NCBI GenBank assembly: GCA_011033025.1
Contig: WFMF01000007.1
Location: 682,001 to 746,000, forward strand
Direction: 5' to 3'
DNA length: 64,000 bases
From: Beroe forskalii
Taxonomy: Eukaryota > Ctenophora > Nuda > Beroida > Beroidae
Positions 1-64,000 of the stretch are shown piece after piece (the stretch's first letter is position 1; every line of letters starts with the position of its first letter). The translations under genes were made by a program, and so were the position numbers. The notes below the pieces were generated by a model. The model searched no databases and had not been told where the DNA came from. It worked only from the letters and a program-made list of their open reading frames with translations.

Positions 1-505
1 TGATGCAGTATTACACAGCTCATTGTGCACTAGAATACTAACATACTAGAATACTAGAATGACACAAGAATGCCACAGGACAATGGACATCTGGCTACTT
101 TCCACCGAGCGTTAATGTGAGTAATTTCATAAATTTATAATTAGATAATTACTTAATTGAAGCGGCGGATTTGAATTTACTGAGCTCGCTTAGAATGTAC
201 ACAGGATTACTGCAGATAATTATCAGGCGATGTAAAGGTTATTTCCATGATGTGGATGAAATGGGTGTCTGGAAGTAGATTCATTTCTTAAAAACCACAA
301 TATTATGTTGAATGTTAGAACCAGATTCATCATTTAATTTGAGATATCTAATACAATACTGGTTGATGGTTGCAGTTTAAAGTCTAGAAATAAACTCCAT
401 TCGTTTGACCTAACCAAGTACAATACCGAACGCGCGAGTATTGACTGTTTTCCGAATTCTTGAATGTTATAATTTGCAGAGAGGTGATGAAAGTTGCTTA
501 ATTCA
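1..505. other. No recognisable gene
   Basis: AT-rich unique sequence up to the 22-bp repeat array. I see no coding signal, inverted repeat or RNA gene here. The end of this stretch may belong to the 5' untranslated part of the retroelement that follows. Confidence 0.4.
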
Positions 506-509
506 ACCG

Positions 510-664
510 AGCATTCGCTATTATCAGTTTTCATTCGCTATTATCAGTTTTCTCATTCGCTATTATCAGTTTTCTCATTCGCTATTATCAGTTTTCTCAT
601 TCGCTATTATCAGTTTTCTCATTCGCTATTATCAGTTTTCTCATTCGCTATTATCAGTTTTCTT
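510..664. repeat. 22-bp tandem repeat, about 7 copies, upstream of LINE ORF1
   Basis: The unit contains TTCGCTATTATCAGTTTTCT and is repeated about seven times with almost no divergence. The first junction is shorter by two bases. The array lies about 95 bases before the ORF1 start. Tandem promoter monomers in front of ORF1 are known from several LINE families (for example mouse L1), so I infer that this is the 5' UTR of the retroelement. Confidence 0.75.
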
Positions 665-757
665 GTGCGTGTTAAATCAAGCAGCTCTCTTATCAGTTAA
701 CTTGCAACTTGTTACTCGCACTCAACTAAACCTGGTGTACACGGCTTTGTACACTGT

Positions 758-1825
758 GTGTACAAGATGGACTTCTCTTTGGAAAAGCTGTATGGTGTGG
801 AAAAGAGCGTGGACAATGTTTTCAGTGGTGTGTTTGGTGCCAAGTGGGGTGATGTTACTAAGGCAGCAGTGATGAAGTTGGACAAAGCGGCTCTCTCAAA
901 TCTCGTGTTGTCATCAATGAGCGTTTTGCAGGGGAGCAAGGAGATGTTGCGGGCTGCAGCCATATCTGTCGAGCAGTTGAAACAGGATCAGATCGAGAAC
1001 CAGAAACAGTTGCTGAAGCTTCAAGAAGATCTTCTGAAGAGTCAAACGGAACAGGTGGAAGCTGTTCAGAGTACTGTGAAGAACGAGTTTCGAACCTTCA
1101 GTGATGTCGTGAAACAGGGGAACAAGGCCAGGATAACGACGAAGGAAGTGAAAGCTGCCGTGAAGTGTGTGGTGAAGGACGACGACCGGAGGAAGGCGGT
1201 GGTGTTGTTCGGACTGGAGGAAGGGGAAACTGGATCAGTGCGAGAGAAGGTGAACAGTGTTATCAAGCTCTGTTGCAGTTCAGGACAACTGTTTATGCCG
1301 GACTGCTACCGTATTGGAGATGCGAGGCCTGGGGTTGTGCGCCCTGTGAAAGTGGTGTTTGGCAGCACTGATGCGGCAACCGAGGTGTTGCGGAATGCGA
1401 GGAATCTGCGACAGTCAGAACAATACAGCGGGGTTTATGTCTCTCCTGACAGGAGCAGAGAAGAAAGAGAGCAGAGAAAAGTGTTGGTGACGCAGATGAA
1501 GGAAAAGATCAGAAGCGAGCCTGAGAAGTACCATTACATCAGTAATGGTACCGTTTGTAGCAGAGACAAGGAGAACGCATCAACTCCTCAGAATGTGGCC
1601 TCAGCAGCTCAGACTGCCTCATCATCCATTCCTCAGACAGCGACACCGGTTCAGACTCCTCCCTCTTCCTCTTCCCAGGCAGCACCACCAGCGCAGACTG
1701 TCTTGTTCCAGAACACTCAGTCACGATCTCAGAGGACTGCTGAAGCTCCAGCTCGTCGGAGTACCTCTATAATAGAGCAGTTCGCGCAGCAACAGTCTGC
1801 AAAATTCAATGGCCGTATGTGGTGA
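758..1825 (+). CDS. Non-LTR retrotransposon ORF1 protein (RRM-like, coiled coil)
   Basis: An uninterrupted 355-codon frame. Residues about 65-110 are rich in K, E, Q and L with heptad spacing (EQLKQDQIENQKQLLKLQ), which suggests a coiled coil. Residues about 140-255 resemble the RRM-like nucleic-acid-binding domain of LINE ORF1 proteins: KAVVLFGLEEGE, then DCYRIGDARPGVVRPVKVVF, then PDRSREEREQRKVL, a motif typical of invertebrate CR1/L2-type and related ORF1 proteins. The C-terminal 80 residues are a low-complexity S/T/P/Q/A tail. The product should bind element RNA. A second ATG at 767 is also possible. No endonuclease or reverse transcriptase frame follows within the window. The intact frame with its 5' repeats but without ORF2 is unusual, because LINE copies normally lose their 5' end. 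Confidence 0.8.
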   Translation: MYKMDFSLEKLYGVEKSVDNVFSGVFGAKWGDVTKAAVMKLDKAALSNLVLSSMSVLQGSKEMLRAAAISVEQLKQDQIENQKQLLKLQEDLLKSQTEQVEAVQSTVKNEFRTFSDVVKQGNKARITTKEVKAAVKCVVKDDDRRKAVVLFGLEEGETGSVREKVNSVIKLCCSSGQLFMPDCYRIGDARPGVVRPVKVVFGSTDAATEVLRNARNLRQSEQYSGVYVSPDRSREEREQRKVLVTQMKEKIRSEPEKYHYISNGTVCSRDKENASTPQNVASAAQTASSSIPQTATPVQTPPSSSSQAAPPAQTVLFQNTQSRSQRTAEAPARRSTSIIEQFAQQQSAKFNGRMW

Positions 1826-2626
1826 CCACTGTCCATAGAGGACACATGTGCACACTGATCAGTAATCAGCCTTGCAGGATCAGGCATGGACGATGAGCGC
1901 GTTAATTTTTTTGCGTTTTAATTGATATTATGTGCTGTTTTTGAATGCGTGTGGGTGACGAACAGTGGCAATCAGGTCACAATGTACAATGGACACGAGC
2001 CTTGATTGGCTTCCCTAAGTATGTGTGGCTTTATTTTTCTCGATTTTTATTGTACTGATTATATTTATTTCAAAGCCCTTATGGGTACCCCACCGTGGGT
2101 CTTCAAACAAAAAGAAAAAAAAAAAGCTCTTTGCTTCAGCAGTGATAGGTTCTCAAACGGTGGAAAGTGTGACATTACAAAAGTGACATCAGTAAATGAC
2201 AATAGTAACATTGACTCTAATGTGAAACTGAATGTTTCACAGACCATCACCCCTGATGATTCGACGTCATCCAATGAATGATTGAGTGCTTTAGGAAAAG
2301 GCGTGTGGCATGGTTCATGAAATCATACACTTTGCTGGAATTCACCTGTAAACTGATATAACCCACATGAATGGTAGAACTGCAATGGGTCAAATCACAG
2401 CCTTTTTGTACTGTGTTTTGTAGATTAAAACATACAATGAATGACATGTTATCTGCAACTTATCACAAAATACCAGGGCTAAAGGAAATACACCATTACT
2501 TGTGACGCACCAACTTTCAGTGGAATTCGATTAATTTCCTTCTTTCTTTGGAGTATACATCGTCATGACTCATGACGATGTAATGTTAGTTTTCTTTTAC
2601 GAATTAAATTATGAATGATGGAGCTC
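1826..2626. other. Sequence downstream of LINE ORF1; no recognised ORF2
   Basis: The stretch has a 91-codon plus-strand frame at 2006-2281 starting MASLSMCGFIFLDF and ending LNVSQTITPDDSTSSNE. I recognise no family in it. It may be the 3' UTR or a degenerate remainder of the same retroelement. An A-rich run at 2109-2124 could mark a 3' end or be accidental. No RT motif (YxDD) is visible. Confidence 0.4.
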
Positions 2627-3241
2627 TTAAAGGCCCCCGACCATGAAATTTCAAATTTTAATTTTCCATTTTTTATGGCGGAATGTGTTCTTATAGGTAA
2701 AGTATGAACAATAAGGGCGAAAATCCGGTTTCTATATGATGCTCCAAGCCGCAAATAGCTAATTTAGTTACGAAATTCCTCAAAGGGCAGCAGAATTTTC
2801 CCAGTAGTACAGCGGATATTTCCCCGAACGTGATGATGATACGTATCACATTACAGTGCATGTCGCATGTTATTCTAACAAAATATATGCAGGGCAACAG
2901 TGGATATTCAAGCAGTAAATTGAAATGCAATTATTGATCGGTAAAAATGATTTGACATACTCGGCAACCACTTAATCTTTTAGACACCATTCCGACCTAA
3001 AGACCAAAAAAACGTTGGTCAAAATTGATTGTTCAGAAGTCTACTTATGAGGCATCAAAAGATAGCCTTTTATTCAAATTATGGTATGTAAACATGGATT
3101 CTCTGCTGCCCGACCTATTTTCAATCGCTCATAGCAGCTAAACTAATTAGAGTTAGAGGGTGGGACATAGTACATTGTACTTCACGCCCTAAGATCTCTG
3201 GAATTAGCCAAAGTCAAAATTTTGCGTTCGGGGGCCTTTAA
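2627..3241. mobile_element. 607-bp MITE with TTAA target duplication (piggyBac-like)
   Basis: The element runs from 2631 to 3237. It begins AGGCCCCCGA and ends TCGGGGGCCT, a perfect 10-bp terminal inverted repeat. It is flanked on both sides by TTAA (2627-2630 and 3238-3241), the target duplication of piggyBac-type transposons. The subterminal parts are also loosely complementary. There is no coding frame of note, so it is non-autonomous. Confidence 0.7.
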
Positions 3242-3415
3242 GAAGGAAACACCATTCAAAAGATCATCACCTTGGAATTCCCAAGTACCCATGACCATTG
3301 AAAACTCACCATACGTCACCCATAAACACTACACGATTCTACACCATCGGTTCATTCCAACCCATCCATTACAGTATAGACTTTAAAAAGGACCATGTTC
3401 TACCTCCAGTCCCAC

Positions 3416-4272
3416 CTTCTCACACAAGCTTCACAGCTCACCTTCACCTCACACAAGTTTCACGGCTCACCTTCACCTCACACAAGTTTCACGGCTCACC
3501 TTCACCTCACACAAGTTTCACGGCTCACCTTCACCTCACACAAGTTTCACGGCTCACCTTCTCACACAAGGTTCACAGCTCACCTTCACCTCACACAAGT
3601 TTCACGGCTCACCTTCAAACTCACACAAGTTTCACGGCTCACCTTCACCTCACACAAGTTTCACGGCTCACCTTCACCTCACACAAGTTTCACGGCTCAC
3701 CTTCACCTCACACAAGTTTCACAGCTCACCTTCACCTCACACAAGTTTCACGGCTCACCTTTACATCACACAAGTTTCACGGCTCACCTTCACCTTCACC
3801 TTCACCTCACACAAGTTTCACGGCTCACCTTTACATCACACAAGTTTCACGGCTCACCTTCATCTCACACAAGTTTCACGACTCACCTTCACCTCACACA
3901 AGTTTCACGGCTCACCTTCAAACTCACACAAGTTTCACGGCTCACCTTCACCTCACATAAGTTTCACGGCACACCTTCACCTCACACAAGTATCACGGCT
4001 CACCTTCACCTCACACAAGTTTCATGGCTCACCTTCACCTCACACAAGTTTCATGGCTCACCTTCACCTCACACACAAGTTTCACGGCACACCTTCACCT
4101 CACACAAGTATCACGGCTCACCTTCACCTCACACAAGTTTCATGGCTCACCTTCACCTCACACAAGTTTCATGGCTCACCTTCAAACTCACACAAGTTTC
4201 ACAGCTCACCCTCACCTCACACAAGTATCACGGCTCACCTTCACCTCACACAAGTTTCACGGCTCACTGTCA
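3416..4272. repeat. 29-bp minisatellite, about 29 copies
   Basis: The unit contains CACACAAGTTTCACGGCTCA followed by CCTTCACCT. Some copies carry an extra CTTCAC, an A insertion or a shortened unit, and G/A and T/A variants recur. It has no plus-strand stops in several frames, which creates open frames of up to 299 codons. I regard these as artefacts because every frame reads the same repeat. Confidence 0.95.
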
Positions 4273-5220
4273 AGTATTTGTCAGCCCACATTAACAAGTC
4301 CCCTCAGACACAATGTCTTTGTTAATAGGAGCAAGGTAGCATGCAAGGTCTGACCTCAATTAGACACCCATTAACAGAGCGCTAGTAACGTCCCTGCTTT
4401 TTACAGTGAAACTAATCGGAACTAGCCTGGACTGGAACACAATCCATCATCTTCTATATTACAGTGTCAGTCTGTGTATGACAGTCATGTTGGAAGTCTG
4501 CCAAGTTACAGGCCTCATGTTACTGAGTGTTCAAATCCACCTCAACTTCTAATCCAGATATGTCCAAATACTCAAAAGTAGCATGACTCTGTATTCTTAA
4601 CGTTTTTTAATTATCTAAGTTGGAATTAGTTCACAATAAGAATATTGACGTCTACATCTTATACATTGCGTGTCGAAGTGCTACACAGAGTTACTTTTCT
4701 GTAACTCACAAGTCCAGAGCGGAGCAGTGCTAAGTAACACTCAGACGATATTTCTACTTTTTTGGTATAAGTGGGCTGTGAGCTCGCTCAAATAACTTGA
4801 TGAATACCATCCGTATACAGAATCTTACGGCGTCTGGGAAATGAGTCAAGATGTACAGAATGAATCAGTGACTCAAACCACTCATACAGTTGTTTGGTAT
4901 CCAGTTGTTACACGGGGATAATGCGTTCCTTTTTTCATCTTTTTAGTGAAACAGTCCCACAAAAGAGATAACCATTGACCAGTCTGACAGTGATGTTTGG
5001 AGAGGGATGCTTCACATAGCAAACATGCAGTGTACACATTAAACCCGGGTCACAACATCAAACAGCAGATCATTCGGCGTGACATGGGGCATACTGTGTG
5101 TGAGAATATACAGTTACACAGTGTGCTTTGTACATTCCCACATTATACACGCTAATAAACACATGATACTGTGATACACAAACATGCGAACTAAACTACA
5201 CACAAATCAACCGTTAATCG
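4273..5220. other. No recognisable gene
   Basis: Unique sequence of mixed composition. I see no coding frame, terminal inverted repeat or RNA gene. Confidence 0.4.
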
Positions 5221-5390
5221 TTTACCTAAGCATACACACACAAACAAACGCTCAGTACATACAAACACACACATAGATACATACAAACTCACACAGTACA
5301 CACACACAGTACACACACACAAACAAGCGCTCAGTACATACAAACACACATAGATACATACAAACACACGCAGTACACACAAACACACAA
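5221..5390. repeat. CA-rich low-complexity tandem sequence
   Basis: ACACAC/ATACA-rich sequence with a longer imperfect repeat of roughly 95 bases (blocks containing GCTCAGTACATACAAACACA at about 5240 and 5330). The minus-strand frame across it, rich in C, V, Y and L, is a product of the repeat. Confidence 0.8.
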
Positions 5391-5573
5391 AAGAGTCCTT
5401 TGGACGGTTGCCCAGGCCTTGTTACTCGTTAAGTACTGTGCACACAGCTGGAACAGCTGTAAGTGCGCTGTAACTTAGCGTGCATTTAACATGCTAGATT
5501 GACCGGATTGACAGTAATCTACTAGAATTGTGCTGGTACATGTCAATCATGTAGTCCAGTGTGTAGTCTAAAG

Positions 5574-5710
5574 AGAAGGAGGAGAGAACTCCAGTAACTC
5601 AGAAGAGGAGGAGGAGAAGAGGAGGAGGAGAAGAGGAGGAGGAGAAGAGGAGAAGGAGGAGGAGGAGGAAGGAATACAGAACTCTAGTAGGAAGAGAGAA
5701 GAGACGAGGG
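5574..5710. repeat. GGA/GAA purine-rich simple repeat
   Basis: GAGGAGGAGAAGAGGAGG-type polypurine tract, mixed GGA and GAA triplets. No gene is seen around it. Confidence 0.85.
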
Positions 5711-8428
5711 AAGAAGTTTACTGGACCACACTAAAGTTTATTTGAGCAATAAGCATGAAGATGTTTTATTACCATGATAATAAGAATACTTAATTTTATC
5801 ATGGTATGCTTATTATAATGCTTATTAAGCACAATAATATGCAAAAATATCGAAATATTCAATGTATATCTTTGCTTTCACTGCCAAATGCAATAATTTA
5901 CACTGGAAATGGAATGACGATTTGAAAATGAATCTGAATGAACCATTCATGCATTGACAATACGCTGTCTCAGGAATAAGTGTGACGTATTTCAGCAGTT
6001 TGAATGATTTGCAATGATTTGTATAAAAGTTAAGATTTTAGTCTCAGAATGACGCAGCACTGCTTCTCAAAACATAACTTCCTCTTACGTCATGACACAC
6101 ACTGTCTTTTAGACACATTGTCTGTCACATTGATGTTAAGGTGTCAGGCATAATGACAATCTCAGAGAGGAGCAATACACACTGTGGAGTGTGGGGTGAC
6201 AACATCAACTCACTGTGACAGCATCACCACTGACCACTCTAACCCCTGATGACGGCATCCTGACCCCCCTCAGTCCATACTCATACTGCTTTACTAGTAA
6301 CATGAGGACATGTTACATAAGTAACATGTGAAGAGGAGCAGTGAGATATCAAGTTACCGGATACACTCAAGCTTGACAAACTTTTAAAGTTTATCCCGAA
6401 CAACCCCTGCACAAAGGCAGATAAAAATAGAACGGACAATGTAAGATGCACCAGCCTCGTAAGCCAATCAGGAGAGGGAAATGAGTCACGTGACTTTGTG
6501 TGAGCCAATCAGAGGCCAGGATTCGTGAAGGGTCATTCAGATCATCACACCACAACACACTGACGTCTGACACACTGACAAACAGACAGACATACAGACA
6601 TACAGACAAGCAGGTAGCAGAGGAAGGGGAGAATTAGAAAAGTCTTACAATGTAATAGGGACTGTATTTCAAGAAATACAGTCCCTACGCTAGCAGTGAA
6701 AGGCTACTACTTCAACAGTAGTCAGTGCAGTATGTGTTATTGGCAGCACAAAAGGTATAAGTTGATAATGCTTCAGATTATCTAGTTATGACAGTCTCAT
6801 TACTCAGCACTAATGTTAATGAAATTACTCCTAATTACTGTATACTGAGCTAATGTTAATGAAGTAATTACTGCATGCTTGCACTAGGATAATGAATCCT
6901 TGTCATTATCTCTTTTCTCACATCGCGTGCAGGCTGCAGTCGATTAGTGTTTTCACAAAAGTGTGCTGTAAAACCGCAGCTCTGACTCTGCTGTAAAACC
7001 ACAGTGTGCACTGTAAACAGACTGGTCACTCGGTCATCACGCCTTGTTAACTCACAGTAACAAATCTCAAGCATCCCTCATTGGAGAATCGTCAGCTGCT
7101 AACTGTCTAGAGCTTACTCTAGCGTGCATAGGATGGAGAGAGTTTCTAAACAAAATATTTCTTATTATTCTTATATTGATGATAGGAATGAATTTCTAAA
7201 ATTTCAAATTTCATGTTTCAAGGATGAATTTCATTGTTTTAAATCTTAAGTTGAGTAGCTCAGTGATGATGATTATTTCTGCAAAGGGAGTGGTTTTCAT
7301 GATCATGGATCATGATTTCATCACTCCAGGATGAAATCAAAAGTGTGACATTTACACACTCCTGACTTCTCCCACTTCTTGAAAATCTGGAAAAACCAAT
7401 AACCTCACCCACAATACAAACACAATACACCATACAATTGCACACTCACTATCGTACTAACAGACAAACACACACGATGTGTCATCACACTGGTTGTGTC
7501 ATCACACTGGTTGTGAAGTTGCGCTCTGATTGGTTAACGTGTTGTAGAGAATCCTCCCCTGGGAATTACAACTACTCATCTATTAGCAGTAGTCAACCCT
7601 TAGCAGCAGCAGGGTTGATGTGTTGGAACTTTGGAAGTAATTAATAATGTTTCATCTTCCTCGAGTTACAAGGTTTTTACAAGGATGGTTATGTCCATGA
7701 GGCAACATTTCATGTTTTGTAATCGAATTAATTGTCTGCGCAGTGTGTAAAGAATTGACTACTTTGGATTGTGCAGCAAATCTAATTCCATCTGCATAAA
7801 AGCATAATCCGAGACAGATATATAATAATCTATCTAGACAGAATAAGATCCGTCAATCAATAACAATTAATTCTCCTCTCAGCAGAACAGCATTTCATTA
7901 ATACCCGTCTGTTTACACTGACAATCCCCATCCATTACTCATTACTTGTACCTACTCCCATCATATTACCCATTAGTCCTGTGTGAGGAGGATCGTGAGC
8001 CACAGATTACCAAACCTGTGTGTACTCTGTGTATTGAGTGTATCACCATTTCAACAAATCTACTTCCATCCCCTGGCAGGAACAATCACAACCGTCACAA
8101 CGACCTTTGTCTTGTGCCAAATAAAAGGGAATGGGGATCGGTTGCAGGATTATTACACTAGTGTGAAGAGACACCATCATGAGGGTTACCAGGGCGGGTT
8201 GATGACGTAATCCACCTATTGTTCGTAGCCACCTTCATTAATTATTATATTGAGTTTGGAGAGTGCCCGAAATAACCATTGCATAATAACCAATGTTACC
8301 TGCAACCTGTGATTCCTCGTTTCTCTGGCAGAAGAGATACACAAACAATACGATTCTGTAGGAAGTTTGAATGTGTTTGGAAACATTGGAACATGCACTA
8401 CTTGAGGTACAGTTTGTCTCTGATTGTC
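5711..8428. other. Gene-poor unique sequence with one strong hairpin
   Basis: No convincing coding frame. At 6658-6687 there is a short inverted repeat, AGGGACTGTATTT against AAATACAGTCCCT with a 4-base loop. Small tracts of repeated ATACAGACA occur near 6585-6605. A duplicated GTCATCACACTGGTTGTG occurs at about 7481-7515. Confidence 0.4.
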
Positions 8429-8504
8429 CATAGTTGCCGAACTTTGAAAAAACCATCGCAGGGCATGATTTTAGGGCCAAAGAAGGGCATTTAGAAGGGC
8501 AATT

Positions 8505-8890
8505 TTTAAGTACCTTTTTGAAAAATCGCCAAATTTGGTACCTTTTGACGCCAAATTCGCTCATTTTTTGTCCTTTTTATCACTTTTTCCAGTGAAAAAG
8601 AGGTACCTTTCCAAAAAACCTTTAGTTTTGGTGCCTTTTGAGGTCTGATTAAGATATAACTGGTACCTTTTTCAAAACTGGTGGAATAGGTACCTTTTTG
8701 AAAACAAACGCTTTCTCCAGTGCAACTTGAGAAATAGCTACCTCTATTGAAAACAATCAATTTCTCCAGTGTAACTTGTAAATAGGTACCTTTTTGAAAA
8801 CAACCATTTTCTAGATAGAGTAACTTAAGAAATAGGTGCCTTTTCGATAACAATGATTTTTTGTAGTGAACCTTGCGAAATGGGTACGGG
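8505..8890. repeat. GGTACC-centred degenerate tandem repeat, left block of element A
   Basis: About 45-60-base units of the form GAAATAGGTACCTTTTTGAA followed by a CTCCAGTGTAACTT segment. It is heavily diverged compared with the array of element B, and several units lack the full GGTACC. Confidence 0.8.
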
Positions 8891-9050
8891 TATAGGACAC
8901 TACGGCACCGGACTCTAGGGCACTGGACCCAACGGCACAGGACACTACGGCACAGGACTCGTGGGCACACTTTTCAGTTTTGGGGGGACGCTGCGACACA
9001 CTTTGGTTTTAGGGTGGACTCTGCGGCACATACAATGGATAAAATCTACC
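8890..9050. repeat. Short CGGCACAGGAC-type repeats inside element A
   Basis: Several imperfect copies of a roughly 18-base unit (for example GGACACTACGGCACCGGACT and GGACACTACGGCACAGGACT), more GC-rich than the surroundings. They separate the left GGTACC block from the transposase remnant. Confidence 0.6.
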
Positions 9051-9051
9051 A

Positions 9052-9560
9052 CTAATTAAAGGAATATCTCCTATTAACAACAACTTTGTCGTGAACCTGA
9101 ACCTCATTACCCAATGATAAGCAGATATAGGCCAGATGGAAGTTCACCATGATGGTTTCAGGAGCGAAGTATCTCAGGACACCCAGGGCTCCTTGAAAGC
9201 ACTCCGTTTTTAGGTTGAAGTATCCTTGTGGGTGACGACAATGTACTAATGTAGAGACAAGGAGGAGACCCAGGAGGGAAGACCCAGGAGTTGGGGTTTG
9301 GGATTTGAGCATGTGTTTTCAGACTTGAAGAAGAGTTGAGGACAGGAAGCAAAGGTTCCGTCAATGTACCAGCTCAAGCTCTCCTCCAGGATGTCAAGGT
9401 TACTGTTGGTAGCCAGGATGATGACCCGCTTCTTCTCGTCGTTGTTGTCGAAAACAAATTTCAGCATCAGGTCACCAGCTCCTCAAGGCAGGTGGGGGCT
9501 CTAGGACAAGGGTTCCTCTTCCGCCCGATGCGTTGAGCTCTCTTCTTGGTAGCCTCCTAA
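9052..9560 (-). pseudogene. Broken Mutator-like (MULE) transposase fragment
   Basis: Minus-strand reading of three neighbouring frames resembles MULE transposases of the FLYWCH-associated group. In 5' to 3' order: a basic segment RIGRKRNPCPRAPTCLEEL (about 9480-9540); a segment with VIILATNSNLDILEESLSWY followed by IDGTFASCPQLFF (about 9330-9440), which matches the family signature of a hydrophobic strand, then W-[YF]-[MI]-D-G-[TN]-F-x-x-[AC]-P-x-[LY]-F; and a later segment QGALGVLRYFAPETIMVNFHLA (about 9130-9220), comparable with the FP...GC.FH...A region. The DDE aspartate of the DGTF motif is present. At least two frameshifts and missing central parts make it non-functional. It sits between GGTACC-repeat blocks, either as the remains of the element's own transposase or as a captured piece. 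Confidence 0.65.
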
Positions 9561-9719
9561 CTAGGAAGTCTTGCCCTGGTGTCCTGCGAGATTGAGCCAG
9601 TGGTGGAGCAGTGCATGAGGTAGGGTGGGTGTGGGTGTTCTCGGCCATGTTTGCAATGTTGGAGAAGACCTGGGCAGCTTTTTGAACAAGGTCTGGCTCG
9701 TGGCAGTGAGGCTGGTTAA

Positions 9720-10900
9720 AGACGTCAAGGTACCTTTTCGATAACAATGATTTTTCTCCAGTCAACCTTGTGAAATTGGTACCTTTTTGAGAACAATAAT
9801 TTTCTTGAGAGGACCTTGTGATAATCAATAGGTACCTTTTTAGAAGCAATCTTTTTCTCTAGTGTAACTTTTGAAATAGGTACCTCTTTTTTGAAAACAA
9901 TCATTTTCTCTAGTGTTACTCATGAAATAAGTTCCTTTTTGAAAACAATCACTTTCTCCGGTGTAATTTCTGAAAAAGTACTTTTTTGGAAACAATGATT
10001 TTTTCAAGTGGAACTTCAAACCTGTGCAACCGGTACCTTTTTGAAAACAATTTTATAGATAGTGTAACTTGTGAAATAGGTACCTTTTCGATAACAATGA
10101 TTTTCTCCACTGAACCTTGTGAAATGGGTACCTTTTTGAGAACAATAATTTTCTTGAGAGGACCTTGTGAAATAGGTACCTTTTTAGAAACAATCACTTT
10201 CTATGTAGCTTTTGAAATAGGTACCTTTTTGAAAACTATCAATTTCTCCAGTGTAACTTGTGAAATAGTTACTTTTTTGAAAACGACCTTTTTCTAGATA
10301 GAGTAATTTATGAAATAGGTACCTTTTCGATAGAAATGATTTTCTCCAGTGATCCTTGTGAAATGGGTACCTGTTTGAGAACAATAATTTTCTTGAGAGG
10401 ACCTCGTGAAATTTAATATTAGGTACCTTTTTAGTGTAACTTTTGAAATAGGTACCTCTTTTTTGAAAGCAATGGTTTTCTCTAGTGAAACTTGTGAAAT
10501 AGGTACCTTTTTGAAAACAATCACTCTCTGTCTCTCTCCAGTGCAACTTGAGAAATAGGTACCTTTATTGAAAACACTGATTTTCAAGTGGAACTTGTGG
10601 AATTGTTGCCTTTTTGAAAACAAACATTTTCTTCATAATGTAACTTCTAAAATAGGTACCTTTTTGAAAACAATGATTTTCACTATTGTAACTTGTTCAA
10701 TAAGTTCCTTTTTTAAAACAATCAGGAACCTATCTCTCATTTTCTCTTTTTGATATCCTTTTTGACAATCATTTGCTCTAGTGTAACTTTTGAATAGATA
10801 CATTTTTGTGAACAGTGAAATGAGAATCTTTTTGAAACCAATTTTTCTAGTTTACCTTGCTAAATGGACACTATTTTGAAATCAACTACAGCAATAAACA
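9720..10900. repeat. GGTACC-centred degenerate tandem repeat, right block of element A
   Basis: About 20 imperfect units of about 45-57 bases with the core AGGTACCTTTTTGAAAACAA and a CTCCAGTGTAACTTGTGAAA part. On the complementary strand the core reads TTCAAAAAGGTACCTATTTC, close to TTCAGAAAGGTACCCATAAT of element B, so the two satellites appear related. Confidence 0.85.
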
Positions 10901-11379
10901 TTTATTATGTGATATTAAATTACACAGTTGACTATGCACAATTTATAAAAGGAAAACTATGTATCATTCATATTTCCAACTTAGTCATCGATGGCTTGAC
11001 TTTTTTTAAATTTTAGAGCAAAATCAAGAAGACCTGACTTGCATTAGCAAAAATAATATAGTTGGGAATTTTTCTGCCTAGAACTGACCATATACATCTC
11101 AAATATTCACCTTCACTTCAAACCCTTAGTTGTTCTACCAACTAAACTGTTCGTGGTTGTTGGCGATAAGTTCATTTTTGCCCTTTTGCGAACACCTCAA
11201 AGATGGGATTTTTGGATAAAATTCTAACTTTCTAATTGAATTTATATAAATTAGTACCTTTTCTGGTCAGGTACCTTTTCAAAAATGCCCTTCTAAAGCA
11301 GGGTTGACATCGTTCGGCAGGGCGTAAAGCAGGGCAAAGCAGGGCGCCCTGCCGAAAGAAGGGCGGTTCGGCAACTATG

Positions 11380-14300
11380 TGATTGTTGCGTACCACTCTG
11401 TGACATGCTCTAAAAGCAGAGGGTATCATTCACCATGGAACACTGGGGTCTGTAGTCTAGGTCTGCAGGAGTTTTGAAGATACATAGAACTATCACATTA
11501 CGACGTGTGTGCCAATCTTCAGTTTATTAATAAACCGTGAACTATCCCTTGAAGTCTGAGGATATTGAAGTATTGAAGTTGTCATTGATACCTCTGTTCG
11601 GAGGCAAGGGAGTGTAACCTCTTCTAACAGAACTAACTGAACTCTTTAAAAGGGGGCTGTACTACACACAGGTCCCACTGCGTCAGTCTGTTTCAATGTC
11701 TGTATGTTTTGAGCATGTGTGTCTGTGTGTTTGTCTGTTTTGAGCATGTGTGCCTGTAAGTTCGTCTGAGGGTCTGTATGATATGGCTGGATGCCATTAT
11801 GCCAAACACCTGCTATATTAATCCACTAAGAAGGCCCCATTAATTGTCTATAGAGTGCAGTGTCAGAGGCCCCACTAATGGTTTATAGTGTGTAGTGTTA
11901 GAGGTAACCTGATCCCATGATAACCTCTTGACAATGGCAATAACCCCAGACTAGGACTCTGTAGTGTGTAGCCCCCGTGTAATTAGGTAATTGGGATATA
12001 ATGAGGGGTAAATTAGCTGCTTCTCTTCAACCTTACAAACACATCACCACACTGCAGTTTAGACTGACAGACCACTCACACAGAACACCACTTTACACAC
12101 CCTACACAGACTTCCACCTTCTGCAGTACACACTGAACACTGTACTACCCTGTACTACTGACAGTGGTACACACTGAACACTGTATTACTGTCAGTAGTG
12201 TGTCTGCACAGATGAGTGCACTAACTCAGTGAAGTAGAGCTGCATTAAAAAGCTATGGTCTCCTTCAGTCCTTTAGTCATGAGGATTAATTAATACTGGA
12301 ATGAGATATTCATCCTTCACTACAGGTCCACTACTCAGCAGTGAGGGAGGTAGTGTGTATGACTGTATGGTAGTAGAGCTAGAGGGTTATCAGGTTCCCT
12401 ACTACACAATATCTTAGCTTGGAATAGGTAGCTAAGCTTACAGAATAAAGAATGTCTTTCACTCCCACACAGTGAGACTTCACCTTTTCCATCCCTCACA
12501 CTGCAAGTAGAAAGAGGTATGACATCACTTAACTAAGTAAGGAATTAAAGAAGTAACTACATTACCCTGTGCCCTGGATTCTACCCAGAGGGTGGCTCTA
12601 CGTTGTAAACCACAGTAAATTGGGGATAATTGGGGCGGAGACATCGTCATCATGTCCCTTCATGATACAGGATTACAGGATACCCATTACTGTATATATG
12701 GAGCAGGATACCCAATACAACATTACACATGGGGCAGGATACACATTACACATGGGGCAGGATACCCATTACAACATTACACATAGGGCAGGATACCCAT
12801 TACAACACTACAAATGGGGCAGGATACCCATTACAAATGGGGCAGGGTGTAGGCATTACACATCGTGTGTTGGATTGGAGCAGCGCAGATTGGGAGCAGT
12901 GATTAGATTACACCTTTTTCAGTGAGCTTTTAAAACTATTAAAAAGTTTAGCTCCAGCAATCAATTAACAGTAATCCAAGTGATGCAGGTTGTTTGTTCT
13001 ATGATAGAGGAGTTAGCGAGAGATCAGTCTACAGCCTCCATGAGGACACTAAACCAAGTGAGCTATACCAGCCAAAGTACCAAACAACCCTTACACCCTG
13101 TGTTATAGCCATAACATCTCGTGTGTAGTAACTAGTAAGTAGTGTGTAGCCGGCATTGTACTCATTTCAAAACCATTACCTCTATTTGATCAGCTGAAGA
13201 ATATGAAGTGTATAATGAGTCTCTGTGACGCTAGTAAGCAGCAGTAGAACGGGGAGCTGATGACGTCATCTTAGTAATAGACGCAGTGTAAACAAGCCTC
13301 ATAGAAAAACACCCTCCTCAGGTGAGAGAGAGACTATGAGCATATGAAGTGTACACGATGCTGTGACGTCATTATCATACCTTATAGTGGTGTGTTACTG
13401 ACACACTCAGTTAACAGTGTGTAGTGTGTAGTGGGCATGTGTGTAGGGGGATGTAACCAATTCATTAGTGCTTCTCTTGTTTTTACACTCAGTGTGTGCC
13501 GACAAGAGAGAAGGAACGAGTCTACTTCAAACCTCTTCTCTCATGAGCCAATCATCAGTCTCGAAGTAAAATGGCAACTAAAAGGATTCAGTCAAATTGA
13601 AAACGCAATCGAAATCATATACTTCATAACTTTATCCATTCATTTTATTCATCATAATGCTATAATAATGCTCATATTTCATCCAAATCACGGATCTATC
13701 CAACTTTTTGAGCGCGTATGTCTCCCTAGGACCCACTGATTCAACGAATCTAATGTCTTTCAAAATGAGAATCTGTCTTTCTCAGACCATTTCTAAGATC
13801 AAGCCTCAACTAGAGAGACATTACTGATACTCTTCAGGACACACAAAAACACCATGTGAATTAGACATCGTATGTCTGCTGGCGGATCACAGTGTACTAT
13901 AAAGAGGTACTTTGTACACTGTACACTGTACATTGTGTACATACACCTGTATTCACTGATATTAACGGAGAAGTACTCACTTTTGTATTAAAGCTTTTAA
14001 AAGCCATGTATTTGATGAAGAAATCTTGATAATGGTGTGTTGCAATCGCATAAATCACTCTCCATTTATTTCGTTGAAAGGTGTCTAGGCATAGCATGCC
14101 AGATTTCAGATAAAGTGAGTGGGAGAGGAGAGAAAGAGGGAGGCTGGGAGGAGTGAGTAAGTGGATGAGTGGGAGGAGTGAATGGGTGAGTGGGAGTGGG
14201 AGGAGAAGGGAATAAGACGTTGGTAAAAAGTACATTTCTAAGGACATGTCACAGACACCATGTCAATATGTCACCTTGCTACCTTGTACCATGAGCAGGT

Positions 14301-17300
14301 AACTAACATCTCACACGTATCTCAGATAATGTTGGACATAACATTTCATCAAAATAAACGCGGAAAAGAACATATTTCCTCCTGGGCCATGTGACGTTTT
14401 TAGAAAATGCATTAAATTTTCTTCTTTGTGACACATCATTTCTCACTGTTTTATTCGCGTTTTAACCTGTAGGTATCCCATTACTTCTTCAGCTCTTTGG
14501 CCAAAATATCGCAATAATTCATTTGTAAAACAAAACCATTACTGTAAACGAATTGAGACATTTGGATTATTTTACTATTTCACTGGCTATAATGTTATTG
14601 AGTTATTGGTATGCGATTACAGTCTTCCTCGTTCCATCGCTCACTAACCCACGCACCATTTTCCAGTTATCCTGAGTTCCTATCACCCTACACAGTATAC
14701 AACCAGTTGTAACACTAATGTCACTAATGGAAGAGAGGCGGTAGTCAGGAATTAATAACCCGTATTAATGATGCTCGTGATAACACCCCACTCTAACCCC
14801 TGATAATGACGTAATAATGACGCTCGTGGCTAGTTGGCGCCCAGTAACGAGTTACCACTTAAGGAGCAAGTGGTCCTATGGTGCCCGGTTTCTGACAGTG
14901 CTCCACGACCCTTCTAACACGATTAGAAACCTCTAAACACGATTAGAACCGGCACATTTCCAACGTGACCCCTTATCGGAGTTTACTCCCAAAATTAGCA
15001 CTTACTTTAGGCAGAATTGAGTCTGAAGTCTCCTCGTATCAAATTGTGATTTGAAACGTAGCCAATTTCACAGATAATTTAAAATGTATCCAGATACATG
15101 ATTATAATTTCCTATGATTTCCTAATTCCTACGGGCAAGTTAATTAGGGGAAGCTGGTCTAAGTCCAGTGTTATTGAAGTTATCAAAGTAGGAAAACCTT
15201 GCACTTCAATGCTACATTCCACAGGTAATGATCACAAGGCCTCGATTCTAAACTTAGTTTAACCCTATAAATAGTAACACGATGTAATGTGACTAGTCAC
15301 TTTTTAAGTGTGGGCAGTTCATTAAGAATATGTCACTTACTAAGCTGTTGAGGGGTGATGTTTACCACATGAGGCAGGAAAGGAGGGGGATAAAGAGGAG
15401 GGGGCGGATATTTGAAAAGGGGAGGATATCTGAACGGGGAGGGGTATTTGGAGTTGTCACAGTCCATACTCCATAGGGTGCGATGAGCGATCAGAGTCAC
15501 AAACATTGGAGTTCTATCGCCTGAATGTGATCACTTTAACACCAAATGATTTCACAGAATACCGTAAGATCAGCCCAAGTCTGCCGATTTGACAGAGTTT
15601 TAACACGTCTTGTTATCGGAATAAGGTGAAGCTGACTTTATCAACACGCTGATGACTGTTCCAGTAAAATATCCTGATGACCTAACATTGTATAATAACC
15701 ACCACTTCAAAGTTCTCCTGTTTTCCTCTGCACAGAGGTATCAACAAACAAAACACCTTGGGTCCTTACAATCCGAAGCTTTCTACAGCTCTTTCAGGCT
15801 CACATAGCTCCCAGGATCTTGTTTATCTAGGCAACAAAACCTGAAAATAACCCCTCCTATCATACCTCCAGACACTTGGAAATGATAATAATCAAAGTAT
15901 GAATAATATTACCAAATCATCAGAATGAATTCCCAATTACCCAGTAATTCCTCTAAGTATTACAGGAGGACCCCTCTCTGTTCCCACGGTCTAAGGGAGA
16001 TAAGACGCAGAGTCCCAATCACAGTACTCTCCTTGCATTGTCTGAACTGAGATAAGAGTGAGAGGGACCCTAGTTCAGCATTGTCAGGGAGTCCCACTCA
16101 CAGTTTCCACACTCCTTGTGTGAAGGGTGAAGTGGTGCCATGGTTAGGTCAGAGAGTGTGTCTCCTTTCTAAAACAGTAGGGGACATGGTACACCGTGAC
16201 CATATCACGTCATGAGGACATGGTACACCTTATAACGTACGTCATGTTAGCAAGAGGACACGCTCCTTTACACTCAGTCTTCAAAGTATCATGCACATTA
16301 ATCCCACCACCCTCCCTCCCCAGTATCTGGGATATTATCAGATTGCTGATTGGGGCGTCTCTACCTCCCAACCTAATTATTCCTTATAAGGAAGTGACGT
16401 CATAGAGCAGTGACATCACAGCGTGCAAGGACACAGCGTGTAGCATTGACATCATGATTACCATGGGGCGGGATACTGTAGATCCAAGGGGACATGCAGT
16501 ACTCATCATATTAATACCCAGTAATTGGATTAGATGGCATCATACCAAGTAATGCTGCCTCGTAATGATCCTCTTCCAAGGTAGTAATGGGATTAGATGG
16601 AATAACTCAATCAACGAGTGTAGGGCTCAGTGTACTACACCCTGGCTATAGCACTGCGTGTAATGAGGTACAGGTTAATACAGAGTAATACAGTGCAATC
16701 ATTGCAATACTGTCAGAGACAACACATAACTTGGAACAATGGGTTCATGAAACATGTCTTGAAGCTGCATTGACCCAATCCATTTGCCAGCAAAATATAA
16801 TAGATGAGGAAATAGTTGTTGTTACCGTTCAACTCCAGTCGTTGTCACCAGATCAATTAAACAGGAAATAAACAGGGGATTAACAGGAATTAACTTTTCT
16901 TCATCAGAAGTTAAACCAAGGGATTTATTCTCGCACTTGTTTTAAACATTAAGCACCTATTACGGACGTTAGGTTTAAAACTTGAGATAGGATATTAGAG
17001 GCCACAACTGGGAGTTTTAAATCCTGGAATCCTGACGAAGCTTCAAACTTTGAATCCTTATACTCTTATATAACACTCTCTGACAATGCGCTATCTGACT
17101 CATCATCAAATCCTGCGAATGATTGATTACTGCAGATTATTACGATGCATGGGGCAGAGAAATTACCCAATAAGCCGACACAATGGCTTGATATCACCCA
17201 AAATAACTGAAGGAGAGGATTAGAGACCATATTGAACTAAATGTGTTGTCTTTCATTCCTTGCCCCTTCTGCCACATTCAATGTTTGAGGAGTTATAACT

Positions 17301-17940
17301 TCTCCCTACAGTTAATGGGAAGTACTCTGTCCACCGTATAAATATTGTGTAAATGTGAACTGGTGTAGCCAGACAACTCAACTTTTAAACCTGCACGTGA
17401 ACTCGTCTTGTTTTGTCTGTCGGAAACACCTTTAAAATCACAGAGACTCAAGCTATTAGTTCTAGAAATAGATAGTTCTGTAAGATACGCAGTCTTACTA
17501 ACACACCATTCTAACCTTTGATCATGACATCATCAACACACCATTCTATCATTTGAAAATGACATCATTGACACATTCTCACTCAAGAGATTGAAGTTTG
17601 ATCATTCTAACCCCTGATAATAACATCATGCTCATGTAGGCGTCTATTTACGGTACACTCATCAGGCATCATTGTACACTAAATTAGTGGTATTTCAAAA
17701 CAACATTCGTCATAGCGTGTACTAGGAATGTAGAACACACAGGTCATGAACCACAAATCCGCATAATGAACCACCAGCCATTTACCTGATAATTAATGAG
17801 AATCATATTGAATAATCTCCATTTTCTTTTGTTCAATACGTTATTTACGAAGAAATTTGAATAATTTTCTCATTAAAATTTGAATATGGATTATAACTCC
17901 TCTAACTGAAGAAGCTAGTAATAATATGTAATGAACGATT
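11380..17940. other. Long gene-poor stretch
   Basis: Roughly 6.5 kb of moderately AT-rich unique sequence without a frame I can support as coding. Minor repeats are present: GTGTGT/TTGAGCATGTG near 11698-11755; about five copies of a unit containing GGGGCAGGATACCCATTAC at 12715-12850; and repeated GTACACTGTACA at 13910-13940. No RNA gene or transposon end was recognised. Confidence 0.4.
12700..12850. repeat. Short tandem repeat with GGGGCAGGATACCCATTACA
   Basis: Imperfect units of about 20-35 bases combining GGGGCAGGATACCCATTACA and ACATTACACAT. It causes the repetitive 118-codon plus-strand frame here, which is not a gene. Confidence 0.75.
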
Positions 17941-17984
17941 TATGCTGGTAAATATTAATATTATATTTGACAATAACAAGACCA

Positions 17985-18650
17985 TTTCATTATCCTACAA
18001 TAAGTCTATTCAACTGTGCAAGACCATTTCACGTCCTAATTCTACCTGCAAGAACATTTCGTATTCTAATGGATCTATTAAACTCTGCGAGAGTTCTATT
18101 CCACCAACAACTACAAGCAATACACTATTAAAAGACCATTTCATATTCACCCTGCAAGGACATTTCATATCCAAATGGTTCTATTCAACTCTCCAAGCAA
18201 TGAACTATTAAAAGACCATTTCATATTCTATTCTAATCGGGAAGACCATTATATTCTATTCCACCAACAACTACAAGCAATACACTATTACAGGACCATT
18301 TCATATTCACCCTGCAAGAACATTTCATATCCTAATGGTTCTATTTTACTCTGCAAGAGTTCTATTCCACCAACAACTACAAACACATATTACCCTGCAA
18401 GAACATTTCATATCCAAATGGTTCTATTCAACTCTGCAAGCAATAAACTATTAAAAGACCATTTCATATTCTATTCTAATCTGCAAGACCATTTCATATT
18501 CTAATGGTTCTATTCTACCTACAAGCAATACACTATTACAAGTCCATTTCATATTCTAATGGTTCTATTCTACTCTGCAAGCAATACACTATTACAAGTC
18601 CATTTCATATCCAAATAGTTCTATTCTACTCTACAAGCAATACACTGAGC
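17985..18650. repeat. Degenerate tandem repeat (CAAGACCATTTCATATTCTA)
   Basis: About twelve imperfect units of variable length built from CTGCAAGACCATTTCATATT, CTAATGGTTCTATTCTACTC and CAAGCAATACACTATTA modules. Open plus-strand frames (89-109 codons) are repeat translations rich in N, S, I and Y. Confidence 0.85.
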
Positions 18651-19690
18651 AATGTTTGCGAAGTTATTAGAGGACCGCCACTAATCGTCCTACCGACTCC
18701 TAAACTGTCCATTATAAACACTGCTGATAGCCGCATAAACTCGGAGCACTGTTTATCGTGGAATGAGACTCAGAGAAACTCGAAGCTTCAAAGAGACTAA
18801 GAGAGATGCTTATTCAGAAGTTTTCATATCCTGGTTCTGGGTATAATCCCCTCACCAGAGGAATCTGCAGGTCCTATAATCATTAAAAGTAAGATAGGAC
18901 GATACCTTCTTACAGTGGTTATTTAGTGAAACCAACAGTCAACTAGTGTTGCTCCGTAAGGTAAGAACATACAAGATTACAAGAAACTCTATAGATAATA
19001 TGATTCACAGATTTAGATGATTTAAAGACCTTATTAAACAAGTTCTATCTCAATACAGTAGAATCATGACTCAGTAAGATGTTCAGTCAGACACCCTGTG
19101 TATTCTTGTTCACCATTCTACTCTCTACCATTCTACCATGTATAATGTACCATGTATAATGTACAATGTACAATGTACATTTCACATGGAGCTAACCCCA
19201 CCCCGACTACCAATGTGCAGTGTGGGGTATCCAATCAAATTAAAAGTTTACGCTATCAGAACATCTGGATATCATCTCACATCTCTCTTGCACAAGATGA
19301 GATAAGGTGACTTCCTGCTGCGTTTCCGCGCATTGATTCTCCTACAACTATCTGTTTATTATATATGAAGTTTTCAGAATTCCCGAGCTGAGATTCCCTC
19401 TCTGTTTCTCTTGGCTCCACAACTATCTATCACAACTAGGGGTTGGACCCTCCCTCCTCCAGGTCACTGTACTGAGTGATCTGGTGGCACCAAACAACCC
19501 TCTGATGACACCCATTATTGTGGTATACCCTCTGGCGACTACCGGAATACCTTGTATATTCCATCCTTACATCAGAGCCGGCATTTACATCAGAGCAGGC
19601 AGGAACTGAAGGAGGCTTAGGGTGACATCATAGAACGGTGCTGACACTGTGCCACCTTTTATCCAGGAGGATATCTAACAAATGGTTACA
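18651..19690. other. No recognisable gene
   Basis: Unique sequence. Repeated TGTACAATGTACA near 19140-19175 is palindromic. A plus-strand open stretch around 19440-19610 has no clear start, splice signal or family. Confidence 0.35.
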
Positions 19691-19830
19691 GGCACCATGT
19701 AACTGGTAATACCCTGGTAACAACTGGCGACAGGTTCCATGCAACTAGTAACAGCTGGTTAAAGGTACCATGTAACTAGTAATGCCCTGGTTACAGGCAT
19801 CATGTAACTGAGCAACTGGTAATGCCCTGG
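19690..19830. repeat. Short repeats of GGTAACAGGCACCATGTAACTGGTAA type
   Basis: Four or five imperfect copies of a 25-35-base unit containing CACCATGTAACTGGTAA and CCCTGGTTACAGG. No function is visible. Confidence 0.7.
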
Positions 19831-20027
19831 TGAAGGATGTCAGACAAGCTTTCCGAGAACTTGTCAGATGTTTATTGCAACTGGCACTGGTTCGTGTAAC
19901 AGAGGAGCACACATAGCTGCATAGCGTGTTTTCAGCAACTGGCACTGGTTCCTGTATCACAGCGTGGTGTTGTGAGGGTAGCAGTGGGGAGCCGCTCAAT
20001 TAGAAAAGACTTTGAAAGGCTGGAGGA

Positions 20028-20104
20028 GGAGGGAAGAGGAGGAGGAGGAGGAGGAGGAGGAGGAGGAGGAGGGAAGGCTGGAGGAAGAGGAGGGAAGAGA
20101 GAAG
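20028..20104. repeat. (GGA)n microsatellite
   Basis: About 14 GGA triplets at 20030-20072 followed by further purine-rich sequence. The glycine-, glutamate- and proline-rich frames on both strands derive from it. Confidence 0.9.
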
Positions 20105-22571
20105 GGAAGAAGGGAGAGTGTGGAAGGAGCAGAGAAAAGTGTGACACTGGGGTTGGCACAGCCGCGCCGTTTACCGTGTTACACTCAGAAGTGCTTGCTG
20201 TAAGCCATGATAAACGGAATGGCACGTAACATGACGTGACGTAGTACGTTTAATAAAAACATGAGTGACAATGGACGTGAGAGTTTTACAATAACAAAGT
20301 GTCCCAGGATACTGCCTGATTTTCTCATCTCTAAATATATACCTCATTGTGAAGTGTCTAGTAGGTCTCTTGGCAGAATTAGAAGTGTAGCTTCAGGAGA
20401 GTTCGGATACTTAATAAGGCATGACCAATACATTAATTCTGTGCCTTACCAGGCCGTGACTCATGCACTAACTGCTCACAACTAACCTGCTAACCATCTG
20501 ACATTTAGAGACCTCTTTAGTCTAATTCAATTACAGTCCCACCTACTGAAGATGATAATTCAATGATTTCAAGCATTAGTTTCCACCACCCTCAGTGTGT
20601 AGGGTGGTGTGAGGGCAGTGGTTCCTCATTGTAAGCCCTGATAGTGATATCACTACACCCAGTAGTCCTAATGTGCTCCTATAGTCATTATACTGTTTAT
20701 AGGCACTATTTCAGAGTTAGTCAAGGGCATCATGGGCACTAATACACCATCACAGCCTATGTCAAGTCCTCTTATTCTGTGTTAAAGCTGTAAAGAAGAT
20801 CCTTACAAGAGTGGAATCATTCAGAGACATTGGGGTGCGATTGGGTGCTGCCTTCTGAACATTCAAACATCTACCGTAAATAAACACCAAGGTTTACAGT
20901 AGGAGTGTTGGTTGAGTGTTTTGGCAGCTGTCCCAATGAACATCTCCTAATTTACCAGTGGGAGGATTGCTGGGCGTGGCCACCTTTCTGTAAACAAGTA
21001 GACACTGTACACTGTACAGTGTACACTTTACATACAGGGACACTGGAGATTATGAACCATTGATTGAAGCGTTCCAGGGGGTTTATTGGACTTCCTCTAA
21101 AATGTCACAGTTAGGATGCTTGTATACATCAAGTATACAATCCTTGGTGTAGAAGAGCACACAGGATGTATAGACCGCATTTGCTGGGCAATCCCTTCTC
21201 ACACAAACACAGACATACAAACATACACTCTGACACACAGGTCACAGACATGGCTAGACGTACAGACATAGAAGCATACACACATACAGGTAATATACAA
21301 TGGGGCATTGATTGTAGCAATTAATCAGCAGTGTCAATCTGACTAATTAACCAGGTCACATGACGCATTTCCTAGGGTAGGAACCAGCCCGCACCCTGAC
21401 ATTACCAGTGAGCTGTAAAGCTTTACTGTGATGTAGTCAAGAGTTTTAGTCTACTATCACAGAGAGATAATCCTTTTTGTATTTCGGTATTTTCTTCATA
21501 CATTCACAGGACTATAGGAGTAATATCAGCCCGCTAGGATGAACACAAGCCATGTTTTCTCATGTAGTAATGACAATACCCACTGACATATGACCCAGTT
21601 CTCAAGGAATTAATGTTATTAGAGGTTTACACGGTGCTTTGTTTGGATGTTTAACCCTGTCAAAAACACCTGTCAATTGATAAGGGTCTTCAAATAACAT
21701 GAGAAGTAGAAGAAACCACGGTCAAATCAGGGCACTGAATTTTAAAATGTAAGAGTCAATGATTAGAGAAGTGAAGAGCCAACGTCTGACCTGATTTCCT
21801 TAATTTTCATCCAGTTGTCCCGGATTTGGACAGGTTTGATATTATTGGAACTGTGCCAGGCCTCTGAAGATCGTATCATGAGGGGCTGGGACCTTGCCAA
21901 GAGTCAGGATACCCAGGTAGATCAATGATAGGGAATCATGGTAATTCTGTTACCTGTCATATAATACATGCAGGTTCATCTCAAAACACGTTGTAATTCT
22001 GTTATCTGTACATTTCAAAACACGACGCAGAGTGTATACGTACACTCTGGAGTGTATACCTCCTTATGTATGTTGCGGAGTGTACTTCTTTTCTAAAGAA
22101 CCGTTTTGTGAGAGATAATTGTATAATTGGTACAGGATCAGGTTGCTAGCATGGAGAAGGGTAATTTGATTTGCGCCACATCTAGCCACCGCGGGCATTA
22201 TATTCGGAGAGAAACATCGGAGGGTATTCTCGGGGTCCAATTACTTTGGGAACCAGTCACTATCTGCTTGGCATAGGTCTTCACTGTAGTCATGAGGATG
22301 TTTGTGTGCTGTGCGTGTGTGTAAACAAACAGGGGAGTTTGCCAATGCTTCCCATTGCAGGTAGTTTTATTTGGATGTTAATCTAATCACACCAATGATC
22401 AGGAGGTGTCATGATGCCACACTCAGTGATACCAAGCAGGCATATCCTCTTCTAACGTCTCATAGACACAGTGACCTTCTGACAATACAAAGGGTCTCTC
22501 AAGAGCCGTTTAAACACAACCATCCGTCAAAAGCAACGAAAAGAGAGAGAAACTCCGGCAATTACTCAATT
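20105..22571. other. Gene-poor unique sequence
   Basis: A 74-codon plus-strand frame at 20261-20485 (MSDNGRESFTITKCPRILPD...) has no recognised relative and no supporting splice context. No other candidate gene, transposon terminus or RNA gene is seen. Confidence 0.35.
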
Positions 22572-22804
22572 ACAATGTGCTACAGCAGATAACATAGAGC
22601 AGATAACATACAGCAGATAACATACAGCAGATAACATACAGCAGATAACATAGAGCAGATAACATACAGCAGATAACATACAGCAGATAACATACAGCAG
22701 ATAACATACAGCAGATAACATACAGCAGATAACATACAGCAGATAACATACAGCAGATAACATACAGCAGATAACATACAGCAGATAACATACAGCAGAT
22801 AATT
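22572..22804. repeat. 14-bp minisatellite (CAGCAGATAACATA), about 16 copies
   Basis: Nearly perfect copies, with a TAGAGCAG variant in at least two units (about 22596 and 22648). It ends about 60 bases before the left arm of the foldback element. Confidence 0.95.
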
Positions 22805-23084
22805 CAGCATTGAGCACATGATATGATCATCTATAGTACAAATTATAATGGCGGATTACTGCTGAGTTATATAGTCTGGTCAGTATATGCAAAAATAGGC
22901 TCATCTGTGCAAAAATTCAGGAACTTATCCCGCTATGTTATTTGTGCTTCTTATCATGTTAGAAAACATATAAGCCCAGGAGTATTGAAAATACCTTGGG
23001 AAACTCGAAAATTGACCACGCCCTTTTCCGACCGTGGGAAAATTTATCGATCACAGAAAAAATAAATTTATTGACATATATAGC

Positions 23085-23735
23085 ATGATGGGTGTCTAAA
23101 CCCATGTTTTTTGGGACAATGAATCGATTGCAAGGGTTATTTTTAGTCTCTGACCATCATATAAGTCATTAGTGACCACGCCCACCCTTTAGCGTGGGAA
23201 TTTTTGAGTCATTTTCACATGATATTTTTCCAAATCAAACTGTGGCATGTTAGGTGTCTAAACCCATGTTTTTGGGACGCTGAATCGATTGCAAGTGTTA
23301 CTTTTAGTCTCTGACCATCACATAAGTCATTATTGACCACGCCCACCCTTTAGTGTGGGAATTTTTGAGTCATTTTCACATGATATTTTTCCAAATCAAA
23401 CTGTGGCATGTTAGGTGTCTAACCCCATGTTTTTTGGGACGCTGAATCGATTGCAAGTGTTACTTTTAGTCTCTGACCATCACATTAGTCATTATTGACC
23501 ACGCCCACCCTTTAGCATGGGAATTTTTGAGTCATTTTCACATGATATATTTCCAAATCAAACTGTGGCATGTTAGGTGTCTAAACCCATGTTTTTTGGG
23601 ACGCTGAATCGATTGCAAGTGTTACTTTTAGTCTCTGACCATCACATAAGTCATTAGTGACCACGCCCACCCTTTAGCTTGGGAATTTCTGAGTCATTTT
23701 CACATGCTGTATTTTCAAACCAAGCAACACACAAG
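23085..23735. repeat. 162-bp tandem units in the left foldback arm (4 copies)
   Basis: Units start at about 23091, 23253, 23415 and 23577 (GTGTCTAAACCCATG). Each contains TTTTTTGGGACGCTGAATCG, TCTCTGACCATCACATAAGT and GACCACGCCCACCCTTTAG. The first unit has GGGACAATGAATCG where the rest have GGGACGCTG. Confidence 0.9.
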
Positions 23736-24129
23736 TCACAAATCTTCTTTCATCAGTAGGGCAATTCATTACTTTAAGTGTTATGGCAAACTTTGCCCAA
23801 CACTTTTTTTTGCTTTTTTGGCAAACTCCAAAAAAGTGGAAGCATTTGCCAAAGTTTGCCAAAAATTAAACACCTTTTTGAGCACTTTTGCAACAATTTA
23901 GGTACCAATATTATGATTTTCAAGGATGAGGAATCGATTCCCAAGGTCTGTTTAACATTTTGACGTTATCCAGAGTCTGTAGCAGAGACCACAGAGAATA
24001 GAGTATGAGGCTACAGTAACAAATACGATATTTCATATCCTCTTACTTAAAGCTTTATGCATTCAAGTACTACGTAGTCCGATCAAACCGTTGTATTAAG
24101 CCCTCAAACCGAAGCATGCACGCTACATT

Positions 24130-25420
24130 AGTAGTGCCAGTGGTGTCAAGTGGAGGCTGAGTGGAGCCTAGTAGAGGCTGAGTGGAGACTAGTGGAGAGC
24201 CGAGGGGAGGATGTTTGGAGCCTAGTGGAGGTTTAGCGGTGTCTAGTGGAAGCTGAGTGGTGTCTACTGTCTAGTGGAAGCTCAGTGAAGCCTAGTGGAG
24301 GCTGTGTGGACTGTGGAGCCTAGTGTCACAGCCTCCACTAGGCTAAACACAGCCTCCACTAGGCTCCTCACAGCCTTTACTAGTAGTGGAGGCTCAGTGG
24401 TGCCAAGTGGAGGCTGAGTGGAGCCTAGTAGAGGCTGAGTGGAGACTAGTGGAGAGCCGAGGGGAGGATGTTTGGAGCCTAGTGGAGGTTTAGCGGTGTC
24501 TAGTGGAAGCTGAGTGGTGTCTACTGTCTAGTGGAAGCTCAGTGAAGACTAGTGGAGGCTCTGTGGAGCCAATTGGAGGCTGAGTGGAGCCTAGTAGAGG
24601 CTGAGTGGAGACTAGTGGAGAGCCGAGGGGGAGGCTGTTTGGAGCCTAGTGGAAGTTTAGCAGTGTCTAGTGGGAGCTGAGTGGTGTCTACTGTCTAGTG
24701 GAAGCTCAGCGAAGACTAGTGGAGGCTCTTTGGAGCCTAGTGGAGGCTGAGTGGAGCCTAGTAGAGGCTGAGTGAAGACTAGTGGAGAGCCGAGGGGAGG
24801 CTGTTTTTAGCCTATTGGAGGTTTAGCGGTGTCTAGTGGAAGCTGAGTGGTGTTTAGTGTTTACTGTCTAGTGAAAGCTCCAGTGAAGACTAGTGGAGAC
24901 TCTTGGAGCCTAGTGGAGGCTGAGTGGAGCTTAGTGGAGGCTGAGTGGAGCCGAATGGAGGCTAAGTGGAGCCTAGTGGAGGCTGGCTGGAGCTTGGTGG
25001 AGGCTGAGTGGAGCATGAGTGAAGCCAAGTGGAGGCTGTGTGGAGCCTGGCTGGAGCCTGGTGGAGCATGAATGGAGCCTAGTGGAGGCTGTGTGGAGAC
25101 AAGTGGAGGGCCGAGGGGAGGCTGTTTGGAGCCTAGTGGAGGTTTAGCGGTGTCTAGTGGAAGCTGAGTGGTGTCTACTGTCTAGTGGAAGCTCAGTGAA
25201 GCCTAGTGGAGGCTGTGTGGACTGTGGAGCCTAGTGTCAGCCTCCACTAGGCTAAACACAACCTCCACTAGGCTCCTCACAGCCTCCACTAGGCTCCACG
25301 GAGCCTCCACTACTAGTAAAGGCTGAGTTGAGCCTAGTGGAGACTGATTGGAGCCTTATGGAAGCTATGTGGAGCCTATTGGAGACTGAGTGGAGGCTGA
25401 GTGAAGCCTAGCATATGTTT
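24130..25420. repeat. Central satellite of the foldback element (GTGGAGCCTAGTGGAGGCTGA)
   Basis: About 25-base modules of GGAGCCTAGTGGAGGCTGAG combined into larger blocks. A block of about 235-240 bases with GAGAGCCGAGGGGAGG and TTTAGCGGTGTCTAGTGG recurs at about 24190, 24433, 24613, 24785 and 25100. Complementary-strand copies (CAGCCTCCACTAGGCTAAAC at about 24326 and 25238) make small internal hairpins. Confidence 0.9.
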
Positions 25421-25739
25421 GTGTCTCATTGAATTCCCTAATTTTCAGCCCCTTTCTCATTTATTGATATTTGACTGCCATATTTTGCTGGAGCTCGCTT
25501 CTGAATTCATAACATTCAAATTATTTTGCCTGAAGTTTTAATTACAATTGAAGTTTTTAGTTGCAATACTTTAGATTCGATTCCGTAGTACGATATCCAA
25601 CATAACTCTATTAAAGTATTAACATAATATTGTGTTCAGGATGATTCAGTATGAACTGAGTATCTAACTGGAATGATCCTGTTGCCGTTGGATCTGAAGA
25701 TCAAGATTTACCACAAAATAAATTGCCCTACTGATGAAA

Positions 25740-26240
25740 GAAGATTTGTGACTTGTGTGTTGCTTGGTTTGGAAAAATATCATATGAAAATGACTCAAAA
25801 ATTCCCACACTTAAGGGTGGGCGTGGTCAATAATGACTTATGTGATGGTCAGAGACTAAAAGTAACACTTGCAATCGATTCAGCGTCCCAAAAAAACATG
25901 GGTTTAGACACCTAACATGCCACAGTTTGATTTGGAAATATATCATGTGAAAATGACTCAAAAATTCCCATGCTAAAGGGTGGGCGTGGTCAATAATGAC
26001 TTTATGTGATGGTCAGAGACTAAAAAGAAACACTTGCAATCGATTCAGCGTCCCAAAAAAAACATGGGTTTAGACACCTAACATGCCAGTTTGATTTGGA
26101 AAAAATATCATGAAAATGACTCAAAATTCCCACGCTAAAGGGTGGGCGGTCATAAATGACTTATGTGATGGTCGGAGACTAAAAATAACCCTTGCAATCG
26201 ATTCAGCGTCCCAAAAAACATGGGTTTAGACACCCATCAT
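25740..26240. repeat. 162-bp tandem units in the right foldback arm (3 copies, inverted)
   Basis: Complement of the units in the left arm, with small deletions (for example GGGTGGGCGGTCATAAATGAC near 26140). One unit fewer than the left arm, so the arms have expanded or contracted independently after formation. Confidence 0.9.
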
Positions 26241-26560
26241 GCTATATATGTCAATAAATTTATTTTTTCTGATCGATAAATTTTCCCACGGTCGGAAAAG
26301 GGCGTGGTCAATTTTCGAGTTTCCCAAGGTATTTTTCAATACTCCTGGGCTTATATGTTTTCTAACATGATAAGAAGCACAAATAACATAGCGGGTTAAG
26401 TTCCTGAATTTTTGCAGGGTACATGCATATACTGACCAGACTAATAAGATACCACGGAATACTGACTACTGACTACTGACTACTGATGTACCCGATGTAA
26501 TTACAATAATACCACCAGTAATAACCTAACAAGGTACTGACTACTGAGCTGAGTACTCAC

Positions 26561-26675
26561 GTTGATTGGCCGGGGCAGCTGGACGCTGATCTGTCTGCCG
26601 TACTCATCCACATTCAGGTAGCCCCCTTCAAACGCAGCGTCCACAGCGGAGATGTGGTAGTTGCAGATAGCAAAC
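26561..26675 (-). CDS. Semaphorin exon 6 (SAVC-like block), begins in the 32-bp array
   Basis: It encodes FAICNYHISAVDAAFEGGYL and continues NVDEYGRQISVQLPRPIN, then donor ATCAAC/GTGAGT. The part AIC.Y.IS.VDAAFEGGY matches the semaphorin signature S-A-[VI]-C-x-[YF]-x-[MIL]-x-D-I-x-x-[AV]-F-x-G-x-Y. The acceptor would be TTTCCACAG in the last array unit. Joined to exon 5, the codon AG+G restores R-F-A-I-C without loss. Confidence 0.75.
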
Positions 26676-29600
26676 CTGTGGAAATGTGGTAGTTGCAGAT
26701 AGCAAACCTGTGGAAATGTGGTAGTTGCAGATAGCAAACCTGTGGAAATGTGGTAGTTGCAGATAGCAAACCTGTGGAGATGTGGTAGTTGCAGATAGCA
26801 AACCTGTGGAAATGTGGTAGTTGCAGATAGCAAACCTGTGGAAATGTGGTAGTTGCAAATAGCAAACCTGTGGAAATGTGGTAGTTGCAAATAGCAAACC
26901 TGTGGAAATGTGGTAGTTGCAGATAGCAAACCTGTGGAAATGTGGTAGTTGCAGATAGCAAACCTGTGGAAATGTGGTAGTTGCAGATAGCAAACCTGTG
27001 GAAATGTGGTAGTTGCAGATAGCAAAACCTGTGGAAATGTGGTAGTTGCAGATAGCAAACCTGTGGAAATGTGGTAGTTGCAGATAGCAAACCTGTGGAA
27101 ATGTGGTAGTTGCAGATAGCAAACCTGTGGAAATGTGGTAGTTGCAGATAGCAAACCTGTGGAAATGTGGTAGTTGCAGATAGCAAACCTGTGGAAATGT
27201 GGTAGTTGCAGATAGCAAACCTGTGGAAATGTGGTAGTTGCAGATAGCAAACCTGTGGAAATGTGGTAGTTGCAGATAGCAAACCTGTGGAAATGTGGTA
27301 GTTGCAGATAGCAAACCTGTGGAAATGTGGTAGTTGCAGATAGCAAACCTGTGGAAATGTGGTAGTTGCAGATAGCAAACCTGTGGAAATGTGGTAGTTG
27401 CAGATAGCAAACCTGTGGAAATGTGGTAGTTGCAGATAGCAAACCTGTGTAGTTGCAGATAGCAAACCTGTGGAAATGTGGTAGTTGCAGATAGCAAACC
27501 TGTGGAAATGTGGTAGTTGCAGATAGCAAACCTGTGGAAATGTGGTAGTTGCAGATAGCAAACCTGTGGAAATGTGGTAGTTGCAGATAGCAAACCTGTG
27601 GAAATGTGGTAGTTGCAGATAGCAAACCTGTGGAAATGTGGTAGTTGCAGATAGCAAACCTGTGGAAATGTGGTAGTTGCAGATAGCAAACCTGTGGAAA
27701 TGTGGTAGTTGCAGATAGCAAACCTGTGGAAATGTGGTAGTTGCAGATAGCAAACCTGTGGAAATGTGGTAGTTGCAGATAGCAAACCTGTGGAAATGTG
27801 GTAGTTGCAGATAGCAAACCTGTGGAAATGTGGTAGTTGCAGATAGCAAACCTGTGGAAATGTGGTAGTTGCAGATAGCAAACCTGTGGAAATGTGGTAG
27901 TTGCAGATAGCAAACCTGTGGAAATGTGGTAGTTGCAGATAGCAAACCTGTGGAAATGTGGTAGTTGCAGATAGCAAACCTGTGGAAATGTGGTAGTTGC
28001 AGATAGCAAACCTGTGGAAATGTGGTAGTTGCAGATAGCAAACCTGTGGAAATGTGGTAGTTGCAGATAGCAAACCTGTGGAAATGTGGTAGTTGCAGAT
28101 AGCAAACCTGTGGAAATGTGGTAGTTGCAGATAGCAAACCTGTGGAAATGTGGTAGTTGCAGATAGCAAACCTGTGGAAATGTGGTAGTTGCAGATAGCA
28201 AACCTGTGGAAATGTGGTAGTTGCAGATAGCAAACCTGTGGAAATGTGGTAGTTGCAGATAGCAAACCTGTGGAAATGTGGTAGTTGCAGATAGCAAACC
28301 TGTGGAAATGTGGTAGTTGCAGATAGCAAACCTGTGGAAATGTGGTAGTTGCAGATAGCAAACCTGTGGAAATGTGGTAGTTGCAGATAGCAAACCTGTG
28401 GAAATGTGGTAGTTGCAGATAGCAAACCTGTGGAAATGTGGTAGTTGCAGATAGCAAACCTGTGGAAATGTGGTAGTTGCAGATAGCAAACCTGTGGAAA
28501 TGTGGTAGTTGCAGATAGCAAACCTGTGGAAATGTGGTAGTTGCAGATAGCAAACCTGTGGAAATGTGGTAGTTGCAGATAGCAAACCTGTGGAAATGTG
28601 GTAGTTGCAGATAGCAAACCTGTGGAAATGTGGTAGTTGCAGATAGCAAACCTGTGGAAATGTGGTAGTTGCAGATAGCAAACCTGTGGAAATGTGGTAG
28701 TTGCAGATAGCAAACCTGTGGAAATGGTAGTTGCAGATAGCAAACCTGTGGAAATGTGGTAGTTGCAGATAGCAAACCTGTGGAAATGTGGTAGTTGCAG
28801 ATAGCAAACCTGTGGAAATGTGGTAGTTGCAGATAGCAAACCTGTGGAAATGTGGTAGTTGCAGATAGCAAACCTGTGGAAATGTGGTAGTTGCAGATAG
28901 CAAACCTGTGGAAATGTGGTAGTTGCAGATAGCAAACCTGTGGAAATGTGGTAGTTGCAGATAGCAAACCTGTGGAAATGTGGTAGTTGCAGATAGCAAA
29001 CCTGTGGAAATGTGGTAGTTGCAGATAGCAAACCTGTGGAAATGTGGTAGTTGCAGATAGCAAACCTGTGGAAATGTGGTAGTTGCAGATAGCAAACCTG
29101 TGGAAATGTGGTAGTTGCAGATAGCAAACCTGTGGAAATGTGGTAGTTGCAGATAGCAAACCTGTGGAAATGTGGTAGTTGCAGATAGCAAACCTGTGGA
29201 AATGTGGTAGTTGCAGATAGCAAACCTGTGGAAATGTGGTAGTTGCAGATAGCAAACCTGTGGAAATGTGGTAGTTGCAGATAGCAAACCTGTGGAAATG
29301 TGGTAGTTGCAGATAGCAAACCTGTGGAAATGTGGTAGTTGCAGATAGCAAACCTGTGGAAATGTGGTAGTTGCAGATAGCAAACCTGTGGAAATGTGGT
29401 AGTTGCAGATAGCAAACCTGTGGAAATGTGGTAGTTGCAGATAGCAAACCTGTGGAAATGTGGTAGTTGCAGATAGCAAACCTGTGGAAATGTGGTAGTT
29501 GCAGATAGCAAACCTGTGGAAATGTGGTAGTTGCAGATAGCAAACCTGTGGAAATGTGGTAGTTGCAGATAGCAAACCTGTTGAAATGTGGTAGTTGCAG

Positions 29601-32600
29601 ATAGCAAACCTGTGGAAATCGCTGTTTCAAATGATTATCTTGAAGTTGAGGGTTTGTCGGGTGGTCAGAGACATGCCACACGTCATGTAGGCTTTGGTAA
29701 AGGTCAGGAACAACTTGTTTATCTGCGTCTAGGAGGGGAGTTATTGAGGAGGGGGTTAGTGGGGAGGGGGTTAAAGGGGGTCTAGAAGGGGGTTAGTTGA
29801 GAGGGGTCTAGAGGGAGGTTAGTTGAGAGGGGTCTAGAGGGAGGTTAGTTGAGAGGGGTCTAGAGGGAGGTTAGTTGAGAGGGGTCTAGAGGGAGGTTAG
29901 TTGAGAGGGGTCTAGAGGGAGGTTAGTTGAGAGGGGTCTAGAGGGAGGTTAGTTGAGGGTCTAGAGGGAGGTTAGTTGAGAGGGGTCTAGAGGAGGTTAG
30001 TTGAGAGGGGTCTAGAGGGAAGTTAGTTGAGAGGGGTCTAGAGGGAGGTTAGTTGAGAGTGGTCTAGAGGAGGTTAGTTGAGAGAGGGGTCTAGAGGGAG
30101 GTTAGTTGAGAGGGGTCTAGAGGAGGTTAGTTGAGAGGGGTCTAGAGGGAGGTTAGTTGAGAGGGGTCTAGAGGGAGGTTAGTTGAGAGGGGTCTAGAGG
30201 GAGGTTAGTTGAGAGGGGTCTAGAGGGAGGTTAGTTGAGAGGGGGTCTAGAGGGAGGTTAGTTGAGAGGGGTCTAGAGGGAGGTTAGTTGAGAGGGGTCT
30301 AGAGGGAGGTTAGTTGAGAGGGGTCTAGAGGGAGGTTAGTTGAGAGGGGTCTAGAGGGAGGTTAGTTGAGAGGGGTCTAGAGGGAGGTTAGTTGAGAGGG
30401 GTCTAGAGGGAGGCGGTTGAGAGGGGTCTAGAGGAGGTTAGCTGAGAGGGTCTAGAGGGAGGTTAGTTGAGAGGGGTCTAGAGGAGGTTAGTTGAGAGGG
30501 GTCTAGAGGGAGGTTAGTTGAGAGGGGTCTAGAGGGAGGTTAGTTGAGAGGGGTCTAGAGGGAGGTTAGTTGAGAGGGGTTAAGGGGGAGGGGGTTAAAG
30601 GGGTCTAGAGGGGGAGTTCAGTGGTAATGAGAATGTGTGGAAGGGGTTAATGAGGTAAGGGGACAGGCTTTGCATTGTTGGAGAGGATTTGAGAAAATGT
30701 ATGAATAAATTACTTCACTTCATTGCACTGCTGCTGGTATCAAACACGGCATGGGACTTAACTACAATATATATCATTTCCTATGTTCAACATATTCATT
30801 TCATAAGGGGATAAACATTCAAAAGAAGCAGTTAGCAGTGAGACACACTCCGACACACACACACTCCGACACACAAACACACATACACACACACACACTC
30901 CGACACACAAACACACTCCCACACAGAGCAATGGTTTGAGAGTTACTTAGTGTGTAATGCTATGATAAACACGGAGGAACCCCTAATTGGCAGTTAAATG
31001 GTTCCTGAAGTAGTCTGTTAGTCACTGCCACACAGCCCTGGACCTACCTGATCGTCTTCATAGCCAGGGTCAGACTTTACAGACCCTGGCCACAGCCGCC
31101 TTATACCCCTCGCCTGTCGCCTCGCGCATCACGAAGTACACGTAGTCACCGTACTCGAAGGAGTGCAGGAATTCGGCACTGCTCAGCCACTGGTTACTTG
31201 ACGTGACTGAGGGGAATTTTTGAAATTAGAGGCTTAGCTCAAACCTGAAGGATGAGTTTGAATTTTAAGTTAATTTTCGGCAAATTCGTAAGAAGTTCGC
31301 GTGCGTTGTTTAATTACAGGCGAACTCACGATTTGAAAATTCCATATCTTCGGAGCTAGGAACAATATTAAAACGTACCTGCACCCTCCGAACTGATCTG
31401 AAGTCTGGTGTTGTCGAACTTCGTTATGGACGACACCTGCCGGTCCTCATTGACTCCAGCAAATATCTGGTCCGAGGTTTGGAGGTACGAGCTGCTCCAA
31501 GTGGGGGACTGGGAACAAAGCCTGGGCACATCACTCCTTCCTATCTTCTGTAGCAGTGTTAGGTCTGAAACAGAGCGAGAGTGAGGGGGAGTAAATGGGG
31601 AGTAAATGGGGAGTGAGTGGGAGCAAATGGGGAGTGAGGCGGTGAGTGGGAGCAAATGCGGGGAGTCTAGTCAATGAAGCTTGAGTGAGAAGATTTACAG
31701 TACCTCAGAAAGGACCCTTCTCCCACCCTGGCTGTTACAGTGAACTGAACCACTCACCCTGACACCAGTCACCCTGACACCAGTCACCCTGACACCAGTC
31801 ACCCTGACACCAGTGAGTGAGGGGGAGTTAATGCGAGGGGTAGGTGAGTGCAAATGGGGGAGTGAGGGGGAGCGAGTGAGGCTTTGGGGAGTGAGTGGGA
31901 GCAAATGGGGAGTGAGGGGGTGGGTGGGAGCAAATGGGGAGTGAGGGGTTGGGAGCAAATGGGAGCGTGAGGGGTGGTGGGAGCAAATGGGAGTGATTGG
32001 GAGCAAAATGGGGACGAGTCTTGGGAGCAAATGGGGCTCAGGGGAGCAAATGGGGAGTGAGTGGGAGCAAATGGGGAGTGAGGAACCTTTGGGAGCAAAT
32101 GGAGTGTGAGGGGTGGGAGCAAATGGGGAGTGAGTGGGAGCAAATGGGGAGTGAGTGGGAGCAAATGGGGAGTGTCCAGGAAGCAAATGGGGAGTGAGTG
32201 GGGAGCAAATGGGGAGTGAGGGGTGAAGTGGGAGCAAATGGGGGAGTGAGGGGGTGGGAGCAAATGGGGAGTGAGTTGGGAGCAAATGGGGTGGAGTGGG
32301 AGCAAATGGGAGTGGGGAACGTGAGGGAAGTCTAGTCAATGAAGCTTGAGAGGGAGTGGGGGGAGTGAGTGGGGAGTGAGTGCAAAGCCGGAAGTGGAGT
32401 GGGAGTGAGGGGGAGCAAATGGGGAGTGAGGGGTGGGAGCAAATGGGAGTGAGGGGTTGGGAGCAAATGGGGAGTGAGGGGTGAGTTGGAGCAAATGGGG
32501 AGTGAGGGGGTTGGGAGCAAATGGGGAGTTGAGGGGTGACTGGGTCCAAATGGGAGCTTAGGGAGCAAATGGGGAGTGAGGGGGTGACTGGGAGCAAATG

Positions 32601-35600
32601 GGGAGTGAGGGGTGAGTGGGAGCAAATGGGGGTAGTGGGAGCAAATGGGGAGCGAGGGGGTGGGAGCAAATGGGGAGTGAGTGGGAGCAAATGGGGAGTG
32701 AGTGGGAGCAAATGGGGAGTGGGGGGAGTGAGGGGAAGTCTAGTCAATGAAGGTTGAGAGGGAGTGGGGGAGTGAGTGGGGGGAGTGAGTGCAAATGGGG
32801 GAGTGAGTGGGAGTGAGGGGGAGCAAATGGGGAGTGAGGGGGTGGGAGCAAATGGGGAGTGAGGGGTTGGGAGCAAATGGGGAGTGAGGGGGTGAGTTGG
32901 AGCAAATGGGGAGTGAGGGGTTGGGAGCAAATGGGGAGTGAGGGGGTGACTGGGAGCAAATGGGGAGTGAGTGGGAGCAAATGGGGGGTGACTGGGAGCA
33001 AATGGGGAGTGAGGAGGAGCAAATGCGGGGGGTCTAGTCAATGAAGCTCGAGTGAGAAGATTTACAATACCTAAGAAAGGACCCTTCTCCCACCCTGGCT
33101 GTTACAGTGAACTGCACACCACTCACCCTGATATCACTTCACCCTGACACCAGTCACTCTGGCACCATTCACCCTGACACCATTCACCCTGACACCACCA
33201 TGGGACTACACCCTGACACCACTTCCCCCCTAGTTGACAAAAGGCCCCTGAGAAAAATCTTAGGGGGCCTTCACCCTACCTAAAATTTTCTCAAAATTGA
33301 GCATAGAATGAAGGTCAAAATTTAGTTCATTAGACAGAAATTTTCCTGAAATTCACCCTTCTTTAGAGTAAAATCAATGAATAAAACATTATTTTAGTAC
33401 TATTTTTAAGCAAAATAGTAAAAATTATGGCTATGAGAAATGAAAATTTGCCTATGTAAATTTTGGCCCACTTCAGTTTTCAAAAGGCCCCCTAGAAAAA
33501 TCTAGGGGGCCTTACTCACCCTAACACCAAAAATCTTGACAATGGCATGGACACCACTCACCCTGACACCATTCACCCTGACACCATTCACCCTGACACC
33601 ACTCACCCTGACACCACTCACCCTGACACCAGTCACCCTGACACCACTCACCCTGACACCACTCACCCTGACACCACTTCACCCTGACACCACTCACCCT
33701 GACACCACTCACCCTGACACCACTCACCCTGACACCACTTCACCCTGACACCACTCACCCTGACACCACTCACCCTGACACCACTCACCCTGACACCACT
33801 CACCCTGACACCACTCACCCTGAAACCAGTCACCCTGACACCATTCACCCTGACACCACTTCACCCTAACACCACTCACCCTGACACCATTCACCCTGAC
33901 ACCACTTCACCCTGACACCAGTCACCCTGACACCACTCACCCTGACACCAGTCACCCTGACACCACTCACCCTGACACCACTTCACCCTGACACCACTCA
34001 CCCTGACACCAGTCACCCTGACACCACTTCACCCTGACACCACTCACCCTGACACCACTTCACCCTGACACCAGTCACCCTGACACCACTCACCCTGACA
34101 CCACTCACCCTGACACTACTCACCCTGAAACCACTCACCATGACACCACTTCACCCTGACACCACTCACCATGACACCACCTCACCCTGACACCAGTCAC
34201 CCTGGCTGTTACAGTGAACTGCACCACTCACCAGGTTCGAGCACTATGGCTTTAGGGTCGCCGTGGTTGGTGCCACACGCCACTAGGTTGCTATTTCCCA
34301 TGTTCAGGATCCGAGTCACAAAGTTACCACACTCCCACTTCGGGTGACAGTTCATGTTGTCAGTGCCACCGTTCCAGTTTAGCTGGAGGGAGAGATAGTG
34401 TTAGGGTGGTATTAATGGAGGTGATTCAGGAATCAGGATTCTGCTACCAAGTTTAAAATATACACTGTTAAAGTGATCACTGGTCAAGTGACAATTAAGA
34501 GATTCAACTGGAAGCCGTCATTTCATGCAACTTATCATAATTTTAAAAACATTGAACATATAATAGAACAATGTAAGGCGCCCGTAACGTTCGTCGGTCG
34601 ATAGAATGGAATTGGTTGATCGATCAACTCCATTTGAACAAAATATGATTTACTGGTCCATAATGACTAGTTCAATCGTGTTTAAATGAGCAATATTTAG
34701 TTTTTTCCCTACGAGCTCGAAGATTTTCTACTTAAAACACATCAGTCGATCAAATTAAGTTGATCTATCGACCAATTCCATTTGATCGACCGACGAACAG
34801 GCGCCTAAGAACGTAAGAACATATCATATTCCTTGTGTTACAGCATTCGTCACCAATGGAAAAGGTTGATAATCAAATTATAATGAAAGATAAGTCTAAC
34901 ATGTAATCAGATTCAGTTCTTTACAATCTGAAAACTTCCTTACCTTAGTACACTTAAGAACGGCGTCACTTAATTAGTGCGGTTTGGAAAAAACCGCACT
35001 AATTAAGTGTATAGTATTTAAGTGCGCATAAAATTAAGTTTATGCTAATTAAGTGAACTATTCTGTGAATTTTGCGTTTTTCCGATTTTGTTTTTTTCGG
35101 ACATGAATTAATGAATAACTATACTACCGGATTTAAATGTATCTAGGTACTTGATAAGTTTATAGTGACCAAAACAATAAGTACAAATACAAAACGAGCT
35201 GTATATCGTGACCGTACTAGCTAAAACTTAAATAGTTAATAAAGAAAGAAATTGTAATGGATACTTAAACTTATTACTATAGAAAATTTGATTTATTTTT
35301 ATAATTGCAAAATTTTCGATCGTTGGTCCTATGAAAGTATGAATATGATGTCCTGCAATCAAGAGGAAAATTTCAAATTTATTCAAATTTCCACATCGTT
35401 TTCTATCTCATAAAAACCGCACTAATAAAGTGCTCCGATCTTAAAGTGCGCGCAAATTTCGTGATGCTGTTCTTAAGTGTACTAAGATGTTAAAATGGTA
35501 ACCCTATCCCTAACCCCTGTTATATTCAGACATTTCCAGCAGTTCCTACAATTCACACAGCAATCGTAATACATTAATTCATCGCAATAAATTGTACTAC

Positions 35601-36682
35601 ATTACATTAATCCTTGATTACACGACATCATTACAATGTTAATTTGATTAACTTGAGCATTTAATTATCGGGTTTCAGTAACACGATTTCTTATTATTAT
35701 AACTGTAAATGCAATCAAATCTTAGTAGCAATAAAACTATGAAGCTATTGCTATAGTAAATAGTTATTTAATAAATTTAAAATGAATCTATCCATATTGA
35801 AGATTATCCACAAAACATTTTGCAGGAAATGGTCTGCATAGCATTATAATTATTAGTTTTTTTAAACCCCAAAAAACTGGCGATGTTCCACACAGTGAGA
35901 GACGACCACTTAGAAATCTAAATCTTGGCTATAAAGCTTTTGTCGCAATAGCAATGCAATGTGATTATTGTTAGGATTAAATTTAGATGCCATTCTAAGT
36001 ATCACGATATTGCTCCAAGTTGTTTGGTTCGTTTTGAGAAAAGCAAGAAGAGTACCAAACTATTCTAACCATTCAGCACTCAGCAATTTCCCAATTTTAT
36101 GGGAATAATGAGCAGTTGCTAGGGGTATTGTGATGTAAATCTATAAGTGGGCAGACCGCCCTAAGGGGCATAATGCTGCTTGCACCCCACATGAGGACTA
36201 AGAGCAGGTAATGATCTGCTGTCCAATTGTTGCATGCACCAAATGAGTGTATAACAGTCCAATTATCTCTTAATGACTGGCATGGGTGATGTATAGCAGT
36301 GTTTATTAGTGTAAGTACCATGATGTCCTCTGATAATATATCTACTTGCATGAATTAATGAAACATACATTCTACCACATAGGAAGAAGGAAAAACTAAA
36401 AGATTTCATAACAAGAAATTCGTTTATGAAACAAAGAGAAAAGAAAGGAAAACAAATTAAAGTTTTAGTTAAAATATAAATTGAAACTTGTCATTCCCCC
36501 TACCGTATTAACTGTCTTGCACTTTTCCATGTCTGCAGACAAAAGCTGTGATTTAGCACCTATATAGATTTTACTTCCATTCTCTGTTAGTAAAACACTG
36601 CTGATGTTCTTCATACAATTCACACAATTCTGCTGTAATGCTACGACATCCTCAGTGAGAATGCACACTTTTTCACCCATCT
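26561..36682 (-). CDS. Semaphorin (partial sema domain), six exons recognised
   Basis: Exons in coding order are 36682-36504, 34382-34232, 31564-31379, 31206-31048, 29722-29610 and 26675-26561. Intron phases agree at each junction (0, 1, 1, 0, 2), and every one has GT-AG ends. The chain follows the semaphorin sema propeller: an early blade (KIYIGAKSQLLSADM), the W-N...C-x5-C-x-N-F block with LVACGTN, the IFAGV strand, the FLHSFEYGDYVYFVMREAT strand with VARVCK, the FLTFTKAYMTC segment, and the AICNYHISAVDAAFEGGY segment that matches SAVC.Y...DI...F.G.Y. Semaphorins are secreted or membrane guidance ligands for plexins. No signal peptide exon, PSI domain or C-terminus was found in the window. 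Two defects are present: one extra base in exon 4 and a TGA in exon 5. Confidence 0.8.
26676..29609. repeat. 32-bp minisatellite, about 92 copies, at a semaphorin exon junction
   Basis: On the gene's strand each unit contains TTTCCACAGGTTTGCTATCT and GCAACTACCACA. Copies are nearly identical; exceptions are a +1 base near 27025, a unit shortened by about 9 bases near 27446, a two-base loss near 28724, and A/G variants at about 26777, 26856 and 26888. The block is 2934 bases, a multiple of three, and no unit has a stop on the minus strand in any frame, so three overlapping open frames of about 1000 codons appear. The unit is made of the exon sequence encoding FHRFAICNYHI. It carries AGGT, so every copy offers both CAG/GTTTGC and CCACAG/G. 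Confidence 0.95.
29610..29722 (-). CDS. Semaphorin exon 5, with an in-frame TGA
   Basis: The acceptor is CTCCTAGACGCAG. It encodes INKLFLTFTKAYMTCGMSLT and continues RQTLNFKIII before TGA at 29627-29629, then NSDFHR. The W-x-[ST]-F-x-K-A-[RY]-[LM]-x-C block is clear. The TGA lies where many semaphorins have W (F-T-S-x-W-N), so a TGG to TGA change is plausible. The exon ends CCACAG at the first unit of the 32-bp array, which starts GTTTGC, a possible 5' splice site. The usual Y-G-V-F stretch is shortened compared with vertebrate class 3 proteins. Confidence 0.65.
29790..30600. repeat. 26-bp minisatellite, about 31 copies, upstream of the exon 5 acceptor
   Basis: Plus-strand unit GGTTAGTTGAGAGGGGTCTAGAGGGA. 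On the gene's strand it reads CTCAACTAACCTCCCTCTAG, a branch-point-like CTAAC followed by a pyrimidine tract and TAG. Several units lack one G or the GGGG run. The array ends about 70 bases before the true acceptor of exon 5. Confidence 0.95.
30840..30930. repeat. ACACACACTCCGACAC short tandem repeat
   Basis: Imperfect CA-rich repeat with a recurring CTCCGACACACA module, inside the intron between exons 4 and 5. Confidence 0.85.
31048..31206 (-). CDS. Semaphorin exon 4, with a one-base frameshift
   Basis: The acceptor is AAATTCCCCTCAG and the donor GATCAG/GTAGGT. It encodes SNQWLSSAEFLHSFEYGDYV followed by YFVMREATGEGYKAAVARVC, the well-conserved semaphorin strand pair that ends in R-V-C-K. 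After the cysteine the frame runs into TGA at 31070-31072. Dropping one A of the AAA at 31076-31078 gives CKSDPGYEDDQ, which fits the family pattern C-K-x-D-x-G and leads into the next exon in the right phase. A weak donor right after VCK (GTCTGA) is an alternative. The intron to exon 3 is only 172 bases. Confidence 0.75.
31379..31564 (-). CDS. Semaphorin exon 3
   Basis: The acceptor is CTCTGTTTCAG and the donor GGTGCAG/GTACGT. 186 bases, phase 1 in and 1 out. It encodes a stretch ending in QIFAGVNEDRQVSSITKFD and LQISSEGA, comparable with the LYAGT/V.ADFL strand of semaphorins but shorter. A CT-rich minisatellite lies directly upstream of its acceptor. Confidence 0.8.
31575..33025. repeat. 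20-24-bp minisatellite (GGGAGCAAATGGGGAGTGAG) upstream of the exon 3 acceptor
   Basis: Three blocks of GGGAGCAAATGGGGAGTGAG units with variable linkers, separated by copies of GTCTAGTCAATGAAGCTTGA. On the gene's strand it is CT-rich (CTCACTCCCCATTTGCTCCC) and runs into the pyrimidine tract of exon 3. The 448-codon P-, S- and L-rich minus-strand frame is a translation of this repeat. Confidence 0.9.
33113..34215. repeat. 17-bp minisatellite with donor-like units downstream of exon 2
   Basis: Plus-strand unit CACCACTCACCCTGACA, about 45 copies with CAGT, CATT and CACTT variants. On the gene's strand every unit reads TGTCAGGGTGAGTGGTG. The true donor of exon 2 reads CCTG/GTGAGTGGTG, so the units repeat the 5' splice-site sequence. 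The array is interrupted at about 33238-33512 by an insertion. Confidence 0.95.
33238..33512. mobile_element. Hairpin-ended insertion in the 17-bp array
   Basis: Two palindromic ends, AAAAGGCCCCTGAGAAAAAT/CTTAGGGGGCCTT at 33239-33271 and AAAAGGCCCCCTAGAAAAAT/CTAGGGGGCCTT at about 33482-33512, flank about 210 bases of AT-rich sequence. Satellite sequence resumes on both sides. I infer a small non-autonomous element with hairpin ends; no target duplication is clear. Confidence 0.55.
34232..34382 (-). CDS. Semaphorin exon 2 (CxxxxxC and CGTN block)
   Basis: The acceptor is CTCTCCCTCCAG and the donor CCTG/GTGAGTGG. 151 bases, phase 0 in and 1 out. It encodes LNWNGGTDNMNCHPKWECGN and continues FVTRILNMGNSNLVACGTN, matching the conserved semaphorin stretch W-N...C...C-x-N-[FY]-[IV]-R-[IV]-L...L-[YF]-[VA]-C-G-T-N. 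The cysteines correspond to family disulphide positions. Its donor is immediately followed by a 17-bp array of donor-like sequences. Confidence 0.85.
34946..35484. mobile_element. 535-bp MITE in the semaphorin intron 1, TA target duplication
   Basis: Ends GTACACTTAAGAAC (34948-34961) and its complement (35469-35482) are perfect. Similarity continues inward for 8 further bases with two mismatches. TA flanks both sides (34946-34947 and 35483-35484). Near the left end a strong hairpin occurs (CACTTAATTAGTGCGGTTT against AAACCGCACTAATTAAGTG at about 34968-35011), and a related ACCGCACTAATAAAGTG lies near the right end. It has no coding frame and looks like a Tc1/mariner-type MITE. Confidence 0.75.
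36504..36682 (-). CDS. Semaphorin exon 1 of the visible set (sema blade 1)
   Basis: The acceptor reads ACCATTTCAG before AGATGGG, and the donor is AATACG/GTAGGG. 179 bases, entering in phase 1 and leaving in phase 0. It encodes NISSVLLTENGSKIYIGAKS followed by QLLSADMEKCKTVNT; the pattern of hydrophobic strand, G-x-x-I/L-Y-[IV]-G-A and a following strand is the standard start of a sema domain. An upstream exon with the signal peptide must exist but was not identified. Confidence 0.7.
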
Positions 36683-38490
36683 CTGAAATGGTATGTTTTG
36701 TATTGATCATGAACATTACACAGTTATTTACAAATCTTTGTTGGACTATTCATTGATCTACAGTCTCTTATAATATATTTAGTACCTACTAGGAGAGATT
36801 TGCTCACCAAATTACAACAAAAATTATTAGCAGCTTAGCAGTGATCATGACAAGCATGGAAAGATTTAAAAAATATTGATATACCTGATATTTGATATCT
36901 GGAAATGAACTTTCGCCCAAATTTGGGGACATTATCATTTCCACCAGATCTTAGGAGACGCCCATGTGTTTGTAACATCCAGCACAGGAACCACAGTATT
37001 AAACTTTTGGCCATGCTCAGATAAAACTAATTTTAGTGACCTGACTCGCTGGGTACATTACAGTTCTCTTGCCATAGCATTTTCAGGATGTGGAACAATA
37101 ACTAGAATTTGGATATGCAATCCTATGATCAGTGATCACCTCTGATACTATAGCTTAGGTACTATGTCACATGATGCAGTGTCAATTTGATCCTTGCTTT
37201 TGATCACATATTCTCAGATGCAAGATCTGAAAATCATATGTGAAGATGACTCTGTGCTAATTTGTCAGTGTCCAGTCACACTTATGGGTCTGCAGTAAGG
37301 AAGCATGCAAGCATTATTTCGCACTACAGGTGTCAGGTATCCTTTGGTTGCAGCCAATGCAGGACTCCTCCTCTCCACCTTCTTTCCTTCCTCTTCAGCA
37401 TAAATTCATCAAGGCCATCTGCAGCAGAACCCTAACATCCAGACATCTCCTTCAGGCCCTCAGAACTTTCCTCTCCTGAACCTTGCTCTCTACCCACTTC
37501 CACAACTTACCTACTATGTTATTAATTTTCAACTGAATTCATGAAAAAGTCCTTAGATCACAGCTGCCTTGAAGTCATGTGATTCGAGCCAATCTAAAGC
37601 AAGGATTGAATTTTAATTGTTGTGTGACATAGTTCCTACAGTTGGGTAAGATGTGATCACAGAGTCACATATCTTTAACGCATGTGTGCAGAATGCTTGA
37701 TACAGAGTGCTCAAAAACTTTACATACTAACACTTGCACTCACAACTCTTTTATACCGTAACTTACTGCATGAAAGAGGTGCATGCCCAAGACGTGTTAG
37801 TATGTAAACTAAGTATTAAGTAAACTTTTGCTGTATTGAGCAATCTGTACACATATACATAATATTCCACTGACTGTTATGCTATACTGGAGATCTATTG
37901 CATAAGTAAAGCACATAAGGATAGAAACTTGTTATTTGAAGCTAAAGGGCTGCTGGCCACAACCCACACGTCCATCTAGTGGGGATATGCCAACCACACA
38001 TCCTCCCTGGATTTACATTTTCCAATACAGAAAAAAGCATCCACCAACTTCATGTTGAGTTCCCAGGCCTTCCCTGACCCTGCAGCTCCTTGTCTTACCC
38101 CCTGGTTGCCAATTGTTGTCAATTTTGTCAATTTTTGTCTTTAGAAACCATTGGTCCATTGAGTAACTACCAATAAAAGCCTGTAGATGGCATTAAATGA
38201 TAAATCCATACATATCTATCATACAATTTCATGCACATGGATGATGGATTATGTTTGAGCCACCCAATTAATTTGAGCTAGCCAAGAAATAGGGAAAGAG
38301 CAAATATTGCTTCGGAAAAAAAGGTATCTTCATGTTAAATGGGGATTACAGTGTAAAGTACTTTACTTTGACCAGAGCCCTCTTTTAATTGTTACACTCC
38401 TCTGTTCCACTCCTCCATTTTGGTGTATGCATATTATGGTTAGATGAATAAATTGCTGTTTCTGTTGTTAGTGGAATCTATCAATTTCTT
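36683..38490. other. No recognised exon or element
   Basis: Unique AT-rich sequence upstream (on the gene's strand) of the first visible semaphorin exon. An upstream exon ending in phase 1 is expected here or further right, but I could not identify it. Confidence 0.4.
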
Positions 38491-38494
38491 TTTT

Positions 38495-38647
38495 CAATAA
38501 AGAATAAAATGATCCATCAGAACTTTAGGGGTAATGTAATTGATAAGCAGATCAATAAATTATTTTGTAGAAATATGTATGATTTCATCTGTAAGTTTTG
38601 GTGCACACCCAGCTTTCATAATTAGGTTATTTTGTATTAGGATTGTA
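38495..38647 (-). pseudogene. Copy of the 47.1-kb open-frame segment, with a stop
   Basis: About 150 bases from CAATAAAGAATAAAATGATC to GTATTAGGATTGTA are almost identical, in the same orientation, to 47100-47250. On the minus strand it encodes the same peptide (NLIMKAGCAPKLTDEIIHIS...), except that the codon for E after STK is TAA. The segment is cut by the TA at 38646-38647 where the 8.15-kb unit begins. Origin unknown. Confidence 0.6.
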
Positions 38648-38875
38648 TTCAGTAAATTACACAATTATAGGTCGTTTGTGTTACATACCATGCTCATGTG
38701 AATCTACATGGTAGAAATCATAAAACAATCGAATATTAGTCTAAAAGTCGTCAGGAAAGGTGCTAGAAATTACTAAAATGTAACTAAAAAAGTCCTAGCC
38801 CAAGAATCAGAAAAGTAGGGTAGGGCTGGGTTTTCTTTGGGCTTCAGCGGAGCTGACGTCAAGGGTGCTGGGTTG

Positions 38876-38987
38876 AAGAAGTCTTGTCGTACAATGTATG
38901 ACCCGCTGACGCCAGCCGTGATGAGAATCAGCGCCGCGCGCGGCGCTGATTCTCGAGAGGGTCTGTCAACGTCAGACAAAAGAAGTC
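38876..38987. mobile_element. 96-bp palindromic micro-insertion with 8-bp target duplication
   Basis: Relative to the inverted partner at 46.6 kb, the left end has an extra segment at 38884-38979 flanked by AAGAAGTC on both sides (38876-38883 and 38980-38987). The partner has the single uninterrupted sequence. The insertion begins TTGTC, ends GACAA, and contains a perfect 32-bp palindrome centred at 38938/38939 (arm GAGAATCAGCGCCGCG). The 8-bp duplication fits hAT-type transposition. Confidence 0.8.
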
Positions 38988-39237
38988 ATATGTCATGCTA
39001 ACAGCTCCATACTCGGTGGCAGCCAGGAGGTAATTGGGGGAGGAGACATATTGCTCTAGGTTTACAACCAGTGTTACATAAACATTTCAATGGCTAATAT
39101 CCTGCCTCTCTCTGATAATCTGATTACTTAAGTTTCACTTTCATTTGATATACCTATTGTTAGTCCTTAGTGGGAAGCCCTTTTAACAGATTCTTAATTT
39201 GACTTGATGCTTGCCCTCAGCACACCACAGATGTTTC

Positions 39238-39264
39238 ACATAAGATAAGATAAGATAAGATAAT
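39238..39264. repeat. (ATAAG)n microsatellite
   Basis: Five to six copies of ATAAG/GATAA followed by AATATTTTT. Confidence 0.85.
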
Positions 39265-39512
39265 ATTTTTGACATAAACTCAAATATTCAAACAAATTTC
39301 ACCATGTTATATCACTATATTAAGCAACCTTATGTCGAGGTACCCACAATAAATTACTAATGCCTTGCATTCATGTGCAGCTACATTGCAAATAGTTTGA
39401 TAAAAAAATAACTTAACAACAGATTATGAACAATAATAGCAAAGTATGAAGCTAGGAGAGTATATTGTTTTCTGTGTGCTGTAAAAATGAAGCTAGGAGA
39501 GTATATGGTATA

Positions 39513-40681
39513 TTGTTTTCCCCATATCCAAAAAGCCGCGAACCAGCAAACCTGGTTCGGAGGAAATTTTGTGACGGAGGAAATTTTTGGGGAAAACGGA
39601 GGAAATTCTCGGCGGAAAGCTAGACAGAAAATTTGATTTTCTGTACTGTGTTTTACCCGAATTGCATTCGGATAAATTCAATAAATGAAATTTCAAATCA
39701 TTCCTGTACTAACTTACAGTTTCCAGTGATAAGAACTACGATGTATAAACTGTCTCAGAAAGATATTCAATGTAGAATGTGCAAAAACGTGCCTGCATGT
39801 ACACAATCTGAATCGGCATTTTCAGAGGCATCATCCCTCCATGTGAGCACCTTCCCAGGAAGAACAAATTGAATTGATTCCTATGCGAAAAACCTTGAAA
39901 ATTTTTGCCTTCGACAGGCTGTTGTGATGTCACTTAATTTGTCACAGACAGTTTCAGATGTAAGACTTTCAAAATTTTTGCATGCGGCCGGACATTGTAC
40001 TTGTAACTAATATTACGGTTACCATATTCATATTCAATGAAACTTAAAAACTTTCGCCTGCGGCGGGCTGTTATGATCAAATTATGTTGCTGGAATGATC
40101 CTAGACAGTCTCAGAGGTAAAACAGGTTCCAAATTTTCGCCTGCGGCGCTCTGTTGTGATCAAATTATGTTGCTGAATTGATCCTAGACAGTGTGAGTGG
40201 TAAAACAGGTTCCAAATTTTCGCCTGTGGCGGGCTGTTATGATCAAATTATGTTGCTCAACATTGATCCTAGACAGTCTCAGAGGTAAACCTTCAAATTT
40301 TAGCCTGCGGCGGGCTGTTGTCATCAAATTATGTTAATAAATTGGCCCAAGACACACTGAGTCTCAGACATGTAAAACTTTCGCCTGCGTCGAAGGATAG
40401 TGTCAGTAGGGATTCGAAATCAAAAAGTCTACATGCAATTGACGGACTGTTCGTGATTTTGCAAGTTTATCAAAATAATTGCTTTTGCTTAATAGTAATC
40501 ATTAAAGAAGCCAATTTTGAGGCCTGTTTGCTTTGTTGCCAAAATAGAATCAATTTACAAAGCGAAGTGAGGAGGCAGCAAAATAGGCAAAAGTTTTGTG
40601 AGCGAAGCGAGTAGGCAGCGAAATGGGTAAAAATTTCTGGTTCGGAGGAAATTTTTTATTTTTTGGATATGGGTTGTTTTC
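39513..40681. mobile_element. 1153-bp element with 14-bp TIR and 8-bp target duplication
   Basis: Ends CCCATATCCAAAAA (39521-39534) and its complement (40660-40673) are perfect and are flanked by TTGTTTTC on both sides (39513-39520 and 40674-40681). Subterminal AACCTGGTTCGGAGGAAATT and TTCTGGTTCGGAGGAAATTT recur at the two ends in direct orientation. The interior carries about five units of an 85-100-base repeat. No transposase frame. The duplication length suggests a hAT-like non-autonomous element. Confidence 0.75.
39885..40395. repeat. Roughly 88-bp tandem repeat (TTCGCCTGCGGCGGGCTGTT)
   Basis: Five units combining AAATTTTCGCCTGCGGCGGG, CTGTTATGATCAAATTATGT and GATCCTAGACAGTCTCAGAG. The outer units are more diverged. 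It lies inside the 1153-bp element. Confidence 0.85.
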
Positions 40682-40968
40682 TGTGTGCTGTAAAAATTTA
40701 TAATTGAATTGAATTATGAGAGCACTGATATGGGGAATAAATGAGTAAGAATTCTTATTGACTAGCAAAAAGGCAATTCACTTATGAAAGATATTTGTTG
40801 ATCACATGCATGATAAAAGTTTTGGGTTTCAACAACTCTTCAACAAACGCAAAACTTCATCATTGATTTCAACGTGTGGGAAAATCTCCGCAGAGAAACG
40901 CGAACAGGGATGTACGTATTTAGCTTGCTAAACACGTATATCCCTTCCTGCGTTGCGCGGCGCACGTA

Positions 40969-41042
40969 CTTCCTAAGCCCGCATGGGTGTGTGTACGCGC
41001 GCGGCGCTTCCCTACAGGACACACCTATGCGGGCTTAGGAAG
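40969..41042. repeat. Strong hairpin with 23-bp arms
   Basis: CTTCCTAAGCCCGCATGGG... at 40969-40991 pairs with 41020-41042 with one G/T mismatch and a 28-base GC-rich spacer. A second, shorter hairpin, GCGGGCTTCC against GGAAGCCCGC, lies at about 41117-41144. The region 40860-41160 is much richer in CpG than its surroundings. Confidence 0.75.
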
Positions 41043-41339
41043 TGTTTAGCAAAAGTGTGCGTGCACATAACGCAAATAAGGATATTTCTAAGCCCTCATA
41101 GGTGTGAGTACGCGTAGCGGGCTTCCCTACGGGCGGAAGCCCGCACGGGTGTGCGCATCTTCAGGCGTTATTAATTAAATAGTATTTCATTAATGGTAAT
41201 TAAGTTGTTAGGATATCTTGACCTTATTTATATTTTTATACGTTCTGTTTTTTAAATTGTAGGATGTTACCCTACCCTCCGCCGCGCACGCAAGGTTTTC
41301 CGCGGGGAGGGTAGGGCTCAACTCGACACGCTGTGAAGC

Positions 41340-41470
41340 AGAATTTGCTTCACGATCTGATTGGCTGAGCGCGGATCGACGTCATTATCATGGATCAACG
41401 TATAGCGCTACGGGACGACGCGCGCGCGTTCAGTTTTTAGTTCTTAGCGATATTTTGCTCCGGTTAGGGA
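41340..41470. promoter_or_regulatory. Possible CpG-rich promoter-like segment
   Basis: It contains ATTGG (41360-41364, a CCAAT box on the other strand), GACGTCAT (41378-41385, CRE-like) and runs of CGCG before AT-rich sequence. The 117-codon plus-strand frame from 41471 has no recognised family. The call rests on motif clustering only. Confidence 0.25.
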
Positions 41471-43651
41471 ATGAGTGAAAATTATTTCAAAAACCTTTTA
41501 CAAATTTTACATTGTTGGATAGATCTCATTCTCAGCATCACATTCATGCAAAAATATTTGAAAAAGGAGTCATGGATCAAAAGTTATCGGCATTTCAGTG
41601 AATTCTCACTGAGTTGCTCGGCGTCCAGCCTCGCTCGAAAATCGAGCGCTGGATTCGCTCACCTCGTGTTCAGTCTCTGGGAGTGCTGTTTAGTGTTTCA
41701 ACTTTTTCCTACTGTTGTATCTGTTGCTTCTGCAGCATTGAATTTGAATTCTTCCGAATTTTATCGAATCTCCTTATTATATTTTTACAGAGTAATGGAT
41801 TGTCACCAATTAGTCATTTTTTAACTGGTACCCATCCATTTGTTCTTTGTTTCGATGTGTAGCATATGTATGAAGTATGTGGCATTTCTGTATCGATTAT
41901 CGGGTCAGAATGTAACTGAACTTTCTGCCAAATTGATCATGTTATTTTCTTTTCAATCGTATTGACTTTTCCACTTATTTAAAGGGATAGTAAGACGGCA
42001 ATTATCAAAATATAGGAATAAAATTATCTCTAAAATTTAACTGCTTGTACTCTTGAAGCCTTCAGATCGCTTTCATGACATCTGACCGGTGTTAGCTGCT
42101 TCATTATTTTGCTAAGGATGCTCTTCATTTGTTTTTCTGGAGTCAGCTTTGGTCTTTTTCTTAATCACATGATCTTCAGTGAGCAGACCTTCAAAAATAG
42201 AAAAAACAATTTAGGCTCATTATACTATTATAGCTCATTTAATGACATCTCAGGGAATGTGGCATCAATGCATATTTAACATCTTAGAGGCATAATTTGT
42301 AATATGACCTAAATATTCTTATTCTAATTCAGATAATCACTGAATTATTACCTTCTAGTGAGTATGATGATTAAGTTATGAGGATTAAACTTTGTCCCAA
42401 GGGCAAATCGCCTTATTGCTTATTCATGCTTATAATTATTATAGAGCAGCAGAACTTCCAATTTCATCTCCATTATTTAACTTAGTACCTAGGTACACAA
42501 AAGCGCCTTAGGTAGATGCTATTGCTTCACATGATTCTTTTGCTCTACTTTGACTTTGCTTTTTACTTCTAAACCATAAATAAACCATAAATTTCAGACT
42601 TTCAGACTTTTTCATAACTTCATAAGATTTTTAGTTTTCATTTGACAGTGGGTTTTTAATCTGTATATTCAAAAACTGATTGACTGAGTCCTGAGAGACT
42701 GCGTCATCGGTAACCGCTCCCTATTTTGAGATTTTGTAAATCAATTTAATAAATACGCTATTCGTCTTTTCCCTGAGTTTTTCTGCAATCATATTCTATA
42801 CTTAGACTCTAGACTTCTATAGATCACAGTATATGATTATGGTTTATCATTCACCAAATCATTGAAATCTTCGCTCTTATATGGTCGATATGCAGATGGT
42901 TTTATACCTTATGGTGCATATGATTCAATTAATAAAGCTCATAAAGTCATAATCATGATAGGTATCAATCGAGTATGATGAAAAGATTGAAAGAAAACGC
43001 TCGGACTCGCCCTATGAAAACTCATCTCGAGTTTCAACTTGTTGCTTTGTGGCATTTTTTCATCACTTTGAATTCAATCTGTTCAGCTGTTTTTGTGAAT
43101 TGTGTTTAAGCTGGTTGATTATAGTGCTGCCAATCTACTCTTTCATTTTCATTCATTTACCGGCATAGGTACATTCTGATCTTTGGTACCTATAATATGA
43201 GCTCTCCCTCCTCCCTTCCATTTTCCTCTGTAATCTTACAACTCTGGTTTGTTATACCCTGGTTTGTTATAGGATAGTTGAGTCATGTGTACCTACATGG
43301 AGCAAAAACTCAGTGAAAGCTGCGTGACATGAAAAAAGTGGTTATATTTTTTGTAGTTTGCAGCATTTCATCTTGAAAATGAAACAAAAATGCCTAATAT
43401 AACTATTTGGAGTTTTATGCTTTTGTTTTAGTTTATTTCTTTAGTAACTTAAGTACTACGTTACTTAGGTACCCTATTTATTTGACCAACTTATTTGCCA
43501 TATATTTATTTTCCGTGTGCATTTACTTTTATATACCTTGCTCCCAAATGTACTACTGTATGTATAATGTATTGTATCTTTTTATGTACGCACGAACACA
43601 ATAACCAACACCTTTGAATCATCATACTTTTTACATTTGCAAATACCTATT

Positions 43652-44057
43652 ACTCTGCAGTAGCTAATAAGCGGGGGAGACGATAGCAATTTTCAAGGAA
43701 AAGTCAGGGCCAGGTACCCTTAAAAAGCACCCTTCCCGTTTAAGTGATTCCGAAAATTTCAACCACATTTATTGGAAAATCTATTCTTTTTTGTTCTTTT
43801 TCTTCTATAATTTTCGTTAATTTGCATATAAACTTGTAAACTTGGAAAAGCGATGGTCCGACTAGCATAAATCAGTGAAATTCAATTATTTCATGAACAA
43901 AATCAATTAAGGAGTAACTTCGTTTCATCAGAAATCTAGGTCCACCCAGTTATTTGGTAACCCCCCGTAAGCACGAAATTCTCAAATCCCCCACCCCTTC
44001 ATCCCGGTACGCTTATTTCGACCCCCAAGCTTATTACTTTATTAGCTACTGCAGAGT
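43652..44057. mobile_element. 406-bp MITE with 19-bp terminal inverted repeats
   Basis: ACTCTGCAGTAGCTAATAA at 43652-43670 and its exact complement at 44039-44057; GGGGG/CCCCC tracts follow inside. No clear target duplication. Non-coding. Confidence 0.65.
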
Positions 44058-44279
44058 GGTGAGTACCTACACTCCACAGCTGCAATAGGATTAAATGCGG
44101 ATACTATTACTCTAGTAGCAGAGAGGTGTTGAGTATGCACTTCGTTGTCCACGGATTTTCTCGATGGAGGGTCTTTTGTTATTCAATTCTGAGCAAGAAT
44201 CATCTAGGTACGCAATTTAAAAACGTATTATGAGCCCTGTGGGGCCTATTTTCTAATCGCCCTCAGGCGCATAGGCTGA

Positions 44280-46145
44280 AAATTCATATCTCGATCCAGG
44301 AAGGTCGTAGAGACTTCATCTTGGGCTCAAACGAATCGCAATGGTCACATTTCTATACAACTTTTCATAAAGATATGTTCTAAAATGCTCATGAAAAAAG
44401 TTCGAGGCCAAAACTGATTTTTCCACCATACCTTGAGCTATTTATGATCAAGGGAAGCTTCATATCTCGGTCCAGGAAATCGTAGAGACTTCGTCTGGGG
44501 TTCAAACGAATCTAAATGGCCACATTTTTATGCAATTTTCATGAATTTTGTCCTAAAATGCACAGAAAAAAAGTTTTTGACCAAAAAATGTTTTTTTCAC
44601 CATTATATATGAGCCATTTATTACCAGTGGAAGTTTACTATCTCGGTACAGGAAAGCCTTGGAAACTTCATCTAAGGCTTGAACGAATTGCAATGGTCAT
44701 TTTTAAATATATAATACGACCTATTGATAAATTGCTCTCATCAATTTATACATCTGAATCCCTGTGAAGACTTTATATCCCTGTAAAAGTTATGTTTTGC
44801 TTCAATGGCTGTACAAAGGTCTTGGTAAGGTATGACAAATACCAAGGTGCTCCAAATTTAAGGTCACTGAAGGTCACTGAATAAATTGAACCAATTATCA
44901 ATTTTGTAACAATAGTACATAAATGTGAATTGTGGTGATACTCAAGATAATGTGGAGATGTGACATTCTGAGTGCTAAAGAAAGATCCTGTATTATTACT
45001 GTTATGCTCCTATTTAGGGTCCTTCCTACTATAGCAGTGAAATTCTCATAAAATAGATAAATGACTCAATGCATCCAGGACCAATATTATCTCTTTTAAA
45101 TGTGTCCAATTGAAGTTTTGAATACCCTTAATCTTGAGCTCATTAACAGGCTACACCCTATGAAATGCGTTGTTGTCAACGAATCGGAAAAGGTGAACTG
45201 CCAAGGTTAGCTTGGCTCGTTTACCGCTTTCATGAGTGAGGATTTGTCCTATGACTCGAACCCTGCATGTCATGAATGACAGGCACAATTCTTATCCACT
45301 CAACCAAGCGCAGGATGAGGTATTTTTGCAATAAGGTTCATTTATTGAATGCCACTCCTGTGATGGGAGTGACCTTAAATTCTTAAATTCGAGCACTTTT
45401 GGCATTGCTCATACCATACCAATATATTTACCTATGTACAGTCATTATAGGCTTCAAACATTATAGTCTTTTAGGGGCCCAGATACAGTATGTAAAAATT
45501 ACCCTTAATACCAATTGTGTGAGGTGAAAACGACAGTTTTTGGCCCATGTTTTGAGCTTTTAGGGCAGAGGCTTATCAACAAGTAGTATATATAATATAG
45601 AAAATGGCCATTGCAAGTCAAATAAAGCCTTTACAACCATTCTATTTAGGGCATATTTTAAGTTATGAACAATTGTATAATAACATGGCCATTACCTCAT
45701 CACGAATCGTTTGAGCCCAAGACGAAGTCCATGCGACTTTCCTGGACCAAGATATGAAACTACTGCTGATCATAAACAGCTCGTGTATGGTGAAAAACAG
45801 TTTTTGGCCCAAAATGTTTTTCCTGAGCCTTTTTGGTCATATGCTTATGAATAATTGTATAAAAATATAAAATATGACCACTGCAATTCATTTTGAGCCC
45901 AAGTACGACCTTAAATTTGGAGCACCTTGTTATTTGTCATACAATCCTGAAAGCAATTTATCAATAAGTCGTATACATTTAAAAATGAGCATTACAATTC
46001 GCTCAAGCCCTAGATGAAGTCTCTAAGGCTTTCCTGCAAATGAGATAGGAAACTTCCACTGGTAATAAATGGCTCAAATATAATGGTGAAAAACATTTTT
46101 TGGTCCAAAACTTTTCCTGTGCATTTAGGACATTTTTAATCATCA
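44280..46145. repeat. Foldback structure with about 176-bp tandem units
   Basis: The left half (44285 to about 44875) holds three units beginning CATATCTCGGTCCAGGAAA and containing AGAGACTTCATCTTGGGCTC and CCATTTATTACCAGTGGAAG. The right half (about 45490-46145) holds inverted counterparts (for example GAATCGTTTGAGCCCAAGAC at 45704 and TAATAAATGGCTCAAATATA at 46063). The centre contains GGTGCTCCAAATTTAAGGTC and its inverse (about 44850 and 45905). The architecture matches the foldback element at 22.9-26.4 kb, but the sequence is unrelated. Confidence 0.75.
45237..45312 (-). other. tRNA-like sequence with A and B boxes (SINE head or tRNA relic)
   Basis: On the minus strand the segment reads GCGCTTGGTTGAGTGGATAA, then about 30 bases later AGGGTTCGAGTCATAGG. 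TTGGTTGAGTGG fits the RNA polymerase III A box (TRGYNNARNGG) and GGTTCGAGTC fits the B box. The T stem and acceptor stem do not pair properly, so it is not a functional tRNA. It lies in the centre of the foldback structure. Confidence 0.55.
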
Positions 46146-46187
46146 ATTTTTTAAATTATTATATCACTATACTATGTTCATAATATG

Positions 46188-46278
46188 CCTATTGATTTCC
46201 CCTAACCAGGGACGTCGCGGCGCGCGGCGCGGCGCGCGCGCGTAAAACTAGGGATCTGGTTAGAGCAACCTATTGATT
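46188..46278. mobile_element. 71-bp CpG-dense micro-insertion with 10-bp direct flanks
   Basis: CCTATTGATT occurs at 46188-46197 and 46269-46278. The 71 bases between contain CTAACCAG and CTGGTTAG near the ends as an inverted repeat, and a core of GCGGCGCGCGGCGCGGCGCG in otherwise AT-rich DNA. It looks like a very short transposon-like insertion. Confidence 0.55.
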
Positions 46279-46401
46279 ATCTAATCTGAACCTTGATTGT
46301 TGTAAGATTAAGAAAAATTTATTGGTCAATTATTGGTGTAATGTGCTACAAAATATAAATTTTATTGTTTTATTAAATTTTATTGTTTTATTCAGTCCAA
46401 T

Positions 46402-46507
46402 ACCTACCTCAGCTTTCAATTAATAATTGAATTAATTGAATTGAATTGCGAGAGCTTTTAAATGAGGTAGGCCCCCCCAGCAGTCACCCCCTGGTACCAG
46501 GGTAATT
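46402..46507. repeat. Dispersed repeat copy 1 (CAGTCCAATACCTACCTCAG ... CCCCTGGTACCAGGGTAA)
   Basis: About 105 bases; the same unit recurs at 49173-49267 in the same orientation with a few internal differences. Both contain GCGAGAGC/GCAAGAGC, AATGAGGTAGGCCCCCC and GTACCAGGGTAA. The 46.4-kb copy lies just inside the right inverted end of the 8.15-kb unit. Confidence 0.75.
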
Positions 46508-47094
46508 ACCTCCCAATTACCTCCTGGCTGCCGCTGAGTGTGAAGCTGTTAGCATGAAATATGACTTCTTCAACCCAGCACCCTTGACGTCAGCTCAGCT
46601 GAAGCCCAAAGAAAACCAAGCCCTACCCTACTTTTCTGATTCTTGGGCTAGGATTTTTTAGTTACATTTTAGTAATTTCTTGCACCTTTCCTGACGACTT
46701 TTAGACTAATATTCGACTGTTTTATGATTTCTACCATGTAGATCCACATGAGCTTGGTATGTAACACAAACGACCTATAATTGTGTAATTTACTGAATAC
46801 AACTTAGTGGTTTCACTCATCTAATCGTTCTGATATTGGTCCTCTTATTCAAAATTCATGTTCATGACTGTTAGTTTGCAAGAAGATATTTTATTATTGT
46901 TGGGATGTTAATACTGAAATTAATAAGTTCGAATATAAATTGTATGATAAACGTAATGATTTTAGCTTTAAAGTCATATCTCTTCCTAATCTTAAGAGCA
47001 ATATCCCAGTGAATGCAGTGTATAGCATTGTGTACAGTCTATAATTAGATACTTTAAAGCCACTAATAACATAACAGAATTTTATAATACCCTG

Positions 47095-47316
47095 TCAGCA
47101 ATAAAGAATAAAATGATCCATCAGAACTTTAGGGGTAATGTAATTGATAAGCAGATCAATAAATTCTTTTGTAGAAATATGTATGATTTCATCTGTAAGT
47201 TTTGGTGCACACCCAGCTTTCATAATTAGGTTATTTTGTATTAGGATTGTAACCATATAACAACAATTAAAGAATAAATCCTTTAAAACACATTGATCTG
47301 CAAGACTTTTCTCCAA
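47095..47316 (-). CDS. Unrecognised 73-codon open frame (small ORF or exon fragment)
   Basis: The frame begins MEKSLADQCVLKDLFFNCCY and ends LLINYITPKVLMDHFILYC. Composition is protein-like (C, K, D, E, I and L) rather than repeat-like. A nearly identical segment with a stop is present at 38.5 kb, so it belongs to something duplicated. It could be a transposase C-terminus or an exon. No family is recognised and no splice sites are established. Confidence 0.35.
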   Translation of the reverse strand: MEKSLADQCVLKDLFFNCCYMVTILIQNNLIMKAGCAPKLTDEIIHISTKEFIDLLINYITPKVLMDHFILYC

Positions 47317-47479
47317 CTTTGGACTTGAACTTTGACACGATTTCTTTAGAAATACTATGTAAGAACAGCCAAATCCAAATGAGTCACACCTGTTATAAAT
47401 GGGGAAAATGGGAGAAAAGAGGGTAAGACAAAGTAAAACAAACTCGTCTGGATCTACAAAGGGTTAAGGATGTTAAGGA

Positions 47480-48166
47480 ATGCAAATATATCAATATGAT
47501 ATGACTATATTCCGCAATCTACTTGAACCTGCAGAACACACCACCATACACAACTCTTGCGCACACTGCTCTCAGAACACTCCTCTCAGAACTCAGCACA
47601 CAGCGCAAAACACTCTTGACTTCGCGGTCTCTCAACTGCGCTCACTGACTACGCGGCACTGTAAGTCACGTAACTTCTACAATCAACTAGTTGTTAACAG
47701 TCTGGTCATTTCATGTTTGGACTATTGCAATTGTTTGTATTATGGTATTGCAGAAAAGCTGCTGAATCAGTTGCAAATTGTGCAAAACTCTGCTGCTAAA
47801 CTGGTAACTGGCAAGTACAAATATGATCATGTTGATAGAGACCTTCATGATCTTCACTGGCTCCAAGTCAAAAAGCGTATTGTGTTCAAAATAGCACTTT
47901 TATCATACAAGGCAATCAATGGTTTAGCACCTTTGTATATACAAGACATGTTTAGCTACTCATATCAAGGCTATACACCAAGGTTACTGACTCCAACCAT
48001 GAGCACCAGGTTTGGTCAAAGAAGCCTTTCATTTATTGGACCTAAGATTTTTAATAATCTTCCACTTCGTATTACCACAGCTCATAGCATTGTCTCATTC
48101 AAAAAACTATTGAAAACTCATCTTTTTGAACTTACCATATCAGACACTATGAACCTGACAAAATGA
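47480..48166 (+). pseudogene. LINE reverse transcriptase C-terminus (CR1/L2-like), 5'-truncated
   Basis: From about 47690 the frame reads LVVNSLVISCLDYCNCLYYG, then LNQLQIVQNSAAKLVTGKYK, LHDLHWLQVKKRIVFKIALL, GLAPLYIQDMF and SLSFIGPKIFNNLPLRI, ending FKKLLKTHLFEL. This is the standard C-terminal third of CR1/L2-clade reverse transcriptases (L-D-Y-C-N-x-L, L-Q-x-V-Q-N-x-A-A, L-H-W-L-x-V, R-I-x-F-K, P-x-[LI]-x-N-x-L-P, and a final H-L-F). The catalytic palm is missing. The first about 70 codons (LEPAEHTTIHNSCAHCSQ...) do not look like RT and are probably flanking sequence fused by truncation. This is a typical dead 5'-truncated copy, not related in position to the ORF1 at 0.8 kb. Confidence 0.85.
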
Positions 48167-48393
48167 TATTTGCCCACTGTGCTTCTTATTTAACTATATA
48201 TCCTATTGTGTTGTCCTCTGTGATATAAGCGATTATTGCAATTTTACAATATTAGGTTTATGAGAAGACGCTCTTATGTTTGTTAAATTATTAGTTTTAA
48301 TCTTTTGATTTTAGCTATTTAACACTGCTGAGTATAAGCTAGCCTTAAAAGTAGTGTTCTTAAACTTCAAGTATTATTATTATTATTAATATC
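48167..48393 (+). mobile_element. 3' UTR and (ATT)n tail of the LINE copy
   Basis: Non-coding sequence after the RT stop, ending in TATTATTATTATTATTAAT at about 48372-48390. CR1/L2-type elements end in short 3' microsatellites rather than poly(A), so this probably marks the 3' end of the insertion. Confidence 0.65.
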
Positions 48394-49172
48394 ATATCAT
48401 TAAGTTCAGTTCAATAATTTGATAACAACTATTAACTCTCAATAACTTAATCTCCTGATATTAATTTTCTGTTAAGATTGCGCGATTACGCTGGATAACT
48501 TGATAACAAACTCGTCGTAACTTCACTGCACGACGCACACTTCAGTAGGGTTTAGATACTGCTTCAACTCACTGAGTTAAGACCTTCACCGCTGCTGTAA
48601 ACGTACTGCACGTTGTAGGTGTATACAGTCAGCACACTTCAACCAGTTAACCAGTAACTGAAGGACCTGAGAAGTGATCTCAGTCACACCGGGGAAAGGA
48701 TATCAATAGAGTATAAAAGTATATCGAATGAATATATGAACAGTAGAAAACGAACAGACGGACAAACTAACACACTAACTATCACTAACCCTTATCGGTC
48801 CAGTACCCTCGTATGACACACACGAGTACTCCTCCGACTAAGAGTCCACCAGCACCAATCAGCTTAGACTACCATGCAGACCCTCTGAGACTTCACCTAG
48901 CCGATCTCACCACGGACACGAACCTCGTGCCTTGCACCGTCGACTGCTACTGTCTCCTAATCACTGTCTGCAGCCGTGTCCTTCTGCACGTCTCCCTTAC
49001 CACATGCCTTCCACTCCGGAACACTTCAGTCTGATCTTCAACATGGTACTTGCTATATATAGTAGGATAGTATGGTTAGTTCAAAGATCAATATTCGAAT
49101 TACTATGGTAAAATATTCAATACTATCAATACAGATCCTAACAACACCTAGATGATTGGTGTGCAGGCATCT
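48394..49172. other. No recognised gene
   Basis: Unique sequence. A 73-codon plus-strand frame at 48813-49034 (MTHTSTPPTKSPPAPISLDY...) has no recognised relative. No inverted ends were found. Confidence 0.35.
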
Positions 49173-49267
49173 TCAGTCCAATACCTACCTCAGCTTTCAG
49201 GGTGTTTAAATTGCAAGAGCTTTTAATGAGGTAGGCCCCCCAGCAGTCACCCCCTGGTACCAGGGTA
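49173..49267. repeat. Dispersed repeat copy 2
   Basis: Second copy of the unit at 46402-46507, starting CAGTCCAATACCTACCTCAG and ending CCCCTGGTACCAGGGTAA. It is shorter by an AATTGAATT stretch. The two copies share orientation but have unrelated flanks, so the unit is an independently inserted or duplicated piece. Confidence 0.75.
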
Positions 49268-49840
49268 AAGCACCATCAAGTGCAGTGACCACCTGCCTGA
49301 TTGAAACTGATTAGAGGTCTTTAACACAAACATCAAGAAATTAAGTAGCACACTTGATGAAGAGAAGTATAGGCCCAGTTGATGGATCCTGGGGCTTTGT
49401 AATCCTTTACCTTGCTGCATTTAAAATGAGTAGTGGCATGCATCAACTAACATGATGAGATACATCATGCTCCCATTCTCATAACCACTTTGTTTACTTT
49501 ACGGCGGGGTTATCCCAATGTGTCGGTTGTCATGTATTGTTCAGTTTGTGTAGGTACACTACTGTTTAGTGTTTATGTATATTTTGTTTTACTTTCTAAA
49601 CTTTATAATCTTTTGACAATGGGGTTCAATAACACCAATTTAAAGTTGTTTTTTACATTTCATACTAACCTTACTGCTTAAAGTGCTAGATGCGCTTAAT
49701 TATATTTTTCTGAGTGACATCATTGTCATAGATAATGAAGGCTCTCGTTTATATGGGAGACTGACCCATGTTTGGCTGTTTGGGTTATTCATTTAAAGGG
49801 TCAAGGTGAGGAAATTTTTGTGTAGCTTATTTTTATTGTA

Positions 49841-49970
49841 GGGGGGGGGGGGCAAGGCAAACTTTGGCAAACTTTGGCAAATTAATCCCTAAATTTTTGA
49901 GTTTGCCAAAAAAAGTGTTTGCCAAAGTTTGCCATAGTTTGCCAAAGTTTGCCAAAAAAGCCTTAAAATA
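49841..49970. repeat. TTGGCAAA/TTTGCCAA inverted motif cluster with poly(G)
   Basis: A run of about 13 G is followed by three direct CAAACTTTGGCAAA motifs, and then by at least four inverse copies (GTTTGCCAAAGTTTGCCA). The two halves can fold together. A related cluster occurs at 23795-23870 in the first foldback element (GGCAAACTTTGCCC ... TTTGCCAAAGTTTGCCAAAA). Confidence 0.75.
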
Positions 49971-51206
49971 TTGCAAAATTGAAATAAAATCACTCAGTTT
50001 GTTCCAAATTGTTCAGATTAGCTTATATAGTATATAAAGATCTACAAACATTTTATATACCATAAGAATTATATATCTTGATCCAGTTAAGATATCTGGT
50101 ATGTCACAACAGTGGAATAGTGTATGGAGGATCCATTACTTTGAATTTACGGCGTTTAAACTCAAAATTATGGGTTTAAAGACATTAAGGCACTCATGCT
50201 TTTGTGACAAAGCCATCTCGAGTTCGGAAATATGCTTGCAGTACCTGTCGTATAGTCCCTATTTTAGTCCTATACTGTAGTGATGTGAAGCACATTTTAT
50301 TTCTATATTTTTACTCCTTCGATTCCAGTTCATTCATAAAAACTGGGGGAGTAGATAGAAGCTGATTATAACTTTAAACTACTAGATCGCACGAGAACGG
50401 CCAATCGTGTATGGAAAGCCATGGAAACGTACGCTTTGAAGTTAATGTTTTGCTTGGAATTATGAAACTGAAAGTATAGTAACAGATTAATTCGGTGAAA
50501 TGGTAACGAGTTTTAAAAGCACATAGATAGTCACCCGACCAGCGTCCAACAGCTTTAAACTAATCACAGAATCGTACGCGGAGGAGTTGGCTCGACCAAC
50601 ACCGACGCTAGTCGGATGAAAATCTGGGTTTTAAACACCGTTTAACGTAAGAAACAGCTTGGTAGCCAAGGAGAAAACAGAAAGCCGCGAAGCAAATTAA
50701 CCATAAGTTTTAGAAGTTGAATAGAAACGATTGAAGCTATTGATTTTCTTTTAAACACCTCTCGAGGGAGAAAACGGCCAGGTAGCTATAGGGAGATCGA
50801 AACACACTCCTCAAGCACGTGATTTCATACGTGACCTAGCCGATAGAATATAGGCCAGTGCTAAACAGCAAAAATCAGAGACATCCCCCGCGTCCTGAGA
50901 GGGAGTCACTTCTGCCGTTGATAGCTATGACTGATTAGGTTTGAATGACTTTCTCGGTGATCAGCCCCCTTGCTTTGAATTCGAGGTTTTCCAAACTAGG
51001 TTAGTGGCTAAGGTATTTCATGACTCCCTCTCCATGTCTCTCATTTTTATAAACAGCCTTCGTGTAGCTATAGTTAAATGATGACTAGTAGTATAAGATA
51101 TTGTATTTGATTTGATATTATTCGTCTATAGAGATCTATTGCTAAAAGTTCAGTATTGTTAGTTATTGAATTGATTATTATATGATTGTTTGTGTTGATC
51201 ATAGAG
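49971..51206. other. No recognised gene
   Basis: Unique sequence. The part 50350-50990 is less AT-rich than its surroundings and contains several CACGTGATT/ACGTGACC-like words, but no coding frame or inverted ends were recognised. Confidence 0.35.
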
Positions 51207-52822
51207 TATATATGTCCAATTCCACGTTACGTAATTCACAAAAACGTCGATTTTTTGACAAAAATTGCTCAACAATTTCAACAATCAACATAAACTAACC
51301 CCATTTTTAGGCTCACCCAGTACTTCAGGATGCTATCTACATTCCATAGAAACACTATTTCTAGAGATCAAAAGGGTTTCTTGTCAGAGTGTTTTAAAAA
51401 GCGTTACGTAATTCACAGGGCTGAAATTATACTTTCACACTACGAAAATCTGACAGGGTATTTCAGCTCAAACAGGAATGCAGTGCATTTTTGCTTATGC
51501 AAGTCTTATCTCAGAGGGGTGTAAATGCTCAGAAAAATTGCCACTTATCCACTACTTCCTACTTGGAATCTGTACCGAGCACTTTTCTCTTGTTACGTAA
51601 TTCACAATTTTGTGTTACGTAATTCACGAGACACATTCATAACTTCACTATTGTCATTTTGCTTCACTTTATTGCCTCATTTTAGTTTTCAGATTATCAT
51701 CAAATGAAGATAAGTCATAAGCATTGCATGAATCACAAATTTATGTATTTGAAATTGAATTATCATGGTTGAAAAATGTGAATTACCAGAAAGAATCAAG
51801 CACAACCTATAATGGGCAAATTCTTCAAAGTTTCATTAAATATCGACTGTGATTAGTTTTAGGCCACTGATTGTCATTATTCGAATATTCGAAGTGCTAT
51901 GTATTGAAAAATCTTGAATTTGAAACATTACGTTACGTAATTCACATTATTTGTTACGTAATTCACAACTGATATTGGTCATATTTGTTGATAATAACCT
52001 CATAACACTGTCAAACTCGTTTCATTGTATAATATACATTCAAGTCTCAAAATAAAACGTTATTTATATGGATAACTGTAAAAAACATCGTTTTGTTGAC
52101 TTTCTCGTCCCTGATATATCTTTGAAAGCCGTAACATCGGACAGCATTGGAGGAAGAATGACAGTACGTATACGAAATTAGTAGTTTTGGTTACTTGAAG
52201 CATATCCCAATCAATTTTATATCAATTGCTGCAAAATAAAAGCATTTTCAAATTAAATGGCATACTTTAATATTTGTGAATTACGTAACGTTACGTAATT
52301 CACATCAGCTTTATCTCATTCAGTGACAAAAACAAAGCCCAAAGAATTGTCTCACTGTCAAGATATACCCACTAAACTCCTGAAATGAAAATTTGAAGAC
52401 CAAGGACCTGATACTCCAGGAGTAATAAAACTTTTTGTACTATATCGTTACGTAATTCACAAGGTTTGGGCTACTGACAAAAAATGAAATATCTCCTTTA
52501 TTTGAAGTACTTGAGAGCCAATACACCAGGACAATACTGTTAGGGTTCCAAACAATATGCGAAACTATTTTGCAGCTTACCAAGTTTCACATTATTCAAG
52601 GTATTATATGGTCGAAAAAGTCCCAAAATTGATCATTATTGATTCACATTTGAAGCAAAGTTTGACTGAATCTCACAGAAAACTGGTGAAGTCTATTCAC
52701 AAACGGTTTTTTGTTCCTGAAAGTTACAGATCTCTTCTAACTAGACACAAAATTTCATTACCTTAGCTCCATCTTGAATTTTTGACCTGTGGTAAACATC
52801 GTCGTGGAATTGGACATATGTA
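51207..52822. mobile_element. 1.61-kb TA-flanked element carrying TTACGTAA motif copies
   Basis: Inverted ends ATATGTCCAATTCCACG (51210-51226) and complement (52803-52819) are perfect over 17 bases. TA flanks occur at 51207-51208 and 52821-52822. The interior has only short frames (up to 69 codons). It includes nine copies of a 14-bp motif GTTACGTAATTCAC. Non-autonomous Tc1/mariner-type by target duplication; the internal motif set is unusual. Confidence 0.75.
51226..52460. repeat. Nine dispersed copies of GTTACGTAATTCAC
   Basis: Plus-strand copies start at 51226, 51403, 51592, 51614, 51932, 51953, 52290 and 52447; one inverted copy is at 52276-52289. The copies are exact over all 14 bases, although the sequence between them is unrelated. 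The copies at 52276 and 52290 abut head to head and form a perfect 28-bp palindrome. Each contains TTACGTAA, the palindromic site recognised by PAR/E4BP4-type and related bZIP factors. Confidence 0.9.
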
Positions 52823-53007
52823 ACATCAGTATGACTAGAGACTTGAACTATTGTTTCCCGTGCCTAAGCTTGTGTTTCATTGTTTCCCTCCATTCATGAT
52901 ATTTCTAGTCGACCCTAAATTCACTATTCCTACTTCTGATACATAGGCCCTATTTTCTACTACCGACTCTAACCAGGAAAGATGGGTGGCATTACTCTGC
53001 TTTAGGG

Positions 53008-53156
53008 CCTATATTCCCAGCTCGTGGGAGCTGGTGCCTGTTGTTTTGGCTATTCCCAGCTCAAGGGAGCTGGCGTCGCTGAGCTAAGCTATATCTCCAG
53101 CTCAAGGGAGCTGGCCACACTTATATGAACCCTCTTCTTAGCTCGTGGGAGCTAGC
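53008..53156. repeat. Four CCAGCTC/GGGAGCTGG hairpin motifs
   Basis: TCCCAGCTCGTGGGAGCTGG (about 53009), TCCCAGCTCAAGGGAGCTGG (about 53054), CTCCAGCTCAAGGGAGCTGG (about 53094) and a diverged TTAGCTCGTGGGAGCTAG (about 53137), each a small inverted repeat, spaced 40-45 bases apart with unlike linkers. Confidence 0.8.
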
Positions 53157-53159
53157 ATT

Positions 53160-55255
53160 AAGCTCAGACCCAAATTAGTTACTCCACCAACCACGCTTAT
53201 CTATTATTTACCTAAAATCGCCCCCATCACAGTGGAACCTGTTACAAAAACCCTACATTATTAGTGATTACATTGAGTACTTGGGAATCGTAAGTCGACT
53301 AAAATTATCATGATTGAAGTGGAACTATAATCGCACAGGCAATATAATTTTGAAATCAGGATTTATTGCGCATTTGCAATTTTTAGGACATTTGGTCCAA
53401 ACTAGACGATTATACTCGTATAGGTACGATAAGCTTCAATTATATTGCATACTCTTTTGATAACGGTTTGCTAGACAATATCATCATACTTTTAAGTCTT
53501 TGCGATTCAACGCTGTAGATTTTGGGTTGTAGTCGATATTCGAAGTTTACTACTCAAGTTTTTTAATTACTAATTATTTCGTATTAGGTGACATAGTATT
53601 CGAAGTTTGTTCAATCAGTTAAGCGATTATAGGACTAATGTTTAAGAAAAAACAAACTGGAAAGCTTTTAAACACATTCACAAGTGTACTCGGCTTATCA
53701 TTCAATTTCCGAAATATCCTCGGTGACGCTTATACTCTTACAATTTAAAGCAGAGTAGTTGCTTGAATAGTTCCCAAGCACATCACAAACACTTTATTCA
53801 TCTTCACAATAACAGACATCACATCACATGCAAAACTGAGCAATACTCGCGCTCTATCACACACCCATTCCACAAGATACACCAATGGAAGTCCCAACCC
53901 ATTTAGTTTATGATGAAGTAGGAATTAGGTTGGAACATCGTTTCAACATGTACATGTGAGCGTCCATAAGGCGTGTGCATCATCACGTAATTTTCATAGC
54001 TCAACAAGTTCATCACATATATAACATCGCAACATTTACCACTTCTGCACGTTGCATATCTTTATTTACTTTTACCCGACCTTATCAAATAAGCATTATG
54101 TATCACAGAACATGCATCCATCCATATACATGTTTCACCTCCACTTGTTAATTCTCCACTGCCGCCCTATAGTTGCAATAATATAATGTCTAGCTCATTA
54201 GTAAACTAATTGTATAACCATCATGCTCAAGTTTTCCACAATAGAACGAAGCTTGCTAAGTTAAACAGATAGAAACACAATAATTGATCAGCAAGACACA
54301 TTCATAATATGATAAGAGTTTTGTGTCACAAATCACCACTACATCGTATCAATAGCACCGCCATCAATGCTTGCCGACACTTCAGTTTGTGCATCCATTA
54401 TGTAATCAATTATCTATTAAGTTATCAAACTAATTATGCTTACAACCATATACAACTCTGTCAATCGATTCAACAAATAGTTATTATTAACTTCTAATGT
54501 GCTTATACGCCCACTCAACAGTAGATATTTTAAAAGTGTCTGATAGATATGTCAGCAATCATCATTGAAATTGGGAAGGTGGAATTGATTTTATTTTATT
54601 GTGAAAGTTTTACTTGATCACTATGCCTTCACAATAACCACGATATCTCAATCAATTTCACCGATCTCATTCTCTACATTCAATTAGCTAAGTTAGATTA
54701 AAAAAAATGTGACATGAACACCATTTACACATTAATCTAGCATTTCAATGCTCTATCACTCCCCTGAAACCCCTCCTTATTGAATTGCACTTACTCTTAC
54801 TAGCGAGGCCAAAATGTTTGATTACATTGCATTTACTCTTACTAGCTAGGCCAAAATGTTTGATTACATTGCATAGCATTCCCAAACAAATAAAGCTAAG
54901 ACCGATAGCAGTGCATACCATTCAACCATTGAATTCATGGGCACTCAATTTCCTCAATTAAACCATGGCGTTCGGGCGAGATAAGAGGCAGCCATAGCTG
55001 TGAAGCTTAAAGTCAGTGCTTGACATACCGATAAGGCTAACGACGAGATTTACGTTAGTGGCAATCAAATAAGTAAAAGACCAGTTATGGATTCTATAGA
55101 TAATTGACTGATATAATCTTTGAAATATTTGCTTTGCATAACGATAATACGTCGTGGACAGTGAGCAGCAAGCTTAGTGGTACTTCACGCAGGCACTCTG
55201 ATAAACATGATAAGGGAATAATTTATGATTAATACTGGCCGATGCCCGCCCAAGG
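53160..55255. other. No recognised gene
   Basis: AT-rich unique sequence. A 43-base tandem duplication containing GCCAAAATGTTTGATTACAT occurs at about 54786-54872. No coding frame with family resemblance. Confidence 0.4.
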
Positions 55256-55689
55256 GATGCAGTCATAGTTGCCAATTTGCCCTTCTTTCGCAGGGTGCCC
55301 TGCTTTGCCCTGCTTTTTGCCCTGCTTTGCAAACCGAGCCCTGCTTTAGCAGGGCAAATCAGTCCGAAAGGTACCCATATTTTCATTGGAATAAGATAAT
55401 CAAATCCATGAGTTGGAAAGATAAATGCACACTTGATTATTATACCTGTAAGCTGATTCAGTGATTCATTAATCAATCATTGCTTCATTAGGATTACAAG
55501 CATCTTCATTGATAGCTTCATTGAATTTATGCAAAGTTGTGTATTTTTTAAACAAGGAAATGCTGAAGATTCTTGAAGAGGTTGGTATCGGCACTATTTC
55601 AATTTTTAAAAAGTACTTATATTGGTATGGAAGTTAGTAGAGTTAAAAAAGTATTCTTAGCAGGATGAGCATAAGTGTCTTTTCAAAAA

Positions 55690-58600
55690 CATACCTAATG
55701 CCCAAAGTGGTTGGTGTAACTGGTGGTTTAGAAAGGTACCCATAATTGGTTGGTGTAATTGGTGGCGTAACTGGTGGCTCAGAAAGGTGCCCATAATTGG
55801 TTGGTGTAACTGGTTGTTCGAAAAGGTACCCATAATTGGTTCGGCGTAACTGGTGGTTCAGAACAGTACCCATAATTGGTTGGTGTAACTGGTGGTTCAG
55901 AAAGGTACCCATAATTGGTTGGTGTAACTGGTCGTTCAGAAAGGTACCCATAATTGGTTAGTGGAACTGGTGGTTCAGAAAGGTACCCATAATTGTTTAG
56001 TGTAACTGGTGGTTTAGAAAAGTACCCATGATTGCTTGGTGTAACTGGTTGTTCGAAAAGGTACCCATAATTGGTTGGTGAAACTGGTGGTTCAGAAAGG
56101 TACCCATAATTGGTTAGTGTAACTGGTGATTAGGAAAGGTACCCATAATTGGTTGGTGTAACTGGTGGTTCAGAAAGGTACCCATAATTGGTAACTGGTG
56201 TAAATGGTTGTTGAAAGGTACCATAAATTGGTTGGTGTAACTGGTGGTTCAAAAAGGTACCCATAATTGTTTGGTGTAACTGGTGGTTCAAAAAGTTACC
56301 CATAATTGGTTGGTGTAACTGGTGGTTCAGAAAAGTACCCATAATTGGTAACTGGTGTAAATGGTTATTGAAAGGTACCCATAATTGCTTAGTGTAACTG
56401 GTGGTTCAGAAGGGTACCCATAATTGGTTGGTGTAACTGGTGGTTCAAAAAGGTACCCATAATTGGTTGGTGTAACAGGTGGTTCAGAAAAGTACCCAAA
56501 ATTGGTAACTGGTGTAACTGGTTATTGAAAGGTACCAATAATTGCTTAGTGTAACTGGTGGATCAAAAAGGCACCCATAATTGGTTGGTGTAACTGGTGG
56601 TTCAAAAAGGTACCCATAATTGGTTGGTGTAACAGGTGGTTCAGAAAGGTACCCATAATTGGTAACTGGTGTAACTGGTTATTGAAAGGTACCCATAATT
56701 GGTTGGTGTAACTGGTGGATCAAAAAGGTACCCATAATTGGTTGGTGTAACTGGTGGTTGAAAACGGTACCCATAATTGGTTGGTGTAACTGGTGGTTCA
56801 GAAAAGTACCCATAATTGGTTGGTGTAACTAGTGGTTCAGAAAGGTACCCATAATTGGTTGGTGTAACTGGTCGTTCAGAAAGGTACCCATAATTGGTTA
56901 GTGGAACTGGTGGTTCAGAAAGGTACTCATAATTGGTTGGCGTAACTGGTTGTTCAGAAAGGTACCCATAATTGCTTGGTGTAACTGGTTGTTCGAAAAG
57001 GTACCCATAATTGGTTGGTGAAACTGGTGGTTCAGAAAGGTACCCATAATTGGTTAGTGTAACTGGTGAAGAGGAAAGGTACCCATAATTGGTTGGTGTA
57101 ACTGGTGGTTCAGAAAGGTACCCATAATTGGTAACTGGTGTAACTGGTTATTGAAAGGTACCCATAATTGGTTGGTGTAACTGGTGGTTCAAAAAGGTAC
57201 CCATAATTGTTTGGTGTAACTGGTGGTTCAAAAGGTACCCATAATTGGTTGGTGTAACTGGTGGTTCAGAAAAGTACCCATAATTGGTAACTAGTGTAAC
57301 TGGTTATTGAAAGGTACCCATAATTGCTTAGTGTAACTGGTGGTTCAGAAGGGTACCCATAATTAGTTGGTGTAACTGGTGGTTCAAAAAGGTACCCATA
57401 ATTGGTTGGTGTAACAGGTGGTTCAGAAAAGTACCCAAAATTGGTAACTGGTAACTGGTTAGAAAGGTACCCATAATTGGTTGGTGTAACTGGTGATTGA
57501 AAGGTACCCATAATTGTTTGTGTAACTGGTGGTTCAAAAAGGTACCCATAATTGGTTGGTGTAACAGGTGGTTCAGAAAGGTACCCATAATTGGTAACTG
57601 GTGTAACTGGTTGGTTGAAAGGTACCCATAATTGGTTGGTGTAACTGGTGGATCAAAAAGATACCCATAATTGGTTGGTGTAACTGGTGGTTGAAAAAGG
57701 TACCCATAATTGGTTGGTGTAACTGGTGGTTCAGAAAAGTACCCATAATTGGTTGGTGTAACTAGTGGTTTAGAAAGGTACCCATAATTGTTTAGTGTAA
57801 CTGGTGGTTCAAAAGGGTACCCATAATTTGTTAGTGTAACTGGTGGTTCAGAAACGTCTAGGTACCCATAATTAGTTGGTGTAACTGGTGGCTCAGAAAG
57901 GTACCCATAATTGGTGAGTGTAACTGGTGGTTCAGAAAGGTACCCATAATTGGTTGGTGTAACTGGTGGTTCAGAAATGTACCCATAATTGGTTGGTGTA
58001 ACTAGTGGTTCAAAAAGGTACCCATAATTGTTTAGTGTAACTGGTGGTTCAAAAGGGTACCCATGATTTGTTAGTGTAACTGGTGGTTCAGAAAGGTACC
58101 AATAATTGGTTAGTGGAACTGGTGGTTCAGAAAGGTACCCATAATTGTTTAGTGTAACTGGTGGTTTAGAAAAGTACCCATGATTGCCTGGTGTAACTGG
58201 TTGTTCGAAAAGGTACCCATAATTGGTTGGTGAAACTGGTGGTTCAGAAAGGTACCCATAATTGGTTAGTGTAACTGGTGGTTCAAAATGTTACCCATAA
58301 TTGGTTGGTGTAACTGGTGGTTCAGAAAAGTACCCATAATTGGTAACTGGTGTAACTGGTTATTGAAAGGTACCCATAATTGCTTAGTGAAACTGGTGGT
58401 TCAGAAGGGTACCCATAATTGGTTGGTGTAACTGGTGGTTCAAAAAGGTACCCATAATTGGTTGGTGTAACAGGTGGTTCGAAAAGTACCCAAAATTGGT
58501 GGTGTAACTGGTTATTGTACAAGGTACCCATAATTGCTTAGTGTAACTGGTGGATCAAAAAAGGCACCCATAATTGGTTGGTGTAACTGGTGGTTCAAAA

Positions 58601-61600
58601 AGGTACCCATAATTGGTTGGTGTAACTGGTGGTTCAGAAAGGTACCCATAATTGGTTGTGTAACTGGTTGGTTGAAAGGTACCCATAATTGGTTGGTGTA
58701 ACTGGTGGATCAAAAAGGTACCCATAATTGGTTGGTGTAACTGGTGGTTTAGAAAACGGTACCCATAATTGGTTGGTGTAACTGGTGGTTCGAAAAGTAC
58801 CCATAATTGGTTGGTGTAACTAGTGGTTCAGAAAGGTACCCATAATTGGTTGGTGTAACTGGTCGTTCAGAAAGGTACCCATAATTGGTTAGTGGAACTG
58901 GTGGTTCAGAAAGGTACCCATAATTGGTTAGTGTAACTGGTGGTTCAGAAAAGTACCCATGATTGCTTGGTGTAACTGGTTGTTCGAAAGGTACCCCTAA
59001 TTGGTTGGTGAAACTGGTGGTTCAGAAAGGTACCCATAATTGGTTAGTGTAACTGGTGGCGGAAAGGTACCCATAATTGGTTGGTGTAACTGGTGGTTCA
59101 GAAAGGTACCCATAATTGGTAACTGGTGTAACTGGTGGTTCAGAAAGGTACCCATAATTGGTTGGTGTAACTGGTGGTTCAGAAAAGTACCCATGATTGC
59201 TTGGTGTAACTGGTTGTTCGAAAAGGTACCCATAATTGGTTGGTGAAACTGGTGGTTCAGAAAGGTACCCATAATTGGTTAGTGTAACTGGTGGTGGAAA
59301 AGGTACCCATAATTGGTTGGTGTAACCGGTGGTTCAGAAAGGTACCCATAATTGGTAACTGGTGTAACTGGTTATTGAAAGGTACTCATAATTGGTTGGT
59401 GTAACAGGTGGTTCAAAATGGTACCCATAATTTGTTGGTGTAACTGGTGGTTCAAAAAGTTACCCATAATTGGTTGGTGTAACTGGTGGTTCAGAAAAGT
59501 ACCCATAATTGGTAACTGGTGTAACTGGTTATTGAAAGGTACCCATAATTGCTTAGTGTAACTGGTGGTTCAGAAGGGTACCCATAATTAGTTGGTGTAA
59601 CTGGTGGTTCAAAAAGGTACCCATAATTGGTTGGTGTAACAGGTGGTTCAGAAAAGTCCCCAAAATTGGTAACTGGTGTAACTGGTTAGTGAAAGGTACC
59701 CATAATTGCTTAGTGTAACTGGTGGATCAAAAAGGCACCCATAAAGCCATAATTGGTTGGTGTAACTGGTGGTTCAAAAAGGTACCCATAATTGGTTGGT
59801 GTAACAGGTGGTTCAGAAAGGTACCCATAATTGGTAACTGGTGTAACTGGTTATTGAAAGGTACCCATAATTGGTTGGTGTAACTGGTGGATCAAAAAGA
59901 TACCCATAATTGGTTGGTGTAACTGGTGGTTGAAAAAGGTACCCATAATTGGTTGGTGTAACTGGTGGTTCAGAAAAGTACCCATAATTGGTTGGTGTAA
60001 CTAGTGGTTCAGAAAGGTACCCATAAGTAATTGTTTAGTGTAACTGGTGGTTCAAAAGGGTACCCATAATTTGTTAGTGTAACTGGTGGTTCAGAAACGT
60101 CTAGGTACCCATAATTAGTTGGTGTAACTGGTGGCTCAGAAAGGTACCCATAATTGGTGAGTTTAACTGGTGGTTCAGAAAGGTACCCATAATTGGTTGG
60201 TGTAACTGGTGGTTCAGAAATGTACCCATAATTGGTTGGTGTAACTAGTGGTTCAAAAGGTACCCATAATTGTTTAGTGTAACTGGTGGTTCAAAAGGGT
60301 ACCCATGATTTGTTAGTGTAACTGGTGGTTCAGAAAGGTACCAATAATTGGTTAGTGGAACTGGTGGTTCAGAAAAGGTACCCATAATTGTTTGGTGTAA
60401 CTGGTGGTTTAGAAAGGTACCCATGATTGGTTTGGTGTAACTGGTTGTTCGAAAAGGTACCCATAATTGGTTGGTGAAACTGGTGGTTCAGAAAGGTACC
60501 CATAATTGGTTAGTGTAACTGGTGGTTCAAAATGTTACCCATAATTGGTTGGTGTAACTGGTGGTTCAGAAAAGTACCCATAATTGGTATGGTGTAACTG
60601 GTTATTGAAAGGTACCCATAATTGCTTAGTGTAACTGGTGGTTCAGAAGGGTACCCATAATTGGTTGGTGTAACTGGTGGTTCAAAAGGTACCCATAATT
60701 GGTTGGTGTAACAGGTGGTTCAGAAAAGTACCCAAAATTGGTAACTGGTGTAACTGGTTATTGTAAGGTACCCATAATTGCTTAGTGTAACTGGTGGATC
60801 AAAAAGGCACCCATAATTGGTTGGTGTAACTGGTGGTTCAAAAAGGTACCCATAATTGGTTGGTGTAACAGGTGGTTCAGAAAGGTACCCATAATTGGTA
60901 ACTGGTGTAACTGGTTGTTAAGAAAGGTACCCATAATTGGTTGGTGTAACTGGTGGATCAAAAAGGTACCCATAATTGGTTGGTGTAACTGGTGGTTGAA
61001 AACGGTACCCATAATTGGTTGGTGTAACTGGTGGTTCAGAAAAGTACCCATAATTGGTTGGTGTAACTAGTGGTTCAGAAAGGTACCCATAATTGGTTGG
61101 TGTAACTGGTCGTTCAGAAAGGTACCCATAATTGGTTAGTGGAACTGGTGGTTCAGAAAGGTACCCATAATTGGTTAGTGTAACTGGTGGTTCAGAAAAG
61201 TACCCATGATTGCTTGGTGTAACTGGTTGTTCGAAAAGGTACCCATAATTGGTTGGCGAAACTGGTGGTTCAGAAAGGTACCCATAATTGGTTAGTGTAA
61301 CTGGTGGTTCAAAAGGGTACCCATAATTTGTTAGTGTAACTGGTGGTTCAGAAAGGTACCCATAATTGCAACTGGTGTAACTGGTTATTGAAAGGTACCC
61401 ATAATTGGTTGGTGTTACTGGTGGTTCGAAAAGGTACCTATAATTGTTTGGTGTAACTGGTGGTTCAAAAGGTACCCATAATTGGTTGGTGTAACTGGTG
61501 GTTCAGAAAGGTACCCATAATTGGTTAGTGTAACTGGTGGTTCAGAAAGGTACCCATAATTGCTTAGTGTAACTGGTGGTTCAGAAGGGTACCCATAATT

Positions 61601-62510
61601 GGTTGGTGTAACTGGTGGTTCAAAAAGGTACCCATAATTGGTTGGTGTAACAGGTGGTTCAGAAAAGTACCCAAAATTGGTAACTGGTGTAACTGGTTAT
61701 TGAAAGGTACCCATAATTGCTTAGTGTAACTGGTGGATCAAAAAGGCACCCATAATTGGTTGGTGTAACATGTGATTCAAAAAGGTACCCATAATTGGTA
61801 ACTGTTGTAACTGGTTATTGAAAGGTACCCATAATTGGTTGGTGTAACTGGTGGATCAAAAAGGTACCCATAATTGGTTGGTGTAACTGGTGGTTGAAAA
61901 AGGTACCCATAATTGGTTGGTTTAACTGGTGGTTCAGAAAAGTACCCATAATTGGTTGGTGTAACTAGTGGTTCAGAAAGGTACCCATAATTGTTTAGTG
62001 TAACTGGTGGTTCAAAAGGGTACCCATAATTTGTTAGTGTAACTGGTGGTTCAGAAAGGTCTAGGTACCCATAATTAGTTGGTGTAACTGGTGGCTCAGA
62101 AAGGTACCCATAATTGGTGAGTGTAACTGGTGGTTCAGAAAAGTACCCATAATTGGTTGGTGTAACTGGTGGTTCAGAAATGTACCAATAATTGGTTGGT
62201 GTAACTAGTGGTTCAGAAAGGTACCCATAATTGTTTAGTGTAACTGGTGGTTCAAAAGGGTACCCATAATTTGTTAGTGTAACTGGTGGTTCAGAAAGGT
62301 ACCAATAATTGGTTAGTGTAACTGGTGGTTCAGAAAGGTCTAGGTACCCATAATTAGTTGGTGTAACTGGTGGCTCAGAAAGGTACCCATAATTGGCGAG
62401 TGTAACTGGTGGTTCAGAAAGGTACCCATAATTGATTAGTGTATCTGGTGGCTCAGAAAGGTACCCATAATTGGTTAGCATAAGTGGTGGTTCAGAAAGG
62501 TACCCATAAT
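55690..62510. repeat. 39-40-bp GGTACC satellite of element B, about 170 copies
   Basis: Core unit GGTACCCATAATTGGTTGGT followed by GTAACTGGTGGTTCAGAAA. Variant types recur: TTGCTTAGTG, TTGTTTAGTG, TTGGTAACTGGTGTAACTGG, GGTCGTTCAG, GTTATTGAAA and CGTCTAGGTACCC. The variants recur in the same order over blocks of about 2.0-2.25 kb, so a higher-order repeat exists. Frames of up to 234 codons (Y-G-Y-L-S-E-P-P-V-T type) are array translations. Confidence 0.95.
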
Positions 62511-63339
62511 TACACTCAGTTTTTTTTATAAGAAACTGTCTATAAGAAACTTAGCCTAGGATTTCCGAAAATTTAAGAAACTTAGCCTAGAATTTCGGAA
62601 AAATTAAGAAACTTCACTGATTTACAATTAAGAAATTAAGAAACTTCTAGCCTAGAATTTTGAAATTTGTGTATAAAATCCTATTGCAACTGAAATTCTT
62701 TTAACATGATACGTCTGGTTTCTGGGGGCTGCTCCCCAGACCCCAATTTTTTGATTGTGAACATTCCGAAACTAATCTAGTACTTCTATTGAACTTCTAT
62801 TACAGTATTACACTGGATATGTGATAATGGATCATAATATAAAATAGAAATTTAGAAAATGAATCTTTCATGATTTTTCGGTTTAAAGTAACATGCCAGA
62901 TACTAAAGCACAAAACAGAAATTTAGAAATTGTTGTTGCGACAGGACACTATTACAGTTCCATATCTATTCCAAAAGTTCCAAGCATTATAGGATTTAGA
63001 TATTATTTAGATATTATCTAAATTTCAAAATTTTTTGGAAGAACATTTCATGAAGATCCCTGAACATTATTGTATACAGCTGCACAAATCTTTTAAGATA
63101 GGTACATGCTTGAAAGTGTATAATTTAACTGAAAATATCAGAAGGTTCGATTCTAATCCTCAACTACAGTCTACACAGTAGGTTCCTATGTTGGAAATTT
63201 CGTAGACATTTTTCGTACGGTATGTCGGTATGTAGAATTAAGAAACCGATTAAGAAACTTTTAGGCTCAAAATCGTGAAAAAATAAGAAACTTGTAGCCT
63301 AGGATTTCAATAAGTTTCTTATAAAAAAAACTGAGTGTA
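62511..63339. mobile_element. 825-bp TA-flanked MITE nested in element B
   Basis: Ends CACTCAGTTTTTTTTATA at 62513 and its perfect complement ending 63337 (TIR of at least 24 bases). TA flanks at 62511-62512 and 63338-63339. Inside, repeated AAGAAACTTAGCCTAGGATT words occur near both ends. GGTACC satellite lies on both sides. Tc1/mariner-type by duplication; no transposase frame. Confidence 0.85.
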
Positions 63340-63480
63340 GTTGGTGTAACTGGTGGTTCAGAAAGATACACATTAATGGTTGGTGTAACTGTTTGTTCGA
63401 AAAGGTACCCATAATTTGTTGGTGTAACTGGTGGTTCAGAAAGAAAGGTACCCATAATTGGTTGGTGTAGCTGGTGTTCA
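63340..63480. repeat. Last GGTACC satellite units of element B
   Basis: Three to four further units (GTTGGTGTAACTGGTGGTTC) continue after the nested MITE, before the right end of element B. Confidence 0.85.
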
Positions 63481-63659
63481 AAAAGTACCTAAAAGCCTAT
63501 AGTAGCATGCGTTCATCAGGTGATTCGCCTGCTAAATTGACCAATTTTGCTCCGCAAAAAGGTACCTATTGCCCTTCTTTTTGCCCTTCTTTTCGTCAAA
63601 AATCTTGCCCTGCGACGGTTTTTTCAAAATTTGGCAGCTATGGATGCAGTCATTTGTGT

Positions 63660-64000
63660 ATAATATGGAAGGCGCCGGCGGATGTATGGGAATTATGAAT
63701 TCCGGCCGATGAGATTGTCAGTGTGCCCGCCATAGGGATGAAGGTTTCTTATGAAAATTATGGATGGCGCAGGCGGATGAAGTGTTATTTTGGGATATAT
63801 ATTCCGGCCGATGCCCGCCAAAGGGAAGCAGGTTGCTTCGGGAATTATGGAATGCGCCGGCGGAAGATTTGGGATATTATTAATTCCGGCCAATGAGATC
63901 GATGTTTATTATACCTGCCCAAGGAAGGGATGTGATTTATGGATTTTACGGATTGGCGCCGGCAGATGATTTAACAAATAACTCAATATAGAGGCCTCAT
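63660..64000. repeat. About 110-bp tandem repeat with GGCGCCGGCGGATG
   Basis: Three units, the last running off the window, containing GCGCCGGCGGATG, AATTCCGGCCGATG and CCCGCCAAAGGGA. A piece of the same repeat (ACTGGCCGATGCCCGCCCAA) flanks the left side of element B at about 55235-55255, so element B inserted into this array or its edge. Confidence 0.75.

Follow-up and report, generated by a model that had tools for sequence, protein, structure and literature searches.

A 92-unit tandem array at a splice junction of a probably pseudogenised semaphorin gene in the ctenophore Beroe forskalii

In a 64,000-nt stretch of the Beroe forskalii genome (contig WFMF01000007.1, positions 682,001 to 746,000; hereafter the window), a short AGGT-bearing segment at the edge of a semaphorin exon is repeated about 92 times. 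Is this array a newborn intron produced by tandem duplication, as the original prediction proposed, or a minisatellite of another kind that happens to lie at a splice junction? We interpret it as a 92-unit “mirage” (boundary minisatellite) in a probably pseudogenised semaphorin gene, and estimate the probability of this interpretation at about 70%.

Host gene and anatomy of the array

The stitched exons E1-E5 match solved semaphorins, Semaphorin-2A being the best (E 5.8e-11), in line with the predicted gene family, though the Pfam Sema model gives them 13.5 bits, below its cut-off of 23.7. The features of the locus are as follows.

34232..34382, minus strand: E1, open, with donor CTG/GTGAGT
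33550..34204, minus strand: array of 43 copies of a 15-nt unit just inside the E1 donor, with GTGAGT in many units
31379..31564, minus strand: E2, open, 79% identical to P0001 (ENA contig) over 63 aa
31048..31206, minus strand: E3, reading ...TSSNQWLSSAEFLHSFEYGDYVYFVMREATGEGYKAAVARVCKV, then TGA at 31072, with SDPGYEDDQ in another frame up to donor CAG/GTAGGT (frameshift)
29777..30612, minus strand: array of 32 copies of a pyrimidine-rich 26-nt unit just upstream of the E4 acceptor
29610..29722, minus strand: E4 (exon 5 of the original prediction), reading INKLFLTFTKAYMTCGMSLTTRQTLNFKIII, then TGA at 29629-29627
29621..29622, minus strand: candidate older acceptor TTGAAACAG/CGATTTCC, again in phase 2; the Cys follows after 7 codons (8 in three paralogues)
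29614..29619, minus strand: ATTTCC in the 5’ flank of the array, a possible slippage seed together with the 3’ hexamer
26676..29613, minus strand: the array, 92 units, commonest form ACAGGTTTGCTATCTGCAACTACCACATTTCC, plus ACAG before the last, exon-joined copy; 93 CAG/GT sites
26648..26653, minus strand: the ATCTCC of the last copy, 32 nt beyond the ATTTCC that precedes it, with a putative seeding role
26561..26675, minus strand: E5, of whose start the last copy forms part, FAICNYHISAVDAAFEGGYLNVDEYGRQISVQLPRPIN, with donor AAC/GTGAGT

Dissection of the array into units yielded 92 full units and 93 ACAGG sites on the minus strand, each of them an AGGT, and Tandem Repeats Finder called 26648-29619 with period 32, 93.2 copies and 98% matches. 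The predicted number and period of the ACAGGT-bearing copies were thus confirmed, as were the cut points at 29610 and 26675, and tandem duplication of an AGGT-bearing segment at an exon edge is seen in the DNA. The units are 32 nt long in 89 cases and 30, 23 and 33 nt in one case each; 85 of 92 are identical, the variants being units 1, 28, 68, 82, 86, 87 and 89. The flanks read GCGATTTCC/ACAGG on the 5’ side and CACATCTCC/GCTG on the 3’ side. The hexamers ATTTCC and ATCTCC are spaced one unit apart with a single copy between them, and such a near-identical pair fits an origin by slippage; unit 89 (26807) likewise bears the ATCTCC form. The copy adjoining the intact exon E5 is the authentic junction copy, all others lying on the intron side.

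Lesions were found in two of the exons, E3 and E4. First, E3 reads ...ARVCKV up to the TGA at 31072, and the expected continuation is out of frame, ending at a good donor; this frameshift and the stop had been overlooked in the original prediction. Second, in the frame in which E4 is joined to E5, a TGA at 29629 precedes the first AGGT and lies five codons ahead of the joined codon. Splicing had been predicted to restore R-F-A-I-C in frame; the AG/G codon is indeed restored, yet the same frame contains TGA at 29629-29627 upstream. In addition, about 17 codons and the donor of E4 are missing in comparison with the paralogue on contig C270, where GGAFYRSGTLYAVFSGQ and a phase-2 donor extend E4 and the intron after them ends AG/GAATTTG. 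No GT was found between FKIII and the array in E4, and a tblastn search of the window for the missing exon part (GAYF..LYTVFSG) gave weak matches only, none of them between E4 and E5. These features suggest a paralogue in decay, and the host gene is probably a pseudogene.

The lesions in E3 and E4, seen as assembled, could be sequencing or assembly errors. The gene would then be alive, and the array a normal mirage within an old intron that lost its donor, together with the neighbouring exon part, only in the assembly. E1, E2 and E5 are open and have good splice sites, E2 is 79% identical to that of a relative, and a misassembled mirage has been reported from the amphioxus draft genome (PMC3087553). 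However, two separate lesions about 1.4 kb apart would have to be explained in this way, and E5 reads FAIC, with Phe three residues before the Cys, where Ser is found in 12 of 12 paralogous loci; we therefore consider a living gene unlikely.

No second close copy of the E1-E5 locus was found, other matches being paralogues at 34-57% identity, and the search for orthologues returned P0001 alone, covering E2, with no match to the E4-E5 query. Contig C188 resembles positions 672-682 kb of contig C802 (87-95% identity) up to approximately window position 330. Its similarity to the window is limited to 81% identity at 67-332 and two short matches of about 79% near 44.3 kb, and none of E1-E5 was found on it. 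This contrast between C188 and C802 represents either a large haplotype difference or a segmental duplication.

Minisatellites make up 31% of the window and 0.6-26% of 13 other loci of 9.9 kb. A 39-nt minisatellite of 172 copies with GGTACC in the unit occupies 55756-62511 of the window, and a second GGTACC-bearing array, with a 48-nt unit, is found at 9728-10393. Neither of the two other arrays within the host gene contained detectable exon sequence, and the tests described below found 0 copies of the donor in the array at 33550-34204 and 0 copies of the acceptor in that at 29777-30612. At the former, the donor-proximal segment also recurs near 33140 and 31765.

Age of the intron preceding E5

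Sixteen Sema-domain matches were found in the genome, and 12 of them span the relevant part of the domain. At the position of the array, nine of these 12 paralogous loci are uninterrupted. The other three (C270, C525 and C1102) have a phase-2 intron ending AG/G, eight codons before the Cys and about 5 codons from the array junction, and the exon after this intron shares its 3’ boundary with E5. E5 is itself of the exon type of these three loci, entered in phase 2 and left in phase 0 at 34-35 codons past the Cys. Since a nearby phase-2 intron thus precedes an exon with the same end in three of 12 paralogues, the intron preceding E5 looks old in its subfamily, whichever acceptor is right. Relative to the Cys, E5 may start three codons upstream (acceptor CCACAG/G) or seven (TTGAAACAG/C at 29622/29621). 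The second acceptor agrees better with the exon length of the paralogues (7 vs 8 codons, against 3), and the first has the better pyrimidine tract. If the acceptor is at 29622/29621, the unit is wholly exonic and the TGA at 29629 falls in an intron remnant.

The Rogers model of intron gain by tandem duplication has been applied to vertebrate ATP2A1 and to the fission-yeast genes SPOG_01682/SOCG_00815, with 24-bp repeats in the latter, and these cases have in common with the window a repeated AGGT segment from an exon edge (PMC4974935). According to this scenario, an AGGT-bearing exonic segment was duplicated and the 2934 nt from the first to the last CAG/GT are now spliced from a working semaphorin mRNA. 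Consistent with it, every unit has CAG/GT after pyrimidines, with 93 AGGT in total, one at each ACAGG site; splicing would restore the junction codon; and the unit would be exonic if the older acceptor is that at 29622/29621. However, joining of the first GT to the last AG did not restore an ancestral open frame, given TGA at 29629 in the joined frame and TGA at 31072 in E3; the end of E4 and its donor are missing; and GTTTGC is a poor donor, T being found at +3 in 3 and at +4 in 1 of 26 listed donors (G at +5 fits, 26/26). Moreover, the cases presented in PMC4974935 are reported with a spliced intron, whereas in the window a stop interrupts the joined frame and an intron is located nearby in three paralogues. 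The in-frame TGA, the E3 frameshift, the missing end of E4 and the nearby introns of the three paralogues rule out the newborn intron as the leading explanation, and we regard it as quite improbable; arrays free of AGGT at other genes (see below) also speak against it. The assertion that the copies are too similar to be old fared better in part: the homogeneity of the array (7 of 92 units differ) suggests recent growth or homogenisation, but the newborn status of the intron is not supported.

The same extreme homogeneity might point to an assembly artefact with an invented or strongly inflated copy number. The seven variant units serve as distinct markers within the array, and similar but more diverged arrays are present at other genes; an artefact is therefore very improbable. 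Finally, the array might be translated, adding a coding repeat of about 978 residues to the propeller: the distance from the first to the last ACAGG (2934 nt) is divisible by 3, and no stop codon was found in the array in any of the three minus-strand frames. This interpretation was rejected as very improbable because TGA stops are located upstream of the array in E3 and E4. A 32-nt unit is stop-free by chance in about 1/5 of cases (arithmetic estimate), and the unit of a comparable array in the C780 semaphorin contains TAA.

Junction-spanning arrays at other genes

Arrays that include a splice junction were found at several other loci. Among semaphorins, C270 (L035 2858-4436) has 31 copies of a 50-nt unit, CCATTTCAG/ACTGGCTGAACAG, which spans the acceptor and is devoid of AGGT; C525 has 10.5 copies of a 42-nt unit, CTTCCTCCAG/ATATCGGG; and C780 (L042 6432-7241) has 15 copies of a 54-nt unit, ATTTCAG/GTTGTGTCTCGC, before the exon VVSRIARVCKDDTG, compared to 5 copies in the near-identical C242 (L021). 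Outside this family, 16 exons were hand-picked among 78 matches to the myosin head and 150 to kinases, and about 350 nt preceding each exon was included. In five of them the exon’s own junction recurs upstream: C225 (34 nt, 8 copies), C549 (30 nt, 3 copies) and C858 (61 nt, 6 copies) by the strict test described below, and the acceptors of C212 and C262 (L069, L078; 2 copies each) by eye. At C270, C525, C780, C225, C549 and C858 the unit contains both sides of a single junction, the end of the intron and the start of the exon, and the last copy, by reading, runs into the real exon. Donor-side copies were detected among eight of these 16 exons at C549 and C212 by the strict test and at C262 (L083) by eye. 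The C549 kinase exon (L072, L085) is flanked by arrays of its own junctions at both ends, at the acceptor and, as AGCAACCAGGAGACATTAG/GTGAGA, at the donor.

In the strict test, a junction counted as positive if a 21-nt segment straddling it was found again on its intron side with no more than 4 mismatches, and the reversed segment served as a control. The semaphorin sample comprised 24 acceptors recognised in the examined loci, including the window’s own and the near-identical pairs C780/C242 and C802/C188. Nine of 49 acceptors were positive (6/24 in semaphorins; 3/16 and, in an added set from loci already covered, 0/9 in myosins and kinases), among them that of the window, those of the near-identical C780 and C242, and that of L038, which has a single extra copy. 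The positive donors were two of 33 (0/18 in semaphorins; 2/8 and, in the added set, 0/7 in myosins and kinases), with at most 100 nt searchable for three of the 7 added donors. The control gave 0/82 (0/66 + 0/16). Acceptors and donors did not differ significantly (Fisher P 0.18; first set, 3/16 + 6/24 vs 2/8 + 0/18). As the sample is small and hand-picked and the searched lengths range from 22 nt to 3.2 kb, these figures only indicate a genome-wide rate. Two myosin stretches picked for a listed open frame seemingly spanning introns had no boundary array, and their junctions were counted as negative. On C802, roughly 29 kb downstream and in the same orientation, a further exon of the semaphorin domain (L038 7513-7635) is immediately preceded by a second copy of its acceptor, which the near-identical exon on C188 lacks.

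Three or more acceptor copies are present at seven junctions. The bases after AG are GT in three of them (the window, C780 and C858), and the remaining four have CAG/AC, CAG/AT, CAG/TT and CAG/GG; hence, AGGT is not needed for such arrays. Because similar copies of exon edges exist at some other genes, the array is better explained as a recurring intron-lengthening repeat than as a newborn intron. Several observations nevertheless count against this interpretation: the window array adjoins an exon without an intervening donor, unlike the other arrays; nine of the 12 paralogues are uninterrupted at this position; and no copies were found at the 18 semaphorin donors, the 9 added acceptors or the 7 added donors.

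Proposed origin and relation to known systems

A mirage would have originated as a minisatellite from a tandem duplication across, or right beside, the 3’ splice junction. It was probably seeded by ATTTCC and ATCTCC, which are spaced 32 nt apart and flank ...CCACAG/GTTTGC... at the start of E5, and slippage or unequal exchange may have extended it upstream to 92 units. As the farthest-downstream copy stays joined to the intact exon, extra copies lengthen the intron side only. AGGT, expected by chance in about 12% of random 32-nt units (arithmetic estimate), would be present fortuitously, as an acceptor-like AG followed by GT, rather than from the splitting of an uninterrupted exon. In the host paralogue, E4 appears to have been truncated at its end, with loss of the donor and of most of an old intron, and E3 to have been frameshifted, the order of these events being conjectural. 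In such a probably decaying gene, the array is unlikely to function as a new intron. The same process may operate at other junctions of the genome, at acceptors and at some donors. In a genome rich in minisatellites, duplications within exons would be purged by selection, and those straddling a junction would be tolerated, as one intact junction remains beside the exon; where GT follows AG, a wrong choice of acceptor could be mended by re-splicing.

A recursive (ratchet) splice site consists of a pyrimidine tract and AG followed directly by a usable donor. AG/GT is present in every unit of the array, but GTTTGC departs from most listed donors at +3/+4. Human introns have reportedly been derived from tandem arrays (Zhuo et al. 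2007), a likeness by title only.

The closest known counterparts are the mirages of amphioxus, described in Adh3 and in the globin genes BflGb6 and BflGb9 (PMC3087553); a further report adds PGBD5 as an amphioxus case and cites Adh and TnC (PMC3902484). Many of the amphioxus units, but not all, carry AG/GT, and the authors propose intron gain from them (PMC3087553; PMC3902484). Copy number varies in both animals, between haplotypes of BflGb6 (6 vs 3; PMC3087553) and between C780 and C242 (15 vs 5). Two differences were noted. First, where the two reports give the number of units for amphioxus, it is 2-7, compared to 92 in the window (PMC3087553; PMC3902484). Second, the host of the window array is a probably broken semaphorin, whereas amphioxus mirages reside in Adh3, globins, TnC and PGBD5. 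Matches of semaphorin and myosin sequences to the PDB argue weakly against an amphioxus as the source animal; let-7 scored 46 bits on both strands at one place, short of the gathering score, and mir-124 gave no match among the 60 of 10601 candidates that were scored. The window array behaves like a mirage and is most likely one; the defining feature at stake is true intron sequence in the unit, which combines intron end and exon start with the acceptor CCACAG/G and does not with AAACAG/C (29622/29621). Among proposed intron gains, the potato RdRp gene is similar in that its tandem duplicate crosses an intron-exon boundary and includes the 3’ end of the intron and the 5’ end of the exon (PMC4974935); however, a single duplication with a reported new intron is described there, while the window has about 92 units with putative splicing. 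Novel Drosophila introns have also been attributed to tandem duplication (PMC2891723).

The window itself cautions that a repeated AGGT is by itself no proof of a newborn intron. Mirages have been a little-followed oddity of amphioxus. It is conceivable, although at present doubtful, that outside amphioxus junction duplication is a standing genome-wide process affecting perhaps at least 1/10 of junctions and an important factor in the lengthening of introns, and that AG/GT ladders such as the window array could splice recursively and, after a deletion like that beside E4, supply both sites of a replacement intron. If such arrays are frequent in another animal, they would form a natural series of repeated splice junctions, ranging from 2 to about 92 copies, some containing AGGT and others lacking it, on the acceptor as well as the donor side. 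Such a series would make it possible to test directly how one of several identical sites is selected by the spliceosome, how introns grow longer, and whether repeats of this kind give rise to new introns.
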